Shown here: positions 1 to 64,000 of the stretch, one piece after another | Numbering within the stretch: position 1 is the first letter of the stretch | Layout of the letters: the number at the start of each line of letters is the position of its first letter | From: Salinibacter sp. 10B | GTDB lineage: Bacteria; Bacteroidota; Rhodothermia; Rhodothermales; Salinibacteraceae | Assembly: GCF_002954405.1 (NCBI RefSeq) | Contig: NZ_MQWC01000004.1 | Span: 594,065-658,064, forward strand | DNA: 64,000 nucleotides | Direction: 5' to 3' | Translations under genes and position numbers: made by a program | The notes under the pieces: generated by a model | Database searches by the model: none | Told to the model about the DNA's origin: nothing | Seen by the model: the letters and a program-made list of their open reading frames with translations, nothing else

Positions 1-548
1 CGGTGGTGAAGAATGTCGCCCACCTGTGCAAGATCCCCGGAGGCCTCTTTTACCCCGACCACCGACGGAACCTCATCGGCCAAGTGGAGCACCGTTTCGG
101 CCTCAATATTAAAGCTGGTCCGAGACGGAACGTTGTAGAGAATGATGGGCGCATCGGCAGCATCGGCAATCGCTTCGACGTGAGCAATGAAGCCGGACTG
201 CGACGGCTTGTTGTAATACGGTCCCACCACGAGAAGACCATCGGCCCCCGCCTCCACGGCAGCCGTGGAGTAGGCAACACTTTTCTCCGTATTATTGGTA
301 CCAGTCCCGACAATCACCGGCACACGCCCGTCCGCCGTGTTGACAGCGATGTCTACCAGTCGGCGACGCTCAGCTTTACTTACCGTTGGATTCTCACCGG
401 TGGTACCCAATACCACAAGGCCCGAGACGCCCTTGTCAATCTGACGCTCAATGAGCGTGCGGAACGCGGCCTCATCTACGTCATCCTCGTCCGTAAATGG
501 CGTAACGAGCGCCGGGGCCACGCCCCGAAAGAGAAGATCGGTTGCCAT
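1..548 (-). CDS. dapA: 4-hydroxy-tetrahydrodipicolinate synthase (3' part outside window)
   Basis: Condenses pyruvate with aspartate semialdehyde, the first step of the DAP/lysine branch, in the cytoplasm. The visible 182 residues begin MATDLLFRGV and carry the (beta/alpha)8 DHDPS signatures: GTTGENPT near residue 48, the catalytic tyrosine in LYNVPSRT (Tyr139) and the Schiff-base lysine in GVKEASGD (Lys167). The gene runs off the left edge, so about 110 C-terminal residues are missing. It lies upstream of dapB on the same strand order of the pathway but downstream in transcription (dapB is transcribed first, 53 bp apart), so the two probably form an operon. No odd features are seen. Confidence 0.95.
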   Translation of the reverse strand, partial: MATDLLFRGVAPALVTPFTDEDDVDEAAFRTLIERQIDKGVSGLVVLGTTGENPTVSKAERRRLVDIAVNTADGRVPVIVGTGTNNTEKSVAYSTAAVEAGADGLLVVGPYYNKPSQSGFIAHVEAIADAADAPIILYNVPSRTSFNIEAETVLHLADEVPSVVGVKEASGDLAQVGDILHH

Positions 549-601
549 AAAACATCACTATTCAGTTCGAAGTAATTGCAAACGGAGGGGGGGCGCCGTC
601 C

Positions 602-1342
602 CTACCCCGACAGCAAGTCGTCAAGCATGCCGTCAAGCGAATAGAGACCGTGTCGGCCCTCCAGCCACTCGGCCGCCTGTACCGCCCCCGCCGCAAATCC
701 TTTTCGATTCTTTGCGCGATGGCCCACGGTAATCTGGTCGTACGGACCGTCGAAGGTCACCGTGTGCTCGCCGAAGACCGTCCCGGCTCGGGTCGACGTC
801 ACGTGCACGGCGGTGGAATCGATCCGCTGGTGCTGCGTCTCGGTTTCGACGTGGTCTTTGCGCTCCAACCCCTCCACGAGGAGCCCGCCCAGCATCTGCG
901 CCGTGCCACTGGGGCTGTCTACCTTCTTCGTGTGGTGGACCTCTTGAACAAACGGGTCGTAGGCGTCGAGCTCATCGAGCAGGGGCAGTATGCCGGAAAG
1001 GGCTCGCTGGACGACCGACACGCCCATCGAAAAGTTGGGGGCATAGAGAAGTGAGGCCTCATGATCGGCCACCCATTGCTCAACAGTGTCGAGCTCATCG
1101 TACCAGCCGGTCGTCCCGATCACGGCCGGAAGGCCCCACTCACAGTATTGACGGATGTGATCCAGAGCAAGGGAAGGAAGCGAAAAATCGATGGCTACGT
1201 CCGCACCGGCCACGGCAGCGGGCGAGGCCATCTCAAAGGGCCGGTCTGAGCTAAACCGTGCGTGAATGTCGTGCCCCTGTTCGGCGGCAACATGCTCGAC
1301 GGCCGTCCCCATCTGGCCGGTACCCACCAGCGCAATGTGCAT
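602..1342 (-). CDS. dapB: 4-hydroxy-tetrahydrodipicolinate reductase
   Basis: NAD(P)H-dependent reduction to tetrahydrodipicolinate, the second step after DapA. The start was set at MHIALVGTGQMG because the nucleotide-binding glycine motif (residues 7-12) must be N-terminal; a longer open frame upstream is unlike the family. GTTGWYD (76-82) and the catalytic segment EVHHTKKVDSPSGTA (His136/His137, Lys140) match DapB. The 246-residue length is normal for the family. It precedes dapA by about 50 bp on the same strand, consistent with a dapBA transcription unit. Confidence 0.96.
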   Translation of the reverse strand: MHIALVGTGQMGTAVEHVAAEQGHDIHARFSSDRPFEMASPAAVAGADVAIDFSLPSLALDHIRQYCEWGLPAVIGTTGWYDELDTVEQWVADHEASLLYAPNFSMGVSVVQRALSGILPLLDELDAYDPFVQEVHHTKKVDSPSGTAQMLGGLLVEGLERKDHVETETQHQRIDSTAVHVTSTRAGTVFGEHTVTFDGPYDQITVGHRAKNRKGFAAGAVQAAEWLEGRHGLYSLDGMLDDLLSG

Positions 1343-1568
1343 TGTGCAATCAATAGACCGAGTGCGAGAGGATTGAACGTCTAGGCTTAATCTATGCCTT
1401 ACGGGGCCACTTTGCAAAAGCTGAACTGCTCACCCGCATGGACTCACAATTTCTGTGAAACGGCGATTCTGAACAACAAGACCGGAACGCGCCCCTCGCG
1501 CAAAAGTTAGTCGACTGCTACTTAGGAAAGAGGCTGTCCCGAGCACAGGCAGCACACTGAGAGTCTTT

Positions 1569-1641
<73 letters not shown>

Positions 1642-1653
1642 CATTCCTTCTTA

Positions 1654-1692
1654 CGATGCCCCGAGCCCCCGCGGTTCGGGGCATCGTTTTTT
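1654..1692 (+). terminator. Rho-independent terminator of tRNA-Ala
   Basis: The stem CGATGCCCCGA (1654-1664) pairs with TCGGGGCATCG (1676-1686) around a GC-rich loop and is followed by a run of six T residues. It lies directly downstream of the tRNA, so it most likely ends that transcript. Confidence 0.85.
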
Positions 1693-1827
1693 GTCTCCCT
1701 GCGATTCTCTTCCCCTCCTGCCGTCCCCCCAGAACAGCGTGCTCGGTCGGCATTCGCGTCCTCCCAGCCGAACACGAAGGGAGGTCCCCACAACGAGGAT
1801 CCGCTTCTCTTCCAGTATCGGGTCGGC

Positions 1828-2349
1828 TCACAGCGCATCGAGTAGCCAGTCCACCTGCCGCTGGCGCAGACGTCGGACCGCCTGCTGCGAATGCGGATCG
1901 GCGCTGAATTCCGCCCATCGTTCGCTCATGTGTGCGGCGTCGACGGCTGCCCACAGGGGATCGGGATGCGTGCAAGCATGAACCGTCAGCAGACGAGCAG
2001 CATCGGCCTCGCGCCGCGGAAGGCCCAATGCCGCGGCCCGCACGATCTCGTCCGCCAGGTCTTCCCGCACCTCCGTCCAGGGTTCATCTCCCTCTTGTAC
2101 TGCCCTCCAAAGGCGTCCAGTGGGAGACGCTGATTCGTCTGCCTCTCCCCTCGTCTGCTGTGCACACCTCCGTGCAAACGCCCGCATGTGATCGACGGAC
2201 TGCTGCTCCCCCACGTACGTGATAAGTTGTACGCGGGGCAGAGAGGTCCAGGGCACTTCTTCTCCCGTCGTACGGTCGAGCACAACCGCCCGCTGCTCCC
2301 GGCTATCAAAAATGTAGTAGAACCGGTCCACCGTCGCATCTGAGATCAT
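1828..2349 (-). CDS. hypothetical protein
   Basis: I do not recognise a family. The 173-residue product is soluble (no signal peptide or membrane segment), begins MISDATVDRFYYIFDSR, and is rich in Glu/Asp and Arg with a mostly helical C-terminal half. The FYYIFDSREQRAVVLDR start looks like a beta-rich N-terminal fold and the remainder like a helical bundle, but this is inference only. Codon use resembles that of neighbouring genes. It is transcribed away from the ctpA-like pair, with about 240 bp between the two starts, which must hold both promoters. Confidence 0.7.
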   Translation of the reverse strand: MISDATVDRFYYIFDSREQRAVVLDRTTGEEVPWTSLPRVQLITYVGEQQSVDHMRAFARRCAQQTRGEADESASPTGRLWRAVQEGDEPWTEVREDLADEIVRAAALGLPRREADAARLLTVHACTHPDPLWAAVDAAHMSERWAEFSADPHSQQAVRRLRQRQVDWLLDAL

Positions 2350-2591
2350 CGCAGAACGAACGCAATAGGTGTTGGAGAAAAAAAATGATCGTCGCGCTTC
2401 TCATTCATCATGCACGTCACACCAGCGCCGCAGGATTCTGCAACAAACACGTCGTCACCAAATATAGAAAGTTCGGACAGACGACTTCCCCCTACCACTT
2501 CCGGGAGCGCGCCCTCCGACACGGGGCCCACCCGCCGTCGATTTGCGGCCTGTTCCTGGTCACCCTCCCGAACACGCTTGCCTGACTGCCT

Positions 2592-4286
2592 ATGTGGTCT
2601 TTTGCCAAACGCCGCCTTCTTCCGGCCCTCGTCCTCGTTATAATCGGGGGCGTCGCCGGCGCGCAGCTTCACTCGTATGTGTCCCCCGACGACGCGATCG
2701 ACCAGTTCAAGAAGCTGAAGCAGGCGTTTGTGCTCATCAGCGGAAAATACGTGGAGCCCGTCAGTGCGGGAAACCTGGCCGAGAGTGGTGTGAAGGGCAT
2801 GCTCAACGATCTTGACCCCCACTCCACCTACATTCCCGCCAAAGAGGCGAAGCGAACCCGCGACCGGTATCGGGGCTCGTTCGGGGGCATTGGGATTCGA
2901 TTCGACATTTTGAACGACACGGCCCGCGTGGTGTCGCCGCTGGCGGGAGGGCCCAGCGAGGAGGCCGGCATCATGGCCGGGGACCGGATCGTGAAGATCG
3001 AGGACTCAACGGCCATTGGACTTTCAAATACGGGAATCCGGAAGCGCCTGACCGGAAAGATCGGAACGGAAGTCACCTTTACCGTCTACCGCCCCCTGTC
3101 TGAGAAGAACTTCACCTTCACCATCGAGCGTGGAGAAATTCCCTTGTACTCGGTCCACTCCTCTTACATGATCGACGAGAGGACCGGCTACATTGACGTT
3201 GGGCGATTTGCCAAATCGACGCCCGAGGAGTTCCTCAGTAAGGTTGACACGCTGAAGACGGAAGGCATGGAGCGGCTCGTCGTGGACCTTCGCGGCAATC
3301 CCGGTGGCGTCATGGAGTCCGCCGTGAAAATCGCCGATGAGATGCTCGGAACGGCCGGCCAAACCATCGTCGAGACGAAAGGACGAAGTGCCCGCATCAA
3401 TCAAACCCTCCGGGCGCAAGGGGGTGGCGCACTGGCGGGTCAACCCATCACCGTGCTGGTGGACGGCAACTCCGCCTCCGCAAGTGAGATTCTGGCAGGG
3501 GCCCTCCAGGACCACGATCGAGGGCTCCTCGTGGGCCGCCGCACCTTCGGCAAGGGCCTCGTGCAAAAGCCTTACCGCCTCAACGACGGCAGCTTCCTGC
3601 AGCTCACTGTGGGCCGCTACTACACCCCGGTGGGTCGCCTCATCCAGACGCCGTACGAAAAGGGCAACATGAAGCAGTACTACAAGGATAAGTTTGCGAA
3701 CCGTCGGGACGCGATCTACAATGTCAGCAAATACAAGGAGAGCATTCCGGATTCACTGACGTACACGACTGAGCATGGCCGAACGGTCTTCGGTGGGGGG
3801 GGCATTCTCCCTGACTATGTCGTTAAGCCGGACACGACCTCTCTCTCGGGCTTCCTCCGCCGAAGCGAAGTGGATCGGCTTTTTGCCCTGGCGGCGCGGG
3901 AGTGGTTTTCGCAGCACGATAAACAGCTCCGTAGCACGTGGCAGGGCCGGAAACAGGAATTCCTCTCCACGTACGAAGTGCCCGACGAAGCGGTCTCCTC
4001 GTTCTGGAGTTACGTGCAGGACAACGGGGTCCTTACCCTCACCACAACCCCCGACAGCGTGGACGCTGGCGATCAGGTGTATCTGAAGGCGAACGCGGAC
4101 GACGCCCACGCGCTTGTGCGCCCCCACCTCAAGGGCTTCCTGGCGAATACGTTGTTCGGTCGAGGAGCGGGACGCCCTCTGCTGAACAGGGTGGATCCCG
4201 CCGTGCAGAAGGCCATGACGCTGTGGCCTTCGTCGAAAGAGCTCGCGGGCTATCATGCGTCTGCCGGCGCCGTTCAAAACGACTAG
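2592..4286 (+). CDS. S41 family C-terminal processing protease, copy 1
   Basis: Periplasmic or membrane-anchored tail-specific protease. A hydrophobic N-terminal segment (residues 8-24) serves as signal or anchor. It is followed by a PDZ domain (about 95-180, with FGGIGIRF and AGIMAGDRI) and the S41 core: VVDLRGNPGGV (230-240), nucleophile Ser296 in NSASASEI, and general-base Lys321 in RTFGKG, spaced 25 residues apart as in Prc/CtpA. The C-terminal extension (about 400-564) is longer than in minimal CtpA enzymes. A close paralogue lies 438 bp downstream. The substrate is unknown; the family trims C-termini of envelope proteins or degrades misfolded ones. Confidence 0.93.
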   Translation: MWSFAKRRLLPALVLVIIGGVAGAQLHSYVSPDDAIDQFKKLKQAFVLISGKYVEPVSAGNLAESGVKGMLNDLDPHSTYIPAKEAKRTRDRYRGSFGGIGIRFDILNDTARVVSPLAGGPSEEAGIMAGDRIVKIEDSTAIGLSNTGIRKRLTGKIGTEVTFTVYRPLSEKNFTFTIERGEIPLYSVHSSYMIDERTGYIDVGRFAKSTPEEFLSKVDTLKTEGMERLVVDLRGNPGGVMESAVKIADEMLGTAGQTIVETKGRSARINQTLRAQGGGALAGQPITVLVDGNSASASEILAGALQDHDRGLLVGRRTFGKGLVQKPYRLNDGSFLQLTVGRYYTPVGRLIQTPYEKGNMKQYYKDKFANRRDAIYNVSKYKESIPDSLTYTTEHGRTVFGGGGILPDYVVKPDTTSLSGFLRRSEVDRLFALAAREWFSQHDKQLRSTWQGRKQEFLSTYEVPDEAVSSFWSYVQDNGVLTLTTTPDSVDAGDQVYLKANADDAHALVRPHLKGFLANTLFGRGAGRPLLNRVDPAVQKAMTLWPSSKELAGYHASAGAVQND

Positions 4287-4724
4287 ACCGGCGCCTCCCG
4301 TCCATGAAGCTCGACGTCCCACGCTGCGGGGATCCTCGGTCCCCCCAACGGCTCTGGGGATCCGCTCCGTTCTAGCCGTTCGATCCCTGAAAAATCGGGG
4401 ATACCACACGCGACGCCTGTATTCTCGCGTCCGACGGAGGCTCTGGTGGTACGTCACGTCTCTACGTCCGGGAGAACGATGGCCCGCGGACTGTATTCAG
4501 GCCGCAGAATGCCATATTCAACACAGCGTGTTCATTCAGCACCCCGACAGCCTCAGCTTGACTGCCCACTAGACCCGATGGTCGCGCAGGGGACACTGCA
4601 ACAAAAGTGCCTCTCCGAAATAGGAAGAGAGTTGGGCCTTTGCACTCGCTCCCGGACTCATGCCCCGGCCTAGCGCTCCCCAACGCCGTTGACTTCTCCT
4701 TTTTCAGATTCTCAGCGATCCTCC
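4287..4724 (+). other. intergenic region between the two S41 protease genes
   Basis: This 438-bp stretch shows no convincing gene. Short open frames here have no recognisable domains and no clear ribosome-binding site. A small GGGGA/TCCCC hairpin and a repeated GGGGATCC are present near 4336-4360. It presumably carries the promoter of the second protease gene. Confidence 0.5.
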
Positions 4725-6404
4725 ATGACGCGGCTCAACAAGTATCACATTCTTCCCGCCCTTGCCCTTCTCCTGTTTGGGGCGATTCTCGGCGTGCAGT
4801 TCGACTCGCGTCTCTCAGCCGATGACGCCCTGAACCAGTTCGAGAAGCTCAAGCAAGCCTTCGTCATCATCAACGGGAAGTACGTTGAGCGCGTCGACTC
4901 GAAGGCAATGGTGGAGGAGGGCGTGAAGGGAATGCTCAAGAGCCTTGACCCTCACTCCAGCTACATCCCGCCCGAGCAGGTGCGGGACACGCGCGATCGG
5001 TACCAGGGCTCGTTCGGGGGCATCGGCATTCGGTTTGAGCCCGGTGATACGGCGCGCGTCGTGGCCCCCATCGCAGGCGGCCCCAGCGAGAAGGTTGGCA
5101 TCATGGCCGGCGACCGAATCGTCGAGATTGAGGATTCCACTGCAATCGGCCTCTCCGGAGATCAAATCCAGGACCGCCTGAAAGGGAAAATCGGCACGGA
5201 GGTGACCCTTACGATCTACCGCCCTCTCGCCGACAAGCGACTGACGTTCACAATTTCGCGGGACGAAATTCCTCTCTACTCGATCCGCTCTTCGTACATG
5301 GTGGACGACAAGACCGGATACATCGAAATCACCCGGTTTGCCATGTCCACCCACAAGGAGTTTATGGAGAAGGTCACGAGCCTCAAGAAGCAAGGCATGG
5401 AGCGGCTCGTCCTAGACCTGCGTAACAATCCCGGCGGCGTCATGCAATCGGCCGTGAAAATTGCCGACGAGATGCTGGGCGCCGACATGACGCTCGTGCG
5501 CACAAAGGGGCGCAGTGCGGAAATGAACACGCGGTACAAGGGCCATGACGGTGGCGCCCTCGAAAACCAGCCGATTACCGTTCTCATTAACCGGCAATCG
5601 GCGTCGGCCAGCGAGATCTTGGCCGGGGCACTACAAGATCACGACCGGGCTCTTCTCGTGGGCCGCCGCACGTTCGGCAAGGCCCTGGTGCAAAAACAGT
5701 TTGAACTGAACGATGGGAGCCTGATGCAGATGACGGTGGGCCGCTACTATACCCCGGTGGGCCGGCTTATCCAAACGCCGTACGAAAAGGGCAAGATGCA
5801 GCAGTACTACGAGGAGAAATCCACAAGCTGGCGGGACGCGGTCTATAACGTCGAGGAGTACAAGAAAAGCATTCCGGATTCTCTCGTCTTCAAGACCGAC
5901 CATGGCCGCACGGTCTTCGGGGGCGGCGGCATTCTTCCGGATTACGTTGTAGCCCCGGATACGACATCCCTCGCCACCTTTATCCGCGGGAGCCAGCTCG
6001 ACGCCATCTTCGCCCGCGAGTGGTTCTCACGGCATGAGCAACAGATCCGGAGTACATGGCAGAACCGAGAGCAGGAATTTCTCGCCTCGTACGAGGTGCC
6101 CAACGACGCGATCTCCGCGTTCTGGTCTTTTGCTCAGGAAGAGGACGTGCTCACGTTAACGCCCACCCCGGACTCGGTGAATGTAAAGGAGCGAGTCTTT
6201 CCCCAATCTGAGGCCGATGACCTGAATTCGTTTGTGCGCTCCCGCCTCAAGGGACGCCTCGCAAATGTGATCTACGGGACGGGTACCGGACAGCCCATCC
6301 TGAATCGATCGAATCCGACGTTCCAGAAGGCCATGTCGCTCTGGCCGTCCTCCATCGATCTGGCCGGGTATCATACGGCCTCTTCCCCGCTCAAGAACGA
6401 GTAG
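4725..6404 (+). CDS. S41 family C-terminal processing protease, copy 2
   Basis: A paralogue of the gene directly upstream, with the same architecture: N-terminal hydrophobic anchor (residues 8-24), PDZ (about 95-178), S41 core and long C-terminal tail. The catalytic pair is Ser294 (QSASASEI) and Lys319 (RTFGKA). The start at MTRLNKYH aligns with the start of copy 1; an in-frame ATG 36 bp upstream would add an unrelated peptide. Identity between the copies is high throughout, including ALQDHDR and the GGGGILPDYV segment. This indicates tandem duplication, perhaps with divergence in substrate preference. Confidence 0.93.
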   Translation: MTRLNKYHILPALALLLFGAILGVQFDSRLSADDALNQFEKLKQAFVIINGKYVERVDSKAMVEEGVKGMLKSLDPHSSYIPPEQVRDTRDRYQGSFGGIGIRFEPGDTARVVAPIAGGPSEKVGIMAGDRIVEIEDSTAIGLSGDQIQDRLKGKIGTEVTLTIYRPLADKRLTFTISRDEIPLYSIRSSYMVDDKTGYIEITRFAMSTHKEFMEKVTSLKKQGMERLVLDLRNNPGGVMQSAVKIADEMLGADMTLVRTKGRSAEMNTRYKGHDGGALENQPITVLINRQSASASEILAGALQDHDRALLVGRRTFGKALVQKQFELNDGSLMQMTVGRYYTPVGRLIQTPYEKGKMQQYYEEKSTSWRDAVYNVEEYKKSIPDSLVFKTDHGRTVFGGGGILPDYVVAPDTTSLATFIRGSQLDAIFAREWFSRHEQQIRSTWQNREQEFLASYEVPNDAISAFWSFAQEEDVLTLTPTPDSVNVKERVFPQSEADDLNSFVRSRLKGRLANVIYGTGTGQPILNRSNPTFQKAMSLWPSSIDLAGYHTASSPLKNE

Positions 6405-6434
6405 AGGTCGGCCTCCCTCCTCCTCGACAGCTGC

Positions 6435-6474
6435 AACGGCCCAGTCCTCCGTCTTTCCGGAAAGCTGGGCCGTT
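6435..6474 (+). terminator. hairpin terminator after the S41 protease pair
   Basis: The perfect 10-bp arms AACGGCCCAG and CTGGGCCGTT enclose a 20-nt loop and lie 30 bp after the protease stop codon, between convergent genes. Only a short T-rich tail follows, so it may work in both directions or with Rho. Confidence 0.6.
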
Positions 6475-6525
6475 TGTAGTTGTGCGGAGCTGTCCTTCCA
6501 ATGTTGCTTCAGTCCGCCCGGTCTC

Positions 6526-7650
6526 CTACGGACGGGTCCTCTCTTGAAGGGTAGAAAACGGCACCGTCCGTCCGCGGCGCATCTTGTCGGCCAGGCTGCC
6601 GCTGACGATCGCAATCCGTACTTCCACGGGAATCGTCTCGTTGTAAATGGTCCGATCGCTGCCGTAGTTGGTCCCGACAATGACTCCAGCAACGCTGATG
6701 CTGTCCCGGGTCCACGTCGACCGCACCTCGACGCGTCCGGGACGCGGATTGGCCTGCCACTCCTCTGTTCGAATGACGCTGCCAAAAGACCCTTCCTTGG
6801 TCGCTTGCAACTCGTACTGTTGGAGTCGGAGATCTTCCCCCACCACAGACTGAATCGCACTTAGGTCGGTGGTGGACTGTCGATAGGTCACCTCTCCAGC
6901 GGCATTGGCGGTGGGATACGTACCGGCACTCGCCCCGCTTAGATCACTGTCAAACGGAACCGGAGGGGGCGTCGTAAACGTCTCAACAATGCCACTCTTA
7001 TACTCAGAACCGGACGCCGCGTCATACGCTCGAATGCGTGCGGTAAAGCGGTCCGGCTCGACGATGACCTCGTGGATATCGTGTTGGTCGGTCGTGCCTG
7101 TGTAGAAGCGACGATCGCTCCCTCCTACGGCCTCGGCCGCAAACAGACTGTCGCGAGACGGCGACGGAAGCTGCTCCAGCAGATCGTACTCGACCTGAGC
7201 AAATGGATCCGCTTCGCGCTCCACATTGCTCGGATTTCCTTCTCCATCAAACGCGAAGCGAATCGGTCCCGGCTGGAATCCACTTCCCGGCACCCGAACG
7301 TAGGTCTTAACGTACATCGAGTCGGCAATCGTCACCGATGTTATGGCCGTGTCCATGGCCGCCCCCCACTGGATCGAAAGAGTGTCCCCCTTCGACGTCA
7401 GGGTATTGCTCCCCCGGTCGAAGGTTGTATTCTGCACGTGATCCGTCAAATCCAGATTGATGATCTTGGGCTCGGCTCCGTCCGCCCCCGGAGGCCCCTG
7501 TTCGCCCTGCGGCCCTTCCGGCCCCTGCGGGCCCTGGGGTCCCGCCGGCCCTTCGCAGGCAAGCAGCCCTCCCCCCACAAGCCCCCAGATGAGGACGACG
7601 ACCACACGCGAATTCAGAAGTGCCCGGACGGACAAACCGAGACAAACCAT
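6526..7650 (-). CDS. collagen-like-repeat lipoprotein
   Basis: A 374-residue envelope lipoprotein. The signal peptide ends in a lipobox (LLAC, Cys32). Eight uninterrupted Gly-X-Y triplets follow immediately (residues 34-57, GPAGPQGPQGPEGPQG and on), then a beta-rich globular domain of about 310 residues that I do not recognise. Short Gly-X-Y runs after a lipid anchor usually drive trimerisation and act as a stalk. Here that would place a trimeric head just above the membrane. The gene ends convergently with the protease pair. Function and ligand are unknown. Confidence 0.85.
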   Translation of the reverse strand: MVCLGLSVRALLNSRVVVVLIWGLVGGGLLACEGPAGPQGPQGPEGPQGEQGPPGADGAEPKIINLDLTDHVQNTTFDRGSNTLTSKGDTLSIQWGAAMDTAITSVTIADSMYVKTYVRVPGSGFQPGPIRFAFDGEGNPSNVEREADPFAQVEYDLLEQLPSPSRDSLFAAEAVGGSDRRFYTGTTDQHDIHEVIVEPDRFTARIRAYDAASGSEYKSGIVETFTTPPPVPFDSDLSGASAGTYPTANAAGEVTYRQSTTDLSAIQSVVGEDLRLQQYELQATKEGSFGSVIRTEEWQANPRPGRVEVRSTWTRDSISVAGVIVGTNYGSDRTIYNETIPVEVRIAIVSGSLADKMRRGRTVPFSTLQERTRP

Positions 7651-7748
7651 GGTACGTTCAGGTAGATGTGAGACACAATCGGCGTCGAAATCTTAACAGA
7701 AGTGTGAACGAAAAGACAAAGAATATCAAGTCCTCTTCACATTTTCCG

Positions 7749-10667
7749 TCATTCGGCTCGCTCGGAGAGGGACGCCCACAGCAGTTCGGCCGGGTGTTGG
7801 GCCGTTCGGTCGGTCACATCTTTGATTTGTGAACGGCACGAAAAGCCCGTAGCCGCGAGAATCGTGTCGTCGTCAGCCGCACGGACCGCCGGGGCCAGTT
7901 GCAGCTCCGCCATCTCCTTCGATACCTCCACGTGCTCCGCTTCGTAGCCGAAGCTGCCGGCCATGCCACAGCAACCGGCATCAACGGCCTCGACCTGATA
8001 GCCGGGCAACGAGAGGGCCCGTTCCGTGGCGTCAGTGCCGATGAGGGCCTTCTGGTGGCAGTGCCCGTGCAGGAGCACGTCGCCGGTCGTCGTCGCCCAG
8101 TCCACATGCTCGAACGCGCCGGCCGCGGCCCGTCGCGCCACGTACTCCTCAAACGTGCATACGTGCTCCGCCACGACCTCCGCCCGAGGTTCGCCCGGCA
8201 GGAGATCCAAAAACTCATCTCGCAACGTCAGGATGCAACTCGGCTCCAGTCCGACGATGGGCACCCCGTCGTCGGCGTACGGAAAGAGTGCCTCCACCGT
8301 CCGCAGGGCCCGGCGCTGGGCCGCCGGGATCTGTCCCTTTGAGAGCAGGGTGCGCCCGCAGCACATGCGCGCCTCCGGGACCTCAACCCGATGGCCGGTG
8401 ACGTCGAGAAATTGCGCGGCGGCTTGGAGGGGCGGAGGCGTGTGATACGAATTGAAAGAGTCGGCAAAAAGCACCACACGCGGACCGGGCACCGTGTTCG
8501 ACGACGTCGAGGACTGGCGTCGGAACCACTGGCGGAACGTTTGCTGAGCAAACGGCGGCACGCTCCGGTCCGCATCGACACCAAACATCATTTCCCCCAT
8601 CTTCCGCAGCGTCGGGCGCTCGCCGAGCCAGTTGGCCACCGGAGCCAGCGGCGTCCCGCTCACCCACCGCGCCCAGTCCGGCTGATGGGCAAAGAGGCGC
8701 GTGCGAAGCGGCATCGAATGCTTCTGCCAGTACTGGTGTTGCCACTCGGTCTTGACCTTCGCCATGTCGACATTCGACGGGCACTCCGTCTTGCAGGCCT
8801 TGCACTGGATGCAAAGATCCATCACGTCGGCCATGTCGTCGCCCGTCATCGCCTCCTCCGACAGATCCCCCGCCAGGGCACTACGGAGCGCATTGGCACG
8901 GCCCCGGGTCGAGTCCTGCTCGTCTCGTGTGGCCCGGAAGCTCGGACACATGGTGCCCGCCCGCAGCTTGCGACAGGCCCCATTGCCGTTACACTTCTCC
9001 ACCGCCCCGGCAAAGTCCCCATCGCCTGAAAAGTCGAGCTCCGTCCGGAACGGACGCGTCCGGTACTCCGGTCCCATGCGCAGATGCTCCGTCATGCGCG
9101 GGGCATCGACAACCTTCCCCGGATTAAGAATACAATCGGGATCGAAGATCTCTTTTGTCGTACGACAGAGCTCGTAGAGGTCCTCGCCCAGAATCTCCGG
9201 ATTGGCCCAGCCCCGAGCAATGCCGTCCCCGTGCTCCGAGGACACGACCCCGCCATACCTTTTCACGAGATCAAGCGACTCTCTCGCGATCTGCTCCATT
9301 TTTTCCACTTCTGCCTCGTCGCGGGTGTTAATAAACGGCCGGACGTGCAGACACCCCGCAGAGGCATGCGCGTAGTACGCGGCCCGCGTGTCCGTGGCGT
9401 CGATGACGGTGGAAAGTTCGTCAATGTAATCCGCAAGATTCTCGACCGGAACCGACGCATCTTCAATAAAGGCCCACGGCTTATAGTCGCCCTCCACGCC
9501 CATGAGGAGGCCGAGGCCCTCCTTCCGGATGGACCACACATTCTCCACGGCGTCCGGCTCTTCGACCCGAACGACGGCGTAGCCCCGACTCGTGTTCGCA
9601 ATGGCGTGATCGAGTGCGTTGAGCTGGTCGGCCACCTCCTCCCTCGTGTTTCCCGAGTATTCTGTAATGAGGACGCCCCCGGGCTCCCCCTTGATAAAGG
9701 TCAGCCGTTTGGCGTACCCTTCGGTCTGCCGGGTGCGCTCGATTGCCACTCCGTCAAAGAGCTCGACGGCCGTCGGATCGGTCTCCAGGACCGTCGTCAC
9801 GGCCCGGAGGGCATCGTCGCGCGTCTCGAAATGAGCCACCCCGAGGGCCGTATGGCTCGGCTTCTCCACGAGGTCACACGTAATTTCGGTGGTCACGGCC
9901 AGGGTGCCCTCACTGCCACAAATGAGCTTCGCCAGATTGCGCTCCTCTTCCAGAAGCGTCTCCAACCGGTAGCCGTTGTTACGCCGCCAGTGGCCCGGCG
10001 TATCATTCACGATAGTCTCCCGCCCCCCGTCCGCAAGCATCGCCTCCAGACTGCGATAGATGGCCCCTTCCAGCCCCGACCTCCGCATCCGCTCCTGCCA
10101 CTCGGGATGGCTCAGTGCCCCGAACGTAGCAGACGTCCCGTCCGCAAGCAGTACCTCCGCCTCCCGCACGTGGTGGATAAAGTTGCCGTAGGTGATCGAA
10201 TGGGTCCCCGTAGAGTTGTTCGCGAGCATGCCCCCAAGGGTGGCGCGATTGGCACTCGCCGGATCCGGCCCGACCATGAGGCCGTGCTCGGCGGCGGCCC
10301 GATTCAGTTCGCTGAGCGTTACGCCCGGCTGAACCCTGGCGGTCTGGGCCTCTGGGTCGATCTCCAGAATATCGCTGAGGTGCTTCGTAAAGTCGATGAC
10401 CAGGGCCGTATTGACGCCCTGCCCCGCCAGCGAGGAGCCGCCGCCCCGGGGCAGCACCGGAATGCCCATGGTCGAGGCCACCTCCAGGGTCGCCTGGACA
10501 TCATCCACGGTCTCGGGCACCAGCACTCCAATCGGGGTCATGGCATACATGCTGGCATCCGTCGCGTACAGCGCCCGCGTCATCTCGTCGGTGTGCAACT
10601 CCCCGGACACCCGGGGCCGAAGCGTCTCGTCGAGGGCCTGGTGGTATTTGGTGGAAGCAGAAGACAT
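7749..10667 (-). CDS. FAD-linked D-2-hydroxyacid dehydrogenase with Fe-S and CCG domains (YdiJ/GlcD-GlcF type)
   Basis: The 972-residue cytoplasmic or membrane-associated flavoprotein fuses two modules. The N-terminal half is a VAO/PCMH FAD domain (PRGGGSSLAGQG near residue 74; GPDPAS; NNSTGTHSI) plus the FAD-oxidase C-terminal domain. The C-terminal half has two cysteine clusters (CNGNGACRK...MCP and CIQCKACKTECP) and two CCG-type motifs (MCCGRTLLSKG and GCCGMAGSFG), as in GlpC/GlcF. The whole architecture and length match E. coli YdiJ, a D-2-hydroxyglutarate dehydrogenase. The substrate could also be D-lactate or glycolate. It probably passes electrons to quinone. Confidence 0.9.
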   Translation of the reverse strand: MSSASTKYHQALDETLRPRVSGELHTDEMTRALYATDASMYAMTPIGVLVPETVDDVQATLEVASTMGIPVLPRGGGSSLAGQGVNTALVIDFTKHLSDILEIDPEAQTARVQPGVTLSELNRAAAEHGLMVGPDPASANRATLGGMLANNSTGTHSITYGNFIHHVREAEVLLADGTSATFGALSHPEWQERMRRSGLEGAIYRSLEAMLADGGRETIVNDTPGHWRRNNGYRLETLLEEERNLAKLICGSEGTLAVTTEITCDLVEKPSHTALGVAHFETRDDALRAVTTVLETDPTAVELFDGVAIERTRQTEGYAKRLTFIKGEPGGVLITEYSGNTREEVADQLNALDHAIANTSRGYAVVRVEEPDAVENVWSIRKEGLGLLMGVEGDYKPWAFIEDASVPVENLADYIDELSTVIDATDTRAAYYAHASAGCLHVRPFINTRDEAEVEKMEQIARESLDLVKRYGGVVSSEHGDGIARGWANPEILGEDLYELCRTTKEIFDPDCILNPGKVVDAPRMTEHLRMGPEYRTRPFRTELDFSGDGDFAGAVEKCNGNGACRKLRAGTMCPSFRATRDEQDSTRGRANALRSALAGDLSEEAMTGDDMADVMDLCIQCKACKTECPSNVDMAKVKTEWQHQYWQKHSMPLRTRLFAHQPDWARWVSGTPLAPVANWLGERPTLRKMGEMMFGVDADRSVPPFAQQTFRQWFRRQSSTSSNTVPGPRVVLFADSFNSYHTPPPLQAAAQFLDVTGHRVEVPEARMCCGRTLLSKGQIPAAQRRALRTVEALFPYADDGVPIVGLEPSCILTLRDEFLDLLPGEPRAEVVAEHVCTFEEYVARRAAAGAFEHVDWATTTGDVLLHGHCHQKALIGTDATERALSLPGYQVEAVDAGCCGMAGSFGYEAEHVEVSKEMAELQLAPAVRAADDDTILAATGFSCRSQIKDVTDRTAQHPAELLWASLSERAE

Positions 10668-11089
10668 GCGGTCGAATGGCAGTGGAAAAACGCGTACGGG
10701 ATTGCCTCTTCAAGGTACCCAGGCAGAGGGATGCGCGTCAATCCATCCCCTCCGGTTTTCTGGAAAGAATGGAGACCGCCCCCGTCCCCTCCAGACGACT
10801 GTCGCCTGGCCCCGGACTCCCTGCTGCTGTCTATCGAAGGAATCCTCCACGTGGACGTGCGGCGGATCGAAATCGTCGTAGTCCCTCGTCATCCGCACCC
10901 CGTAAAGCGACAGAGCTCAGGCATGAGCTTTAGACTTCAGATTCGGAAATACCTCCTCTGGTGATTTGCCTGTCCACTTCAGATACGCCGCATCCGGGCG
11001 GAGTTCGATCGAGATTGGCATTCGTCTTCCGTCAGCTCTATCAGTGAGTTATACAGACACTACGGATTCGCTTGGACTCACATCTTCGG
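10668..11089. other. sparse region upstream of the D-2-hydroxyacid dehydrogenase
   Basis: Apart from the doubtful small open frame at 10710-10898, nothing is identifiable here. The AT-richer stretch around 11035-11075 (TATCAGTGAGTTATACAG) could be promoter DNA. Confidence 0.4.
10710..10898 (-). CDS. possible small hypothetical protein
   Basis: An open frame of 62 codons begins MRMTRDYDDFDPPHVHVED and has GC-rich third positions like the neighbouring genes. No domain or ribosome-binding site supports it. It lies 42 bp upstream of the start of the large dehydrogenase on the same strand, in an otherwise empty 422-bp gap. It could be a short leader gene or chance. Confidence 0.3.
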   Translation of the reverse strand: MRMTRDYDDFDPPHVHVEDSFDRQQQGVRGQATVVWRGRGRSPFFPENRRGWIDAHPSAWVP

Positions 11090-11503
11090 TCATAATTCTA
11101 CGCGGAACGATGACACCTCCCCGGGCACGCGCTTTCCGTCGTCCATGGTCGCCCCCCACCAAAAAACGCGAATCGCGTCCTCGTTCTCCCCCATCGTGAT
11201 CACCTCGAATTCCACCACCCTCTGCTCACCGGCAGGAATCGGCTCGCCATCAAGGTCTGGAGGAGCTAAAAGTACGGTCGGGAGGACGCTAACGCCAATC
11301 ATGCGGACCCAAACCGGCCCACTCCGGCGGTTCTTAATCACGATCGCTTCGTCTTGAACGGTTGCCGTCACCCCGTCAGACCCAACGGATTCCTCTTCTC
11401 CAAACAGGGAGCATCCTGTGAGAAGGAGACCGCATACTAGAACTGGTGCCAAAATGCGAAGCGGAAGAGGGACACGGTCGGGATGAGAACAACGGAAGAT
11501 CAT
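11090..11503 (-). CDS. small lipoprotein, unknown function
   Basis: A 137-residue predicted lipoprotein. The start at MIFRCSHPDRVPLPLR gives a basic n-region, a hydrophobic h-region and the lipobox LTGC. The mature part is a small beta-rich domain (TVQDEAIVIKNRRSGPVWV, then ending FRVEL) resembling a single immunoglobulin-like sandwich, but I cannot name a family. A further in-frame ATG 87 bp upstream would bury the signal peptide and was rejected. Confidence 0.7.
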   Translation of the reverse strand: MIFRCSHPDRVPLPLRILAPVLVCGLLLTGCSLFGEEESVGSDGVTATVQDEAIVIKNRRSGPVWVRMIGVSVLPTVLLAPPDLDGEPIPAGEQRVVEFEVITMGENEDAIRVFWWGATMDDGKRVPGEVSSFRVEL

Positions 11504-12000
11504 GGATCCATAGCTGTGTAAAGCGACATCATCGGAAAAAACCCGCCGTCTTCCGATGGGAATACACCTCAGGGATATGTCGATGACCACTGACCCTCCG
11601 TATAACGATAAAACTCACCTGACCCGGGCAAGCAAAACGTTCAATTCGAACCGACACCAATCAAGACAAAAGCGTAGGACGGAGTGTTCATCGGCTCGTA
11701 TCGTCACTGTTAGTCACCGAAGTCAAACTGCACTATCGTACCTGCTCGAAAACGGCAGCAGCCGGGGGTCAAGTGTAGTGGCGGGTCAAAGCGTCCATTC
11801 ATTTATCGATCCGTGCGGAAATTTCTAGACTTGCTCCCAGGAGCTACGAGGAGTACAGGCATCCCGCACTCCGAAAGCCCTGAGACAGCCCTGAATGATC
11901 AGACATGTCCGCCCCTTCAGACCTCACGTCCGGATTTTCTGGGGGCGGCGGCATATTCTCTCGATGTTCAGTCATCAATCACGAGCAAGATTCGGTTCCC
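11504..12000. other. divergent intergenic region, no gene seen
   Basis: This 497-bp stretch lies between a leftward lipoprotein gene and a rightward secreted protein gene. I see no supported ORF, RNA or repeat. It must carry promoters for both flanking genes. Confidence 0.5.
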
Positions 12001-12546
12001 ATGATCTACGCTCGCCTCCTCCTGCTCCCACTTCTCTTCGCCGCTTTGGCGGGCCCGGTACACGCCCAGCAGCCCGTCTCCAACGCCCGGGACACCACGA
12101 AAACCGTGACTCACCGAAAAAAGCCGCGCCAGGCAGTGATCTATTCGATGAGCGGAACGATCCTTCTTACGCCTGCTCTCGGGACCGGGCTGATCATTGG
12201 CCCCGCCTTCGGCCACCTCTATGCTCGAAACTACCGGCAGGCCCTCCTCGGTATCGGAACCCGCCTGAGTGGATTGCTGCCACCGGCTGCCGTGTGGGTA
12301 GCGGCCGCAATGGACGACCAGACCGCAGGACCAGCTTACGGTCCCCTCCTTGGATTGGCCGCCATCGCGGGCGGGGTCATCATTCTTCAGAGTGCGATCC
12401 AAGACATCCGCACGGCGGACAACTCGGCTCGCGAGTACAACCGGGCCCACGGCCTGCAGACCTCCGGCGTGCAGATGCAAATGGCCCCAACCCTCGGGGG
12501 ACCTCGAGGCACGGAGGTCGGATTGGCCCTGCGGATCCGGTTCTGA
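12001..12546 (+). CDS. exported or membrane hypothetical protein
   Basis: A 181-residue product starting MIYARLLLLPLLFAALA, a typical cleavable signal peptide ending near VHAQQ. The mature part has two or three hydrophobic glycine-rich stretches (SGTILLTPALGTGLIIGP; LLGLAAIAGGVIILQSAI). They resemble the glycine-rich segments of small Bacteroidota DUF5683-like membrane proteins, but the family is uncertain. The last residues (VGLALRIRF) end in Phe after alternating hydrophobics, as in outer-membrane beta-barrels. A longer in-frame start would precede the signal peptide and was rejected. Confidence 0.7.
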   Translation: MIYARLLLLPLLFAALAGPVHAQQPVSNARDTTKTVTHRKKPRQAVIYSMSGTILLTPALGTGLIIGPAFGHLYARNYRQALLGIGTRLSGLLPPAAVWVAAAMDDQTAGPAYGPLLGLAAIAGGVIILQSAIQDIRTADNSAREYNRAHGLQTSGVQMQMAPTLGGPRGTEVGLALRIRF

Positions 12547-12611
12547 ACGGGGCCGGGAGATGTCGTGCTGCGCCCTGAGCGACGGGACTGAAGGAAACGA
12601 GCGAGGAAGTA

Positions 12612-12786
12612 GTTTTCGACTGCGGCATTCCTTTACCCCCACCTGCTGGACGACGGAACGGGCATCCGCACCGTCCAGAAGCTGTTGGGTCCCATGGACG
12701 GGCACACCACGATGCAGTCCGTTCACGTGCGAGAACGAAGCGGGGCCGGCGTGTAGAGTCCCTTCGACCCACTCGACGCGCCCTAA
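12612..12786 (+). pseudogene. degraded C-terminus of an integron-type tyrosine recombinase
   Basis: The translation gives LRHSF, then after a one-base frameshift near 12641 gives HLLDDGTGIRTVQKLLG, TTM and VRERSGAGV, followed by a stop codon and SPFDPLDAP. The order matches the IntI-like C-terminus (LRHSFATHLL, IRTIQELLGH, TTMIYTHV, GVRSPLD). It is not functional: there is a frameshift, an in-frame TAG where Arg is expected, the LGH histidine is Pro, and the nucleophile Tyr position is Ser. Upstream catalytic parts are missing. This is a relic of a past integron or recombinase insertion. Confidence 0.7.
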
Positions 12787-12962
12787 GCTCGACTTTGGCC
12801 ATTTGACTTCGACCAATCGTCGTTTCTAGAAGATGGAGGCCGGTAGGCGTAGTATTTATTTGATGTCGGGGGCAAACCGCGACATGGAAATAATCAAAAA
12901 GTGCCTCAATCCGCTGGAATAGGCAGTTTTTCGGTCAATCGAAAGCGCCAAAGTCGAGCTTA
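12784..12962. mobile_element. 179-bp element with perfect 16-bp terminal inverted repeats (MITE-like)
   Basis: TAAGCTCGACTTTGGC at 12784-12799 is repeated as its exact reverse complement at 12947-12962. The interior of about 147 bp is AT-richer than the surroundings and has no coding capacity. No target-site duplication is obvious. It begins exactly where the integrase relic ends. It could be a miniature inverted-repeat element, or a deletion derivative of an IS whose transposase is gone. Confidence 0.55.
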
Positions 12963-12978
12963 GAACCTGTTTTCATTT

Positions 12979-13038
12979 ACGCCCGTCTCCACATCCGATG
13001 CCGATATTTTCGTAGACGAAAAGCACATCGGAGCGTAT
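12979..13038 (-). repeat. dispersed 60-bp repeat, copy 1
   Basis: On the minus strand this segment reads from ATACGCTCCGATGTGC to GTGGAGACGGGCGT. It matches 62987-63046 at 51 of 60 positions without gaps. The core TATCGGCATCGG is identical in both copies. It lies in the scar region downstream of the acyl-CoA oxidase gene. Confidence 0.6.
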
Positions 13039-13129
13039 ACCCCTGCATCCCCGGCGGGGAGGAACGGGTCCGCAGTCGTAGCGTCCTGCCGAACTCACAG
13101 CGTATGAAATTAAAACAGATTCTAAAACG

Positions 13130-15436
13130 TTATGAGGGAGTCTCGGCCCCTGTCGCAATCGGGGCGGACAGGCATGCATCCGGGATCGCAAACGCATCCA
13201 CCAGTCCCTCGGCCGCCGGTCGCACCTCGTCGCAGAGGTCGTTCACTTCGCCCCGGATGGCTTTGGCCTTGGTCGACTCCACGTAGCCCGCCTCCAGGAA
13301 CCAGTCCAGGTCCGCCTCGATGCGGGAGAGCGCAAATAGCTGTCGGAGCAGCGTGAGGGGGGCAGCAAGCACCTCGTCGGGCTGGTCCTCGACGGCCTGA
13401 GCAAACCGATCGAGAACGATGCGTTCGGCCTCTGCGTGGGCCACCTGCACGAGGTGGTCCTGCACGTCGACAAACGCGTCGAACGGATCCATGTCTTCCT
13501 CCGTGATGCGACGCTGCAGACGACGACCAGCGGAGAGGAGCATGCGATCGGCCCGGTACTGGAAGGCCGAGCGGTGAAAGTCGAGGCTCCGCAGGTGCGC
13601 CGACTCCGTCTTGCGGGTCACCACCGGGTTGAGTTCGGTCATGCGGGTCGCCACTTCGTCGACCACGAAGCGGACCATCCCCAGCAGGTTCATATCGCGA
13701 AATTCGCGGCGAAAGTCGGACAACAGCCCCTTCGCCACCTGGAGCATGAGGACGGTGTTGTCGCCCTCGAACGTCGTAAACACGTCGGTGTCGGCCTTCA
13801 GGGCGGCGATGCGGTTGTCCCACCGGTAGCCCTGCCCGCCGCACGCCTCGCGGGCCTCCTGTAGCGTATCGGTGGTGTGCCACGTAGCGTACGCCTTAAG
13901 GGCATTGGCCTCCGCCTCCACCCGTTCGAGCGGATCTTCGGGGCCTTTCGCCGCAAACCGCTGCGTCAGGTCGTCGAGGGCAAAGTGCAGCGCGTACGTG
14001 GTGGCGAGCTTTGGCAGCAGGCGGCGCTTGTGTGTGCGGTAGTCCAGCAGCGGCACCTCCGGCGCGTCCTTCGGCCCAAACTGCCGCCGCCGATTGCCGT
14101 AGCGCACGGCGATGGTGAGGCCCGATTTTGCCGCACTCACTCCGGCCCGCGCCACGCTGATGCGTCCGCCGATGAGCGTACTCAGCATGGTGAAGAACCG
14201 CTTGCCCGCGCTCGGGATCGGGCTCTCGTAGGTGCCGTCCGCCGCCACGCTGGCAAATCGGTCCAGCATATTCTCGCGCGGGATGCGCACCTTGTCGAAC
14301 CAGAGGCGCCCGTTATCAACGCCGTTCAGGCCCATCTTTTCTCCGCAGTCCTCGATCCGGACCCGCGGCATGGGCGACCCATTCTCTCGTCGAATGGGCA
14401 CGAGAAAGGCGTGCACACCGTGCGCCTCCCCATCCGTGTGCAGCTGGGCAAAGACGGTGGCCAGCCGTCCGTGGGCCGCCGCGTTGCCGATCCACTCCTT
14501 GCGCGCCCCGTCGTGCGGCGTGTCGATGATGAATTCCTCCGCGTCTGGGTCGTAGTGTGCCGTCGTTTCCAGCTCGCGCACGTTCGAGCCGTGCCCCCAC
14601 TCCGTCATCGCAAAGCAGCCGGGCAGCTCCAGCGAACCTGCCGTCTCCAGATACTCCTCGTGGTGTCGCTCCGTCCCCAAACGGTGAATGCTTCCCCCAA
14701 AGAGGCCGAACTGCACGCCGTACTTGATGACCATGCTGAGGTCGTGGTACGCCAGCGTCTCGAACGCCACGACGAATTTCTCCATGTCCCCTTCCCCTCC
14801 GTACTCTTCCGGATAGGCCAGGCTGCCCAGTCCCTGATCGGCCAGGAGCCGACACCAGCGGAGCACCTGCTGGCGATAGGCCGCCGTGCTTGGGGAATCG
14901 GGATACTCAAAGACGGGATCCTGCAGCAAGGTGCGAATGTGGTCGCGAAGATCGGCGTGTGGGCCGTCCAGCAACGCCGCCATCGCGTCGACGTCGAACG
15001 GCGCCTCCCGCTCCGTCGGCTCGGGCTCCGGCCGCTCCCCCAATAAGTCGCCCATCAGCTCCTCGCCGTCCACGCCTAGGGCATTTTCAATGTCTTCCAG
15101 CGCGCGACGAGACGCCTCCGGAAGAGCCGCCCCGTCGCCCCCGACGTTCGCCATCGACACCCCGAGCTCCGCCAGCGAGCTGCGCGCAGTGACGGGGGCA
15201 TCCTTCGCGGCCGTCTTCAACGCACGGATCCACTGAAAATACTGCGTGGCGGTCGGCGGCGACTGTGGATCGAGATAGCCACATACCTCCTCGCGGACGT
15301 CCTCGTCGATCCAGTCTTGTGCCCGGACACGAGCGCGAAGGGTGTCGGCCTCGGACGGTGTGAGCACCCCGTCGGCCCAGGCCACGTAGAGCAGTGGAAG
15401 AAGGGCGCGGACCTGCGGAGAGGAGGTATTTAACAT
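13130..15436 (-). CDS. acyl-CoA oxidase/dehydrogenase with N-terminal TerB-like domain
   Basis: A 768-residue flavoenzyme of fatty-acid beta-oxidation. The N-terminal residues (about 8-60, LLPLLYVAWADGVLTPSEAD) resemble the TerB/DjlA helical domain. The acyl-CoA dehydrogenase fold follows from about 140, with CFAMTEWGHGSN for FAD/substrate binding and EACGGQGY. The FEGDNTVLMLQ segment carries the catalytic Glu as in peroxisomal-type acyl-CoA oxidases. Length and the C-terminal helical domain fit ACOX rather than the roughly 380-residue dehydrogenases. Start MLNTSSP was chosen; an ATG 60 bp upstream adds a Pro/His/Arg-rich peptide unlikely to be translated. Confidence 0.88.
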   Translation of the reverse strand: MLNTSSPQVRALLPLLYVAWADGVLTPSEADTLRARVRAQDWIDEDVREEVCGYLDPQSPPTATQYFQWIRALKTAAKDAPVTARSSLAELGVSMANVGGDGAALPEASRRALEDIENALGVDGEELMGDLLGERPEPEPTEREAPFDVDAMAALLDGPHADLRDHIRTLLQDPVFEYPDSPSTAAYRQQVLRWCRLLADQGLGSLAYPEEYGGEGDMEKFVVAFETLAYHDLSMVIKYGVQFGLFGGSIHRLGTERHHEEYLETAGSLELPGCFAMTEWGHGSNVRELETTAHYDPDAEEFIIDTPHDGARKEWIGNAAAHGRLATVFAQLHTDGEAHGVHAFLVPIRRENGSPMPRVRIEDCGEKMGLNGVDNGRLWFDKVRIPRENMLDRFASVAADGTYESPIPSAGKRFFTMLSTLIGGRISVARAGVSAAKSGLTIAVRYGNRRRQFGPKDAPEVPLLDYRTHKRRLLPKLATTYALHFALDDLTQRFAAKGPEDPLERVEAEANALKAYATWHTTDTLQEAREACGGQGYRWDNRIAALKADTDVFTTFEGDNTVLMLQVAKGLLSDFRREFRDMNLLGMVRFVVDEVATRMTELNPVVTRKTESAHLRSLDFHRSAFQYRADRMLLSAGRRLQRRITEEDMDPFDAFVDVQDHLVQVAHAEAERIVLDRFAQAVEDQPDEVLAAPLTLLRQLFALSRIEADLDWFLEAGYVESTKAKAIRGEVNDLCDEVRPAAEGLVDAFAIPDACLSAPIATGAETPS

Positions 15437-15690
15437 TCTTCTGGGTATGGGCGTCTGTGAGTGTGGACGTGGGGGCGTGCCGGGCGAATGTGGCATTCGA
15501 CCGGCACATTGCTCAACACCGGAGGTGGAAGGGCTTCCGATTGCGATAAAGAAGACGTGCCCCCAATCGTTTCTGCGCGTCTCCTGGGAAGCGGCGGAAT
15601 GCGGCCACAGTCATATCGCCCATACTCCCCCTACGCCATTCCGGCGCAACTTTAGATGTGGGCAAAAGAGTTCTCTCCACCGTTGAACGC

Positions 15691-16755
15691 TCAAACGGTC
15701 CTCATTCGTCGAGAATGCTCGTGCACGGCGTCCACAAAGACCCCGGCGTGCTCGGGATCATGATCGGGCAGCATGCCGTGGCCGAGGTTCGCAATGTGCT
15801 GGTGCGGCCCGAACCCGGCGAGCATGTGCTGCACCTCGCGGCGGAGGGCGTCGGGCGCCGCATAGAGGGCACACGGGTCGAGGTTCCCCTGAAGTACCGC
15901 CCGGTCTCCCACAACCTCTCGGGCCGACTTCGGATCCATCGTCCAGTCGAGGCTGATGACGTCGTAGTCGGTCTCGGCGAGGGCGTCGAGGCCGTAGTGG
16001 ACATTTTTCGGAAACACGACGAGCGGCACCTCGGGGTGGGCGTCCTTCACGCGGGTCGCAATCTCGTCGAGATACGGAAGACAGAACGTACGGAAGGTTT
16101 CGGGTCCGTGCAGCCCCGCCCACGAGTCAAACACCTGCAGCATCTGCGCCCCGGCCTCCACCTGCTGGATGAGGTAGTCGACCACCACGTCGGTAATCCG
16201 TTCCAGGAGCGCCTTGCTAGCATCGGGGTGCTCGTAGAGCCAGGCCCGAGCGTGGCGATACGACTTGCTGCCGCCGCCCTCGACCATGTACGCCATGAGG
16301 GTCCACGGCGCCCCCGAAAAGCCGATGAGCGGCACGCGCCCCTCTAGCTGCTGTCGGGTAACAGTGAGGGCCTCGAACACGTGCCCCAGTGCCTCGTCAA
16401 TGTCCGGCTCCACGAGTCGCTCCATCTCGTCGGGGGTGGAGAGGGGATTCGGAAAAGTCGGCCCCTTCCCGGACACCATCTCGACAGTGAGTCCCATCGC
16501 CTCCGGCACCACCATGATGTCAGAGAACAGGATCGCCGCGTCGAGGGGAAATCGGTCGACGGGCTGGATCGTCACCTCGGCGGCCAAGTCGGGCGTCTCT
16601 ACGACGTCGAAAAAGTCATGCTCTTCCCGAATTGCGCGGTACTCCGGCAGATAGCGCCCAGCCTGGCGCATCATCCAGACGGGCGTGCGATCGGTGCTCT
16701 CCCCTCGGGCAGTGCGGAGGATCAGGTCGTTTTCAAGAGACGGGAAGTCGGGCAT
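15691..16755 (-). CDS. hemE: uroporphyrinogen decarboxylase
   Basis: Decarboxylates the four acetate groups of uroporphyrinogen III to give coproporphyrinogen III in cytoplasmic heme synthesis. The 354-residue length is normal. The RQAGRYLPEYR signature lies near residue 30, with GFSGAPWTLMAYMVEGGGSK further in and the conserved LGHGMLPDHDPEH near the C-terminus. No partner heme genes are adjacent; hemN lies about 29 kb away in the NO cluster. It faces away from the acyl-CoA oxidase gene, with 254 bp to that gene's start. Confidence 0.97.
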   Translation of the reverse strand: MPDFPSLENDLILRTARGESTDRTPVWMMRQAGRYLPEYRAIREEHDFFDVVETPDLAAEVTIQPVDRFPLDAAILFSDIMVVPEAMGLTVEMVSGKGPTFPNPLSTPDEMERLVEPDIDEALGHVFEALTVTRQQLEGRVPLIGFSGAPWTLMAYMVEGGGSKSYRHARAWLYEHPDASKALLERITDVVVDYLIQQVEAGAQMLQVFDSWAGLHGPETFRTFCLPYLDEIATRVKDAHPEVPLVVFPKNVHYGLDALAETDYDVISLDWTMDPKSAREVVGDRAVLQGNLDPCALYAAPDALRREVQHMLAGFGPHQHIANLGHGMLPDHDPEHAGVFVDAVHEHSRRMRTV

Positions 16756-16930
16756 TCAGACGAAACGAAATGGAAGGGTCGTGCGGGTAGGGATACTGTA
16801 AAGGCACAGCCCACCGCTAACGTTCGCCCCGGAACGGGATTTTCGTGTCAATCTGCCCTCCGCACCGCACAAAACGAGGTATGCAATTCCTCCCCCCATC
16901 CAAGAACGCTTTCTTACGACCTCACAGGCC

Positions 16931-17827
16931 TTATTCCGTCGGGTACAAGTGTGATCGCAAGAACTCCGTTGTGCGCGACCACGCAGTAGACGCCGCTTCC
17001 GGATTGTAGCTCTCCCCAGACGGATTGGCAAAGGCGTGACCAGCGTCGTACTGGTGAATTTGAATGTCTTTGTCAAGCCCTTTCAGGCGAGACTGGAACG
17101 CCTCCACCTGCTTCGTCGACACCACCTCGTCCTGTCGGCCGAAGTGGGCAAGAATGGGCGTCGTGACCTTCTGCAGCACCTCGTCTGTCATGGCGTCCGG
17201 CGTCCCATAGTAGGCGACCGCGGCATCGTAGGCCGTCGGCCGGTCGGCGACGGATCGGAACGTCAACCCCCCACCGAAGCACCAGCCCATCACCGCCACG
17301 CGGGGCGCTCCAGTCTCGGTGCGCAGGTAGTCGTGTGCCCCACGCAGGTTGGCCATCATCCGCTCCGGAGTGCTCGTCGCGGTCTGCATGAGGGATTGCG
17401 CCTGCTGGGGCGTCTGGGCCACCGAGTCGGCATACAGGTCTACCGCCAGGGCTCGGTAGCCTTTTCCGGCCAGCCGGCGGGTGGCGGTGCGAATGTTGTC
17501 GTTCAGCCCCCACCACTCGTGAATGACGACAATGCCGGGCAACCGATCGGCAGAGGGATCCATTCCATGGGCCGAAAGCACGGAATCGGGGGTGGACGGC
17601 GCTGCGAGATAACCGGTCACGTCCGCCCCATCTACCTGCGTGTACGTAACCTCTCGGGCGTCTACCGGGATCGCAGGCTCACGCGCCGCCGCCGTGGCCG
17701 TGGGCGTATCGCCCTCGTGTGCCCCTGCCATCTCCTGTGCCGCTGAGCGGCCCTCATCCTCCTGTCCGCCGCACCCAACCAGAACAAAAATCGCGATTAG
17801 TGCAGTACTACATGAGCGAATCATCAT
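16931..17827 (-). CDS. dienelactone hydrolase family lipoprotein
   Basis: A predicted alpha/beta-hydrolase exported as a lipoprotein (start MMIRSCSTALIAIF, lipobox LVGC). It has the DLH catalytic triad: nucleophile Cys in GWCFGGG, Asp in FGRQDEVV, His in YDAGHAFANP. IVVIHEWWGLN supplies the oxyanion region. The 298-residue length includes an Ala/Thr-rich linker of about 30 residues after the lipid anchor. The substrate is unknown; an ester or lactone in the periplasm is likely. A much longer open frame extends upstream but overlaps the divergent gene and lacks a signal peptide. Confidence 0.9.
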   Translation of the reverse strand: MMIRSCSTALIAIFVLVGCGGQEDEGRSAAQEMAGAHEGDTPTATAAAREPAIPVDAREVTYTQVDGADVTGYLAAPSTPDSVLSAHGMDPSADRLPGIVVIHEWWGLNDNIRTATRRLAGKGYRALAVDLYADSVAQTPQQAQSLMQTATSTPERMMANLRGAHDYLRTETGAPRVAVMGWCFGGGLTFRSVADRPTAYDAAVAYYGTPDAMTDEVLQKVTTPILAHFGRQDEVVSTKQVEAFQSRLKGLDKDIQIHQYDAGHAFANPSGESYNPEAASTAWSRTTEFLRSHLYPTE

Positions 17828-17971
17828 GACAAAATCGAAAGAAACATGAATCGATTGGCGTCCACAACGTAGGAGGCAGATTTCCGATCTACAATGCTCT
17901 TTCGGCTGAACTTTTTGAAGGCATGGGGGTTCGGGCAGCGTCGTGACATTTCTGGCACATTTTTCCTTTCC

Positions 17972-18604
17972 GTGAGCGCTTCTGATACGTTTTCGTACAC
18001 GGCTGAAGTGGGACGGAAGGCTCTTCACCTGCTTGCCCTCGTCATCCCCTTTGGCATGTGGGGACTGGGAATGCCCCTCGCCCTGTATCTCCTCGGAACA
18101 GGCGCCCTGATCGCCGTGGCGGCGGATATCGGCCGAGCGTATTCGCCCACGTTCAACACCTGGATTCGGGCGATTTTCGGGCCTCTCATGCGGGCGGAGG
18201 AATTGCCGGACGTCGGCACCCGCGTCACGTTCAATGGCGCCACCTGTGTGCTCGTCGGGGCGGCCCTCCTGGCACTGCTGTTTCCTCTCCGCGTGGCGGT
18301 CCCCGTCCTCACCATGACGATGCTTGCCGACGCGGCCGCTGCTCTCGTGGGCCGGCGCATCGGTCGGCACACCTGGGGCTCGCTTTCGGCCACCGTCGAG
18401 GGCACTGCCGCCTTCGTGCTCACCGGTCTTGGGGTCATGGCTGCCTTTTCGTCGATTGCCGTCGCCCCTGCTGTGGCGAGCGTCGTGGTTGCCGCCGCAA
18501 CCGAAGCCCTTCCCCTCCCCGTGAACGATAACATTCGGGTCCCGCTCGTGGCCGCTCTTGTGGTCGTGGGCGGAGAGATGCTCGTCACCGGCGTTCCAGC
18601 CTGA
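17972..18604 (+). CDS. SEC59/DGK1/VTE5-type CTP-dependent lipid kinase family protein
   Basis: A multi-pass inner-membrane protein of the dolichol kinase/phytol kinase/diacylglycerol kinase (DGK1) family. Signature segments are EVGRKALHLLALVIPF at the N-terminus, ADAAAALVGRRIG and the following SATVEGTAAF, and the C-terminal LPVNDNIRVPL. It would phosphorylate a polyprenol or diacylglycerol with CTP; the substrate cannot be told. I prefer the GTG start at 17972 (210 aa), which places the conserved GRKALH motif near the N-terminus. An in-frame ATG at 17894 adds 26 residues. Confidence 0.82.
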   Translation: MSASDTFSYTAEVGRKALHLLALVIPFGMWGLGMPLALYLLGTGALIAVAADIGRAYSPTFNTWIRAIFGPLMRAEELPDVGTRVTFNGATCVLVGAALLALLFPLRVAVPVLTMTMLADAAAALVGRRIGRHTWGSLSATVEGTAAFVLTGLGVMAAFSSIAVAPAVASVVVAAATEALPLPVNDNIRVPLVAALVVVGGEMLVTGVPA

Positions 18605-18787
18605 CCCCTGACGTTCGGCTTGTCGCCCTCACCCGAAGCATCATCTTCGCTATGGGTCCTTTCATCGATTCAGTCGAATCTCTCCCGCCAATCCTGCCTT
18701 GATCCGGACACGACTGTGGATCTGCTCACAGCCGGGGTCATCGTCTCATTGTTCTCCCGTTCCTCCCTTGGATTCCCTTCGCGAGCA

Positions 18788-20008
18788 ATGCTCCTCAATA
18801 CCAATCCTTCTTTCCGTCCTTCTGCTCTCAACACCTGTCCTCTCATAAAGAGCGGTGGCAGGTCGACCGGCCGTACCAGCCGCGGTCTACTGCAGACGGT
18901 GCTGTGGGTCCTCCTGGTGGGTTTGTTGCCGCTTGCAAATGGACAGGCTCAACCGGCCCCGACGCCCGGCGAAGGCCTCTATGCTCCCGACCGCGTGTCT
19001 CTTCCCCCTCCCGTCGACGCGGCCATTCAGGGCGTCGTTCGCGCCTCTCCAACTGTCCGCTTTCAGTTGACGCTCTTCGCCCATGCCGACTCGGCCGCAG
19101 CAGCCCGCTCGGCCCCCGGAGCCCGGGCAAAAATTCCAACGGACCGAGGCACGCTCTGGCCGGTCCTCGTTGACACGTCTACGACCTCGTCCCTCTGCTC
19201 CTCTCCCCTGACCGCCGCCCAAACGGGCTTTCACGAGCTCTGCCAAACGCTCCGCCACTCGCCCTGCGAGGAATACCCCTGCTCGCGCGTAACTGCTCCC
19301 CTGGCTGGATCGGCGACAGGATTCTTTGTCGGGCGGCGCCCCAACGGAAGTGCCCTGGTGGCCACGAACTATCACGTCGCCCGAGAGGCCATTGAACGAC
19401 ATAACCGCACGGGAGGCGTCGATTCGTTCCGTACCGCAAGCATAGAGCCGGATCTGTCCATTGCGGTCAGCCAGGACGGGAGCCACTCCTCTGACTCATA
19501 CGCAGTCACCTCCGGGGGCGCTCTCCTTTCGAACGCGTCTCAGGCGGAATGGCAGGCCGGAGAAGACTGGGCCCTTGCCGAAATTCCGGCCTCCGAGGTT
19601 CCCTCATCAGCCCGGATGCTCCCGCTTAGTGACGAGCCGCCCACCGTCGGGGATACGCTGTATGCCCTCGGCTTTCCGATTCGCACGATCCGGGACCTTC
19701 CGGCCGATGCCCCGTACGAGAACGCTGCCAACGACCTACGGGTGAGTGTTGGCATTGTCGTAGAAGGCGACTCTGCGGCCCGGGCAAAAAGTGAACCGTC
19801 CGATATCCTCTCCACATTGGATGCCGTCTCGGGCAACAGCGGCTCGCCGGTCCTAAACCGACAGGGGCACGTCGTCGGGATCGTCCGTCACCACACGCAC
19901 ACGAACGGGGAGATTGATCTCAATATCGGATCCTACGGAGGCCTCACCCAGATCGTCCCCATCCGGTTTCTCAGGACCCCGATTCAGCGCGCCCGGGCAC
20001 AGGACTAG
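18788..20008 (+). CDS. secreted trypsin-like serine protease
   Basis: A 406-residue exported protein. A hydrophobic segment (about residues 32-48, LLQTVLWVLLVGLLPLA) precedes a likely cleavage at NGQAQ. The chymotrypsin-fold triad is His in ATNYHVAR, Asp in GEDWALAEI and Ser in VSGNSGSPV. Four cysteines cluster just before the catalytic His (LCQTLRHSPCEEYPC), perhaps for disulfides or metal. The start was set at MLLNTNPSFRP. A more distal in-frame start reads through a Ser/Leu-rich stretch overlapping promoter DNA. Confidence 0.85.
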   Translation: MLLNTNPSFRPSALNTCPLIKSGGRSTGRTSRGLLQTVLWVLLVGLLPLANGQAQPAPTPGEGLYAPDRVSLPPPVDAAIQGVVRASPTVRFQLTLFAHADSAAAARSAPGARAKIPTDRGTLWPVLVDTSTTSSLCSSPLTAAQTGFHELCQTLRHSPCEEYPCSRVTAPLAGSATGFFVGRRPNGSALVATNYHVAREAIERHNRTGGVDSFRTASIEPDLSIAVSQDGSHSSDSYAVTSGGALLSNASQAEWQAGEDWALAEIPASEVPSSARMLPLSDEPPTVGDTLYALGFPIRTIRDLPADAPYENAANDLRVSVGIVVEGDSAARAKSEPSDILSTLDAVSGNSGSPVLNRQGHVVGIVRHHTHTNGEIDLNIGSYGGLTQIVPIRFLRTPIQRARAQD

Positions 20009-20132
20009 CCCCAGCCGGCGCTTCCCCATCCCCCGTCCTCCCGGCAGATGTGAACTCCCGACTCCCCCCGTAGGTACAAGGCGCCGTCCCGATGCCTGCC
20101 CACTCGGCGTCCATCTTGCTCCTATCCCGCCC

Positions 20133-20999
20133 ATGCCCAAACCCGACACGTTTCCGGCCTCTGCCCTGCAGCGCCTGACCGGTCTCAAGCCGTTCCCGCA
20201 GCCCTCTCTCATTCCCACCCGGCACCCGGTGGTGTTAATGCACGGCTTCGGCATCGGGGCATCGTTTCGACGCGCCGGGCACCTGCACGACGAAGCCATG
20301 TACCTGCGCTCCCGAGGCGTACGGGCCGTAGCCCCCAACGTGTCGCCCTACAATACCGTCCGCGCCCGATGCGAGATGTGGGAAAACCGCCTCGCCCGCG
20401 TGCTCGACGAGACGGGTAGCGACCGCCTGTCCCTCATCGCCCACTCGATGGGCGGCCTCGATGCTCGGTACCTCATCAGCGAAAAGGGGTGGCACGACAC
20501 GGTTGATGTGCTCGTGACCGTCGCAGCCCCACACCGCGGCTCCTCCATCGCCACCCTCACCCTGGAACAGCCAGAGTCTGTGCGCGAGTGGCTGGTGGAC
20601 ATGGCAGACTGGCTGGGCACTCACATCCTGGAGGACGGCTCGGCCAATATCCGACAGGCCCTCCACGAGCTCACGCCCGAGTACGTGAAGCATACCTTCA
20701 ACGAGGCGGTCCCCAACCATCCGGATGTTACCTACTGGTCGTACGGCTGCCAGGCCGGCGAAGGCACCGACATTCCCATCGATCCCATCTTTCGCTACCT
20801 CAACAAATATCTGTACGAGCGCGAAGGGGTGAACGACGGGATTGTGAGCGTGGAGAGTGCAAAGTGGGGAGAGTACCGGGGCACGATCGATGCCGACCAT
20901 GCCCGTCAGGTGGGCATCAAGTCCAGCCTGGCCGCTGACTTCGATTCGAACGAGTTCTACGCCTCGATTGCACAAATACTTGCCGACGAAGGCTTCTGA
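20133..20999 (+). CDS. triacylglycerol lipase-like alpha/beta hydrolase
   Basis: A 288-residue hydrolase related to the bacterial lipase/LipA-like esterase families. The oxyanion segment is VVLMHGFGIG, the nucleophile elbow AHSMGG, then VTVAAPHRGS; the likely acid and His lie in NDGIVSVESAK and DADHARQVG. There is no clear signal peptide after the chosen ATG (MPKPDTFPASALQ), so it may be cytoplasmic or exported by another route. A longer open frame overlaps the end of the protease gene and was rejected. Confidence 0.88.
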   Translation: MPKPDTFPASALQRLTGLKPFPQPSLIPTRHPVVLMHGFGIGASFRRAGHLHDEAMYLRSRGVRAVAPNVSPYNTVRARCEMWENRLARVLDETGSDRLSLIAHSMGGLDARYLISEKGWHDTVDVLVTVAAPHRGSSIATLTLEQPESVREWLVDMADWLGTHILEDGSANIRQALHELTPEYVKHTFNEAVPNHPDVTYWSYGCQAGEGTDIPIDPIFRYLNKYLYEREGVNDGIVSVESAKWGEYRGTIDADHARQVGIKSSLAADFDSNEFYASIAQILADEGF

Positions 21000-21073
21000 A
21001 GTATGACTGTGTGGACGCCTGGAGGCCTGAAGGGCTTCCCCACCGCCACACGTCCAACCATCCCCACGTTTGT

Positions 21074-22387
21074 ATGTCCTCCGACCAGCGCTTCAAGATC
21101 TTCTCGGACCCAGTGCACGGGTTCATCTCTGTCCCGAAGAATCTGATTCTGGATCTCATCCAGACCCCCGAGGTGCAGCGGCTGCGCCGAATTCGGCAGC
21201 TCGGCGTGGGCCACCTGGTCTTTCCCGGGGCCGAACATACCCGCTTCAATCACGCCCTCGGGGCAATGGCGCTCATGCAGGACGCCCTGTCCAGTCTCTC
21301 GGAAAAGGGCACGCCCATCTCTCCGGAGGAGCAAACGTCGGCTCTCGCCGCTGCGCTGCTGCACGACGTGGGACACGGGGCCTTCTCGCACACGCTGGAG
21401 CACGAACTCATTTCGGAATTCGAGCACGAGGACATGAGCCGCGTGCTGCTCTTGGAACTGAACGAACGACTCGACGGAGCGCTCGACCGTACCCTCGCGA
21501 TTTTCGATGACACCTACGAGCGTCCCTTTTTCCACCAGTTGGTGTCGAGCCAGCTTGACATGGACCGGCTCGACTACCTCCGCCGCGACTCCTTCTACAC
21601 CGGCGTCGCGGAAGGCGAGGTCGGGGTCCAGCGCCTCATCAAAACAATGCGCGTGCATCCGCTCGACGGCGAGAGCAATTCGGAAATCATGATCGAGGGC
21701 AAGGGCATTTACGCCGTCGAGAATTTCCTCATCTCGCGTCGGCTCATGTACTGGCAGGTCTACCTGCACAAGACGGTGCTGGCAGGCGATGAGCTCCTGC
21801 GCGGCATCCTCCACCGTGCCAAAGAGCACCTGAACGGAGGCTCTGCCCCCGACTGGCTCCGGCGCGGCTCCCGGTCGCTCCTCTTTTTCTTGGAGCACGA
21901 CGTGCACGCCGAACAGATCGACCAGTCGCCGGTGCGGGACCACTACCTCCAACTCGACGATACCGACATTCTCTTTAGCCTCAAGCAATGGATCCAGGGC
22001 GACGATCCGCTGCTCGCCGACCTCTGTCGCCGCTTCATCAACCGCCGGTTCTTTCGCGTCACATTTCTCCCCCACGAGCCGAATGCCCCGCAGGTGGAAG
22101 ACTGGCGGCAACAGGTGGCCGACTGGCTAGTCGCGCAGAATCTGGCGGCGCGGGATGAAGCCTGGGACGCAGCTCGCCACTACCTCACGGTGGACGTGTC
22201 CCGCCACACCGCCTATGACAGCAATCAGGAGATGATTGGGATTCTGGACCGGGAGGGGAACGTGCGGGAGCTCTCCGAAATGGCCGACACCGCCGCCATC
22301 TCCGAGCTCACGACCTTCGTCGTCAAGCCCTATGTTTGCTACCCCAAGCCCGTGGCCATCGACGTGGACGCCGTGCCCACCGGATAA
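21074..22387 (+). CDS. HD-domain phosphohydrolase (SAMHD1/dGTPase-like)
   Basis: A 437-residue cytoplasmic metal-dependent phosphohydrolase. It starts MSSDQRFKIFSDPVHGFI and has the family hallmark QRLRRIRQLG and TRFNHALG, then the HD pair in AALLHDVGHGAFSH, with the DMDRLDYLRRD segment downstream (the second metal-ligand Asp). This arrangement is typical of the YdhJ/SAMHD1-like group that hydrolyses (d)NTPs. The exact substrate is unknown. It lies 75 bp after the lipase on the same strand and may be cotranscribed. Confidence 0.93.
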   Translation: MSSDQRFKIFSDPVHGFISVPKNLILDLIQTPEVQRLRRIRQLGVGHLVFPGAEHTRFNHALGAMALMQDALSSLSEKGTPISPEEQTSALAAALLHDVGHGAFSHTLEHELISEFEHEDMSRVLLLELNERLDGALDRTLAIFDDTYERPFFHQLVSSQLDMDRLDYLRRDSFYTGVAEGEVGVQRLIKTMRVHPLDGESNSEIMIEGKGIYAVENFLISRRLMYWQVYLHKTVLAGDELLRGILHRAKEHLNGGSAPDWLRRGSRSLLFFLEHDVHAEQIDQSPVRDHYLQLDDTDILFSLKQWIQGDDPLLADLCRRFINRRFFRVTFLPHEPNAPQVEDWRQQVADWLVAQNLAARDEAWDAARHYLTVDVSRHTAYDSNQEMIGILDREGNVRELSEMADTAAISELTTFVVKPYVCYPKPVAIDVDAVPTG

Positions 22388-22429
22388 TCCTTCGTGCCGT
22401 CCATCCACCGAGCCCCTCCCGCAAGACCG

Positions 22430-22771
22430 TTACTCCTCTTCAGAATAGACGCTGATTTCCCGGCGTTCCGGCTTGACTTCGATGCTCGGGTCGGGAATCG
22501 TCCCCAGCACCTCCCTGAGAGCCGACATGGGACGCTCCTCCCCCTCGGCGACGAGGGTCCAATAGCCCTGATCGATGTGGCGTGGGTCGAGCGCCGTGGA
22601 TCCAGTCGTAATGTCCACCTGAAGGGCCAGGCGAAGCTCTCCAGTCTGAGCGTCCGTGTAGGTGGTGGTGAAGAGCGTCTCTTCGGTCCGAGTTGTCTCT
22701 GCAATCAGCTCGTCCCCATCGTGAGTGACAAGACTATCTCCGACCGCCAAATCTGTGGTCTCGTTCGGCAT
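22430..22771 (-). CDS. hypothetical acidic protein
   Basis: The 113-residue soluble protein is unusually acidic (about one in five residues Asp/Glu) and ends ISVYSEEE. The predicted secondary structure is mostly beta. I do not recognise the family. It is conserved-looking in codon use, has no membrane segment, and sits convergent with the HD hydrolase and upstream of the beta-CASP nuclease in the same orientation as that gene. Confidence 0.7.
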   Translation of the reverse strand: MPNETTDLAVGDSLVTHDGDELIAETTRTEETLFTTTYTDAQTGELRLALQVDITTGSTALDPRHIDQGYWTLVAEGEERPMSALREVLGTIPDPSIEVKPERREISVYSEEE

Positions 22772-22850
22772 CGTAGAAGTACAATTGTTGAGCGCTCAAG
22801 TGTGACGTCTGCGGCGGGACCGGAGGCCCCTGAAGCTGCAGGATACGAAA

Positions 22851-24245
22851 TTATACGTCGATCATCTCCCCCCACTCCGGCCGGAGCACATTCATCTCCG
22901 GGTGCTGCTCTTCGATCGCCCCCTGCATCCATTCCTGCGCCGCCGGCTCGCCGTGAACCAGCAACACGGTCTCCGGAGAGAGGTGATCAACGATTTTGAG
23001 GAGCTCGCGGCGGTGGCTGTGCCCGGAGAAGCGAAACCGTTCCACCGTACAGTAGACCGGCTGTGGCCCATGGCCGTCGGCCAGCATGACGGGGGATCCA
23101 GGCCCATTCGCGGCAGCATCCTGCAGGCGCCGGGCCGGGGTCCCTTCTACGGCGTGTCCCACAATGAGCACCGCGTCGCGCTCGTTTTCCACGATGCGCC
23201 GCGCGAGGATGTTAGAGAGGGTGGGCTCAAACATCATCCCGCTGCTCACCACCATGATGCCCGGCCCATCAAGGACATCGGTCTTGGCCTCGCTGCTATA
23301 CGGCACCCGTTCCTGCTCTACCCCAAAGACCTGAAAGTCCTCGTCCAGCCGAGGCGTCGTTTTGCGGGTATCATCGTAAATCCCCGCAATCGCCCGGAGG
23401 GAGCCCGCCGTGTAAATCGGGACGTCCGAGGGGATACTTCCCTCGTCCTTCAGACGCTGAAGCATCGCCAGCATTTCCTGAGCGCGCCCCATCACAAAGA
23501 CGGGGATGAGCGCAGTGCCGCCCCGATCGATCACTCGTTCCAACGTTTCCCGAAACCGCTCTACCTCTTCCGGCCGGCTGGTCTTCTCGGTTTCCTCGTC
23601 GGCCCCCAGCGTCGTTTCGAGCACGAGAATGTCGGTCGTCGACGGATACTCGCCCCCAGGGATGATGGACTGGGGCTCCATATTCGTGTCGCTGGTGTAG
23701 AAGAGCCTTCGTTCCTCTCCCTGCTCCTCAAAGCAGAGCTCCGTGCCCACCGAGCCGAGGATGTGCCCCGCCGAATAAAACCGACCCGTCACGGGCGTCT
23801 CGCCCTGCATCCCGGTCAGATCAAACTCGTCCTCCAACTCATGGGTGAGGTAGACGTGACTAAGAAAGTCAAGATCCTCCTCCGTAAAGAGCGGTTCGTG
23901 GGGCGTCTCGTTCTTCTCGTATCGCTTCTTCTGGAGGCGGGCGGAGGCAGGAAGCAGAAAATCGAGCAACTGGCGCGTCGCGTCGGTCATGTGCGCCATC
24001 ACGTGCGGGAATTCTTCCACGAGCACCGGAAGACTTCCCATATGGTCGTGGTGAGCGTGCGTGATAATGGCGTGATCAACATAACTGTCGGCCCGATCCC
24101 GCACCCAGTCGAATTTTGGAAGCGAGTCGGGCCCGTCGCGACGGGGATCGGTCCCGGCATCCAAGACGAGGCCGGTCCCGTTGATGTCGAGAAAATGGCA
24201 ACTCGCGGCAATGTCCGCAGTGTCCCCGAGAGCGAGAAATTTCAT
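22851..24245 (-). CDS. MBL-fold beta-CASP metallohydrolase (RNase-like)
   Basis: A 464-residue metallo-beta-lactamase-fold protein with beta-CASP-type C-terminal motifs. The metal-binding motif is HAHHDHMGS near residue 63. Later motifs are LETTLGA, ALIPVFVMGRAQEML, VVSSGMMFEPT, FSGHSHRRELL and LVHGEPAA, which correspond to CPSF73/KH-CPSF-like nucleases. It probably processes RNA in the cytoplasm. The start MKFLALGDTAD was chosen because the fold begins there; the upstream in-frame ATG would add 19 unrelated residues. Confidence 0.9.
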   Translation of the reverse strand: MKFLALGDTADIAASCHFLDINGTGLVLDAGTDPRRDGPDSLPKFDWVRDRADSYVDHAIITHAHHDHMGSLPVLVEEFPHVMAHMTDATRQLLDFLLPASARLQKKRYEKNETPHEPLFTEEDLDFLSHVYLTHELEDEFDLTGMQGETPVTGRFYSAGHILGSVGTELCFEEQGEERRLFYTSDTNMEPQSIIPGGEYPSTTDILVLETTLGADEETEKTSRPEEVERFRETLERVIDRGGTALIPVFVMGRAQEMLAMLQRLKDEGSIPSDVPIYTAGSLRAIAGIYDDTRKTTPRLDEDFQVFGVEQERVPYSSEAKTDVLDGPGIMVVSSGMMFEPTLSNILARRIVENERDAVLIVGHAVEGTPARRLQDAAANGPGSPVMLADGHGPQPVYCTVERFRFSGHSHRRELLKIVDHLSPETVLLVHGEPAAQEWMQGAIEEQHPEMNVLRPEWGEMIDV

Positions 24246-24361
24246 ATAGTTGGAACCGAAACAGACCAAACAGGACCACGCCTCCCCCTCGTGGAAACAC
24301 ACTCAACATCCTCTCCCCCTACGCCTCGGACACCCCCCCGTACAGCCCTCAGCCGCACCAG

Positions 24362-25036
24362 CTATGCCATTCCGGCCTCCGCCTTCCGCGCCTCCTTATA
24401 CTCCTCCCAGTCGGCCAGAAAGCGCTCCAATCCCCGATCCGTGAGCGGGTGGTCCAGCATCTTCAAGAGCGTATCGAACGGCATGGTTGCTACATCGGCC
24501 CCCGCCAACGAGGCACGCTTCACGTGGGTCGGGTGCCGAATCGAGGCCGCTAGCACCTCCGTCTCGTAGTCGTAATTGTCGTACACCTGCACAATCTCCT
24601 CAACCAGCGTCATGCCGTCAGACGAAATGTCATCGATGCGCCCGATGAAGGGACTGATGTAGTTGGCACCCGCCTTCGCGGCCAGCAGGGCCTGCATCGG
24701 GGAAAAGCAGAGCGTACAGTTGGTCGGAATTCCTTCGTCGTCGAGCGCCCTCAGTGCCTTAATGCCCTCTTGGATCAAGGGAATCTTGACGACGACATTC
24801 TCATGGATGCCGGCGAGGCTGTGGGCCTCCTCCATCATGCCGTCAAAGTCGGTCGCCGTCACTTCTGCAGACACGTCTCCGTCCACAATCTCACAAATCT
24901 TGTACACGTGCTCGTGAAAGTCGACGTTGCCCTGCTCCTTCACGAGCGACGGGTTCGTGGTGACGCCGTCGAGGATGCCCATGTCGTTGGCTTCCTGGAT
25001 CTCCTCCAAGTCGGCCGTGTCGACAAAAAACTTCAT
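24362..25036 (-). CDS. tal: transaldolase (small MipB/TalC-type subfamily)
   Basis: A 224-residue single-domain transaldolase or fructose-6-phosphate aldolase, a cytoplasmic sugar-phosphate enzyme of the pentose phosphate pathway. [13 protein letters not shown] at the start, [10 protein letters not shown], the Schiff-base lysine in VVVKIPL (about residue 87), [13 protein letters not shown] and [10 protein letters not shown] are diagnostic. Whether transaldolase or F6P-aldolase activity dominates cannot be read reliably from sequence. The C-terminus ends in a Glu/Lys-rich helix. Confidence 0.95.
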
Positions 25037-25397
25037 GGTCCTAGGCAATTGATGATGGGTGCTAACCGTACCAAATACGTCCCGAAGTCCCGTAGAACGT
25101 GTCCCGACCCGGGGAGCATCGTGACTCTACGCTTGAAGAGCCCTTCTGAAAAAGACGGTTGCAAGGAGCGAAGATGAAGGCCGGGCCGCATTAGACGGGA
25201 GACTCTCCTAACGAATGATCGCCGAGGGAGTTTACGAGTGCCCACACCCTCCGTCAAGAGCGTCGTTTTGGCCGTCCCCTCTCTTCAAGAAAGAGAGCGC
25301 TCAGGTTGTTTGGGGAACGGTCCCCCCCGTAAGAGATGATATAGGAAAAGGATTGGCACGTCCTCTCTCCTTCACCACACGACCGTTCTTTGCTCTG
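25037..25397. other. divergent promoter region between tal and the sugar nucleotidyltransferase-like gene
   Basis: No gene is supported in these 361 bp. A 7-bp perfect hairpin (CTCTCTT/AAGAGAG at 25279-25297) is the only structure seen. It lacks a T-run, so it is not an obvious terminator. Confidence 0.5.
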
Positions 25398-26693
25398 ATG
25401 CACCTCTGTCTCTTTGAAGATGCGCGGGTTCAACACCTCCGTCCCCTCACCGAAACACGACCGGTCTACGACCTGCGTCTTGGCCTCCGGACGCTTCTGG
25501 ACACAACCGTCGACGCGTTTCCCGCCCAGAACCTCCTACTCCACAGTCGTCCGCTCGTCGCACCGATCACCGCCCAGACGTACGACGATGAGGCCATCCA
25601 CGTCAATGCGCTTTCCCACGAAACCGACGTCCTTTTCGTGAATGGCCGGTTCGTCGCGACGAACGGCCCGGCTGTTGAACAGATTCGCGCGCACGCCCAG
25701 GCCAATGCGAAGGCTCGAACCTTTACTCACGACGGAACCCTCGTCGCCGCCTGGGTCCCCCGTGCCTCCGCCCGTCTGCCCGACAATGTTCTTTCAACCT
25801 CGCCCTTCTCCCCTGCCCCCTTTGCCGACCTGCCAACGACCTCCCTCGACGAGGCCACACTCATAAGGCAGCCCTGGGACCTGTTGACCCTTCTGCGTCC
25901 GGCCCTTCGTCGTGACGCAGCCGCCCGCTCCGCGCCGTCCACTGCCCCGCTGTCGGCGCGGCCGCAGGCCTCCGTACACGAAAGTGTTATTGGCGTGCAC
26001 CCCGATCGTATTTCTCTCGGGCGTGGGGTTACGGTGTGCCCCGGCGCCATTCTAAACGCCGAGGCGGGACCAATCGTGATCGACGACGAGGCCACCATCT
26101 TTGAACAGGCCGTCATTAAAGGACCGTGCTACGTTGGACCAAAAACTCAGATCAAGGTCGGGGCCAATATCGAAGGGGCCGCGTTCGGCTATTACTGCAA
26201 GGTGGGGGGCGAAGTGCACGATACGATCATCCACTCGCTCTCCAATAAGGCTCATCCCGGGTTTCTTGGGCATTCCTACCTCGGGCGCTGGTGCAATCTG
26301 GGCGCCGACACGAATATCTCCAACCTCAAGAATAACTATGGGGAAATCTCTGCCTACGCGCCCGCCGAGGACGCTTTTGTACCAACCGGTCGCCGGTTTG
26401 CTGGTCTGTTGATGGGCGACCATTCGAAGTGTGCCATCAATACGATGTTCAACACGGGCACGGTTGTGGGAACCTATTGCAACCTCTATGGCGGCGACTT
26501 TCCCCCTCAATACCTTCCGCCCTTTTCGTGGGGCGGCCCCCGCGCGGGCTTCTCAACCTACCGCCTCTCGAAAGCACTGGAGGTCGCCGAGCACGTCATG
26601 AACCGTCGGGACCGGTCCTTAACCGATGCAGACCGCACCCTGCTCTCCACGCTGTTTGAAGAAACCGCCGCCGAGCGCGAGGCCCATCACTGA
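25398..26693 (+). CDS. GlmU-like putative sugar nucleotidyltransferase with left-handed beta-helix
   Basis: A 431-residue cytoplasmic protein. The N-terminal half (MHLCLFEDARVQHLRPLTETRPVYDLRLG) matches the degenerate nucleotidyltransferase domain found in Bacteroidota GlmU-like proteins. The C-terminal half (from about 190) is a hexapeptide left-handed beta-helix (VIGVHPDRISLGRGVTVCPG; AVIKGPCYVG; IKVGANIEG). The Rossmann-like motif LGxGxGTR of true pyrophosphorylases is not visible, so activity is doubtful. It might be an acyltransferase or a scaffold in sugar-nucleotide metabolism. Confidence 0.82.
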   Translation: MHLCLFEDARVQHLRPLTETRPVYDLRLGLRTLLDTTVDAFPAQNLLLHSRPLVAPITAQTYDDEAIHVNALSHETDVLFVNGRFVATNGPAVEQIRAHAQANAKARTFTHDGTLVAAWVPRASARLPDNVLSTSPFSPAPFADLPTTSLDEATLIRQPWDLLTLLRPALRRDAAARSAPSTAPLSARPQASVHESVIGVHPDRISLGRGVTVCPGAILNAEAGPIVIDDEATIFEQAVIKGPCYVGPKTQIKVGANIEGAAFGYYCKVGGEVHDTIIHSLSNKAHPGFLGHSYLGRWCNLGADTNISNLKNNYGEISAYAPAEDAFVPTGRRFAGLLMGDHSKCAINTMFNTGTVVGTYCNLYGGDFPPQYLPPFSWGGPRAGFSTYRLSKALEVAEHVMNRRDRSLTDADRTLLSTLFEETAAEREAHH

Positions 26694-26761
26694 ACGCTGG
26701 GAGCCCCTCTTCGGGCATCGGGACTGGAAGCGCCTTCGAATTGCCGTACGTCCTGCAACCG

Positions 26762-27532
26762 TCAGGTCCAAAGGAGCGGTACATCCATGTGCACATCGAA
26801 GAGAAGCACCTCGCTCTGTGCCTCAAACTGAAAGTCGAGCGCGTCGGTATCCGTGAGACCGGCCCCGTCCCCGCTCTGCAGCGTCACTCCGTCCACGTCC
26901 ACCCGGCCCTCCACGACCTGAACCCACGCCCCGCGCCCATCCCCCAGCGCGTGTTGTATCCGATCCCCCGCCGAAAAGAGCCCGGCGTAGACGTAGGCAT
27001 CGGTGTTAATCGGGGCTGGGCCATTCTCGCCGGCCACCTCGTCGCTGTAGGGCGCCACGTAGCACCGAAACTCCCCCTCTCGCTCCTCCGGAGAAAAGCG
27101 GCGCTCGTGGTAGGCAAAATCGGTTCCAGCCCGATCGGGAATGAACCACATCTGGTAGTTGTGCTCTACCTCGTCGTGAACATTTTCCTCTGAGTGGACC
27201 ATGCCCTCACTTCCAGCACTGATGAGTTGCATCTCCCCCGCGCCGATGTGCGCCTCGTGGCCCTGATCGTCCCCGTGGGTCAGAATGCCGGACGACACAT
27301 ACGTCAGGATTTCTGCATCCCTGTGCGGATGGGCCGCAAAGCCTTCGTGGGGCTGAATGTGGTTTTCAACCATCACGCGGAGCGGGCCAAAGTGGACCCA
27401 GTCCGGATCGTAGTAGTCCGCAAACGAAAAGGTCATCCAGTGGTCCGTCCACCCAACATCCTCGTAGCCCCGCTCGTCGCTTCGGCGAAGACGAATGGTA
27501 GGAGATTGGGCGGCCGTCGAGTCTGGAGGCAT
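26762..27532 (-). CDS. pirin family bicupin protein
   Basis: A 256-residue bicupin. The metal ligands of the pirin N-terminal cupin are visible in HIQPHEGFAAHPHRDAEILTYV (His of HPHRD, and the later EGMVHSEEN), the classic pirin/YhhW pattern. Some members have quercetin 2,3-dioxygenase activity; the natural role here is unknown. The product is soluble and acidic. It is convergent with the preceding gene and has 91 bp to the Old Yellow Enzyme stop upstream. Confidence 0.9.
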   Translation of the reverse strand: MPPDSTAAQSPTIRLRRSDERGYEDVGWTDHWMTFSFADYYDPDWVHFGPLRVMVENHIQPHEGFAAHPHRDAEILTYVSSGILTHGDDQGHEAHIGAGEMQLISAGSEGMVHSEENVHDEVEHNYQMWFIPDRAGTDFAYHERRFSPEEREGEFRCYVAPYSDEVAGENGPAPINTDAYVYAGLFSAGDRIQHALGDGRGAWVQVVEGRVDVDGVTLQSGDGAGLTDTDALDFQFEAQSEVLLFDVHMDVPLLWT

Positions 27533-27582
27533 GGGTCAACGATCAGGCTATGAACAAAAAAAAGAAGCGGCGAAGTCCCTGA

Positions 27583-27616
27583 TGTCCCGTCCGATGCCGA
27601 TGCTCTCGTAGACAGA
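27583..27616 (-). repeat. dispersed repeat, short third copy (core only)
   Basis: On the minus strand this reads TCTACGAGAGCATCGGCATCGG, close to the core of the 60-bp repeat seen at 12979-13038 and 62987-63046. Similarity is limited to the core, so it may be an older or truncated copy, or chance. It lies just after the stop of the Old Yellow Enzyme gene. Confidence 0.35.
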
Positions 27617-27623
27617 ACCCAGG

Positions 27624-28775
27624 CTACCCGCGAGGGGCGAGGTGCTGCAATGAGTCGAGGGTCTCAGTGGTCGCGCCATTCTGCAATTCGTCCCAGGTCG
27701 GGTAGTCCGTATATCCGTGCTCGTCGCCGTTGTAAAAGGTCTCTTCGTCGGGCACGTTGATCGGCAGCTCGTCACGGAGGCGACGCGGCAGGTCGGGATT
27801 GGCGAGGAAGGCCCGGCCGAAGGCGACGAGATCAGCATATCCGCGCTCAATGGCGTCCGTCGCCGTTTCCCGATCGTAATTGCCATTGGCGACGAGGGCA
27901 CCGTCAAAGGCCTCTCGCACGGCAGCAAAGACCGTCGCCGTCTCTCCCTCCCCTACAACGGGGGGCTTTGGGGCGGACGGTTCCACGAGGTGCAGATATG
28001 CGAGGTCGAAATCGTTGGCCGCGGCCGCCGCGCCCGAAAAGGTCGCTTCGGGCGTCTCGTCGGCAATGCCGTACGCACGACTTAAGGGCGAGAGCCGAAG
28101 CCCCACCCGATCCGCCGCCCATTCTCCCGTAACCGCCTCCGTCACCTCTCGCAAAAAGCGCAACCGATTCTCTAGCCCTCCCCCGTAGCGGTCGGTGCGG
28201 CGGTTGGTACCGGAGCGTAGGAATTGATCGATGAGATATCCGTTGGCCCCGTGAATCTCGACTCCATCGAACCCGGCCCGGCGGGCATTTTCCGCCCCAC
28301 GGCGGTACTGCTCCACCACCTGTGGGACTTCTTTTGTATCCAGCGGGCGAGGGGTCTCGAACGGGACCATCTCCAGGTCGGGTGTAAGCACCTGGCCCTC
28401 CGGCTCTACGGCCGATGGGGCTACGGGACGCTCGCCGTCGTGATACGCGGAGTGTGATATTCGGCCCACGTGCCAGAGCTGTAGAAATATACGCCCTCCA
28501 GCTTCGTGAACTGCCTCCGTCACCTTCTTCCATCCCTCTACCTGTGCCTCAGAATGGATGCCCGGTGTCCGCGGATACCCCTGCCCCTTCGGCGCCACCT
28601 GGGTGGCCTCGCTCACAATCAGCGCGGCGGAGGCCCGCTGGCGATAGTACGTCGCGTTCAGGGCGACGGGCACGTTGCCCTCCCCGGCGCGATTGCGGGT
28701 GAGGGGGGCCATCGCCACGCGGTGCGGAAGAGACAACGCGCCGACATCGATCTTGGAAAAGAGCGGAGAAGCCAT
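27624..28775 (-). CDS. Old Yellow Enzyme family NADH:flavin oxidoreductase / alkene reductase
   Basis: A 383-residue FMN-dependent TIM-barrel ene-reductase of the NemA/OYE group. It shows MAPLTRNRA near the start, YYRQRASAALIVSEAT, LWHVGRISH, GVEIHGANGYLIDQFLRSGTNRRTDRYGG (substrate/FMN site) and ADLVAFGRAFLANPDLP. It reduces activated alkenes or nitro compounds with NADPH. It is cytoplasmic. The gene starts 202 bp from the IscA-type gene stop on the same strand. Confidence 0.94.
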   Translation of the reverse strand: MASPLFSKIDVGALSLPHRVAMAPLTRNRAGEGNVPVALNATYYRQRASAALIVSEATQVAPKGQGYPRTPGIHSEAQVEGWKKVTEAVHEAGGRIFLQLWHVGRISHSAYHDGERPVAPSAVEPEGQVLTPDLEMVPFETPRPLDTKEVPQVVEQYRRGAENARRAGFDGVEIHGANGYLIDQFLRSGTNRRTDRYGGGLENRLRFLREVTEAVTGEWAADRVGLRLSPLSRAYGIADETPEATFSGAAAAANDFDLAYLHLVEPSAPKPPVVGEGETATVFAAVREAFDGALVANGNYDRETATDAIERGYADLVAFGRAFLANPDLPRRLRDELPINVPDEETFYNGDEHGYTDYPTWDELQNGATTETLDSLQHLAPRG

Positions 28776-28977
28776 AGAGGGAGGGGACTTGGATACGTCG
28801 TATTGATCGCAGGTCTGTACACCAATCTGAAACGGACGTTCCAGAACAGTGTCGAGCGTTGCATCTTTTCCGCATTTTCCAAACGATCAACTGCCCCATT
28901 GCCGCTGTCCCCGAACACAGAAGGGCCCTTCCATTTAGCGGTTCAGGATCAGTTCAGCGGAGCGAAACGACGGTATA

Positions 28978-29310
28978 CTAAAGCGCAAACGACTCGCCGC
29001 AAGCACACTCGCGGGTGGCCTGCGGATTCGCAAAGTGAAATCCGTCCCCGTCCAGCCCGTCGGTAAAGTCCAGCTCCGACCCGTCCAAGTACAACCGGCT
29101 CTTCTTATCGAGCAGCACTCTGATCCCTTCATGCTGCTCCACGCTGTCCTCCTCCCGGACCGTCGTGTCCCAGCCCAGGTCGTAGGTCAACCCCGAACAG
29201 CCCCCCGGCACCACCGCCACGCGAAGCATCGTATCCTCCAAGTCAACGTTCTCCTCGGCGGCCACCGCCCGAATCTGGGCGGCCGCTCGGTCGGTCATCG
29301 TAATCGTCAT
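28978..29310 (-). CDS. HesB/IscA-family iron-sulfur cluster assembly protein
   Basis: A 110-residue A-type Fe-S carrier. The three ligating cysteines are present: one in VVPGGCSGLTY and two in ECACGESF at the C-terminus. The start MTITMTDRAAAQIRAV aligns with the family; an upstream in-frame ATG adds nine residues. The length and the CxCG C-terminus fit IscA/SufA/ErpA but do not separate them. No suf or isc genes are adjacent. Confidence 0.94.
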   Translation of the reverse strand: MTITMTDRAAAQIRAVAAEENVDLEDTMLRVAVVPGGCSGLTYDLGWDTTVREEDSVEQHEGIRVLLDKKSRLYLDGSELDFTDGLDGDGFHFANPQATRECACGESFAL

Positions 29311-29492
29311 AGCAGACAAGCGCGACAGTGACAGCAATAAGCGACGCGTAGCATCCGTACCTCTCCCCGCGCCCGAAGGTTTCTAGGGAACGGGCAGAGA
29401 GCGGACCGGGGCACTGGTCCTCCTACCGTGGCCCGCTGCTTGCCGCTCTCTTCTCATCGGTCGGCGTAGAACGACAGCGTCGGCCCCAACAC

Positions 29493-30503
29493 TCACGACG
29501 AGGGGTCCGTCAGATCCAGCCGTCGGAGTCCCTGTTCGAACACTTCGGCCAGATAGTCCACATACTCGCGTCCCATCAATTCAGCGATGATAGCAAAGGT
29601 GTCGTCTGGCGCAAAGGTGGGCAGCGGATTCACCTCCAAAAACCAGGGCTGCCCGTCGGCGTCCACGCGGAAGTCGGCACGTGCAAAATCCCGACAGTCG
29701 AGCGTCTCGAAGACGCGGAGCGCGAGCGTCTGGAGCCGGTCTTCAAGCGCCGGGGCCAGTGTACCGCCGAGGTCGTAGTCCCAGTCGGCGTCGGCGGACG
29801 GAGCGCCGCGATGCTCCAAGGCGTGCAGACCGATTCCGGTGGACGGCTCGACCGCCCGCTGCAGCACGGGAAGCGCCTCCGGAGGATCGTGTCCCACGAC
29901 GGCCACTGTAAACTCGCCGCCGCCTTCCACAAAAGTCTCGACCACAGCATCCTGCTCGTAGGTTGCGGTGACGCGCTCCACCTCTGTCCGAAGCGCCTCG
30001 ACCGTTTCCACCCGGCTCTGGGGCGTAATGCCCTTCGAAGTGCCCTCGTACCGGGGCTTGACGAAGAGAGGAAACGGGGGAAGATTGTCCGCGTCGACCT
30101 CCGTCTTATCGCTAAACACACGATGGGGCGGCGTGGGCACGTCGGCAGCCGAGACGAGGTCCTTCGTCCACGCCTTGTCGAGCGTCACGGAGAGCGTGAG
30201 AGCATCCGACCCAAGGCAGGGAATTCCAGCCATCTCGAGCAGGATTGGGGCATAGGCCTCTCGATTTCGACTGTGCGCCCCTTCCGAAATGTTGATTGCC
30301 GCGTCGAGGGAGAGCCCATCGTGAAGCGTTTCGCGGAGATCGAATGCCGTCCCCACCCGCACCGGAGTGTGTCCCATATACCGAACGGTCTCTGCGAGCG
30401 CATCCACCGTTTCTTCCGGCTCATACTCGGCATCAGCATCGGGGGGATCGTCGTCGGCCCACGGGTACGCGTCGAAAGTGTCGTAGATGAGGCCAATGCG
30501 CAT
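29493..30503 (-). CDS. D-Ala-D-Ala ligase-like ATP-grasp enzyme
   Basis: A 336-residue ATP-grasp protein starting MRIGLIYDTFD. It has the DdlA/B-like order: EGAHSRNREAYAPILLE, LGSDALTLSVTLDKAWTK, FVKPRYEGTSKGI (ATP-grasp loop), VVETFVEGGGEFTVAVVG and WFLEVNPLPTF (Mg-binding Glu/Asn). It differs from canonical Ddl in the N-terminal acidic insert (DDDPPDADAEYEPEE). It could be a peptide-bond ligase of another kind, so I leave the gene unnamed. Confidence 0.85.
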   Translation of the reverse strand: MRIGLIYDTFDAYPWADDDPPDADAEYEPEETVDALAETVRYMGHTPVRVGTAFDLRETLHDGLSLDAAINISEGAHSRNREAYAPILLEMAGIPCLGSDALTLSVTLDKAWTKDLVSAADVPTPPHRVFSDKTEVDADNLPPFPLFVKPRYEGTSKGITPQSRVETVEALRTEVERVTATYEQDAVVETFVEGGGEFTVAVVGHDPPEALPVLQRAVEPSTGIGLHALEHRGAPSADADWDYDLGGTLAPALEDRLQTLALRVFETLDCRDFARADFRVDADGQPWFLEVNPLPTFAPDDTFAIIAELMGREYVDYLAEVFEQGLRRLDLTDPSS

Positions 30504-30646
30504 AAGAGTCCGCGGTTCGTTGGAAGAGCAAAATGCAGCGTCGTCCGTCCGCACAGAACGATTGCCCGCGGTAGATCGCCAACAAACCACCGATCACGTC
30601 GTTCAGGCAAGGCATCGTACTCCGCTGAGGAACCGTGTATGGCTCC

Positions 30647-30961
30647 ATGACCCAGAAGGCTGTCATTGTTCGTACCGGGCCTGAGGGACACGATGGGCTC
30701 GAAGAGCTCAACATTGAACTGGAACGCGGCTGGACAGTGGCAGAGGTCTGTGCTATGGGCGGAGCCGACACGTCCGCCGCGGCCCCCACTCATGCCGCGC
30801 TTGTGATTCTGGAGCGACGGGACCCGGACCGGGCGACGCCCGCGGCGGCCGTAGCGGCCCTGGAAGAGATCGGGGACGAATCGGAAGAAGTGGTCGAGCA
30901 GGTAATCGAAGAAGCAGAAGAGGTCGTCGAGGACAACGGCGCAGATCCCTTTGAGAATTAA
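30647..30961 (+). CDS. hypothetical acidic protein
   Basis: A 104-residue soluble protein starting MTQKAVIVRTGPEGH. It has a short beta-rich N-terminus (VAEVCAMGG, ALVILERR) and a highly acidic C-terminal helix (about 40 residues, many Glu with Val) likely to form a coiled coil. I do not recognise a family. A GTG start 12 bp upstream is also possible. It is followed by a strong bidirectional hairpin. Confidence 0.65.
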   Translation: MTQKAVIVRTGPEGHDGLEELNIELERGWTVAEVCAMGGADTSAAAPTHAALVILERRDPDRATPAAAVAALEEIGDESEEVVEQVIEEAEEVVEDNGADPFEN

Positions 30962-30995
30962 GCGCCTCCCTCTCTAAACGCCCTTTTTCCATAGA

Positions 30996-31028
30996 AAAGG
31001 GCCCGCCCCACAAGGAGGCCGGCCCTTC
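30996..31028. terminator. bidirectional terminator hairpin
   Basis: AAGGGCC at the left pairs with GGCCCTT at the right, with a further GCC/GGC extension and a loop near ACAAGG. T- and A-runs flank the stem on either side. It lies between the convergent acidic protein gene and the DUF4397 lipoprotein gene, so it probably ends both transcripts. Confidence 0.65.
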
Positions 31029-31054
31029 AACTCTGCACAATGGCACTTTTAGCG

Positions 31055-31837
31055 TTACATCCCAGGAGCGTCAATGTGGATAAGCGCTCCAGCAGGTTGG
31101 TTGTCTGATCCAGGAGCATCAATCGCCACTCCTGTCAAATGCATACCTGGCTGTACCTCTAGGCTACCCTCCGACCCTGTTCCGACCGGCAACTCCAAAA
31201 CACGAGTTGTCTGTCCTGCAGGTGTTACCACGAGCACACTTCCGTTGTCCGAAAGCGCCTGAGGTGCAAACTGCCCAGCAAACTCACCCGGGAAATCTTC
31301 TCCAAACTGGAAGTCTTCGGTGATGAGGTCCTGCTGCGTCAGATCCGTCCCCGGCGCATTGAGATAAATGTCGACGGCTCCCGGCATTGCAGCCCCATGG
31401 ACGAGGCGCAGTCCAATCTGGCTGTCTCCCAGATCGTCCCGAAACTGATCTCGAAGCGCAATGGCCCGAGGAGCGCTTTCTGCCGATGGGGTACCGGCGA
31501 CAATGATCGTATACTGGTTGTCTTCCTCAAGATTGGCGGCTCCTGCGGTCGTCGAAAGCACGGGAGCACCGGAGGCGTCCTGAACTTCGATCTCGGTATC
31601 CGTACCAACGGAGATCTCTTCGTAATCCGACACGGTGGGGCTAACAATATTCCCACTAAACGAGACCCCACTAAGAATCGTCTCTCCTCCGACGACGACC
31701 GATACGTCTCCTGCTCCCGGGGAAGCATGCATAAACCGAACCTCCGCCGTCGGTCCTTCGCCGCCGCCATTGCTATCGCAGCCGGCAAAGCCAACAGCAA
31801 ATACCAGACAAAGCGCGATGGTAAGTACCTGTCTCAT
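31055..31837 (-). CDS. DUF4397-domain lipoprotein
   Basis: A 260-residue lipoprotein. The signal peptide MRQVLTIALCLVFAVGFAGC ends in a lipobox. The mature part has two DUF4397 repeats: VRFMHASPGAGDVSVVVGG and LRLVHGAAMPGAVDIYLNA mark the start of each. DUF4397 is a beta-sandwich domain of unknown function, often on the surface of Bacteroidota and haloarchaea. A longer in-frame start overlaps the promoter region. It is divergent from the FadL gene. Confidence 0.88.
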   Translation of the reverse strand: MRQVLTIALCLVFAVGFAGCDSNGGGEGPTAEVRFMHASPGAGDVSVVVGGETILSGVSFSGNIVSPTVSDYEEISVGTDTEIEVQDASGAPVLSTTAGAANLEEDNQYTIIVAGTPSAESAPRAIALRDQFRDDLGDSQIGLRLVHGAAMPGAVDIYLNAPGTDLTQQDLITEDFQFGEDFPGEFAGQFAPQALSDNGSVLVVTPAGQTTRVLELPVGTGSEGSLEVQPGMHLTGVAIDAPGSDNQPAGALIHIDAPGM

Positions 31838-32166
31838 GATATCAGGGTTTTTTCTAAAGAAAAAGGTGAGATCGCTTCCACTCCCGTTTTGTTGTAGTCG
31901 ACTGATGTTAACACTGTTAAGCGAAGAATACAATGAAGCTCCAGGGTTGGAGCCGTCATGCATGGTACAGCCCGTTCCAAGTCAGACAGTCCCCGCCTTT
32001 CCCAAAACGTGAGTCTCGAACCTTGTGAGACCCCTATTGCAATTTTTGGCCACCTTAGGTATGATATTCAGGTCCAATGCCCACCTCTTGAAACCGCTTC
32101 CACCCTCGGGAGCCGTTCATCAGTCGGTGCTGGAGTCTCTTCCACTTCGCTCAACATTTTAGACTC
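31838..32166. other. divergent promoter region between DUF4397 lipoprotein and FadL genes
   Basis: This 329-bp gap has no supported gene. A direct repeat TGTTAA-N3-TGTTAA (near 31906-31920) within an AT-rich stretch could be an operator or part of a promoter. Nothing else is recognised. Confidence 0.4.
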
Positions 32167-33600
32167 ATGTGGTGCCATCCGTTCCAGACCATCAGTTTGA
32201 AGCCCTATGGGCGCGTCGCTCTCGGTGTGGTCGTACCGGCGTTGTTTTGCCTTTTGCTCTCCTCACCGGCCTCCGGTCAGGGATTCAGTGTGTACGAACA
32301 AGGAACGTGCACAATGGCCCAGGCAGGCGCTGCCGTAGCGTCGCCGTGCGGAGACGGCTCCTCCATTTTCTTCAATCCGGCCGGTCTACTTGAAACCGAT
32401 GGCATCACGGTGAGCGGGGGCGCCACGGCCATCGCTGCCCAAGGCAGTTTTACGGCCGATTATACCGGCAGAGAAACTGAACTCCAGAACGATCCGATTT
32501 TCGTCCCTCACCTCTACGGGACATGGCGTTCCTCTCCTGACCTCGCGGTCGGGCTGGGCGTATACGTCCCCTATGGTCTCGAAACCGTGTGGCCGACCAA
32601 CTGGGATGGCGCATTCGAGGGATACGAAAACAGCTTGCAGTCGATCTATATTCAGCCGACGGTCGCCTACGAGCTGACTGACCGCATTCAGATTGGAGGG
32701 GGCCCGATTCTCGGCATTAGCCGCGTAGAGCTAAACCAGCGACTTGACGTATCCGCCCAGACGGTGCCATCGGATGCTGTTCCGGAGGGCACGACTTTTG
32801 GGAATCTCGGAATTCCCTTTCACACGGCATTCGCCGACGCAGGGCTGGAGGGGGATGCACTTGGCTTCGGGGGCCACGTGGGAATCATGGTGGAGGTAAC
32901 AGACCGAATCCGGTTCGGTTCTCGCTACCTCTCCCCTATCAAGTTTGAGTATGAAGGAGACGCCAGCTTCAGTCCCGTTCCGACTGGGCTCCAGCTTCCC
33001 TCCAATAATCCAATCACCGGAAGCCCAATCGCGTTGGACTTTCTTCTTGAGGCCTCCTTTGTAGACGGTCCTCTCGTGAATCAGTCGATTGAGACAGAGC
33101 TGACGATGCCCGCTCAGCTCGTGGCGGGCATCGCATTTGACGTGACGGACCGTCTCCTCCTTCAGGCCGACTACCAATGGACGGGATGGTCTGCTTTTGA
33201 TACCATTCCGCTGGACTTTGAGCGGGACGCGCTCGACCAGTCCCGAGATGAGGGCTACGAAAACACGCATGCAGTCCGGATTGGGGGCTCCTACGACCTA
33301 ACGTCGGCTCTGACCCTCCGGGGCGGGTACCTTTTCAACCAAGCTGCAGCTCCGGATCGGACGGTGACGCCCCTTTTGCCGGAAGCCAACCGCAATCACA
33401 TTACCGCAGGACTCGGATGGCGTGCCCTTGACCAAATGGAACTGAATGTCTCCTACCAGTACCTTGGCCAAAACGATCGTCGGGGACGGGTTCGCGGCCC
33501 TCGACCTGGGGAGAAAAACCCATCGGTCGAGGACCTTAACAGCGGACTGTACTCCTTCCACGCCCACCTCATCGGGACGACTCTCACGATTTACCTCTAA
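32167..33600 (+). CDS. OmpP1/FadL family outer-membrane transporter
   Basis: A 477-residue outer-membrane beta-barrel for long-chain fatty acids or other hydrophobic compounds. The signal peptide ends near SPASGQ. Features are MAQAGAAVASPCGDGSSIFFNPAGL (the family's N-terminal hatch motif with GSSIFFNPAGL), VGLGVYVPYGLETVWP and the aromatic barrel strands up to HLIGTTLTIYL. Two cysteines (GTCTMAQ and SPCGDG) flank the hatch, perhaps as a disulfide. It is followed 6 bp later by the GDSL lipoprotein gene, so the two are cotranscribed. Confidence 0.92.
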   Translation: MWCHPFQTISLKPYGRVALGVVVPALFCLLLSSPASGQGFSVYEQGTCTMAQAGAAVASPCGDGSSIFFNPAGLLETDGITVSGGATAIAAQGSFTADYTGRETELQNDPIFVPHLYGTWRSSPDLAVGLGVYVPYGLETVWPTNWDGAFEGYENSLQSIYIQPTVAYELTDRIQIGGGPILGISRVELNQRLDVSAQTVPSDAVPEGTTFGNLGIPFHTAFADAGLEGDALGFGGHVGIMVEVTDRIRFGSRYLSPIKFEYEGDASFSPVPTGLQLPSNNPITGSPIALDFLLEASFVDGPLVNQSIETELTMPAQLVAGIAFDVTDRLLLQADYQWTGWSAFDTIPLDFERDALDQSRDEGYENTHAVRIGGSYDLTSALTLRGGYLFNQAAAPDRTVTPLLPEANRNHITAGLGWRALDQMELNVSYQYLGQNDRRGRVRGPRPGEKNPSVEDLNSGLYSFHAHLIGTTLTIYL

Positions 33601-33606
33601 GCTGCT

Positions 33607-34932
33607 ATGACTCTCCGTTTTCTTCCCTTTCGTCCTGGCCTACTGGGCATCCTCGTCCTCGCGGGATTCCTCCCTTTGCTAACGAGTTGTAGCGACGAAT
33701 CACTGGTTGCTTCTGAGGCCACCAGTGACACATTTGCCCGGTACGTGGCCCTTGGAAATAGCATTACTGCTGGCTTCCAGTCGAACGGTATTGTTGACTC
33801 AACGCAGCAGGCGTCCTACGCGAATCTCCTGGCGGGCCGGATGAACACCCGCTTTGAGATTCCTCGTTTGAACGCGCCGGGCTGTCCTCCCCCAGTCGAC
33901 AACATCATTCTTTCGGCACTGGATGGCATTGGTGGCGACTCTTCTTCCCGCTGTGGTCTTCGGTCCAGTCCCATCCCGACGGCGCTCAACAACGTTGCTG
34001 TTCCGGGCGCGAAAGTGATTGACGCCCTGAACAACGGTTCGGAAGCCTCCTCGCCAAATGAACTTACGACCTTCATTCTCGGCGGTCGAACGCAGGTAGA
34101 GGCCGCCACACAAGTCGATCCGACATTCGCCTCGGTTTGGCTTGGCAACAATGATGCGCTCAGGGCCGCTCTGTCCGGAAATCCTGATCGCCTGACCCCC
34201 ATCGCCGCATTCGAGTCTCAGATCACCCGGGTCGTCGACAGTCTCTCAAATGCCGGTGCGGAACGAGGCGTTCTTATCGGCGTCGCCAATCCCACCTACA
34301 TTCCGCACCTCTCTCCTGGACAAGCCTACGCCCAGGCAGAATCGCAAATTAACCAAATTGGGAACAGCGTCGCCAGTCAAAACCCCGATCTCACCTGGGG
34401 CGGTTTCTCCGTAGAGGGCACTTGTAGCGGCTCAGGGGCCACCACCCGAATTCCCTTTCAGTACGGAATCGGTACGCTATTCACGACTGCCCTCCAAGGC
34501 ACTGCTGTACAGCTCGACTGCGGGCCGAGCAGTGCTCCGGCCCCGCTCCTCACCCCCGCCGAGCAGCGCACAATCTCGAGTCGCGTTCAGGCGTATAACT
34601 CAGCACTCTCCGCTTTGGCCAGCGATAACGGCTGGGCTTACGTTGACGTCAACCCTGCCCTCGCGGCCCTGTACGGCGCAAACGCAGCGGATGCGGATCC
34701 AAGCAATGACCTCGTGCCCAAATTCCCTAATCCCCCAAATCTCCAGAATCCATCGGAGAGTCCACCAACGTTCGGTCAGTACTTCAGTGAGGACGGGGTG
34801 CATCCTTCAAGCTCTACCCACCGCGTGGTTGCTCATCTCGTGATCCAACAACTGAATAGTCGATACGAGGACGTCAGTCTCGACCAGATCTCCATTCCGG
34901 ACGAGATTGCGTCGCTGCTGGAGGCAGGATAA
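33607..34932 (+). CDS. SGNH/GDSL hydrolase lipoprotein
   Basis: A 441-residue lipoprotein with lipobox LLTSC and an SGNH-hydrolase fold. The catalytic Ser is in ALGNSITAG, the Asn in WLGNNDAL, and the Asp-His pair in EDGVHPSSSTHR. The 6-bp gap to the FadL-like gene shows an operon and suggests a joint role in uptake and hydrolysis of lipid-like compounds. Bacteroidota genomes often pair these two families. Confidence 0.92.
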   Translation: MTLRFLPFRPGLLGILVLAGFLPLLTSCSDESLVASEATSDTFARYVALGNSITAGFQSNGIVDSTQQASYANLLAGRMNTRFEIPRLNAPGCPPPVDNIILSALDGIGGDSSSRCGLRSSPIPTALNNVAVPGAKVIDALNNGSEASSPNELTTFILGGRTQVEAATQVDPTFASVWLGNNDALRAALSGNPDRLTPIAAFESQITRVVDSLSNAGAERGVLIGVANPTYIPHLSPGQAYAQAESQINQIGNSVASQNPDLTWGGFSVEGTCSGSGATTRIPFQYGIGTLFTTALQGTAVQLDCGPSSAPAPLLTPAEQRTISSRVQAYNSALSALASDNGWAYVDVNPALAALYGANAADADPSNDLVPKFPNPPNLQNPSESPPTFGQYFSEDGVHPSSSTHRVVAHLVIQQLNSRYEDVSLDQISIPDEIASLLEAG

Positions 34933-34953
34933 AATTAAAGCCTCGTCTCCCTT

Positions 34954-35994
34954 CTACCGACCCGCTCCTGTATCGGGCGTTGGGGTCGAGGATGACGGTA
35001 TGGTATCTTGGGGCACACTGGGACCGGACCCTGTACCGCTCAGTGTGTCTCCTGAAGCAGAACTGCCAGCTGCATTCGGGGCGGGTGTGGTAGATCCACC
35101 GGACACAGAATCCGCCGGCACTGATTCGGTAGCGGCCGTGTCCACCCGCACAGGTCGCTCCCTCTCCGGAACGCTGGTGCTCTGCACCAAAATCGATCCG
35201 TTTTGGACCTGCACCTCAATGGACGCGTCCCCGGTTCCCATCCGTGCCGTATACTGCCCGCCGGCATCGCGTGGCATGAACCGCTCCTCCGCAAGGGAGA
35301 GCCCCTTTGTCTGAATCACCCCCACGTTGGTCTGGACCTCAAACTGCGCGGAGGCAGTCGGGGGGACGCCCAGCGTAACGTCGCCGTTGGCAGTCCGCAG
35401 GGCGATGGTGGCGTCGGACGGCAACGACTGGAGATCAACCTGTAGATCTCCGTTTTTCACCTTCACGTCTACCGACGCCGAGGCCCCTTGGATCGTGACC
35501 GGACCGTGGTCGTGAGCGACGGTAAGTGCCCCTTGCACACCCGAAAGGGACACCGGGCCTTTGGACTGCTCAACACGTAGATCGGCGGTGCGCGGGACTG
35601 TGCCCAGCACGTCCACCGCCGCGTACGCTCCCCCGTCCGTCTCCAACGTGTAGCTGTACGACTGCTCGCTACCGGACTCCGTGATCGTAACGTCGTCCAG
35701 CACCCCCCGTGCAGCCTCTCGACTCTGCCCCCGTCCCTGGCGCACAAACTGAAGCTCTGCGGTGGATCCGTCGCTTCCCTTCAAATCCACGCTTCCCCGA
35801 AAACCATCAATGACGAGCGGCCGATCGTTGGGCGCTACGGCTCGCGAGACGGTGTCGACCACTGCGACGGTGCCGAGCCGGAGCACGCCCTCGTCGGTGT
35901 GATCTACATCGGACGTACTGGGCTGCTGACAGGCCCCCAGCATAAGCGTCGTGGCAAGAAGCGGGAATACGAACAAACGACAATACGAAATCAT
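34954..35994 (-). CDS. DUF4097-like adhesin-repeat lipoprotein
   Basis: A 346-residue lipoprotein (MISYCRLFVFPLLATTLMLGAC). The mature core (about 60-260) is a right-handed beta-helix-like DUF4097 domain with repeated short strands (LRVEQSKGPVSL, LTVAHDHGPVTI, VDVKVKNGDLQV, IALRTANGDVTL). The C-terminal 80 residues are low-complexity Ser/Thr/Pro/Gly, perhaps a cell-wall or surface stalk. Function is unknown. It is convergent with the FadL-GDSL operon. Confidence 0.85.
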   Translation of the reverse strand: MISYCRLFVFPLLATTLMLGACQQPSTSDVDHTDEGVLRLGTVAVVDTVSRAVAPNDRPLVIDGFRGSVDLKGSDGSTAELQFVRQGRGQSREAARGVLDDVTITESGSEQSYSYTLETDGGAYAAVDVLGTVPRTADLRVEQSKGPVSLSGVQGALTVAHDHGPVTIQGASASVDVKVKNGDLQVDLQSLPSDATIALRTANGDVTLGVPPTASAQFEVQTNVGVIQTKGLSLAEERFMPRDAGGQYTARMGTGDASIEVQVQNGSILVQSTSVPERERPVRVDTAATESVPADSVSGGSTTPAPNAAGSSASGDTLSGTGSGPSVPQDTIPSSSTPTPDTGAGR

Positions 35995-36322
35995 GGCGTG
36001 AAGAGTGTTGCGGAAGAGAATGGATGACAGGTACGATCGCACCGAACCAGTTCTCGCTGGTCGTTGTCCTGCAATCGACGTCCCGTCTTCGATTTGTACG
36101 TCTCAGCCGAAAGAGAAGAGAATGAAAGAAGCCCCACCTGAGCCCAGATTCCGGGAATCGATGTGCACTGAATCGGATCAGACCGAGCTACGGTCGCGAG
36201 ATGCCTCCTGCGACACGTTCATCATTCCAAGGGTTCCAAAGGACAATGCTCGCCTCTTGTCCTTTGGCTCTGAATCGTAACCCTCGGGTCGTCCTCGCGA
36301 TAGGGACAACCAAAGCAGGCTC
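35995..36322. other. intergenic region between ftsX and the DUF4097-like gene
   Basis: This 328-bp gap holds only the hairpin at 36236-36267 and, presumably, the promoter of the DUF4097-like lipoprotein gene. No gene is supported. Confidence 0.5.
36236..36267 (-). terminator. hairpin downstream of ftsX
   Basis: Perfect 11-bp arms CCAAAGGACAA and TTGTCCTTTGG are separated by 10 nt. It is positioned about 55 bp after the ftsX stop on the minus strand. There is no strong T-run, so it may be a Rho-assisted terminator or an mRNA-end stabiliser. Confidence 0.5.
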
Positions 36323-37198
36323 TCAGTGCAATTCAATGTTTTGAATGAAGCGACGGGCCGCAAAGTAGGACCCGACCCAACCGAGGAGGACCCCTGCCGT
36401 AACGAGGCCTCCGATCAGCGACACCTCTAAGTAGAAGGGGACCGGCCCCTGATCCATCTGCTGGAGAAAGAGACGGTAGAGTCCCCACACGACCCCCGCC
36501 GCAATACCGCCGCCCAAGATTCCCTGCAGAACGCCCTCGACCAAAAAGGGCCGCCGGACGAAGCGATCGGTGGCCCCGACCAGCTTCATGGTGCGGATTA
36601 AGAGCCGACGCGCGTAGATCGTGAGACGAATCGTGTTGGCAACCAGAAAGACCGATGCCATGACCACGATAATTCCCAGCGCAAAGCCAATGGCGCTGAT
36701 GAGACGACGGTTCTGCGCCACCTGCACGAGAAGATCCCGGTTGAAGACCACCTCGTCAACGTGCCGGAAGTTCTCAATACGGGCCGCCATGCTCGACATG
36801 CTGTCTGGCGTAGCGTAGGGCGGAGCCACCGTGATGCGAACCGACGCCGGAAGAAAGGTCGGGTCCTCAAATAAGGATGCCTCTTCTCCAAACTCGCGCC
36901 GGAAAACCTCCGCCGCCTCCTCGTGGGAGACGAACTCCGTTCCGGCCACGCCCGGCAACGTCTGGATGCGGGCATGGAGCGCCTCCTGCTCCTCCATTCC
37001 GGCCTGCCCGTCCACAAACACTTCCATCTCCCCCGCCTGCTCGCGGAGCATCGTGGACACAACCTGCGCCTCATACCCCACCACCGCGAAGATTCCAATC
37101 AGAACGAGGGCCACTGTAATGGCGCTCGTGGACGCAAACGCCGCAAACTTGGCGCGCCCGAAGTTGGCAAATCCCTCGCGTATGAAGTACGGGAACAT
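36323..37198 (-). CDS. ftsX: cell division permease-like protein FtsX
   Basis: The inner-membrane partner of the ATPase FtsE, which controls peptidoglycan hydrolases at the septum. The 291-residue protein has the FtsX topology: TM1 (about 25-45), a periplasmic domain with MEVFVDGQA and VDEVVFNRDLL (to about 165), and three C-terminal TM helices. RRLLIRTMKLVGATDRFVRRPFLVEG is the conserved cytoplasmic coupling segment. ftsE is not adjacent, so it must be elsewhere. It lies 119 bp downstream of pheA on the same strand. Confidence 0.93.
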   Translation of the reverse strand: MFPYFIREGFANFGRAKFAAFASTSAITVALVLIGIFAVVGYEAQVVSTMLREQAGEMEVFVDGQAGMEEQEALHARIQTLPGVAGTEFVSHEEAAEVFRREFGEEASLFEDPTFLPASVRITVAPPYATPDSMSSMAARIENFRHVDEVVFNRDLLVQVAQNRRLISAIGFALGIIVVMASVFLVANTIRLTIYARRLLIRTMKLVGATDRFVRRPFLVEGVLQGILGGGIAAGVVWGLYRLFLQQMDQGPVPFYLEVSLIGGLVTAGVLLGWVGSYFAARRFIQNIELH

Positions 37199-37317
37199 GA
37201 AGAGACTAGCGCTCAGAAAACGGTGCAGGAGAGGACTCTGCGCAAGATAGGAAGGCAGTCCCAGAATGGGAAATTGCCCCGGTCACGGTCCATGTGCCCC
37301 CCTGCGCCCGACTCGCC

Positions 37318-38187
37318 CTACTCCTCGCCGGTCTCCAACGTCCCCCCGTACGTAGCCCCGTGTGGATAGGAGCCCAACACCTGTAGCTCCATTGTAATCT
37401 CGCGTAGGTGGTCGAACGCGCGGGACACCGCTTCGTCGTAGGCCGCCCCATCCACATCTACGTAAAACCGATACCGGCCGGGCCGCCCGACCAGCGGACG
37501 ACTTTCAATCTTGAGAAGATCGAGCTCACGAAGGGCGAAAACAGCGAGACTTTTGAAGAGCGCCCCCGGCACATTGTCCTGTAGGACGAACGCAACGGAG
37601 GTTTTCTGAGGGCCGGAGCCGATCGGAGAGACGTCGCCGTTCTCCGGGGCAAGGATGAGGAAGCGGGTAAAGTTCTGCACGTCATCCTCCAGTCCGTCGG
37701 CCAGGACGGTGAGCCCGTACTGATTCGCGGCACGCCGGGAGGCAATCGCGGCAACGGACGGGTCCCCGGCCGCCGCGACGGCGCGGGCAGCCCCCGCTGT
37801 GTCCGGCGTGGCCTCCGTCGTGGCGTGCGGCACGTACGAGCGAAGCCACGTGCGACACTGCCCAAGGGCCTGTGCGTGGGACCGAATAGTGTCCAGCGTC
37901 TCGATGGCCGCGCCCTCCACTCCCATCAGATGATGCCGGATGCGGAGCTGGAGCTCTCCCACGATCGTGACCGCATGGGTCCGAAGATGGTCATAGTTTA
38001 CGCGCACGCTGCCGAAAACAGCATTCTCAATCGGTACTACCCCTCGATCCACGTCTCCTCGCTCCACTGCTTCAAACACATCTTCGAACGCCGTGGACGG
38101 AACCGTCTCCGGATCCTCAAAGACACGTTCGACGGCCTCTTCGCTAAACGCACCCGGCTCCCCCTGAAACGCAACGCGGAGTCCCAT
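37318..38187 (-). CDS. pheA: prephenate dehydratase
   Basis: Converts prephenate to phenylpyruvate in phenylalanine synthesis. The 289-residue protein has the PDT domain (GLRVAFQGEPGAFSEEA, then VVPIENAVFGSVRVNYDHL, SHAQALGQC, and TRFLIL with the essential Thr) and a C-terminal ACT regulatory domain (KTSVAFVLQDNVPGALFKSL) for phenylalanine feedback. The start MGLRVAF fits the family; a longer frame overlaps the cytochrome gene region and was rejected. There is no fused chorismate mutase. Confidence 0.94.
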   Translation of the reverse strand: MGLRVAFQGEPGAFSEEAVERVFEDPETVPSTAFEDVFEAVERGDVDRGVVPIENAVFGSVRVNYDHLRTHAVTIVGELQLRIRHHLMGVEGAAIETLDTIRSHAQALGQCRTWLRSYVPHATTEATPDTAGAARAVAAAGDPSVAAIASRRAANQYGLTVLADGLEDDVQNFTRFLILAPENGDVSPIGSGPQKTSVAFVLQDNVPGALFKSLAVFALRELDLLKIESRPLVGRPGRYRFYVDVDGAAYDEAVSRAFDHLREITMELQVLGSYPHGATYGGTLETGEE

Positions 38188-38222
38188 GCTGGTATCCAGT
38201 CGATTGAGGAAAAGAAATCCGG

Positions 38223-38720
38223 CTATGGGTTGTCCGGTGAGAAGTCCTGAGCGTAGGGATTCGGCACGTCTTCGAGGTCCACCTTCACGAACCCGTGCTC
38301 CGTGGCCGTGTGGCACTGATTGCAGGCACGCTCCAGGTCACTCAGGGCTCCGTCCACAGCCGTCCAATCTCGGTTTTCCAGCGCCCTTTCCAGCGCCTCC
38401 ACACTCGGCACCAACATTTTCTCCGTCAGCTCTGCGACGGCATGGCCTTCGTAGGTCGGCGCCTCGTCCTGAATAGTCTCGATGGACTCCTCCATCTCGT
38501 GAAGATAGAATCCCGCCAGCGTGGCATTTTGGGCGTCCATCGCAAGAGTCGTCTTGTGCGTCCAGCGCTGGAGACGAGACATGTGCAGCGCCAACTCCGC
38601 GTGCTCCGACGCGTCTACGGTCTCCGCGACGGCGTCCGTTTCTCCATGTGTGCAGCCGCCCACAGCGCCCCCCAAAAGAAGGATAGGAATCGCAAAGACG
38701 AGGAAGAGTCGGACATTCAT
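38223..38720 (-). CDS. cytochrome c'-like lipoprotein
   Basis: A 165-residue lipoprotein (MNVRLFLVFAIPILLLGG, lipid Cys23) of predominantly helical sequence. One heme c motif CNQCH is near the C-terminus (Cys133, Cys136, His137), as in four-helix-bundle cytochromes c'. Such proteins often bind NO or CO. It lies 35 bp upstream of pheA, but no functional link to that gene is seen. A second cytochrome c'-like gene lies at 52607-53089. Confidence 0.8.
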   Translation of the reverse strand: MNVRLFLVFAIPILLLGGAVGGCTHGETDAVAETVDASEHAELALHMSRLQRWTHKTTLAMDAQNATLAGFYLHEMEESIETIQDEAPTYEGHAVAELTEKMLVPSVEALERALENRDWTAVDGALSDLERACNQCHTATEHGFVKVDLEDVPNPYAQDFSPDNP

Positions 38721-38800
38721 CGCGACTGTAGATCCCGAAATAATGGCACTTCTTCGAACAACTGCGCACTCCCACGAACCGAACCTCCCCACGTTCCGCT

Positions 38801-40342
38801 CTACTTCGCAGCCACATCAACAACGACCGGAAAATGATCAGAGGCCGTGGCGGTATCCCCCGAGCGGAGGTCGTGTCGGTTCAGCTGCTCGTCAGAGAGA
38901 GTAGCGGTGTTCAGAACAAACTCGTGCACCACGTCGAGGACGCTGTCGGTAACGAACGCATAGTCGAGACGGCCTGGCGGAAACGAGCTGCCGGTTGATT
39001 CCCAGGTGGTATGCATCGGCGCACCGGTTTGCCGAGGCCTAGTATCGAGAAGGGCGGTGCCGTCCCAATCCGGCGCCTCCGACGAGCCGAAGTCCTCATT
39101 GTGCACGATGTCGCCCGTCTGCAGGGTTTTGGGCTGTTGCGCGTCGCCCACGAAGTTCATGTCTCCCACCACGGCGATTGGGGTCTTGGCCGCTACATCG
39201 AAAGGCCCTTTTCCACTCTTCACCTTTCGGATAAAGGCCACGACGCCATCCACGACCCGCTGCCGTTGCACGTTGCGGGCCGGATGCTCGTCGTTGGCGT
39301 CGTAGTTGCAGCAGGGCGGGTGCATGTTTACGACAATCAGTCGGCGTCCCAGCGCCTCCGTTGCGTCGAGCAAAAACGCCCCACTCTCGTACTCCTCATA
39401 ACCCGGAATCGTGTGCGTATCGACAATCGGATAGCGGCTGCCAAGCACAAGGTCCTGTCCCTCCTTCGCCCACTCCCACTTCTCAGCCCGGCCGAACGTC
39501 CCTTCCACGACCTCTTCCGTTTCGGCTGCCGTCTGAGAATAGATTTCCTGGAAGGCGATCACATCCGGCGCGACTGCTTGAATCATCCGCCGGTAGCTCG
39601 GTTGGCGCTCCTCGGCAAAAATGGCGCTCCGCTCTTCGTCAAAGTTGTTTACGGAGTTTTGGGAAAAGATGCGCAGATCTGCCGTCGTAGGCGCGTCAAT
39701 GCCCGGTGCCTCCAACTCCGTCGACGCCTCCGTAAGCACGTAGCCAAGCCCTCCACTTCCATCCGGCAGGCGATCGCCGTCGCTGGACAACGCAATCCGG
39801 AGACTGTCGTCGGCCTGTACTGCCGACCGGTCAATCGCAACCTCAAAAATGTCGGATGTAACCGTTGGCAGTGAATGGAGCCCAATTTCGGCGTGCCCCA
39901 CGGTTTGCCCCCGCACGGTGCCCTCCCGTTCCCCAAAGGCCCACTCCAGTTCCGCCCCGAACGTCCCGGTGCCCGTAGAGGGGTCGTTGTCAGCATCCAC
40001 AAAGAGAGTCAGACTGTTGCCCTCCTGCAGGTTGATGGCCTGCCCAAGTTCGACACGCAGGAAAAGATGCTGCTCGGTGTGGGCCGTCCACAGGCGCTCA
40101 ACGTCCAGTCCCTCCCCATCCCCCACCTCCTCGTGCCGTACCGACAGCGTCTTCCAGTCGGTCCCGCTCCCATCAATGTAGATGCGAGCCGGCTGCGCTA
40201 CGTACCCATCAACCGTTCCCGACTCGACAGCCGCCGAGTCGTCCGTGGAGTTGGGCGGGTCACTCGTCTCGCCCATGCCGCTACACCCCAGGGCTAGCGC
40301 AAATATAAAGATGCAAAGGACCGGTGCGACACGTGATACCAT
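38801..40342 (-). CDS. endonuclease/exonuclease/phosphatase-fold lipoprotein
   Basis: A 513-residue lipoprotein (lipobox ALGC after MVSRVAPVLCIFIFALA). The N-terminal half (about 50-220) is a beta-sandwich unlike named domains to me. The C-terminal half (from about 235) is an EEP fold: DVIAFQEIYS, HPPCCNYDAN, VVGDMNFVGD, PGRLDYAFV and SDHFPVVVDV. The Glu, Asn-His, Asp-Asn and terminal Asp-His catalytic set is complete. It may be an extracellular nuclease or phosphodiesterase for phosphate or nucleotide scavenging. Confidence 0.87.
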   Translation of the reverse strand: MVSRVAPVLCIFIFALALGCSGMGETSDPPNSTDDSAAVESGTVDGYVAQPARIYIDGSGTDWKTLSVRHEEVGDGEGLDVERLWTAHTEQHLFLRVELGQAINLQEGNSLTLFVDADNDPSTGTGTFGAELEWAFGEREGTVRGQTVGHAEIGLHSLPTVTSDIFEVAIDRSAVQADDSLRIALSSDGDRLPDGSGGLGYVLTEASTELEAPGIDAPTTADLRIFSQNSVNNFDEERSAIFAEERQPSYRRMIQAVAPDVIAFQEIYSQTAAETEEVVEGTFGRAEKWEWAKEGQDLVLGSRYPIVDTHTIPGYEEYESGAFLLDATEALGRRLIVVNMHPPCCNYDANDEHPARNVQRQRVVDGVVAFIRKVKSGKGPFDVAAKTPIAVVGDMNFVGDAQQPKTLQTGDIVHNEDFGSSEAPDWDGTALLDTRPRQTGAPMHTTWESTGSSFPPGRLDYAFVTDSVLDVVHEFVLNTATLSDEQLNRHDLRSGDTATASDHFPVVVDVAAK

Positions 40343-40470
40343 AAGGGACGGGGGGTAAAAGCCAAACATGCAACGAGAACCGGGTCGATAAATTCAATTG
40401 ACGGATCCTTGTTCACCCCCAGCGGTCCTTTCGTCCCGACTTGACGTTTCAATAACGAGCCGCCTCTCGC

Positions 40471-41115
40471 ATGCAAACCGTCTGGATTGCCCGCCACGCC
40501 AACCGACAAGACTTTGCCGATCCCAACTGGGCTGACACCGCCGACCGCCCGCACGATCCCGGCCTTTCGACGGACGGGGTTGAGCAGGCCCAGCAGTTGG
40601 CCCGTCGGATCAACGATCTCGACGTGGACCGCATCGTCGCCTCCCCCTTCCTCCGAACGGTCGAAACGGCCCACTATGCCGCTGAAGCCGTCGACGAGCC
40701 GGTCTTTATTGAGCCTGGCCTCGGGGAATGGCATAACGATGACTGGTTCGACGCCCCGCCGAGCACACTCCCGTTTCCGGCCTTGGCTCGCCGCTTCGAT
40801 CGCCTGTCCCCTCATCACACACCGTGTCGCACCCCGAGCTATCCAGAATCGAAACATGAAGCACTGGGCCGCCTCGGCGCTACGGGACAGTGCCTGACAG
40901 AAACGTTCCCTGAAGAAACGCTCCTACTCGTCGGCCACGGCATTACCGTCCAGGGCATCTTGCACGGCCTAGTACGTTCAGACCTCCCCAATCCGGGCTG
41001 TCCGCTCGCGAGCCTTACCCAGGTCGTCCGCCAGGAGGACGGATGGACCCTCCGCACCCGGAACGACACCCGCCACCTCGAAAACGGGGCCCGAGCCTCT
41101 CGCCGACTGGCCTGA
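40471..41115 (+). CDS. histidine phosphatase family protein
   Basis: A 214-residue phosphoglycerate-mutase-like phosphatase. The phosphohistidine motif is RHA (ARHANRQ) rather than the usual RHG. Other family elements are present: GLSTDGVEQAQQLA, DRIVASPFLRTVETA with the second Arg, the Glu in EPGLGEWHNDDW, and VGHGITVQGIL with the second His. It may be active on a sugar phosphate or small phosphoester. It lies directly upstream of the heme-copper operon but is separated from it by an AT-rich promoter-like stretch of 179 bp. Confidence 0.85.
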   Translation: MQTVWIARHANRQDFADPNWADTADRPHDPGLSTDGVEQAQQLARRINDLDVDRIVASPFLRTVETAHYAAEAVDEPVFIEPGLGEWHNDDWFDAPPSTLPFPALARRFDRLSPHHTPCRTPSYPESKHEALGRLGATGQCLTETFPEETLLLVGHGITVQGILHGLVRSDLPNPGCPLASLTQVVRQEDGWTLRTRNDTRHLENGARASRRLA

Positions 41116-41280
41116 CGCTCCGATCCGGAATGGAACCAGTCCTACCTACCCCCAACAATATTGAAGAAAAAATTAAATACAAAATACTCCGAAAACTTTT
41201 ATTCTGTCCCCTGTATATCCTCTCGCATTTGTATTTACACGGTGCTCCTCACTTCGATAGACTCGTGGCTCATCTTCATC

Positions 41281-41290
41281 GGAGGTGATC
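41281..41290 (+). promoter_or_regulatory. strong Shine-Dalgarno of the 53-aa subunit
   Basis: GGAGGTGATC is nearly perfect complement of the 16S 3' end and lies 5 bp before the GTG start at 41295. Such strong sites are rare in this window. It supports the GTG start and the reality of the small gene. Confidence 0.8.
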
Positions 41291-41294
41291 CGAC

Positions 41295-41456
41295 GTGCCC
41301 GACTCCTCGTCCGATCAGGATTCCGATCCTCCTCCCTGGCCCCAACGGCTGTACGATAGTATTTGGCTGATCGCGGGGACTGCGATCGTGTTTTGGGTAT
41401 TATCCTACGTGATTTGGGGCGTCATCGACCTTCTCACACTCCCTGGAGGTGGTTGA
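41295..41456 (+). CDS. 53-aa single-TM small subunit of the heme-copper enzyme
   Basis: A tiny gene, GTG start, with product MPDSSSDQDSDPPPWPQRLY followed by a transmembrane helix of about 24 residues (IWLIAGTAIVFWVLSYVIWG) and a short tail ending PGGG. The strong SD is 5 bp upstream, and the stop is one base before the ATG of subunit II. In B-type (ba3) oxidases a comparable one-helix polypeptide (subunit IIa) precedes or accompanies subunits II and I. By position and topology this is probably the equivalent. It has no conserved ligands visible. Confidence 0.8.
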   Translation: MPDSSSDQDSDPPPWPQRLYDSIWLIAGTAIVFWVLSYVIWGVIDLLTLPGGG

Positions 41457-41457
41457 C

Positions 41458-42009
41458 ATGGCTTCACCAATCGAACCGCCCACGGGACACTGGTGGAATC
41501 ATCCGGTTGCGGACACCGAAAAGACGTGGCTCTGGATCTGTCTCTTGACGGCCCTCATCCTCTTCGGCTGGATGGTGGGATGGTCCCATCTTGGAGAGCA
41601 GAATCCGACGGGCCATACCTACCGCGTGAGCGCCGAAGCGTATCGCCAGAAAGTGTCCAGCTTTACCGACCAGGCCGTCGACACAGAGCAGGGACTCCGT
41701 CCTGCGGGTACGGATGTCTACGTGGCAGCCTATCAGTGGGGATGGGACGGCCTTCCCGTCGTGCTGGAAGCCGGGAAAGAGTACCAGGTCCACCTCGGAA
41801 GCTACGACGTGCAGCACGGCTTCTCGGTGCGCGATCAGGAGGACCTCATCCGACAGTTCAACCTACAGATTCTCCCCGGGTACGAGTGGGTCATTCCGAT
41901 GACCTTCGACGAGCCGGGCACCTACCGCCTCATCTGTAACGAATTCTGCGGGCTTGGACACCGCGTCATGCAAAACAAAATCATCGTGGTGGAGGGTGAT
42001 TCGTCATGA
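41458..42009 (+). CDS. CuA-containing subunit II of B-type heme-copper enzyme
   Basis: A 183-residue membrane-anchored electron-entry subunit. One N-terminal TM helix (about 24-42) is followed by a cupredoxin domain. All CuA ligands are present: His120 (DVQHGFS), Cys160, Glu162 and Cys164 (CNEFC), His168 and Met171. It would therefore receive electrons from a soluble cytochrome c or cupredoxin. The start overlaps the previous stop region (GGAGGT 8 bp upstream), and the stop overlaps the ATG of subunit I by four bases, so the subunits are translationally coupled. Confidence 0.92.
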   Translation: MASPIEPPTGHWWNHPVADTEKTWLWICLLTALILFGWMVGWSHLGEQNPTGHTYRVSAEAYRQKVSSFTDQAVDTEQGLRPAGTDVYVAAYQWGWDGLPVVLEAGKEYQVHLGSYDVQHGFSVRDQEDLIRQFNLQILPGYEWVIPMTFDEPGTYRLICNEFCGLGHRVMQNKIIVVEGDSS

Positions 42010-43715
42010 ACCTCGCACTGCTCAGTAACCCGTACGACGAACAGGGCTTCCGGACGTGCTCCGTTACAGGCCTCAATGTCCACCGGTCGGCGGAGCGGCC
42101 CACGAAGCTGTTCGTCCTTTCTGCCGTCCTGTCGATGGTCCTCGGCGGGATTGCGGCGCTTTTTGTCGCCCTGACGCGCTGGGAGGCCGTGGGCGTGCTT
42201 TCCGCCCCGGCGTTCTATAAGTGGCTCAGTATCCACGCGTGGAGCCTGCTCATCTTCTGGATGGTGTTCATGGAAATCGGGATCCTGTACGTGGGCGGGC
42301 CGATGGTGCTGGGCCGTCGCCTACCGGTTCCCCACCTCGCCAAAGCGGGCTGGGGGCTCATGGTCGGATCCGCCGGCCTCATTCTCTACTCCATCTGGAT
42401 CAGTACGCCCCCCAACTATCAGCCGCTGCTCACCTCCTATGCCCCCCTGAAGTCGCACCCTCTCTTCTACGTCGGGGCCATTCTCTTCATCCTCGGGACC
42501 ATTGTCGCAGCCCTTCCCTTCTTCGTCGCCATCTGGCAGGAAAAAAGCACGCATCCCCACAAAACCCTGCCGTTGGTCACCTTTGGTGCATTCATGACCT
42601 CCATCATCGCGCTGGAGTCGCTGATTGGGGGTCTCATTACCTACGTGCCCACCTTCTTTTGGCGCATCGGCTGGGTAGAGCACATTGACGCCGCCTGGTA
42701 CCGACAGATGTACTGGACCATCGGCCACGGCACGCAGCAGATCAACCTCGTGGCGATGATCACGATCTGGTACTTCATGACGTACGTGGCGGGGGGAGCC
42801 GAAGTCGTAAGTGAGAAGGTGTCGCGCACGGCGTTCATCCTCTACGTCTTCTTCATCAACATGGGGGCGGCGCATCACCTGCTCTCCGATCCCGCCGTCT
42901 CGTCGCAGTGGCGCATGTGGAACTGCTCGTACGCCACCTACGGCGCGGTCCTGGCAAGTTTAATTCATGCCTTTGCCCTGCCCGCCGGGCTGGAGGTCGG
43001 CCGCCGGAAGAAGGGGCTGGGCGATGGCTGGTTCGGCTGGCTGAAAAGCGCTCCGTGGTCCGACCCCGGTTTTTCCGCCACTGCGTTCAGCATCATTCTG
43101 TTCGGATTTCTGGGCGGTACCACCGGCGTCCTTATGGGACAAATGCAGCTCAATACGCTGCGCCACAATACGTTGGCTGTGCCCGGCCACTTTCACGGCA
43201 CTGTGGCGGTTGGCACCACACTTGCCTTCATGGGCTTCCTGTTCTACGGCATCAAGCTGCTGTTCCGCCGCGACTGGATCGCGAAGGGACTGGCCCGCGC
43301 GCAACCGTTTTTCTATGCTGGCGCCATGAGCATAGCGGTGATGGCCATGATGTCGGTTGGCATCGTCTACGGTCTTCCCCGCCGACACCCCTCTACGACC
43401 AGCATCCCCGGCACGGACTTTAGCTTCGCCGCGGCCTCTCCCCTCCTCGCAGCAATGGGAATTATGGCAATTCTCGCCATCCTGGCCGGCGCTGCTTTTG
43501 TAATCGTGGCCGTTGGGTCTCTCCTCTTCGGCGAAGAACTCTCCCCCGCCGACATGCTGCCGAATTATTCGACCCTCCCGGAAACCGACCAGCCCACGCA
43601 TGCCATTTCGATGCGGGGCACCGCGGCCCTCACGGGCTTCTTCCTCCTGGTCCTCGGGGCCCTGTATGGGCTCGACTGGATGTGGCTCGCCCACCTGTGG
43701 GAATTCGGATTGTAG
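42006..43715 (+). CDS. eNOR-like heme-copper subunit I (probable nitric oxide reductase)
   Basis: A 569-residue, roughly 13-TM catalytic subunit. Ligands visible: low-spin heme His77 (SIHAWSL) and His397; high-spin heme His395 (GHFHG); CuB His241, His290 and His291 (GAAHH). In ordinary A- and B-type oxidases His241 is followed four residues later by the Tyr that cross-links to it (GHPxVY). Here the sequence is GHGTQQ, with Gln at that place. O2 reduction needs this Tyr; its absence in a B-like enzyme is characteristic of NO reductases such as eNOR, known from Rhodothermus. The neighbours (Rrf2, RIC, nirK region) agree. It could still be an unusual oxidase; activity is inferred. Confidence 0.85.
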   Translation: MNLALLSNPYDEQGFRTCSVTGLNVHRSAERPTKLFVLSAVLSMVLGGIAALFVALTRWEAVGVLSAPAFYKWLSIHAWSLLIFWMVFMEIGILYVGGPMVLGRRLPVPHLAKAGWGLMVGSAGLILYSIWISTPPNYQPLLTSYAPLKSHPLFYVGAILFILGTIVAALPFFVAIWQEKSTHPHKTLPLVTFGAFMTSIIALESLIGGLITYVPTFFWRIGWVEHIDAAWYRQMYWTIGHGTQQINLVAMITIWYFMTYVAGGAEVVSEKVSRTAFILYVFFINMGAAHHLLSDPAVSSQWRMWNCSYATYGAVLASLIHAFALPAGLEVGRRKKGLGDGWFGWLKSAPWSDPGFSATAFSIILFGFLGGTTGVLMGQMQLNTLRHNTLAVPGHFHGTVAVGTTLAFMGFLFYGIKLLFRRDWIAKGLARAQPFFYAGAMSIAVMAMMSVGIVYGLPRRHPSTTSIPGTDFSFAAASPLLAAMGIMAILAILAGAAFVIVAVGSLLFGEELSPADMLPNYSTLPETDQPTHAISMRGTAALTGFFLLVLGALYGLDWMWLAHLWEFGL

Positions 43716-43720
43716 TTCTG

Positions 43721-43782
43721 CGGGATTCGTGAAGCGGAAACGGTCGGAATCTCTCTTCGCAGTTCGCGTCTCACGAATCCCG
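43721..43782 (+). repeat. inverted repeat after subunit I stop
   Basis: Perfect 12-bp arms CGGGATTCGTGA (43721-43732) and TCACGAATCCCG (43771-43782) surround 38 nt. It begins 5 bp after the subunit I stop codon and before the 40-aa gene. There is no T-run. It may attenuate or process the transcript so that less of the downstream gene is made, or protect the upstream mRNA. Confidence 0.6.
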
Positions 43783-43846
43783 GGTCTCCATTCACGGCTT
43801 CAAGCTCGACAAGGCATTCCCTTCATAAATCCGGAGCCTCTTTCCA

Positions 43847-43969
43847 ATGAAAAAACCAGATGCCTCTGAAGACCCAGGCTTCCTCCCTGCCATGCTGCTG
43901 ATTGGCTTTCTGTTCGTACTGTCCGTGGCTGGCGTCGTGCACTCGCTTATCGCAACCTTCGCGGGATGA
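43847..43969 (+). CDS. 40-aa single-TM protein downstream of the NO reductase
   Basis: The ATG-initiated product MKKPDASEDPGFLPAMLLIG has one predicted TM helix (residues 14-36, LPAMLLIGFLFVLSVAGVV) with a charged N-terminus and ends IATFAG. The gene lies 131 bp after subunit I, beyond the inverted repeat, and 80 bp before the Rrf2 gene. Its small size resembles accessory polypeptides of cbb3/ba3 enzymes (CcoQ- or IIa-like), but no homology can be claimed by eye. It has no obvious SD. Confidence 0.65.
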   Translation: MKKPDASEDPGFLPAMLLIGFLFVLSVAGVVHSLIATFAG

Positions 43970-44010
43970 GACTCCATTCATGAGCCGGGAACTCCTGCTC
44001 CAATAGTAAT

Positions 44011-44028
44011 TAGGACAGAGAGGTACGA
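44011..44028 (+). promoter_or_regulatory. candidate NO-regulator operator before the Rrf2 gene
   Basis: TAGGAC-AGAGAG-GTACGA matches the site before nirK (58338-58355) at 13 of 18 positions, and the following AATA is also shared. It ends 21 bp before the Rrf2 start codon, which suits autoregulation. The inverted-repeat symmetry (GGAC/GTMC with 6-bp spacer) fits a dimeric winged-helix regulator. This is inferred from sequence only. Confidence 0.45.
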
Positions 44029-44049
44029 AATAAATGGCGATTCCACCAT

Positions 44050-44466
44050 ATGCTCTCCAAAAGCTGCGAATACGGACTCCGGGCGTCGCTTTACCTTGCT
44101 TCTCTGGAGCAGGAGGGATACGTGTCAATTGGCACGATCAGTGAGGAGTTGGACATTTCGTTCCCGTTCCTCACAAAGATCTTCCAGAAGCTCAACGACG
44201 CCGGTCTCCTTGACTCTCGTCGAGGGCCGAACGGGGGCGTTGCCCTCACTCTCCCCGCTGAGGAGATCACCCTCTACGAGATTGTCGTCGCGATTGACGG
44301 CGATGATCTGTTCGAAGAATGTGTGCTGGGCCTTCCCGGATGTGGCGAGGCAGAACCCTGCCCTCTCCACGAGCAGTGGGCGGACGAGCGGGATCGCGTG
44401 GAAAACATGTTTCAGAACACGACCCTCGCTGAACTGCCTGAGGTCCGACTTGCGGCCTTCGATTAA
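44050..44466 (+). CDS. Rrf2 family Fe-S transcriptional regulator (NsrR-like), copy 1
   Basis: A 138-residue winged-helix repressor or activator. The HTH region covers about 2-70 (MLSKSCEYGLRASLYLA, SEELDISFPFLTKIFQKL). The wing RRGPNGGVAL follows. The cluster-binding cysteine triad is CVLGLPGCGEAEPC (C-x6-C-x5-C), the same as in the second Rrf2 protein of this window. Such proteins usually sense NO or redox state through a [4Fe-4S] or [2Fe-2S] cluster. Placement between the NO reductase genes and RIC suggests it controls both. Confidence 0.92.
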   Translation: MLSKSCEYGLRASLYLASLEQEGYVSIGTISEELDISFPFLTKIFQKLNDAGLLDSRRGPNGGVALTLPAEEITLYEIVVAIDGDDLFEECVLGLPGCGEAEPCPLHEQWADERDRVENMFQNTTLAELPEVRLAAFD

Positions 44467-44601
44467 CAGGGCATTTTTCTTTTTTGGAATAAAAGAATAT
44501 AAAACACTCTTCTAAACGTAATTCGGCTCCACGATCCTCCTTGCATCAGAGGACGCCTCCCCAAACCGCTCGACACTGCACGTAGACCCCTGAACGCCAT
44601 T

Positions 44602-45294
44602 ATGTCCCTTTCCGCTGACACCCCTGTTGCCGAACTCGTGACCGACCAGCCGGGTCGTGCCCGCATTTTCGAAGAATTAGGCATCGATTACTGTTGCGGG
44701 GGCGACCACTCTCTGGCCGAGGCCTGTCGGAAAAATGACCTCGACCCTGAGACTGTGGTCCGCATGTTGAATGCCACCGTGCAGTCTGGGACCTCCCCCT
44801 CAAAGGACTGGACCAAAGCATCTCTTGGCTCCCTGATGGACCATATCGTCGAGACGCACCACGACTATCTACGGAGCGAGTTGCCCCGACTGGAGCAGTT
44901 GCTCTCTCGGGTGGTGCAGGCACATGGGACCGAGGTGCCCTGGCTGGACCCAACGCTGGAGGTTTTTCAGACGCTCAAGCTGGATCTCGAGACGCACATG
45001 ATGAGCGAGGAGGAACGGGTCTTTCCCTCCATCCGCGCCCTGACGACAGATGGGGATGCTCCCGAAACCGGCCTGGATGAGAATGGGATCGACAAGATGA
45101 TTCGTGAACACGATGATGCCGGAACGGCTCTGGAGCGTCTTCGCGACCTCACGAACGGGTTTACCCCTCCCGCGGGGGCGTGCCCAAAATTCCGGGCCGC
45201 ACTGGACGGGCTCGACGAACTGGAAACGGATATGCACCAACACGTCCACAAGGAAAACAACATCCTCTTCCCTCGCGCCCGCGCTCTGGCGTGA
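44602..45294 (+). CDS. ytfE: RIC/YtfE-type di-iron Fe-S cluster repair protein
   Basis: A 230-residue protein with the N-terminal ScdA_N domain (LVTDQPGRARIFEELGIDYCCGGDHSL, the Cys-Cys pair at about 31-32) and a C-terminal hemerythrin-like di-iron domain. The ligands are in DHIVETHHDYL, LETHMMSEEERVFP, IREHDDAG and HQHVHKENNILFP. It repairs Fe-S clusters damaged by NO and may reduce NO at the di-iron site. Its gene is a frequent member of NsrR regulons, which fits the Rrf2 gene 135 bp upstream. It has its own AT-rich upstream region. Confidence 0.93.
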   Translation: MSLSADTPVAELVTDQPGRARIFEELGIDYCCGGDHSLAEACRKNDLDPETVVRMLNATVQSGTSPSKDWTKASLGSLMDHIVETHHDYLRSELPRLEQLLSRVVQAHGTEVPWLDPTLEVFQTLKLDLETHMMSEEERVFPSIRALTTDGDAPETGLDENGIDKMIREHDDAGTALERLRDLTNGFTPPAGACPKFRAALDGLDELETDMHQHVHKENNILFPRARALA

Positions 45295-45420
45295 TCGAAT
45301 GCGCCCCCACGTCGGGATCTCCTCCACACCGCGCCCCGACCTCGCCCCACTGAAGGGCCGCCGCGGGCTCTTGTTCTTGAGCCTGGATGTCCATCGCCGC
45401 ACTCATCAACCGCCGGTTCC

Positions 45421-46809
45421 ATGCAGACGGACCTTTCAATTGATCTCGACCTCATCCGCCGCTACAACCAACCGGGCCCGCGGTACACGAGCTACCCGAC
45501 AGCCCCGCACTTCACCGACGAGTACGGCACGGAGGCCTTCCGCCGGGACCTCTCAGAGGCCTCCTCGAACACGCCACTCTCCCTGTACCTGCACCTTCCC
45601 TTTTGTCAGTCGCTGTGCTACTACTGCGGCTGTCACATGAAGGTGACACAGAATCCGGAGACGATCGAAACGTACCTTACGGCCCTCAAGCAAGAGATTG
45701 ACCAATTGGCGGCCGCGGTGGACACGTCTCGTCCCGTCGTGCAAATGCACTGGGGAGGCGGCACCCCCACGTATCTGTCCCCCGACCAAATCCGGGACCT
45801 CGGCGCACATCTCCGGCATCGATTTTCGTTTGCGTCAGACGCGGAGATCAGTCTGGAAGCGGACCCACGAACAGTAACGGCGGAGCGCATGGCAGCGGCC
45901 GCCTCGGTGGGCTTCAACCGAGTCAGCTTCGGGGTGCAGGACGTGAACCGAGAGGTGCAAGAGGCCATCAACCGGGTACAACCGATCGCGATGGTTGAAG
46001 AGGCCGTGGGGTGGGCACGGGAGTACGACTATAACGGAGTAAATGTCGATCTCATCTACGGACTCCCTCATCAGACGCTCGACCGTTTCGACCGCACGCT
46101 CGACGTGACGCAGCGTCTGGCGCCGGACCGCATCGCCGTCTACAGCTATGCTCACGTCCCGTCCATCAAAAACCACCAGCGAGTCATCGATCAGGAGGCG
46201 CTGCCGTCGCCCGACGAAAAGTTGCGTCTCTTCGAACGGGCTCTGGAGCGCCTCACCGGAAGCCAAAATGGGCGCGCCTACCGATTTATCGGCATGGACC
46301 ACTTCGCGCGCCCCGATGATCCGCTGTCGGTGGCGCAGGACGAGGGCACCCTCCACCGCAACTTTCAGGGCTACTCCACGCGTGCCGGCGCCGAAATTCT
46401 GGCGCTGGGCATCTCCGGCATCAGTCAACTGAGCGGAGCCTACGCACAAAATGTGAAGGCCTTTCCGGCGTACTACGATCGGATCGAGAGCGACCGCCTC
46501 GGAACCTACCGGGGATACCGGCTCACTTCCGAGGACCGACTGCGCCGACACGTAATCATGCAGCTTATGTGTCACTTCCACCTGCAAAAGGCCGACATTG
46601 AAGAACGCTTTGCGGTTGACTTCGATCGTCGATTCGCCTCGGCTCTTGAATGGCTGAAACCAATGGAGGGAGACGGGCTCGTGACGCTTACCCCCGAGGC
46701 CATTCACGTGCGCCCAGAAGGCCGACTTCTCATCCGCAACATTGCGATGGCCTTCGATGCCTACTGGAGAACCGACGAGGAGCAGCCCGTCCACGCGCAA
46801 ACCGTTTGA
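45421..46809 (+). CDS. hemN: oxygen-independent coproporphyrinogen III oxidase
   Basis: A radical-SAM enzyme that converts coproporphyrinogen III to protoporphyrinogen IX without O2. The 462-residue protein carries HLPFCQSLCYYCGCH (Cys62, Cys66, Cys69 bind the [4Fe-4S]), GGGTPTYLSPDQI and the HemN C-terminal domain (AEILALGISGISQLSG). Length and the YNQPGPRYTSYPTAP start are typical of true HemN rather than HemW. Grouping with NO respiration genes suggests heme supply under low oxygen. It follows ytfE by 126 bp. Confidence 0.95.
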   Translation: MQTDLSIDLDLIRRYNQPGPRYTSYPTAPHFTDEYGTEAFRRDLSEASSNTPLSLYLHLPFCQSLCYYCGCHMKVTQNPETIETYLTALKQEIDQLAAAVDTSRPVVQMHWGGGTPTYLSPDQIRDLGAHLRHRFSFASDAEISLEADPRTVTAERMAAAASVGFNRVSFGVQDVNREVQEAINRVQPIAMVEEAVGWAREYDYNGVNVDLIYGLPHQTLDRFDRTLDVTQRLAPDRIAVYSYAHVPSIKNHQRVIDQEALPSPDEKLRLFERALERLTGSQNGRAYRFIGMDHFARPDDPLSVAQDEGTLHRNFQGYSTRAGAEILALGISGISQLSGAYAQNVKAFPAYYDRIESDRLGTYRGYRLTSEDRLRRHVIMQLMCHFHLQKADIEERFAVDFDRRFASALEWLKPMEGDGLVTLTPEAIHVRPEGRLLIRNIAMAFDAYWRTDEEQPVHAQTV

Positions 46810-46815
46810 CGATTG

Positions 46816-46862
46816 CGTATTTCGTGGAGCGCAGGCTAAACCGTGTCGGAGCACGAAATACG
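46816..46862 (+). repeat. inverted repeat after hemN
   Basis: Perfect 11-bp arms CGTATTTCGTG and CACGAAATACG enclose 25 nt, 7 bp after the hemN stop. A further GAAATACG follows a few bases on. It lies between hemN and the glycine-oxidase-like gene and lacks a T-run. It could be a terminator of the NO cluster or a repeat relic. Confidence 0.5.
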
Positions 46863-46912
46863 GAATTCGAAATACGTACGATCTACTCTCGTCCATAGCA
46901 CTTTTTTCCTCA

Positions 46913-48058
46913 ATGCCCCCCTCCTCAGACGCTGAAAATCCGGTTCTTATCGTCGGCGCCGGCACCATCGGCCTCTCCATTGGCTGGGAATTAGCACGCG
47001 CCGGAACGCCGGTGGAGATCTTCGATCGTGGGGAGCCGGGCCGCGGGGCTACGTGGAAGGCGGGCGGCATGCTCACGCCCGACGCCGAACTGCAGTTTGA
47101 GGAACCGGAGCTGTACCGGTTGAATCACGAAAGCCTGCGGCGCTGGCCGTCGTTTGTGGAGACGCTGGAGGATGCAACCGGAATCGACCTGGGCTTTCGT
47201 ACGGAGGGCACGCTCACTGTGGCCCCCGATGAGGATAGTGCCGCCGCAATGGAGCGCGTCTACCGCTACCAACAGAACATTGGCGCCGACGTGGACCGCC
47301 TGACAGGCGCTGAGGCACGCGACCGGGAGCCCTTTCTCGCTCCTCACGTGGCCGGAGCCGTGTATACCGACGATGCGCAGGTCGACAATCGGGCCCTCGT
47401 GCGCGCACTGGTCACGGGCATCGAGCAGCAGGGCGGGGCCCTCCACTCCCCCACGCGCATTGAGGCAGTAGAGCCGGATGCTCACTCCCCTGCCCTCCGG
47501 ACGGCCGCGGGAGAAAGAATCGAGGGACGACAGGTCATCATCGCGGCCGGAGCATGGTCGCGTCAAATCGACGGACTGGACGATGCGGTTCGTCCCCCCG
47601 TTCGTCCCGTCAAAGGCCAAATCATCGAGCTGGTGAGCCGTCCGACCTTCGACCTCCAGCACGTCGTTCGCGGGCCGGACGCCTACCTGGTCCCGAAGGC
47701 AGACGACCGTCTCCTCGTAGGAGCGACAAGTGAGGAGAAGGGCTTCGAGAAATCCGTGACGGGCGGTGGACTCTACCACCTTTTGGAAGGAGCTTTGGAG
47801 CTCGTGCCCGGAATTCGAGAACTCACGGTCCAGAATCTCGACGTCGGCCTTCGCCCTGGCACCCGCGACAATGCTCCCCTCCTCGGCCCCTCTGGTGCCC
47901 CCGGCGTGGTCTATGCCACGGGCCATTATCGACACGGCATCTTGCTTACCCCCGTTACCGCTCAGGAAATCACGACGTACGTCGAGTCCGGAACCGTCTC
48001 CGACTGGCTGGAGCCTTTCCTCCCCACCCGCTTCGCCGGCGCGGCCCCAACCGCCTGA
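46913..48058 (+). CDS. thiO: glycine oxidase / D-amino acid oxidase (ThiO-like)
   Basis: A 381-residue FAD amine oxidase. The Rossmann motif is VLIVGAGTIGLSIGWELARAG. ATWKAGGMLTPDAE, VKGQIIELVSR and the C-terminal ATGHYRHGILLTPVTAQ match ThiO, which makes iminoglycine for thiamin biosynthesis. No other thi genes are visible nearby, so an alternative sarcosine or D-amino acid role is possible. The start was set at MPPSSDAENP. It is followed by the NMO gene with 114 bp spacing. Confidence 0.85.
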   Translation: MPPSSDAENPVLIVGAGTIGLSIGWELARAGTPVEIFDRGEPGRGATWKAGGMLTPDAELQFEEPELYRLNHESLRRWPSFVETLEDATGIDLGFRTEGTLTVAPDEDSAAAMERVYRYQQNIGADVDRLTGAEARDREPFLAPHVAGAVYTDDAQVDNRALVRALVTGIEQQGGALHSPTRIEAVEPDAHSPALRTAAGERIEGRQVIIAAGAWSRQIDGLDDAVRPPVRPVKGQIIELVSRPTFDLQHVVRGPDAYLVPKADDRLLVGATSEEKGFEKSVTGGGLYHLLEGALELVPGIRELTVQNLDVGLRPGTRDNAPLLGPSGAPGVVYATGHYRHGILLTPVTAQEITTYVESGTVSDWLEPFLPTRFAGAAPTA

Positions 48059-48172
48059 CCCAGCGCGATGGGGTCTCGGTCATGACGTCCCCTCGAAAAG
48101 CTCTTCCGTACAGGCGTCCCGCCAGGACGCCCCAGCGGACCCATTTACTGTTCAGTTCAAGCCCCAATCCAT

Positions 48173-49660
48173 ATGTCCCGCGACACTCTCGATCCCTCTT
48201 CTCTTCCTTCCATCATCCAGGGCGGCATGGGCATCGGCGTCTCCTCCTGGCGCCTGGCCCGGCACGTGGCCCAGCGCGGCGAGATCGGCGTCGTGTCCGG
48301 CACCGCCATCGATTCGGTGATCATCCGTGAGCTGCAGGACGGCGATCCAAATGACCGGCGCCATGTGCTTCGCACGTATCCGGATGAGGACATTGTTGAT
48401 CATCTGCTCGACCGCTTCTACCGGCCCCAGGGGCGGGACGAGCAAGAGCCGTACGACCTCCTCCCCATCCACCAGTTCAACCCTAAGGTGAAGTCGCAGC
48501 GTATCCTGGCCGCAGCCACGTACACCGAGGTACGCATGGCATGCGAGGGGCACGACGGCCTCGTGGGCCTGAACTTGATGGCTGAGCTTAAGCGGTACTC
48601 GCTTCCCTGCCTCTACGGCGCCATGCTCGCAGGCGTGGACCTTGCCTTCATTGGGGCGGGCATTCCTCTCGACGAAGCGAAGCAAATTCCGAAGCTGGCG
48701 GCGGGAGAGCCGGCACAGCTACGACTGGATGTGGATACCACTCAGCTCGACGATCCCGACGGGCCGTATACCTACGATCTTGATCCTGCCGACCTCTTAG
48801 ACGCTCCGCCTTCTCTGGATCGTCCCTCCTTTTTCCCTATCATCTCGTCGGATGCCTTGGCCCGGATCATGGATGCCAAGCTGCCGGACGAGCACATCGA
48901 CGGCTGGGTGGTAGAGGGGCCGGTCGCCGGGGGACACAACGCTCCCCCTCGCAACAAGCAATACGAGGACGACGACACCCCCATCTACGACGAGAAAGAT
49001 GTGGCGGACCTCGATCGCATCCGCGGCCTGGGCAAGCCTTTCTACCTGGCAGGCGGATACGGCTCCCCGGAGGGCCTCCAGTTTGCCCACGACGTGGGTG
49101 CTACCGGAATCCAGGTCGGATCTCTTTTTTCCCTTACCGACGAATCGGGCTATCCCGACGATATGACGCGGAAGCTCATTCGCGGCCTCCATTCCGGAAA
49201 TGTCACCGTACGCACGGACGGACGGGTGTCCCCCACGGGCTTTCCCTTCAAGGTGCTCACCCTCTCGGGCACACTCGCCGAGGAGGATCGGGCCCAGCAG
49301 CGGTCGCGCATCTGCGATCTCGGGTACCTAAGGACCCCCTACGTTGACGAAAAAGGGCGCCTCCTGGGCCGTTGCCCGGCCGAACCGGTGGACGACTACC
49401 TGCGAAAAGGGGGCGATGAAGCCGACACAGACGGCCGGAGTTGTCTCTGCAATGCCCTTATGGCGAACATCGGACTTCCTCAGTACCGCAACGATTACAC
49501 CGAGCTCCCCCTTTACACCGGCGGCGATGCCCTTCTCAATCTCCCGCTGGGCTCAGTAGAAACACCGCAGTACGACGCCGACGACGTGCTCGATTACCTG
49601 TACGGCAATCGGCCGACTCTATACGACACCGTTGGAACGGCCTCGGCGAAGGTGTCGTGA
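48173..49660 (+). CDS. nitronate monooxygenase family flavoprotein
   Basis: A 495-residue FMN TIM-barrel enzyme. IIQGGMGIGVSSWRLARHVA and VVSGTAIDSV at the start, VGLNLMAEL, VEGPVAGGHNAPP (FMN site), FYLAGGYGSPEGL and ATGIQVGSLFSLTDESGYP are conserved. It is longer than typical nitronate monooxygenases (about 330-380 aa), with an extra C-terminal domain containing CLCNALMANIG. In this respect it resembles the PfaD-like or larger NMO groups. The substrate is uncertain; nitroalkane detoxification or a reductase role are both possible. Confidence 0.87.
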   Translation: MSRDTLDPSSLPSIIQGGMGIGVSSWRLARHVAQRGEIGVVSGTAIDSVIIRELQDGDPNDRRHVLRTYPDEDIVDHLLDRFYRPQGRDEQEPYDLLPIHQFNPKVKSQRILAAATYTEVRMACEGHDGLVGLNLMAELKRYSLPCLYGAMLAGVDLAFIGAGIPLDEAKQIPKLAAGEPAQLRLDVDTTQLDDPDGPYTYDLDPADLLDAPPSLDRPSFFPIISSDALARIMDAKLPDEHIDGWVVEGPVAGGHNAPPRNKQYEDDDTPIYDEKDVADLDRIRGLGKPFYLAGGYGSPEGLQFAHDVGATGIQVGSLFSLTDESGYPDDMTRKLIRGLHSGNVTVRTDGRVSPTGFPFKVLTLSGTLAEEDRAQQRSRICDLGYLRTPYVDEKGRLLGRCPAEPVDDYLRKGGDEADTDGRSCLCNALMANIGLPQYRNDYTELPLYTGGDALLNLPLGSVETPQYDADDVLDYLYGNRPTLYDTVGTASAKVS

Positions 49661-49756
49661 CCACGGGGAAACATTCTGCCGTCCCTATTGCGTCTCCGCA
49701 ACTGCCCCCCGATGTTTTGGGGAGTACCGCAATGGACGTCAATTTCTCCGGTTCTC

Positions 49757-51055
49757 ATGGCTGATTCGATCACGACCCTTTCGACTGCGGAGTTCGCCCG
49801 CCGCGTAGAGGCTCCCAACCACAATATTCTTGACGTGCGCCCAATGGCTGCCTACAATGGATGGCAGCTGAATGGGGAGCCTCGCGGGGGGCACGTGCCC
49901 GGGGCCAAAAGTATTCCGCAACACTGGACCCAGTATATGGACTGGGTGGAGGTTCCCGACGAGAAGGAGTTGGACGAAGCCACTCCGATCACCGTGTACG
50001 GGCACACCGTTGAGGCCCCCGAAGCGATGGCTGACAACTTGGCCCGTCTGGGATACGAGAACATCAGCCTCTACCCCGACTTCGTGGAAGAATGGACGGC
50101 TGACCCCAATCGCCCCCTCCGCCGCCTCGACCGCTACCGGCAGCTTGTGCCCCCTGCCTGGGTGCGAGATCTCATTCACGGCAACGCGCCCGACGGGTAC
50201 GATGGAGAAGAATACGTGCTCTGTCATGCGCACTTCAACGACCGATCGGATTACGACAACGGTCACATTCCCGGGGCAATCCCCCTCAACACGAACCGGC
50301 TCGAATCGCCGGAGACCTGGAACCGGCGCTCACCGGCAGAGCTTAAAACTGCGCTCGAAGAGTTGGGCATTCGTCACGACACCACCGTGGTCCTCTATGG
50401 TCGATTCTCACACCCGACCTACGAGCAAGAGCATCCCGCCCAGAGCGCCGGCCACCTGGGGGCAATGCGCTGCGCCGCCATCATGCTCCACACAGGTGTT
50501 GAGGACGTTAAAATCCTCAATGGCGGCATGAATCGATGGGAATCGACCGACTATGCCGTGTCGACTGACTTAACCTCCCCCACCCCGGTGGACGACTTCG
50601 GTGTGGAGGTGCCTGCTCATCCTGAATACATGGTGGATCTGCCGAAGGCACAATCGCTTCTCGATGCCGAGGACGGCGAACTCGTAAGCGTTCGCAGTTG
50701 GACGGAGTTCATCGGGGAGTGGAGTGGCTACCACTACATCGATGAAACCGGTCGTATTCCCGGCGCGATCTTCGGCAATTGTGGCAGCGATGCGTACCAC
50801 ATGGAGAATTACCGCAACTTCGACTACACGACGCGGGAGTTTCCGGAGATTGCCGAGAAATGGATAGAGGGCGGCATCACGCCCGACAAGCACATTGCCT
50901 TCTACTGTGGCACGGGCTGGCGGGGCAGCGAGGCCTTCATGAATGCGTATCTCATGGGCTGGCCACGGATCTCTGTCTACGACGGCGGCTGGTACGAATG
51001 GGCCCACCATCCGGATACGCCGACCGCGACCGGGCCTCCCACTACCCCCGCGTAA
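49757..51055 (+). CDS. sulfurtransferase with three rhodanese domains
   Basis: A 432-residue protein with three rhodanese-like modules (about 1-115, 145-285, 305-425). Only the last has the active-site Cys (Cys384 in FYCGTGWRGSEA). The corresponding loops of the first (VYGHTVEA) and second (LYGRFSHP) lack it. So one catalytic and two regulatory or structural modules are present. The product could provide persulfide sulfur or act in thiosulfate metabolism. The start codon is 96 bp after the NMO stop. Confidence 0.88.
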   Translation: MADSITTLSTAEFARRVEAPNHNILDVRPMAAYNGWQLNGEPRGGHVPGAKSIPQHWTQYMDWVEVPDEKELDEATPITVYGHTVEAPEAMADNLARLGYENISLYPDFVEEWTADPNRPLRRLDRYRQLVPPAWVRDLIHGNAPDGYDGEEYVLCHAHFNDRSDYDNGHIPGAIPLNTNRLESPETWNRRSPAELKTALEELGIRHDTTVVLYGRFSHPTYEQEHPAQSAGHLGAMRCAAIMLHTGVEDVKILNGGMNRWESTDYAVSTDLTSPTPVDDFGVEVPAHPEYMVDLPKAQSLLDAEDGELVSVRSWTEFIGEWSGYHYIDETGRIPGAIFGNCGSDAYHMENYRNFDYTTREFPEIAEKWIEGGITPDKHIAFYCGTGWRGSEAFMNAYLMGWPRISVYDGGWYEWAHHPDTPTATGPPTTPA

Positions 51056-51580
51056 TTCTGCTCCGAAGGCAATCAGTCGGCGTGAGAATCGCGTTAGCGA
51101 CTATTGCGAGTTGATCGTTTTGCAATTGAGGAATTGCCCTTCGGTACGGCCGTGAGGATACCAACGCCGGGAGCTCTATTCCGGTAGGAAGCAGGATTCC
51201 GTAGCGCCGTTGGAGTGTAGGATTGCAAAATTATCCGCCGGACGAGAGAGATGTCCCCGTTGTAGCGTCGTTGGAGTCCAACGACGCACAGAGGACATTG
51301 ACCTTTGTAGAAAACGACCAATCCAGTGTCACGGCCTGTCGGTCCTGCGATGAATCTCGTAACGACACAGTCCAAGGTGCTTCTAAGGCCATCCTTGACC
51401 GCGCCGACGATACGAGAGGGGTTTGCGTATTGCACCGCCGGACCTCCTGTCTGAAGTCTGCAGCAGGACTTGGTATGAGACACGCTTTGCAACGTGCTCG
51501 TTCCAACCATTCCGAAGCCCAGATGCACAGAGAAGCTGGGCATTCGATGTTCTTGAGCCCCCCTTCAGACGGGGCAGAAT
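51056..51580. other. structured intergenic region between rhodanese and ZIP genes
   Basis: The 525 bp hold no convincing gene; two overlapping open frames on opposite strands look like chance. It contains a pair of direct repeats GTAGCG(C/T)CGTTGGAGT (51201-51216 and 51262-51277) and a long hairpin at 51251-51298 (separate entry). It looks like insertion-sequence debris or a structured RNA. Confidence 0.5.
51251..51298 (+). repeat. 48-nt hairpin with perfect 10-bp inner stem
   Basis: GCGTCGTTGG and CCAACGACGC (51265-51287) form a perfect 10-bp stem with loop AGT. ATGTCC and GGACAT extend it at the outer ends (51251 and 51298). The inner sequence CCAACGACGC occurs again at 52464-52473, on the other side of the ZIP gene and in reverse orientation to the left arm. 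Confidence 0.6.
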
Positions 51581-52327
51581 CTAGACATGGAGGACGAAGT
51601 TCTGAAAGGCAAACAGAAAAGCAAACGCAAGGGTGACAGCCGTCCCAACGGTCGGCCCGGACGTGGTCTCAAGCGCATCCGGAATCAGTTCAGCAAACAC
51701 CATCCAGATCATAGCCCCCGCTGCGAGCCCCAACCCGACGGGCAAAAATGGCTCAAAGAAGAGCACAAACAGGAATGCAGGAAGTGCCATCAAGGGTTGT
51801 GGCAAACTGGTAAAAATGCTCCATCCTGCAGCCTTCCACAACGGCGTCCCTCGTGGAATGAGCACGAGACTGATCGCTAACCCTTCGGGAATATTGTGAA
51901 CGGCAATCGCGGCGGTGATAAACATTCCAAGCTCATCGCCCCCTCCAAAGGACACCCCCACGCCGACCCCCTCCGCGAACGAATGCGCCGTCATGACTCC
52001 TAGAATAAGTAAGGCCTTTCGCGCATCGGCCCCCGCCAACTCAGCAACGTCGTGGCCGTCCTGCGACTGAATCAGCGTATTGGCGAGAACGATGGCCGCA
52101 AGCCCCACGAGAATGCCGATGAGGGTTCGCGCCTCCCCCAGGGACGAGCCTTCAACCACCAGGCTATGGCTTGCGGCCAACATTAACCCTCCAGCCGCGG
52201 CATTAAAGACCCCGAGCCACCAATCGCTAAACTGCTGGACAAAAAGAAATGGCAGTGCGCCGAGGCCGGTCGTAATGGCCGTTACGCCGGCGGCTAGAAC
52301 GACCGTTAGTACGTTGGTCTCAATCAT
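51581..52327 (-). CDS. ZIP family metal transporter
   Basis: A 248-residue, about 8-TM divalent metal (Zn/Fe/Mn) permease of the inner membrane. The TM4-TM5 metal-binding motifs are visible: TAHSFAEGVGVGV and AVHNIPEGLAISL (HNxPEG). The start MIETNVLTVVLAAGVTA is used; a longer frame upstream lacks membrane character. The gene is downstream of the cytochrome c' and P1B-ATPase genes on the same strand, suggesting membership in a metal-homeostasis operon, though 279 bp separate it from the cytochrome gene. Confidence 0.9.
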   Translation of the reverse strand: MIETNVLTVVLAAGVTAITTGLGALPFLFVQQFSDWWLGVFNAAAGGLMLAASHSLVVEGSSLGEARTLIGILVGLAAIVLANTLIQSQDGHDVAELAGADARKALLILGVMTAHSFAEGVGVGVSFGGGDELGMFITAAIAVHNIPEGLAISLVLIPRGTPLWKAAGWSIFTSLPQPLMALPAFLFVLFFEPFLPVGLGLAAGAMIWMVFAELIPDALETTSGPTVGTAVTLAFAFLFAFQNFVLHV

Positions 52328-52606
52328 CGTGCCGTCGTGAATATCAGTCGTTTCGGAATGAAGTGTGATACCAAATCTGGATGCAGGCGTCAGGTACGGA
52401 CAGGCGTCCTTCGTTCGCAGAGGGCGGCCTGAAGGTGCGAGGGTCTTAGCACCGCTGAACGCCAACGACGCTGCAGATCATTTCATGCCTGGCCTCATGC
52501 ACCCGACTTGGGTGGATGCCCTACCCCGCAGAACGCCGTTCGCAAAGACGGCGATTTCTGTGCGGGACGGAGTTCGGAAATGGACAATCATCTTCGATCG
52601 ACGGTA

Positions 52607-53089
52607 TTATTTCGCCAGTACCGGCTGGAGTTGATCGCGGTAGGCCGTATGACAGCCCACACATCCGTCCCGGATCCGTGTGTATTTCTTTAGCACGCCC
52701 GACCAGTTGCGCGCTTCCGCCGCACTGACCAGTTCAGTGGCCGTTGTGTGAACGGTTTTGTCAAATCGGACGAAGTTCTGAAATTCGGCCCCAAGGGTCT
52801 TCTTGATTTTGGCAATCTGAGCGGGCGGAATCTTCGGGTGATTGGCAATAGACGCTGCCCCCTGCTGAATCAGATCGTACTCCTCGTGCCAAATGCCGGT
52901 ATTGATTCGGGCCATGTCCTGGGCAAGCCCCACCATCAAGAGGCGCAACGGCTTCGTGTCAACGGTATCGGACGAGGTGACCGGTTCCCTCGGTTTTATA
53001 GGTTGTGTGGCGGAAAATAACGTCCCTCCAATCAACAGAAGTGCAACGGGAAAGAAAAGCGGCAGCCAGAATCGAGAATCAATACGCAT
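52607..53089 (-). CDS. cytochrome c'-type heme protein
   Basis: A 160-residue periplasmic protein. A single N-terminal hydrophobic segment (residues 8-28) is signal or anchor. The remainder is a helical bundle with one heme motif CVGCH (Cys143, Cys146, His147) near the C-terminus, as in cytochromes c'. They often bind NO and protect from nitrosative stress, which fits the neighbouring nir genes. It is 96 bp downstream of the P1B-ATPase gene on the same strand. Confidence 0.87.
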   Translation of the reverse strand: MRIDSRFWLPLFFPVALLLIGGTLFSATQPIKPREPVTSSDTVDTKPLRLLMVGLAQDMARINTGIWHEEYDLIQQGAASIANHPKIPPAQIAKIKKTLGAEFQNFVRFDKTVHTTATELVSAAEARNWSGVLKKYTRIRDGCVGCHTAYRDQLQPVLAK

Positions 53090-53185
53090 GAGATTGAAAT
53101 ACTAGAGTTTATGGAGTCGAAGAGGTTGTGAAACGACACACAAAAGGACAGCGGAGGAGCCGACAGCCAAACGCAGATGCTGTCG

Positions 53186-55123
53186 TCAGCCGGTGGGCCG
53201 GTCCGTCGGGGCCAGAAGACGCATTCCGTTGACCGTCACCACGAGAACGGAGGCCTCATGGATGAGCATTCCCCCAGCCATGCCAACGGCCCCATAGAAA
53301 ACGGCCCCAAGAAGTCCTGCAACGGTGGCGAGAGCAATCACGACGTTTTGTCGAATGGCTGTGAGCGTACGTCGAGAAAGAGAGATGGCCTCCGGTATTT
53401 TTAAGAGATCATCGGACATGAGCGCAATGTCGGCCGTTTCGAGTGCTACATCCGTCCCTGCCACTCCCATGGCAATGCCCACATCAGCGCTGGCAAGCGC
53501 CGGAGCGTCGTTGATCCCATCCCCCGCCATAGCGACGACCGTCCCGTCCTGCTGCAACTGTTCAACAACGGCAAGCTTGTCGTCGGGCATCTGCTCGGCT
53601 CGCACGTCCTCGATCCCCACTTCTGTCGCGAGCGCCTCGGCAGTGCGGCGATGGTCCCCCGTGAGTATGACGATGGGATCGAGTCCGGTGGCTTTGAGTC
53701 GTCGGACGGCGGTCGTAGCGGTTGTCCGGAGGGTATCGGCAAAGCGTACGATGCCCGTTACCTGTCCCTCCACGGCAACCAGGACCGCCGTATCTCCGGC
53801 CTCTCTGCAGTCTTGAAGATGATCTCGAGTGACCTCTCCCACCGCGATTCCCTGTGTCTCCATCCACTCGGCCCGCCCCACCACCACGGGCTGTCCCGCG
53901 ACGACGGCCCGCACGCCTCGTCCCGTTGCACTCTCAAACTGGGCCGGGGCGTCCCACCCGTTCGCTCCCGGCACCGCCGCCCGAATGGCCAACGCCAGAG
54001 GATGATCGGATCCGGCCTCGGCCCGTGCCGCCCACTCCAATATCGATTGCTGCCGGTGGGACCATCCCTCCTGATCCTCAGGAGCCCCGTCTCTCTCCTC
54101 CGGCACCGGAATTACGTCCGTGACGCGGGGACGTCCTTCCGTGAGCGTCCCCGTCTTGTCCAGCGCCAGCGCCGAAATCCTCCCTGCCCGTTCGAGGTGC
54201 ACGCCTCCCTTGATCAGAATGCCGTCGCGCGCCGCTCGACCGAGGCCAGACACGACTGACACCGGCGTCGCGATGACGAGTGCTCCAGGACACCCAATCA
54301 CAAGCAGGGTGAGTGCCAGATGAGTATCCCCCACCAAAAGCCCAACACCGCCGCTCAGCGCGATGATCGCAGGGGTGTACCATTGTGCAAACCGGTCGAT
54401 GATGCGTTGTGTAGGGGCCTGGGCCTCCTGCGCCTCTTCCACTCGCTGGATAATGCCCGCCAGTGTCGTGTCGCGACCTGTACTGTCCGCCCGAATCCGC
54501 AACAGGTCTGCCTGATTGATGCTTCCTGCGTATACCTCATCGCCCTCTCCTTTTTCAGCAGGCATCGACTCTCCCGTAATCGGGCTTTCATCAACCGCCG
54601 AGGCTCCCTGCAGCACGGTTCCATCAACCGGAACAGTGGCCCCCGGCCTTACGATCACTGTCTCACCGGGATGCACCTCACGGGCCGGAACAGAACGCTG
54701 CTGTCCCTCCCGCACCACGAGGGCCGTGGACGGCGCCTGGTCAATGAGGTCCTTGAGGGCCCGGCGAGTGCGACGCATCGTGCGGGCCTCCAGGGTCGCG
54801 CCCAGCAAAAAAAGAAACGTGACTGCGGCCGCCTCCCAGTACGCCCCAATCACGACCGCCCCCGCCGCCGCCACGGTGACGAGCAGCTCAATGCTCACGT
54901 GCCGATTCCACAGGCTCTGGACCGCCCGCCAGGCAATATTCCCCCCAGCCGTAAGTGCTGCCCCCACCATAAGCCCCGACCGAAGAGACATCCACCCGGC
55001 TCCGTACTCTGCCACAAGGGCTCCCCCAATCAACATCCCGCTGACCACGGTGAGTCCCTCCCGGCGTCGACGGGGATGACTCAACCAGTGCACGAATGAG
55101 AAAACCCCAAGGAAAGAGGACAT
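53186..55123 (-). CDS. P1B-type heavy-metal-translocating ATPase with CPG motif
   Basis: A 645-residue inner-membrane metal efflux pump. The actuator has TGES (ITGESMPAEKG), the phosphorylation site is Asp322 in DKTGTLTEG, and the hinge is GDGINDAPAL. The TM metal motif is CPG (IGCPGALVIATP, Cys278), not the CPC of Cu/Zn/Cd pumps. There is no N-terminal HMA domain; a separate HMA protein gene lies directly upstream (51 bp). Eight TM helices are expected. The MerR-HMA-ATPase order marks a metal-resistance operon; Zn/Cd/Pb or Cu are plausible substrates. Confidence 0.92.
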   Translation of the reverse strand: MSSFLGVFSFVHWLSHPRRRREGLTVVSGMLIGGALVAEYGAGWMSLRSGLMVGAALTAGGNIAWRAVQSLWNRHVSIELLVTVAAAGAVVIGAYWEAAAVTFLFLLGATLEARTMRRTRRALKDLIDQAPSTALVVREGQQRSVPAREVHPGETVIVRPGATVPVDGTVLQGASAVDESPITGESMPAEKGEGDEVYAGSINQADLLRIRADSTGRDTTLAGIIQRVEEAQEAQAPTQRIIDRFAQWYTPAIIALSGGVGLLVGDTHLALTLLVIGCPGALVIATPVSVVSGLGRAARDGILIKGGVHLERAGRISALALDKTGTLTEGRPRVTDVIPVPEERDGAPEDQEGWSHRQQSILEWAARAEAGSDHPLALAIRAAVPGANGWDAPAQFESATGRGVRAVVAGQPVVVGRAEWMETQGIAVGEVTRDHLQDCREAGDTAVLVAVEGQVTGIVRFADTLRTTATTAVRRLKATGLDPIVILTGDHRRTAEALATEVGIEDVRAEQMPDDKLAVVEQLQQDGTVVAMAGDGINDAPALASADVGIAMGVAGTDVALETADIALMSDDLLKIPEAISLSRRTLTAIRQNVVIALATVAGLLGAVFYGAVGMAGGMLIHEASVLVVTVNGMRLLAPTDRPTG

Positions 55124-55174
55124 CGCGGAAGGATATGAGGGAAAAAAGCGACAATCGGACCTCAGAACTGCCAT

Positions 55175-55390
55175 TCAGAATGCCGATACTTCCGCCTCAT
55201 ACCCGGCCCGCTCGACCACCGCTACGAGGTCGGCCTCCGTTAAATGATCGGCGTCGTATTCCACCTCAATCCGGCCGGTGTTGAAGTGTACCGTGGCGTC
55301 GTTCACTCCTTCCGTACCGGTAAGCGACGTCTCGACAGTTTCCACACACGACGGACACGACAAGTCTTGACTGCGAAGCGTGGTCTGCAT
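55175..55390 (-). CDS. HMA-domain metallochaperone (CopZ-like)
   Basis: A 71-residue ferredoxin-fold heavy-metal-associated domain. The metal motif is DLSCPSCVETVE (Cys12, Cys15), with a typical beta-alpha-beta-beta-alpha-beta pattern ending ERAGYEAEV. It would deliver metal to the neighbouring P1B ATPase, which lacks its own HMA. The start MQTTLRSQDL lies 5 bp after the MerR gene stop on the same strand; a longer frame upstream overlaps merR. Confidence 0.93.
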   Translation of the reverse strand: MQTTLRSQDLSCPSCVETVETSLTGTEGVNDATVHFNTGRIEVEYDADHLTEADLVAVVERAGYEAEVSAF

Positions 55391-55395
55391 AAGAC

Positions 55396-55860
55396 TCAAG
55401 TGGTTGGATCCGAATCGGTGGAGGGTGCATCTAGATCGACAGAAGACTCGCCTCCCGTTCCCTCCGGTCCTTCGAGGGCATGGAGCACGCGGCATTCACT
55501 GGGATCACTATGGGCGTCACAGGCTTCATCCAGTTCCACAAGCTTCTCCCGAATCCGACGGAGGTCCTGAATCTTGGACTCTACCTCCTCAATCTTTGCC
55601 TGGGTCTTCTCCCGAATGTCCGTCCCGGCATCGGGCGCGGCCCGAAGGGAAAGCAGCTCTCGAATTTCGCTGAGCGTGAAGCCAAGTTGCTTCGCCCGCT
55701 TGATGAACCGAATGTGGGACACGTGCTCGTCACCAAACTGACGATGCCCGGCCGCACTCCGCGGAACGGGAGGCAGGAGCTCCTTCTCCTCGTAGTATCG
55801 GACGGTGTGTATATTCACATCCGTACGTTCAGCAATTTCCCCCGTCGTCAGGGTCGACAT
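55396..55860 (-). CDS. MerR family metal-responsive regulator
   Basis: A 154-residue regulator. The N-terminal HTH (TLTTGEIAERTDVNIHTVRYYEEKELLPP) and wing (SAAGHRQF) are followed by a dimerisation helix and a C-terminal metal-binding loop with Cys114 and Cys123 (ACDAHSDPSEC). The additional cysteine that MerR, ZntR and PbrR carry before the dimerisation helix (near residue 80) is not visible, where this sequence has PDAGTD. Metal specificity therefore cannot be assigned. It heads the operon with the HMA protein and ATPase. Confidence 0.92.
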   Translation of the reverse strand: MSTLTTGEIAERTDVNIHTVRYYEEKELLPPVPRSAAGHRQFGDEHVSHIRFIKRAKQLGFTLSEIRELLSLRAAPDAGTDIREKTQAKIEEVESKIQDLRRIREKLVELDEACDAHSDPSECRVLHALEGPEGTGGESSVDLDAPSTDSDPTT

Positions 55861-56200
55861 GGCTGGCAATCTCGTGTCTTGATCATCATCAATGCACCCT
55901 CCCCTACGCCCTAGAGTATGGTCTAGGGTTTCGGGACACTTCTGGTATACACCAAACCTTCACGCTTCGGGCATCGCACTGCCTCTACATCTACAGTGCC
56001 TCGACTCCAACGCATACAGCCGCACTACAGAGACGGGATCGGCGGCGGTACGTCACAGGGCACAGCGCTAAAGCAGAACGTGCTGCTCGCTGTCGTACAC
56101 AGAGGCTGACGGGTACCTGCGTCGATGAACTCGTTGCCCGTCATGCAAACCGCGAGATAGTGTAAGAGGTGAGCACATCGTGAAGGGACGAAACTCGCTT
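55861..56200. other. intergenic region between merR and Rrf2 copy 2
   Basis: The 340 bp contain the MerR-type operator at 55909-55928 and otherwise no supported gene. The downstream part (about 56000-56190) is GC-rich, with a few short palindromes but no clear terminator. Confidence 0.5.
55909..55928 (-). promoter_or_regulatory. MerR-type operator upstream of merR
   Basis: CCCTAGA-GTATGG-TCTAGGG is a perfect 7-bp inverted repeat with a 6-bp spacer, 49 bp upstream of the MerR start codon. Its form resembles known operators of ZntR/PbrR/CadR (CCTATAG-like dyads lying between -35 and -10). MerR regulators bind such dyads and untwist the 19-bp spacer. No clear -35/-10 was read. Confidence 0.65.
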
Positions 56201-56656
56201 CTACGTCAACTCGTCACCCGCAATTGTGCTGGTGAGCCGGTAGTTTTGCTCTTTCGTCTCCTGTGCAGTCTCGGCCAGAGTGGCCCGTCGAAAAAGGAGT
56301 TCCAACTGATCCCGTTGCTGGGCCCAGGACTGATGAAGTGGACAGGGCTCTTGCTCCCCGCATCCTGGCAAGCCCAGTACGCACTCCGTAAACAACTCCT
56401 CCCCATCCAGCGCAACCACCACTTCATAAAGCGTTATGGTCGTGGGATCGCGCGCCAGGGCTACTCCGCCGCTCGGCCCACGCCGGGACGTCGTCAACTC
56501 TGACTCATTTAGGGATTGAAAAATCTTGCCGAGAAAGGCGAACGAGATATCGAGTCGCTTGCTGATCTCGCGGAGCGAAACGTACCCTTCTCCCTCTTCG
56601 GCAGAAAGGTACAGGAGCGCGCGAAGTCCATACTCGCAGCTATTTGAGAGAAGCAT
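56201..56656 (-). CDS. Rrf2 family Fe-S transcriptional regulator (NsrR-like), copy 2
   Basis: A 151-residue paralogue of the regulator at 44050-44466: MLLSNSCEYGLRALLYLS, SKRLDISFAFLGKIFQSL, RRGPSGGVAL and the same Cys triad CVLGLPGCGEQEPC (C-x6-C-x5-C). The C-terminal tail (about 125-151) differs. It follows the membrane protein gene on the same strand and is close to nirK, so it probably controls the nitrite reductase locus. The start was set by alignment with copy 1; an upstream frame was rejected. Confidence 0.92.
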   Translation of the reverse strand: MLLSNSCEYGLRALLYLSAEEGEGYVSLREISKRLDISFAFLGKIFQSLNESELTTSRRGPSGGVALARDPTTITLYEVVVALDGEELFTECVLGLPGCGEQEPCPLHQSWAQQRDQLELLFRRATLAETAQETKEQNYRLTSTIAGDELT

Positions 56657-56761
56657 CAGGTCAAAAACGAAAAGGGATGAACGAAGAATACTGCTCTTTC
56701 TACCAGGAACCCGTCGTGTCCGGCTGTCCTCTCGGCGCGCTCTCTCCCACAATCTCGACCC

Positions 56762-58114
56762 TCATTCTCGCACCGATCCTGAATCATGAGGACAGGACTC
56801 GTTTGATGCAAACGACCCTCCGAGTGCATGACGCTCGCCAATAAATTCCGACTCCCGGAGCCGTGCGGAGCCGGCGAAGGGATGCCGTCGGAAAAGCATC
56901 CAGCCTGCGACCATCACCAGCCCAAGGGACGCCCACGCCGCCACCGTAAACGCCATCGTCCCCCCAGGCCCCCAGGGTGTCAATGGAATAAGCGTGCACA
57001 GCACTCCTCCGACTGCCCCATACAGAACCGCAAGGTCCGTCGTGTTCCGCCCTCCCCACACCTCATGCGCCGCTACGACGAGCGTGAGCGTGAGAAATCC
57101 GAGCAGCATCAAGTGCAGGTACAAAATCCGTAATCCGTGGATTTCCCCCAACCAAAGCCCCGGCACGAGACTTCCCACCAGCTGAGCACCGGCCTTCAGC
57201 AGTACGCACGCGAGCGGTACTCCCCAGAGCCAGCGCCGTCCCTTGGCGGAAAGACAATTCACGAGTCGGATGCCCATCGCAAACAGGCCAAGGGCAACCA
57301 GCGTCCCCCCGATTCGCCCGGCCACCTCCAGCTCGAGCGATAGGCCCGACGCCGGGAGACTGAGCAGAAACGTTAAGGGAAGTCCAGCCACCACCAGCCC
57401 CACACTGCTCGCGCTCGGCGCCGACGGCGACGGCTCCAATATGGCGAAGGCAACCCCCAGTCCCCCGAGCACAAACCACCCTTCCGAAAACAGGTCCAGA
57501 AACACGTGAGTCAGTCCTTGAGCAATCAGTGGGCTATGGACGCCAAGCAAAGGTAGCAAGGAGAGACTCCACGCCCCTAAAGTGGAAAGAACGAGAGCCC
57601 CGACTGCCACGTCCCAGAGCCGGAGTGCTCCGCGTCGGGGATGTGGGTATGTGACGACAATATACAACCCCACAAAGCCATACCATCCGATAATGTTGAG
57701 CCCAGCCCCCACCACGGCAATGGGCATCTGTACGGATCCAATCTGTACCACTGAGTACCCAAAGAGGAGAAACGGCGGATAGGCCAGCACTGCCGCCGCA
57801 AGCGTGCTTCCTGCAATCCATCGAAATGCCCGCCCCCACCCAGCGGTCAAGGAGGCCGGCAAGCACCGCCAAATAAGCACCATGAGGGCTGGCGTGCCCC
57901 ACCCAAAGTACATGAGATGAGAATGGGCATGACGAACGTTTTCCAACTCCAGCGGCCCAGTGCCCCCATACACCATTCCGAAACGGAAGACGGCACCGGT
58001 GGCTCCTGCCAACACAAATAACAGCAGTGCTCCCCACCATACCCACGCTCCTTTCGGCGATGGGCCAACCGGCGTTTGGCTGCGCTGAGGCAAGGTGGAA
58101 ACGGACGACGGCAT
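56762..58114 (-). CDS. uncharacterised polytopic membrane protein with histidine motifs, nirK-linked
   Basis: A 450-residue protein with about 12 predicted TM helices. I do not recognise a named family. His-rich TM motifs are [12 protein letters not shown] (about 60), [15 protein letters not shown] (about 200) and [17 protein letters not shown] (about 330), reminiscent of heme-copper oxidase subunit I-like or NnrS-like proteins that bind heme. It lacks the HH/HxH ligand set of true oxidases. Its gene is divergent from nirK (327-bp shared promoter region) and upstream of Rrf2 copy 2, so a role in nitrite/NO metabolism or NO sensing is likely by association. Confidence 0.8.
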
Positions 58115-58175
58115 GAGCTTCGGACAACTGATCGAACGGAATTCGGAAGCAATATACGGGCGCACCCTTCCCATT

Positions 58176-58193
58176 TCGGACCAAATAGTCTTC
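58176..58193 (+). promoter_or_regulatory. candidate NO-regulator operator, membrane-protein-proximal site
   Basis: TCGGAC-CAAATA-GTCTTC shares the left arm and spacer length with the site at 58338-58355, but has a degenerate right half. It lies 62 bp upstream of the start of the leftward membrane protein gene. Confidence 0.35.
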
Positions 58194-58337
58194 TTTTCAA
58201 AATATACACACTCCTCCGTCCCTCTCGATCTAAACGCTCTTTCTGGAGATCCTTGGGTCTCCTATCTCGCCCCGTGAGCGGGATTCGCACGTCCTCCCTC
58301 ATTTCTTCGCGTGTTCTCCCCGGACATCGCTTGTTTA

Positions 58338-58355
58338 TCGGACAAAAAAGTCCGA
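58338..58355 (+). promoter_or_regulatory. candidate NO-regulator operator before nirK
   Basis: TCGGAC-AAAAAA-GTCCGA is a perfect 6-bp inverted repeat with a 6-bp A-tract spacer, 86 bp upstream of the nirK start. A related site, including the flanking AATA, lies before Rrf2 copy 1. Binding by Rrf2 is inferred. Confidence 0.5.
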
Positions 58356-58441
58356 AATATAGAATGGCGGCCGACGAAGCCTGTCTTCTCCCCGGTTGCT
58401 CTCGTGTACGTCTACCGCCCTCACATCTACCGATTGTTGTT

Positions 58442-59641
58442 ATGACTTTTCGTCCCCTCCCTTTTTTGCTTCTCGCCGCCACCCTCATTCTTAGCACCCT
58501 GACCTGGACTGCCTGCACGCAGGGGACCGCCGATCCGGTCCCAGACGAAGCGGTCGCCGCCGCTGAGGCGTCGAAAGAGCCGGTTGAGCCGCGCGTTCGG
58601 GGCACCGTCAAACCCGCTACTGCCGACGACGCCCGGCTGCCTGACGTTACGCTTCCGCCCCTGCGCGGCACCGAAACTGCACCGCTGACCTTCGCCCCGG
58701 AAGTCCCGGCTCCCATTACCCGCTCGCATGCCTCTCGCGTGGTCGTCGACATGGAGGTGATTGAAGTCGTCAAGGAGTTGGCCGACGGCGTACAGTACAC
58801 TTTCTGGACGTTCGGCGGTGAAGCCCCTGGGCCCATGGTGCGCGTCCAAGAGGGCGACCTCGTGGAGTTTAATCTCCACAACCACCCCGACAACAAAGTG
58901 CCTCACAACATCGACCTGCACGCCGTGACCGGTACGGGCGGCGGTGCTGAAGCCTCCTTCGTGGTCCCCGGCAAGTCGGCTACGTTTGAGTTCCGCGCCA
59001 TCAAGCCCGGCCTCTACGTCTACCACTGTGCCACGGCCCCGGTTGGCCTCCACATCGCGAACGGCATGTACGGTCTCATCCTTGTGGAACCAAAAGAAGG
59101 CCTGCCTACCGTCGACCGTGAGTACTACGTAATGCAGAGCGAATTCTACACGCAGGGTGCGTTCAAAGAGAAAGGCATGCAGCCGTTCAGCATGGACAAA
59201 GCCCTGTCCGAGACGCCGGAGTACGTGGTCTTTAACGGTGGTGTCGGCGCGCTCACCAACGAGAATGCCCTGCAGGCCGCCGTCGGGGAAAACGTCCGCC
59301 TTTTCGTGGGCAACGCCGGTCCGAACCTCACGTCCAGCTTCCATGTGATCGGCGAGATGTTCGACAAGGTGTACGGCGAAGGCGGCACGGCCCTCGCGCA
59401 GGAAAACGTGCAAACGACCTCGATTCCCGCGGGCGGCTCTACGATTGTCGACTTCCAACTCGACGTGCCCGGTACCTACACGCTCGTCGACCACGCCATC
59501 TTCCGCGCCTTCAACAAGGGCGCGATCGGCATCCTGAAGGCCGTGGGCCCGGAAAACGAGGACCTTTTTTCTGAGCAGAAGAGCCTCACGGACTACCGCG
59601 GCGCAGACGCGGAGGCCACGAAGACGCCCGCCGGCGAGTAA
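58442..59641 (+). CDS. nirK: copper-containing nitrite reductase
   Basis: Reduces nitrite to NO in the periplasm. The 399-residue protein has a hydrophobic signal segment (8-24, with a Cys at 25 that could be lipidated) and two cupredoxin domains. Type 1 Cu ligands: His155, Cys196, His204, Met209. Type 2 ligands: His160, His195, His301. The catalytic Asp158 is in [27 protein letters not shown] is diagnostic. It is followed by nirV, SCO, cupredoxin and CopD-like genes on the same strand. The start ATG has no SD. Confidence 0.97.
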
Positions 59642-59655
59642 CTGTGCTAATGATC

Positions 59656-59684
59656 GGGGATCGTCCGCATCTCGGGCGGTCCCC
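59656..59684 (+). terminator. hairpin after nirK
   Basis: An 11-bp stem, GGGGATCGTCC with GGGCGGTCCCC (two G-U pairs), starts 15 bp after the nirK stop. It has no long T-run. It may reduce read-through from the abundant nirK transcript into nirV. Confidence 0.6.
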
Positions 59685-59937
59685 GCTCTGATTCCCCCTT
59701 GCTCCAGCTAGGGCACCCTCATCAATCATCAGTTCCTCATTCCAACATTATGACTCTACACTCTTCGCTCCTGGACATATAGAAGGACTTCTCACTAAGA
59801 AGTCGATTCGGGCCGTACGCACAGCAGACCCAAAAACGCCCATATCCACGTACGCATTCCGGCTCAACCAGAAAAACGCCAGTCAGAAGAGCCCCTTACC
59901 GTTCCACCTAGTTTTCCTCCCCTAACCGTTTTCTGCC

Positions 59938-60768
59938 ATGTCTCGCTCCTCGCTCATCTGGATTACCCTGGGATTGGCCGTCGCCGGACTGGGCTTGGTC
60001 CTCACGAGTGCAATGAGTGACCCGTGGGCTTCCGGCGTCTCGGCCACGCAGGATACGATGGTCCGCATTCCGAGTGGCACCTATCAGCCGCTCTACGCGG
60101 CCCCGACGGACACGGCGGCAACCCAGGTAGAGGGATTCTGGCTCGACCGCCATCCGGTGACAAAGGCCGAGTACCAGGCCTTCGTCGAGGCCAACCCGTC
60201 GTGGCGTCGCTCGCGGGTGTCGACGCTGTTTGCCGACGGCGGGTATTTGAACGACTGGCGCGGGGACCTGGATTTTGGACCGGACTCGCTGGCCCATCGC
60301 CCGGTGGTCAACGTGTCTTGGTTTGCCGCACGGGCGTACGCCGAGTGGCGCGGCACGCGTCTCCCTACGACGGCCGAATGGGAACGGGCCGCCGCGGCAA
60401 GTGCCACCCGCGAGGATGGAATGAACGATCCTGGCCTCCGCGACCGAATCGTGGCGTGGTACAGCCGTCCGACGCCGAATCCCCTCCCGCCCGTCGGCTC
60501 CACCAGAGAAAACGTGTGGGGCGTGTGGGATCTGCACGGACTGGTGTGGGAGTGGACGGAGGACTTCAACACGGCCCTCGTGACAGGGGAGTCGCGCAAC
60601 GACAGTGACCTCGACCGGCAACTCTTCTGCGGCAGCGGCTCGGTGGGCGCCGCAGACTTCGAGGACTACGCCGCCTTCCTGCGCTACGCGTTCCGCAGCG
60701 GCCTGGACGGCGCATACACGGTGCCGAATCTCGGCTTCCGCACCGCCGCCGACCTCTCTCCTCGTTAA
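59938..60768 (+). CDS. nirV: NirV-like formylglycine-generating-enzyme-fold protein
   Basis: A 276-residue membrane-anchored protein. The N-terminal TM helix (8-25) is followed by an FGE/SUMF1 fold: MVRIPSGTYQPL, GFWLDRHPVTKAEYQAF, RLPTTAEWERAA, GLVWEWTEDF and NLGFRTAAD. One Cys (QLFCGSG) is visible; the active-site Cys pair of true FGE is absent. NirV is the usual neighbour of nirK in denitrifiers; its exact role in nitrite reductase maturation is unclear. The 296-bp gap before it holds the hairpin. Confidence 0.88.
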   Translation: MSRSSLIWITLGLAVAGLGLVLTSAMSDPWASGVSATQDTMVRIPSGTYQPLYAAPTDTAATQVEGFWLDRHPVTKAEYQAFVEANPSWRRSRVSTLFADGGYLNDWRGDLDFGPDSLAHRPVVNVSWFAARAYAEWRGTRLPTTAEWERAAAASATREDGMNDPGLRDRIVAWYSRPTPNPLPPVGSTRENVWGVWDLHGLVWEWTEDFNTALVTGESRNDSDLDRQLFCGSGSVGAADFEDYAAFLRYAFRSGLDGAYTVPNLGFRTAADLSPR

Positions 60769-60785
60769 CCCCTCCGCCCGTCGCC

Positions 60786-61652
60786 TTGACACGCCTGCTC
60801 TTTCCTATTCTGCTTTTCAGCCTCAGCGTGCTCCCGCTCGGATGCACCTCGACCGATGCGCCGTCCGCCTCCGATCCTTCAATCACCGCGTACCACGTGA
60901 GTGGACGGGTCGTGCAACGTCAGGACGACGACCGTACGCTCCTCGTTGAGCACGAGGCCATCCCCGGATACATGGCGGCAATGACGATGGAGTTTACGGC
61001 CAAATCTCCCCGGGAAATTGACGGTGTGAGCGTAGGAGATGCGATCCGATTTCAGTATGTTGTAGGGGATGACGACATGTGGATCGAAGACGTTGAGCGT
61101 CTTGTGGATACGGCGCTTCCCAAGCACCCATCCAAGGCAGACGTCCCGACGCGCATCACGCCGACCGCGGCGTCCCTTTATCAGCTCGAATCGACCTGGA
61201 CGATGCAGGACAGTCGGCGGATTGATCTCGCTGCGTTTCACGGCCGGCCCGTGCTGATGGCAATGGTCTTCACCCACTGCAGCTACGCCTGCCCCGTCAT
61301 TGTGCGGGACATGAAGCGCATCACGTCGTCTCTTCCCGCTGAGGTGGACGATATCGTGCAGCGGGTGCTCGTGTCCATCGACCCGGCCCGCGATACGCCC
61401 GAGGCCCTCACGCGCTTCGCAACCGCCCACAGTCTGTCACTAGACCGGTGGACGCTCTTGCGTGGCGCCCCGAACGATGTACGTACGCTCGCAGCCCTGC
61501 TCGGCGTCCGCTACAAGCCGGACGGCGACGGGCAGTTTGCCCACACCAACCTCATTACGCTCCTGGATGCCGAAGGCGAAATTGTCCACCAACAGGAAGG
61601 CCTTGAGAGGAACCCTTCCGAGATTAGCATGGCACTCCACAATGCGAAGTGA
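60786..61652 (+). CDS. CusF-like domain fused to SCO1/SenC copper chaperone (lipoprotein)
   Basis: A 288-residue lipoprotein (TTG start; MTRLLFPILLFSLSVLPLGC, Cys20). The N-terminal domain (35-105) resembles CusF or other small copper-binding OB folds (His56 in VEHEAIPGYM, then AAMTMEF with Met66 and Met68). The C-terminal domain (130-288) is SCO1/SenC, thioredoxin-like, with THCSYACP (Cys165, Cys169) and the distal His (FAHTNLITLL). It would deliver Cu to NirK or to the CuA of subunit II. The gap to nirV is 17 bp, so the two are cotranscribed. Confidence 0.92.
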   Translation: MTRLLFPILLFSLSVLPLGCTSTDAPSASDPSITAYHVSGRVVQRQDDDRTLLVEHEAIPGYMAAMTMEFTAKSPREIDGVSVGDAIRFQYVVGDDDMWIEDVERLVDTALPKHPSKADVPTRITPTAASLYQLESTWTMQDSRRIDLAAFHGRPVLMAMVFTHCSYACPVIVRDMKRITSSLPAEVDDIVQRVLVSIDPARDTPEALTRFATAHSLSLDRWTLLRGAPNDVRTLAALLGVRYKPDGDGQFAHTNLITLLDAEGEIVHQQEGLERNPSEISMALHNAK

Positions 61653-61801
61653 GCACTCTCTTGTGATCCCGCTTCTGAATACGACTACACAGGACACTCT
61701 CCTACTTTCCAACCCTCAACTTTTTACCCAAAAGAACTGAGATACGAGCAGACCGCTCAGAAAAATACCCACCCACAAACCAACGCAATCGACTCTCTAC
61801 C

Positions 61802-62278
61802 ATGACCTTTCGCCTCCTTCCCCTCCTTCTGTCTCTCTCCCTCCTCCTCATCGGCCTCACGGGCTGCGGCGGTGCTGAAGCAGAGCCCGATGGCGCTGCG
61901 GTCTCATCGATAACGATCACGCCCGTCGGCAATCAGATGGAATTTGAGCAGACCGAGTTCACCGTCACGGCCGGCTCTGAAATCACGCTCACGTTCAACA
62001 ACACCGCCACGAGCCCGGCGATGGAACACAACGTGCTTTTTCTCACCGACAACGAGGAGGCCACGATCAACCGTGTCGGGCAGGCCGCAATGGGCGCCGC
62101 CTCCAACGCGTACGTCCCTGAGGATGACGCCGTCCTCGCAGCCACGGACCTCGCCAAGCCGGGCGAAACCGTCACCCTGACGTTTACAGCTCCGAGCGAG
62201 CCCGGCGAGTACGCCTACATCTGCACGTTTCCCGGCCACTATGCCATGATGCAGGGCACGATGCGCGTGACGGAGTGA
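61802..62278 (+). CDS. azurin-like type 1 copper protein (lipoprotein)
   Basis: A 158-residue lipoprotein (LTGC, Cys22). The cupredoxin domain has all type 1 copper ligands: His76 (MEHNVLF), Cys141, His146 and Met150 (ICTFPGHYAMMQG), with Cys-to-His +5 and Cys-to-Met +9 spacing as in azurin and plastocyanin. It is a plausible electron donor to NirK and, by analogy, to the CuA subunit of the NO reductase. An independent terminator follows. Confidence 0.94.
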   Translation: MTFRLLPLLLSLSLLLIGLTGCGGAEAEPDGAAVSSITITPVGNQMEFEQTEFTVTAGSEITLTFNNTATSPAMEHNVLFLTDNEEATINRVGQAAMGAASNAYVPEDDAVLAATDLAKPGETVTLTFTAPSEPGEYAYICTFPGHYAMMQGTMRVTE

Positions 62279-62301
62279 CCGAGGACGCCCCAACAAAACA
62301 G

Positions 62302-62337
62302 AAAAAGCCCCTTGGAGCCAATTCAAGGGGCTTTTTT
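62302..62337 (+). terminator. Rho-independent terminator after the azurin-like gene
   Basis: AAAAAGCCCCTT (62302-62313) pairs with AAGGGGC plus the six-T run TTTTTT (62325-62337). It starts 24 bp after the stop codon and ends the nir transcript before the CopD-like gene. Confidence 0.9.
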
Positions 62338-62459
62338 CGTGGTCAGAGCTGTACCATCGGCCCGTGTACCACACAGGAAACCAGGGGGAAGACCTATTCC
62401 ATACAAAAGAGTCCGAATTCTTTTCCAAACATGTCCCGGCTTCGAAAACTGGCCTCGCC

Positions 62460-62969
62460 ATGTCCGAAACGCTCCACCTCTTCTCCATCTGGCTCCACAT
62501 TCTCGCCGCTACGGTCTGGATCGGCGGCATGGCGGCCCTGGGGCTTTTGCTGGTCCCCCTCCTGCGCCAAGAGCGGTTTCAAGACGTCGCGCGGCCCCTC
62601 CTCTATGCCTCCGCCCTCCGCTTTCGCTGGATTGGGTGGGGCGCACTGGCTGTGCTCGTCATCACCGGACTGGTGAATGTGCGGGCGCAAGGGGTGTCCT
62701 GGGCCTCTTGGCTTGCGTTGGACTTCTGGACGACGGCATGGGGCGCGGCCCTCGGCGGGAAGCTCCTGCTCGTCGCTCTCACACTAGGAATCAGTGCTGT
62801 TCACGACTTTCATTTCGGACCAAAGGCCATCCGTCTCATGCAAAATGCTCCCGAGAGTCCGGAAGCGGAGCGCATGCGGTGGTGGTCCAGTTGGCTCGGC
62901 CGCCTGACACTTCTTCTGTCGCTCGGCATTCTCTGGTTTGCCATTCTCTTGCCCCGAGGAGGACTCTAA
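62460..62969 (+). CDS. CopD-like four-helix membrane protein
   Basis: A 169-residue inner-membrane protein of the CopD/copper-resistance or heme-transport-like superfamily. There are four TM helices: LHLFSIWLHILAATVWIGG (with His and Trp motif), ALAVLVITGLVNV, LGGKLLLVALTLGISAVHDF and LTLLLSLGILWFAILL. The conserved His in WLHILAA and the VHDFHFGP segment are typical. It may import Cu or bind heme for the NirK/NOR pathway. It lies beyond the azurin terminator and so has its own promoter or uses read-through. Confidence 0.85.
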   Translation: MSETLHLFSIWLHILAATVWIGGMAALGLLLVPLLRQERFQDVARPLLYASALRFRWIGWGALAVLVITGLVNVRAQGVSWASWLALDFWTTAWGAALGGKLLLVALTLGISAVHDFHFGPKAIRLMQNAPESPEAERMRWWSSWLGRLTLLLSLGILWFAILLPRGGL

Positions 62970-62986
62970 GAGACGGTTTTCATTTC

Positions 62987-63046
62987 ACACGCTGCGATCT
63001 GCTTCTGGGCTACGAATATATCGGCATCGGGTGTGGAGACGGCCGT
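62987..63046 (+). repeat. dispersed 60-bp repeat, copy 2
   Basis: ACACGCTGCGATCTGCTTCT and onward matches the minus strand of 13038-12979 at 51 of 60 positions, ungapped. The core (CTACGAA, then TATCGGCATCGG and GTGTGGAGACGG) is strongest. It lies between the CopD-like gene and the decarboxylase gene. Confidence 0.6.
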
Positions 63047-63232
63047 ACACTAAAGCAGGGTCTAATGCCGATCTTGCCCTCTCCCCTCGCCCCAATTGAA
63101 GAGAGACGCCATTTCCCGATCGGATTCGAAAATCACGTTCAGGCATGGATCATTCTCACTCAAGCTGGAAGGGCTTCCGACCTCCCCCGTAAGAACGGTC
63201 CGCACTATTTTCGTGAACGAGCGCCTCTTTCC

Positions 63233-64000
63233 ATGTCCGGATCCGCCGACGACTCTATCCACAAAGCTGCCTTCCTCGGGCCGAAGGGCGAAAACGCCGA
63301 TGAGTTGGAGCACCTGCTCCTGGAGGTGCTCCGCGACCACGTCTTCTGGCGCCGCAATTTCCACCCGAGCGACCCGCGCCTCATTGACGAGCGCGACAAG
63401 CGAACGGAGGCGTTTGACGAAATGTCGGCCCGGCTGCGGGACGAGCTCTCCCAAATCCTGGCCAAGTTGAAGCGGGCCGCCCCGCTGTACTCGCCCCGTC
63501 AGGTGGCACACATCGTGAGCGATCCGTCACTGCCCGCCCTCGTGGGGTATTTCGCCGGACTCCTCTACAATCAAAACAACGTGGTAGCAGAAGTCTCGCC
63601 GGAGACCGTACGCGAGGAGCGCGAGTACTTCAAGGGCCTGGCCCAGATGGTGGGATATCCCCCCTTCCTGCCCGAGACGCTCCCCCCCGATGCTCGCACG
63701 CGACGCTCGGCGTACAGTTGGGGCCACCTCTGCAGCGGGGGAACCGTCGCCAATCTCGAGGCCCTCTGGATCGCCCGAAATGTGCGGCTCTATCCCCTGG
63801 CGATTCGTCTGGTGGCCGACCAACACGATCAGTTCAGTGCGTTTGCCAACCTGGAGGTGACCACGGCCCAAGGCGAGCAGGCCCCTCTTCGCACCCTGCC
63901 GACCTTTCGTCTCTCCAACCTCCCCATCAACGAGATTACCGACCTCCACCTGCGCATCAAGGCCATGCTGGGCGAGGGCGACCCAGCCCGCGCCGAGGCG
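63233..64000 (+). CDS. PLP-dependent decarboxylase (3' part outside window)
   Basis: The first 256 residues of a group II pyridoxal-phosphate amino acid decarboxylase. Visible elements are the N-terminal helices (ELEHLLLEVLRDHVFWRRNFHP), HIVSDPSLPALVGYFAGLLYNQNNVVAEVSP and HLCSGGTVANLEALWIARNVR, which holds the phosphate-binding GGT. The PLP lysine lies beyond the window edge. Glutamate, aspartate and aromatic decarboxylases share this pattern, so the substrate is not assigned. The start MSGSADDSIH was chosen; no SD is seen. Confidence 0.88.
   Translation, partial: MSGSADDSIHKAAFLGPKGENADELEHLLLEVLRDHVFWRRNFHPSDPRLIDERDKRTEAFDEMSARLRDELSQILAKLKRAAPLYSPRQVAHIVSDPSLPALVGYFAGLLYNQNNVVAEVSPETVREEREYFKGLAQMVGYPPFLPETLPPDARTRRSAYSWGHLCSGGTVANLEALWIARNVRLYPLAIRLVADQHDQFSAFANLEVTTAQGEQAPLRTLPTFRLSNLPINEITDLHLRIKAMLGEGDPARAEA

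Follow-up and report, generated by a model that had tools for sequence, protein, structure and literature searches.

A CuA-containing, B-type-derived heme-copper enzyme of Salinibacter sp. 10B as a probable nitric oxide reductase of the eNOR family

Gene organization of the locus

The window analysed here is the whole stretch of 64,000 nucleotides taken from contig NZ_MQWC01000004.1 of Salinibacter sp. 10B. Two genes on its forward strand, overlapping by four bases, encode the cupredoxin subunit II and the catalytic subunit I of a heme-copper enzyme (Table 1). Subunit I matches PF00115 with 173.4 bits; subunit II scores 48.9 bits against the CoxB model TIGR02866, under the cut-off of 147.7. 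An enzyme of the eNOR family, to which these genes probably belong (see below), has been characterised from Rhodothermus marinus, and the family is said to have been described by Hemp and Gennis in 2008 and by Murali et al. in 2024.

A 53-aa open reading frame ends one base ahead of the subunit II start. Homologues of this frame were detected by tblastn just 5′ of subunit II in 45 of the 83 eNOR loci compared, and 22 of the 24 haloarchaeal loci show the same three-gene order as the window, so the frame probably encodes a genuine small membrane subunit or an assembly partner. The 40-aa hydrophobic frame 3′ of subunit I may be a chance open reading frame, and a tblastn search of 88 loci yielded no homologue of it. 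Recent import is not indicated by the base composition, the GC content being 0.615 for subunit I and 0.609 for the whole window.

Table 1. Features of the enzyme locus and of the surrounding denitrification genes in the window.
Feature	Position	Strand	Evidence or remark
53-aa ORF, GTG start, one hydrophobic stretch	41295..41456	+	sequence; tblastn homologues
Probable eNOR subunit II, cupredoxin with CuA ligands, 183 aa, ATG 41458	41458..42009	+	ligands; TIGR02866
Probable eNOR subunit I, heme-copper catalytic, 569 aa, ATG 42006	42006..43715	+	PF00115, alignment, trees
Codons of H241-G-T-Q244-Q245-I-N247, with the CuB His and the Gln that replaces the cross-linked Tyr	42726..42746	+	
40-aa hydrophobic ORF 3′ of subunit I	43847..43969	+	translation only
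Element ATTAGGACAGAGAGGTACGAAAT 5′ of the Rrf2 gene	44009..44031	+	single copy in window
Rrf2-family regulator, C-x6-C-x5-C	44050..44466	+	TIGR00738 109.4 bits, cut-off 73.3
RIC (YtfE/ScdA), iron-sulfur cluster repair di-iron protein	44602..45294	+	TIGR03652 242.2 bits, cut-off 204.7
HemN, oxygen-independent coproporphyrinogen III oxidase	45421..46809	+	TIGR00538 585.2 bits, cut-off 324.95
Second Rrf2 regulator, same Cys motif, near nirK	56201..56752	-	TIGR00738 104.2 bits
Hydrophobic His-containing protein, 470 aa, between the second Rrf2 gene and nirK	56762..58174	-	
nirK, copper nitrite reductase, start codon unsettled, conserved domain 58694-59581	58076..59641	+	TIGR02376 363.2 bits, cut-off 296.3
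Azurin-like cupredoxin, candidate electron donor	61802..62278	+	PF00127 57.3 bits, over cut-off

Metal ligands and the cross-link position

The initial annotation had described subunit I as keeping every ligand histidine but carrying Gln instead of Tyr four residues after the CuB ligand His241, and subunit II as retaining a complete CuA site. All three statements held when the ligand columns were mapped. In the alignment with Thermus thermophilus ba3 oxidase, H72, H233, H282/H283, H384 and H386 correspond to H77, H241, H290/H291, H395 and H397 of the window protein, and the cross-linked Y237 falls on Q245, within the motif GHGTQQ. The CuA ligands H120, C160, E162, C164, H168 and M171 are present in subunit II. 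The window enzyme further resembles ba3 in its fold, in the equivalents of Y248 and S309 and in E21 of subunit II, which we take to be the counterpart of ba3 E15; it differs from ba3 at the cross-link position and by the changes V236 to Q244, W239 to N247 and T312 to H321.

Tyrosine four residues after the first CuB histidine, which marks the B-type (ba3) oxygen reductases, is replaced by Q245 in the window protein. Three PF00115 proteins were identified in the genome: the window enzyme, an A-type oxidase (L118) and a ba3 oxidase (L002, motif GHAVVY), the last being 28% identical to the window subunit I. Both oxidases carry the tyrosine, and no second NO reductase was detected in this genome by PF00115.

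Conservation among homologues

The alignment of subunit I comprised 123 rows, of which 89 have Gln at the cross-link column (88 without the duplicate L038, identical to L003) and 34 have Tyr; no other residue was seen there in the 123 rows, a set assembled without targeted sampling of sNOR- or gNOR-type proteins. The homologue scan kept the best 80 of 519 matches, so further Gln homologues exist; a locus with the gene in pieces (L144) was not aligned, and L033-L037, some of which repeat other loci, were left out of the counts over 83 loci. Q245 occurs in 88/88 rows of the Gln group and Tyr in 34/34 of the remaining aligned rows; although the group is defined by the letter at position 245, all 88 rows were recovered by overall similarity, and the pattern is not a chance outcome. 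The motif GHxxQQxN was likewise present in all 24 additional loci fetched by similarity.

Besides Q245, the residues E90, Q244, N247, Y256, S318 and H321 are found in all 88 Gln rows, and E90, Q244, N247 and H321 in none of the 34 Tyr rows. This set, E90/Q244/Q245/N247/H321, may already have been published by Murali et al. in 2024. The CuA ligands are kept in 83/83 Gln-type loci, with E162 in 82 and Asp in one, and E21 of subunit II is kept in all 82 loci covered. At S269, 35 of the 88 Gln rows have Asn. The window protein departs from 30 members of its clade (see below) at 18 positions that are near-invariant among them; for nine other members tested in the same way, the number ranged from 0 to 10.

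In the eNOR of a Thermus thermophilus plasmid (L030, 5983-7668), one of the 88 Gln rows, H-F-K replaces H-F-H, which would make Lys the second ligand of the low-spin heme.

Family placement

The main tree was built by a quick method from 84 of the 123 rows (64 Gln, 20 Tyr), with window positions 241-247 excluded, and contains some long branches; two further trees were built from 33 and 36 chosen rows. Even with the motif columns excluded, the 64 Gln and 20 Tyr rows were separated by one branch (SH-aLRT 99). As anticipated from sequence features, the window protein grouped with Gln homologues from Rhodothermus, haloarchaea, Thermus and Ardenticatenaceae and outside the sampled Tyr-type oxygen reductases, rather than within O2-reducing B-type clades, and no row of the Gln group had a Tyr at the cross-link column. 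More precisely, it lies in a group of 31 rows (support 100) made up of seven Rhodothermota and 24 haloarchaeal sequences, while one further Rhodothermota row (L007) is placed elsewhere within the Gln group. The branch of the window protein is long (0.53-0.54 changes per column), and its position inside the clade is approximate.

Among the closest known systems are the eNORs of Rhodothermus and of haloarchaea. The Rhodothermus proteins share with the window enzyme the Gln at the cross-link position, the CuA subunit II encoded directly 5′ and the same invariant residues; two Rhodothermus sp. MAGs (L039 and L040, among the best 80 of 519 matches) and one genome (G042) reach 64-65% identity. The window differs from them by its long branch, its 18 unusual positions and the Rrf2-RIC-HemN genes alongside. 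Haloarchaeal eNORs (Natrinema, Halorubrum, Halobacterium and others) are 54-63% identical to the window protein, among the best 80 of 519 matches, and show the same signature, but they form a group of their own inside the shared clade, with support values of 98/98 in the 33-row tree and 96/98 in the 36-row tree. Since the haloarchaeal rows form one group and the Rhodothermota rows no clear single group, eNOR has likely been transferred, in one direction or the other, between haloarchaea and a bacterium. Across the whole clade, which unites halophiles and thermophiles, the 54-65% identity to the window protein (among the best 80 of 519) is also suggestive of cross-domain transfer.

Phmmer matches below E 1e-30 comprised ba3 chains and 7deg only, pointing to a B-type derivation and not to C-type enzymes or cNOR. 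An AlphaFold model of subunit I, made with 31 sequences (mean pLDDT 82.7, pTM 0.87), was closest to ba3 according to Foldseek, the first 21 PDB matches being ba3 or 7deg oxidase; VIA-align scored A-type and ba3 folds alike (Z 34.7 versus 34.3). Structures of cNOR and qNOR were absent from the 50 rows listed by each of the two programs, which excludes nothing.

The B-type architecture brought out by these searches would also suit an oxygen reductase that lost its Tyr and still reduces O2 with another residue as donor, such as Y256, the conserved equivalent of ba3 Y248. Heme-copper enzymes of one family overlap in their reactivity towards NO and O2, which adds to the appeal of this reading. We nevertheless regard it as very improbable, given that the genome already has two Tyr-bearing oxidases, that the Gln clade is separate and has its own invariant residue set, and that eNOR is reported in PMC11388526 to be biochemically characterised and to reduce NO under microoxic conditions.

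Assignment to another family of CuA-type NO reductases (bNOR/CuANOR, sNOR, gNOR or nNOR) has also to be weighed. Seven NOR classes serve as references in PMC12569097, and the trees built here cover only Gln-type homologues and Tyr-type oxygen reductases; a CuA or cupredoxin subunit and kinship with the B-type are, moreover, common to all the CuA-type families in the accounts of PMC11388526 and PMC8756737. The Bacillus azotoformans CuANOR/bNOR, for instance, is described in PMC11388526 as CuA-fed and B-type-derived, like the window enzyme. It is set apart by the Asn given for the key position in Table A4 of PMC8756737, which has N under sNOR and CuANor, D under gNOR and Q under eNOR; the same source names Gln as the eNOR marker, accompanied by a cupredoxin subunit II. 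Neither Asn, nor Asp, nor the Glu without CuA subunit of cNOR and qNOR fits the Gln and complete CuA site of the window. In addition, its nearest tree rows are Rhodothermus and haloarchaea, and the eNOR carriers named in PMC8756737 include Natronomonas/Halobacteria, Chloroflexi, Anaerolineales, Thermus and Rhodothermus profundi. Another family appears very improbable. The window enzyme combines the Gln at the cross-link column, a CuA cupredoxin subunit II gene immediately 5′ and a grouping with published carriers, and it is very probably a CuA-containing, B-type-derived NO reductase of the eNOR family, as had been proposed on the basis of the missing Tyr. It would accordingly be an additional member of a family already known, with the other NOR families probably separated from it by their published marker residues.

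Proposed mechanism

By its NOR-type active-site change, this enzyme of a salt-loving bacterium, which resembles a respiratory oxidase, probably turns NO into N2O. Electrons would pass from a periplasmic carrier, either the azurin-like protein or a c-type cytochrome, to CuA in subunit II, from there to the low-spin heme (H77/H397) and on to the heme-CuB site (H395; H241, H290, H291), where two NO would be reduced to N2O. The azurin-like candidate reaches 68.7 bits against the azurin model TIGR02695, under its cut-off of 105.1. The eNor of a haloalkaliphile is termed quinol-dependent in PMC13274419, which does not fit a CuA site and has been counted against our preferred explanation.

A site with Gln where oxidases have the cross-linked Tyr would have no additional donor of an electron and a proton for splitting O2. 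The residues invariant in the Gln group may stand in for the chemistry of the Tyr and influence how protons are delivered: Q244, Q245 and N247, perhaps with E90 and H321, could polarise NO and deliver protons. The K-type path of ba3 is partly kept, with E21 of subunit II, Y256, S269 and S318 retained and Y244, T312 and T315 changed to I252, H321 and A324, respectively. Such a remnant suggests that protons may be taken from the inside, in which case turnover could conserve energy.

Denitrification and NO-response context

The initial annotation had also pointed to Rrf2, RIC and NirK as flanking genes. Rrf2 and RIC are indeed direct neighbours of the eNOR genes, followed by HemN, but nirK lies about 15 kb downstream and is not adjacent. 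The nirK region also contains SCO/CusF genes, and a Sec-type NosZ is encoded elsewhere in the genome (821 bits, cut-off 625). On paper, a NirK-eNOR-NosZ denitrification route is completed in a halophilic Rhodothermota genome, in which eNOR would carry out the NO step between NirK and NosZ.

Similar associations have been described in other organisms: eNOR is reported in one operon with NirK in Ardenticatena (PMC4653789), and conversion of nitrite to N2O is described for a haloalkaliphile that has both NirK and a homologue of eNOR (PMC13274419). Among 59 relatives, NirK scored over the cut-off in five of the six genomes with eNOR and in eight of the 53 others (Fisher p 0.0014, kinship ignored); the eight NirK genomes without eNOR indicate that NirK does not require it. 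In the fetched flanks of 83 eNOR loci, many of them incomplete and compared with no background rate, a NirK-like gene was found in 10, Rrf2 in 15 and RIC in 3. Seven of the 24 haloarchaeal loci had a NirK-like gene in their flanks, that of L043 being a weak match of 108 aa.

The adjacent Rrf2-RIC-HemN cluster would serve the repair of NO damage and the supply of heme. It raises the question whether the enzyme acts with RIC and the Rrf2 regulator mainly to remove NO as a toxic compound, rather than respiring it. Two further loci lend themselves to this explanation: on a Thermus plasmid an Rrf2 gene and a DUF542 gene come directly after eNOR, and in a congeneric genome (G008, see below) eNOR is found near a second RIC gene. 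The scarcity of RIC at eNOR loci (3/83) and the NirK and NosZ of the same genome, which fit a respiratory chain, speak against it, and we consider detoxification in place of respiration unlikely, though by no means far-fetched. Respiration and detoxification are compatible with each other.

The Rrf2 protein beside eNOR is, judging from its cysteine motif and family match, likely an Fe-S based sensor of NO or redox state. Its identification as NsrR was rejected, as the best NsrR model scored 57 against a cut-off of 182. The element ATTAGGACAGAGAGGTACGAAAT also precedes the orthologous Rrf2 gene in G008; in the window it matches once, so that the search revealed no operator in common with the promoters of eNOR or nirK, and inverted repeats at the promoter regions were weak or absent. 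Both Rrf2 regulators of the window carry the motif C-x6-C-x5-C, one flanking the eNOR-RIC cluster and the other the nirK cluster.

The 470-aa protein encoded between the second Rrf2 gene and nirK matched nothing in Pfam, in NCBIfam or among PDB sequences. It is missing from the collinear G008 contig, and a 35% identical homologue adjoins eNOR in another genome (G030; L036, 10561-11496). In a genome of the same family (G015), the nirK match (L121) contains an internal TAG.

The window enzyme had been suspected to belong to a type easily annotated as cytochrome oxidase, and its relatives bear this out: the eNOR of the Thermus plasmid and the Thermomicrobium and Defluviimonas plasmid copies are labelled cbb3-type oxidase. 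With eNOR relatives annotated as cytochrome c oxidase, routine annotation would miss NO and N2O turnover in brines.

Distribution and swapped sites within the genus

The matches of a class-wide search formed two groups, one of 31 places (41-100% identity) spread over 30 of the 244 genomes and one of all other listed places, with at most 33% identity. The 24 additional loci with GHxxQQxN belong to the first group. Within the genus, two of 13 genomes carry eNOR, with a single copy detected in each, and in these two its genomic sites are swapped, which is a new observation of this work. A G008 contig is collinear with the window from before a histidine phosphatase gene through RIC, HemN and nirK; the eNOR site of the window comprises 2868 unaligned bases (41117-43984), and the equivalent site in G008 has 337 bases (L146, C303, 4671-5007) without eNOR. 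G008 has its eNOR genes on a different contig, close to a second RIC gene and an azurin gene, in a site of 3741 bases (L033, C195, 1384-5124), for which the genome of the window has about 219 bases (L148, 10354-10572) while keeping the neighbouring second RIC and azurin genes of the G008 type (85% and 80% identical).

Between the two genomes, eNOR subunit I is 65% and subunit II 58% identical, compared with 92% for ba3, 87% for Rrf2, 85% for HemN, 76% for RIC and for the histidine phosphatase, and 86% for the core domain of nirK (76% over a longer match). Because two flanking proteins have also diverged, namely an endonuclease-like protein (73%) and the product of ORF 38223-38792 (66%), the value for eNOR is low but not unique. 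A clade of the two eNORs was not rejected in either of two trees (AU p 0.058 and 0.108). The swapped sites are likely the outcome of separate acquisition or of reciprocal loss of two copies; a third option is that one copy moved and diverged fast.

G008 is a MAG of 330 contigs with 5% contamination, and its eNOR contig may possibly have been misbinned. This contig carries genes that are 80-85% identical to those of the window genome and in the same order, which speaks against misbinning. It can tentatively be proposed, with somewhat less than even confidence, that eNOR is a portable module in this genus, inserted next to RIC repair genes by separate transfers within a pool shared by Rhodothermota and haloarchaea, and that the long-branched copy in the window may have changed in its catalytic or proton properties. 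The genome pair with its swapped eNOR sites offers a natural case for tracing the movement of an enzyme between lineages. Two eNOR copies of equal score were also observed in opposite orientation on one contig of another genome (G218, C91:58985-60676 and 172895-174586), representing either a duplication or an assembly artefact.
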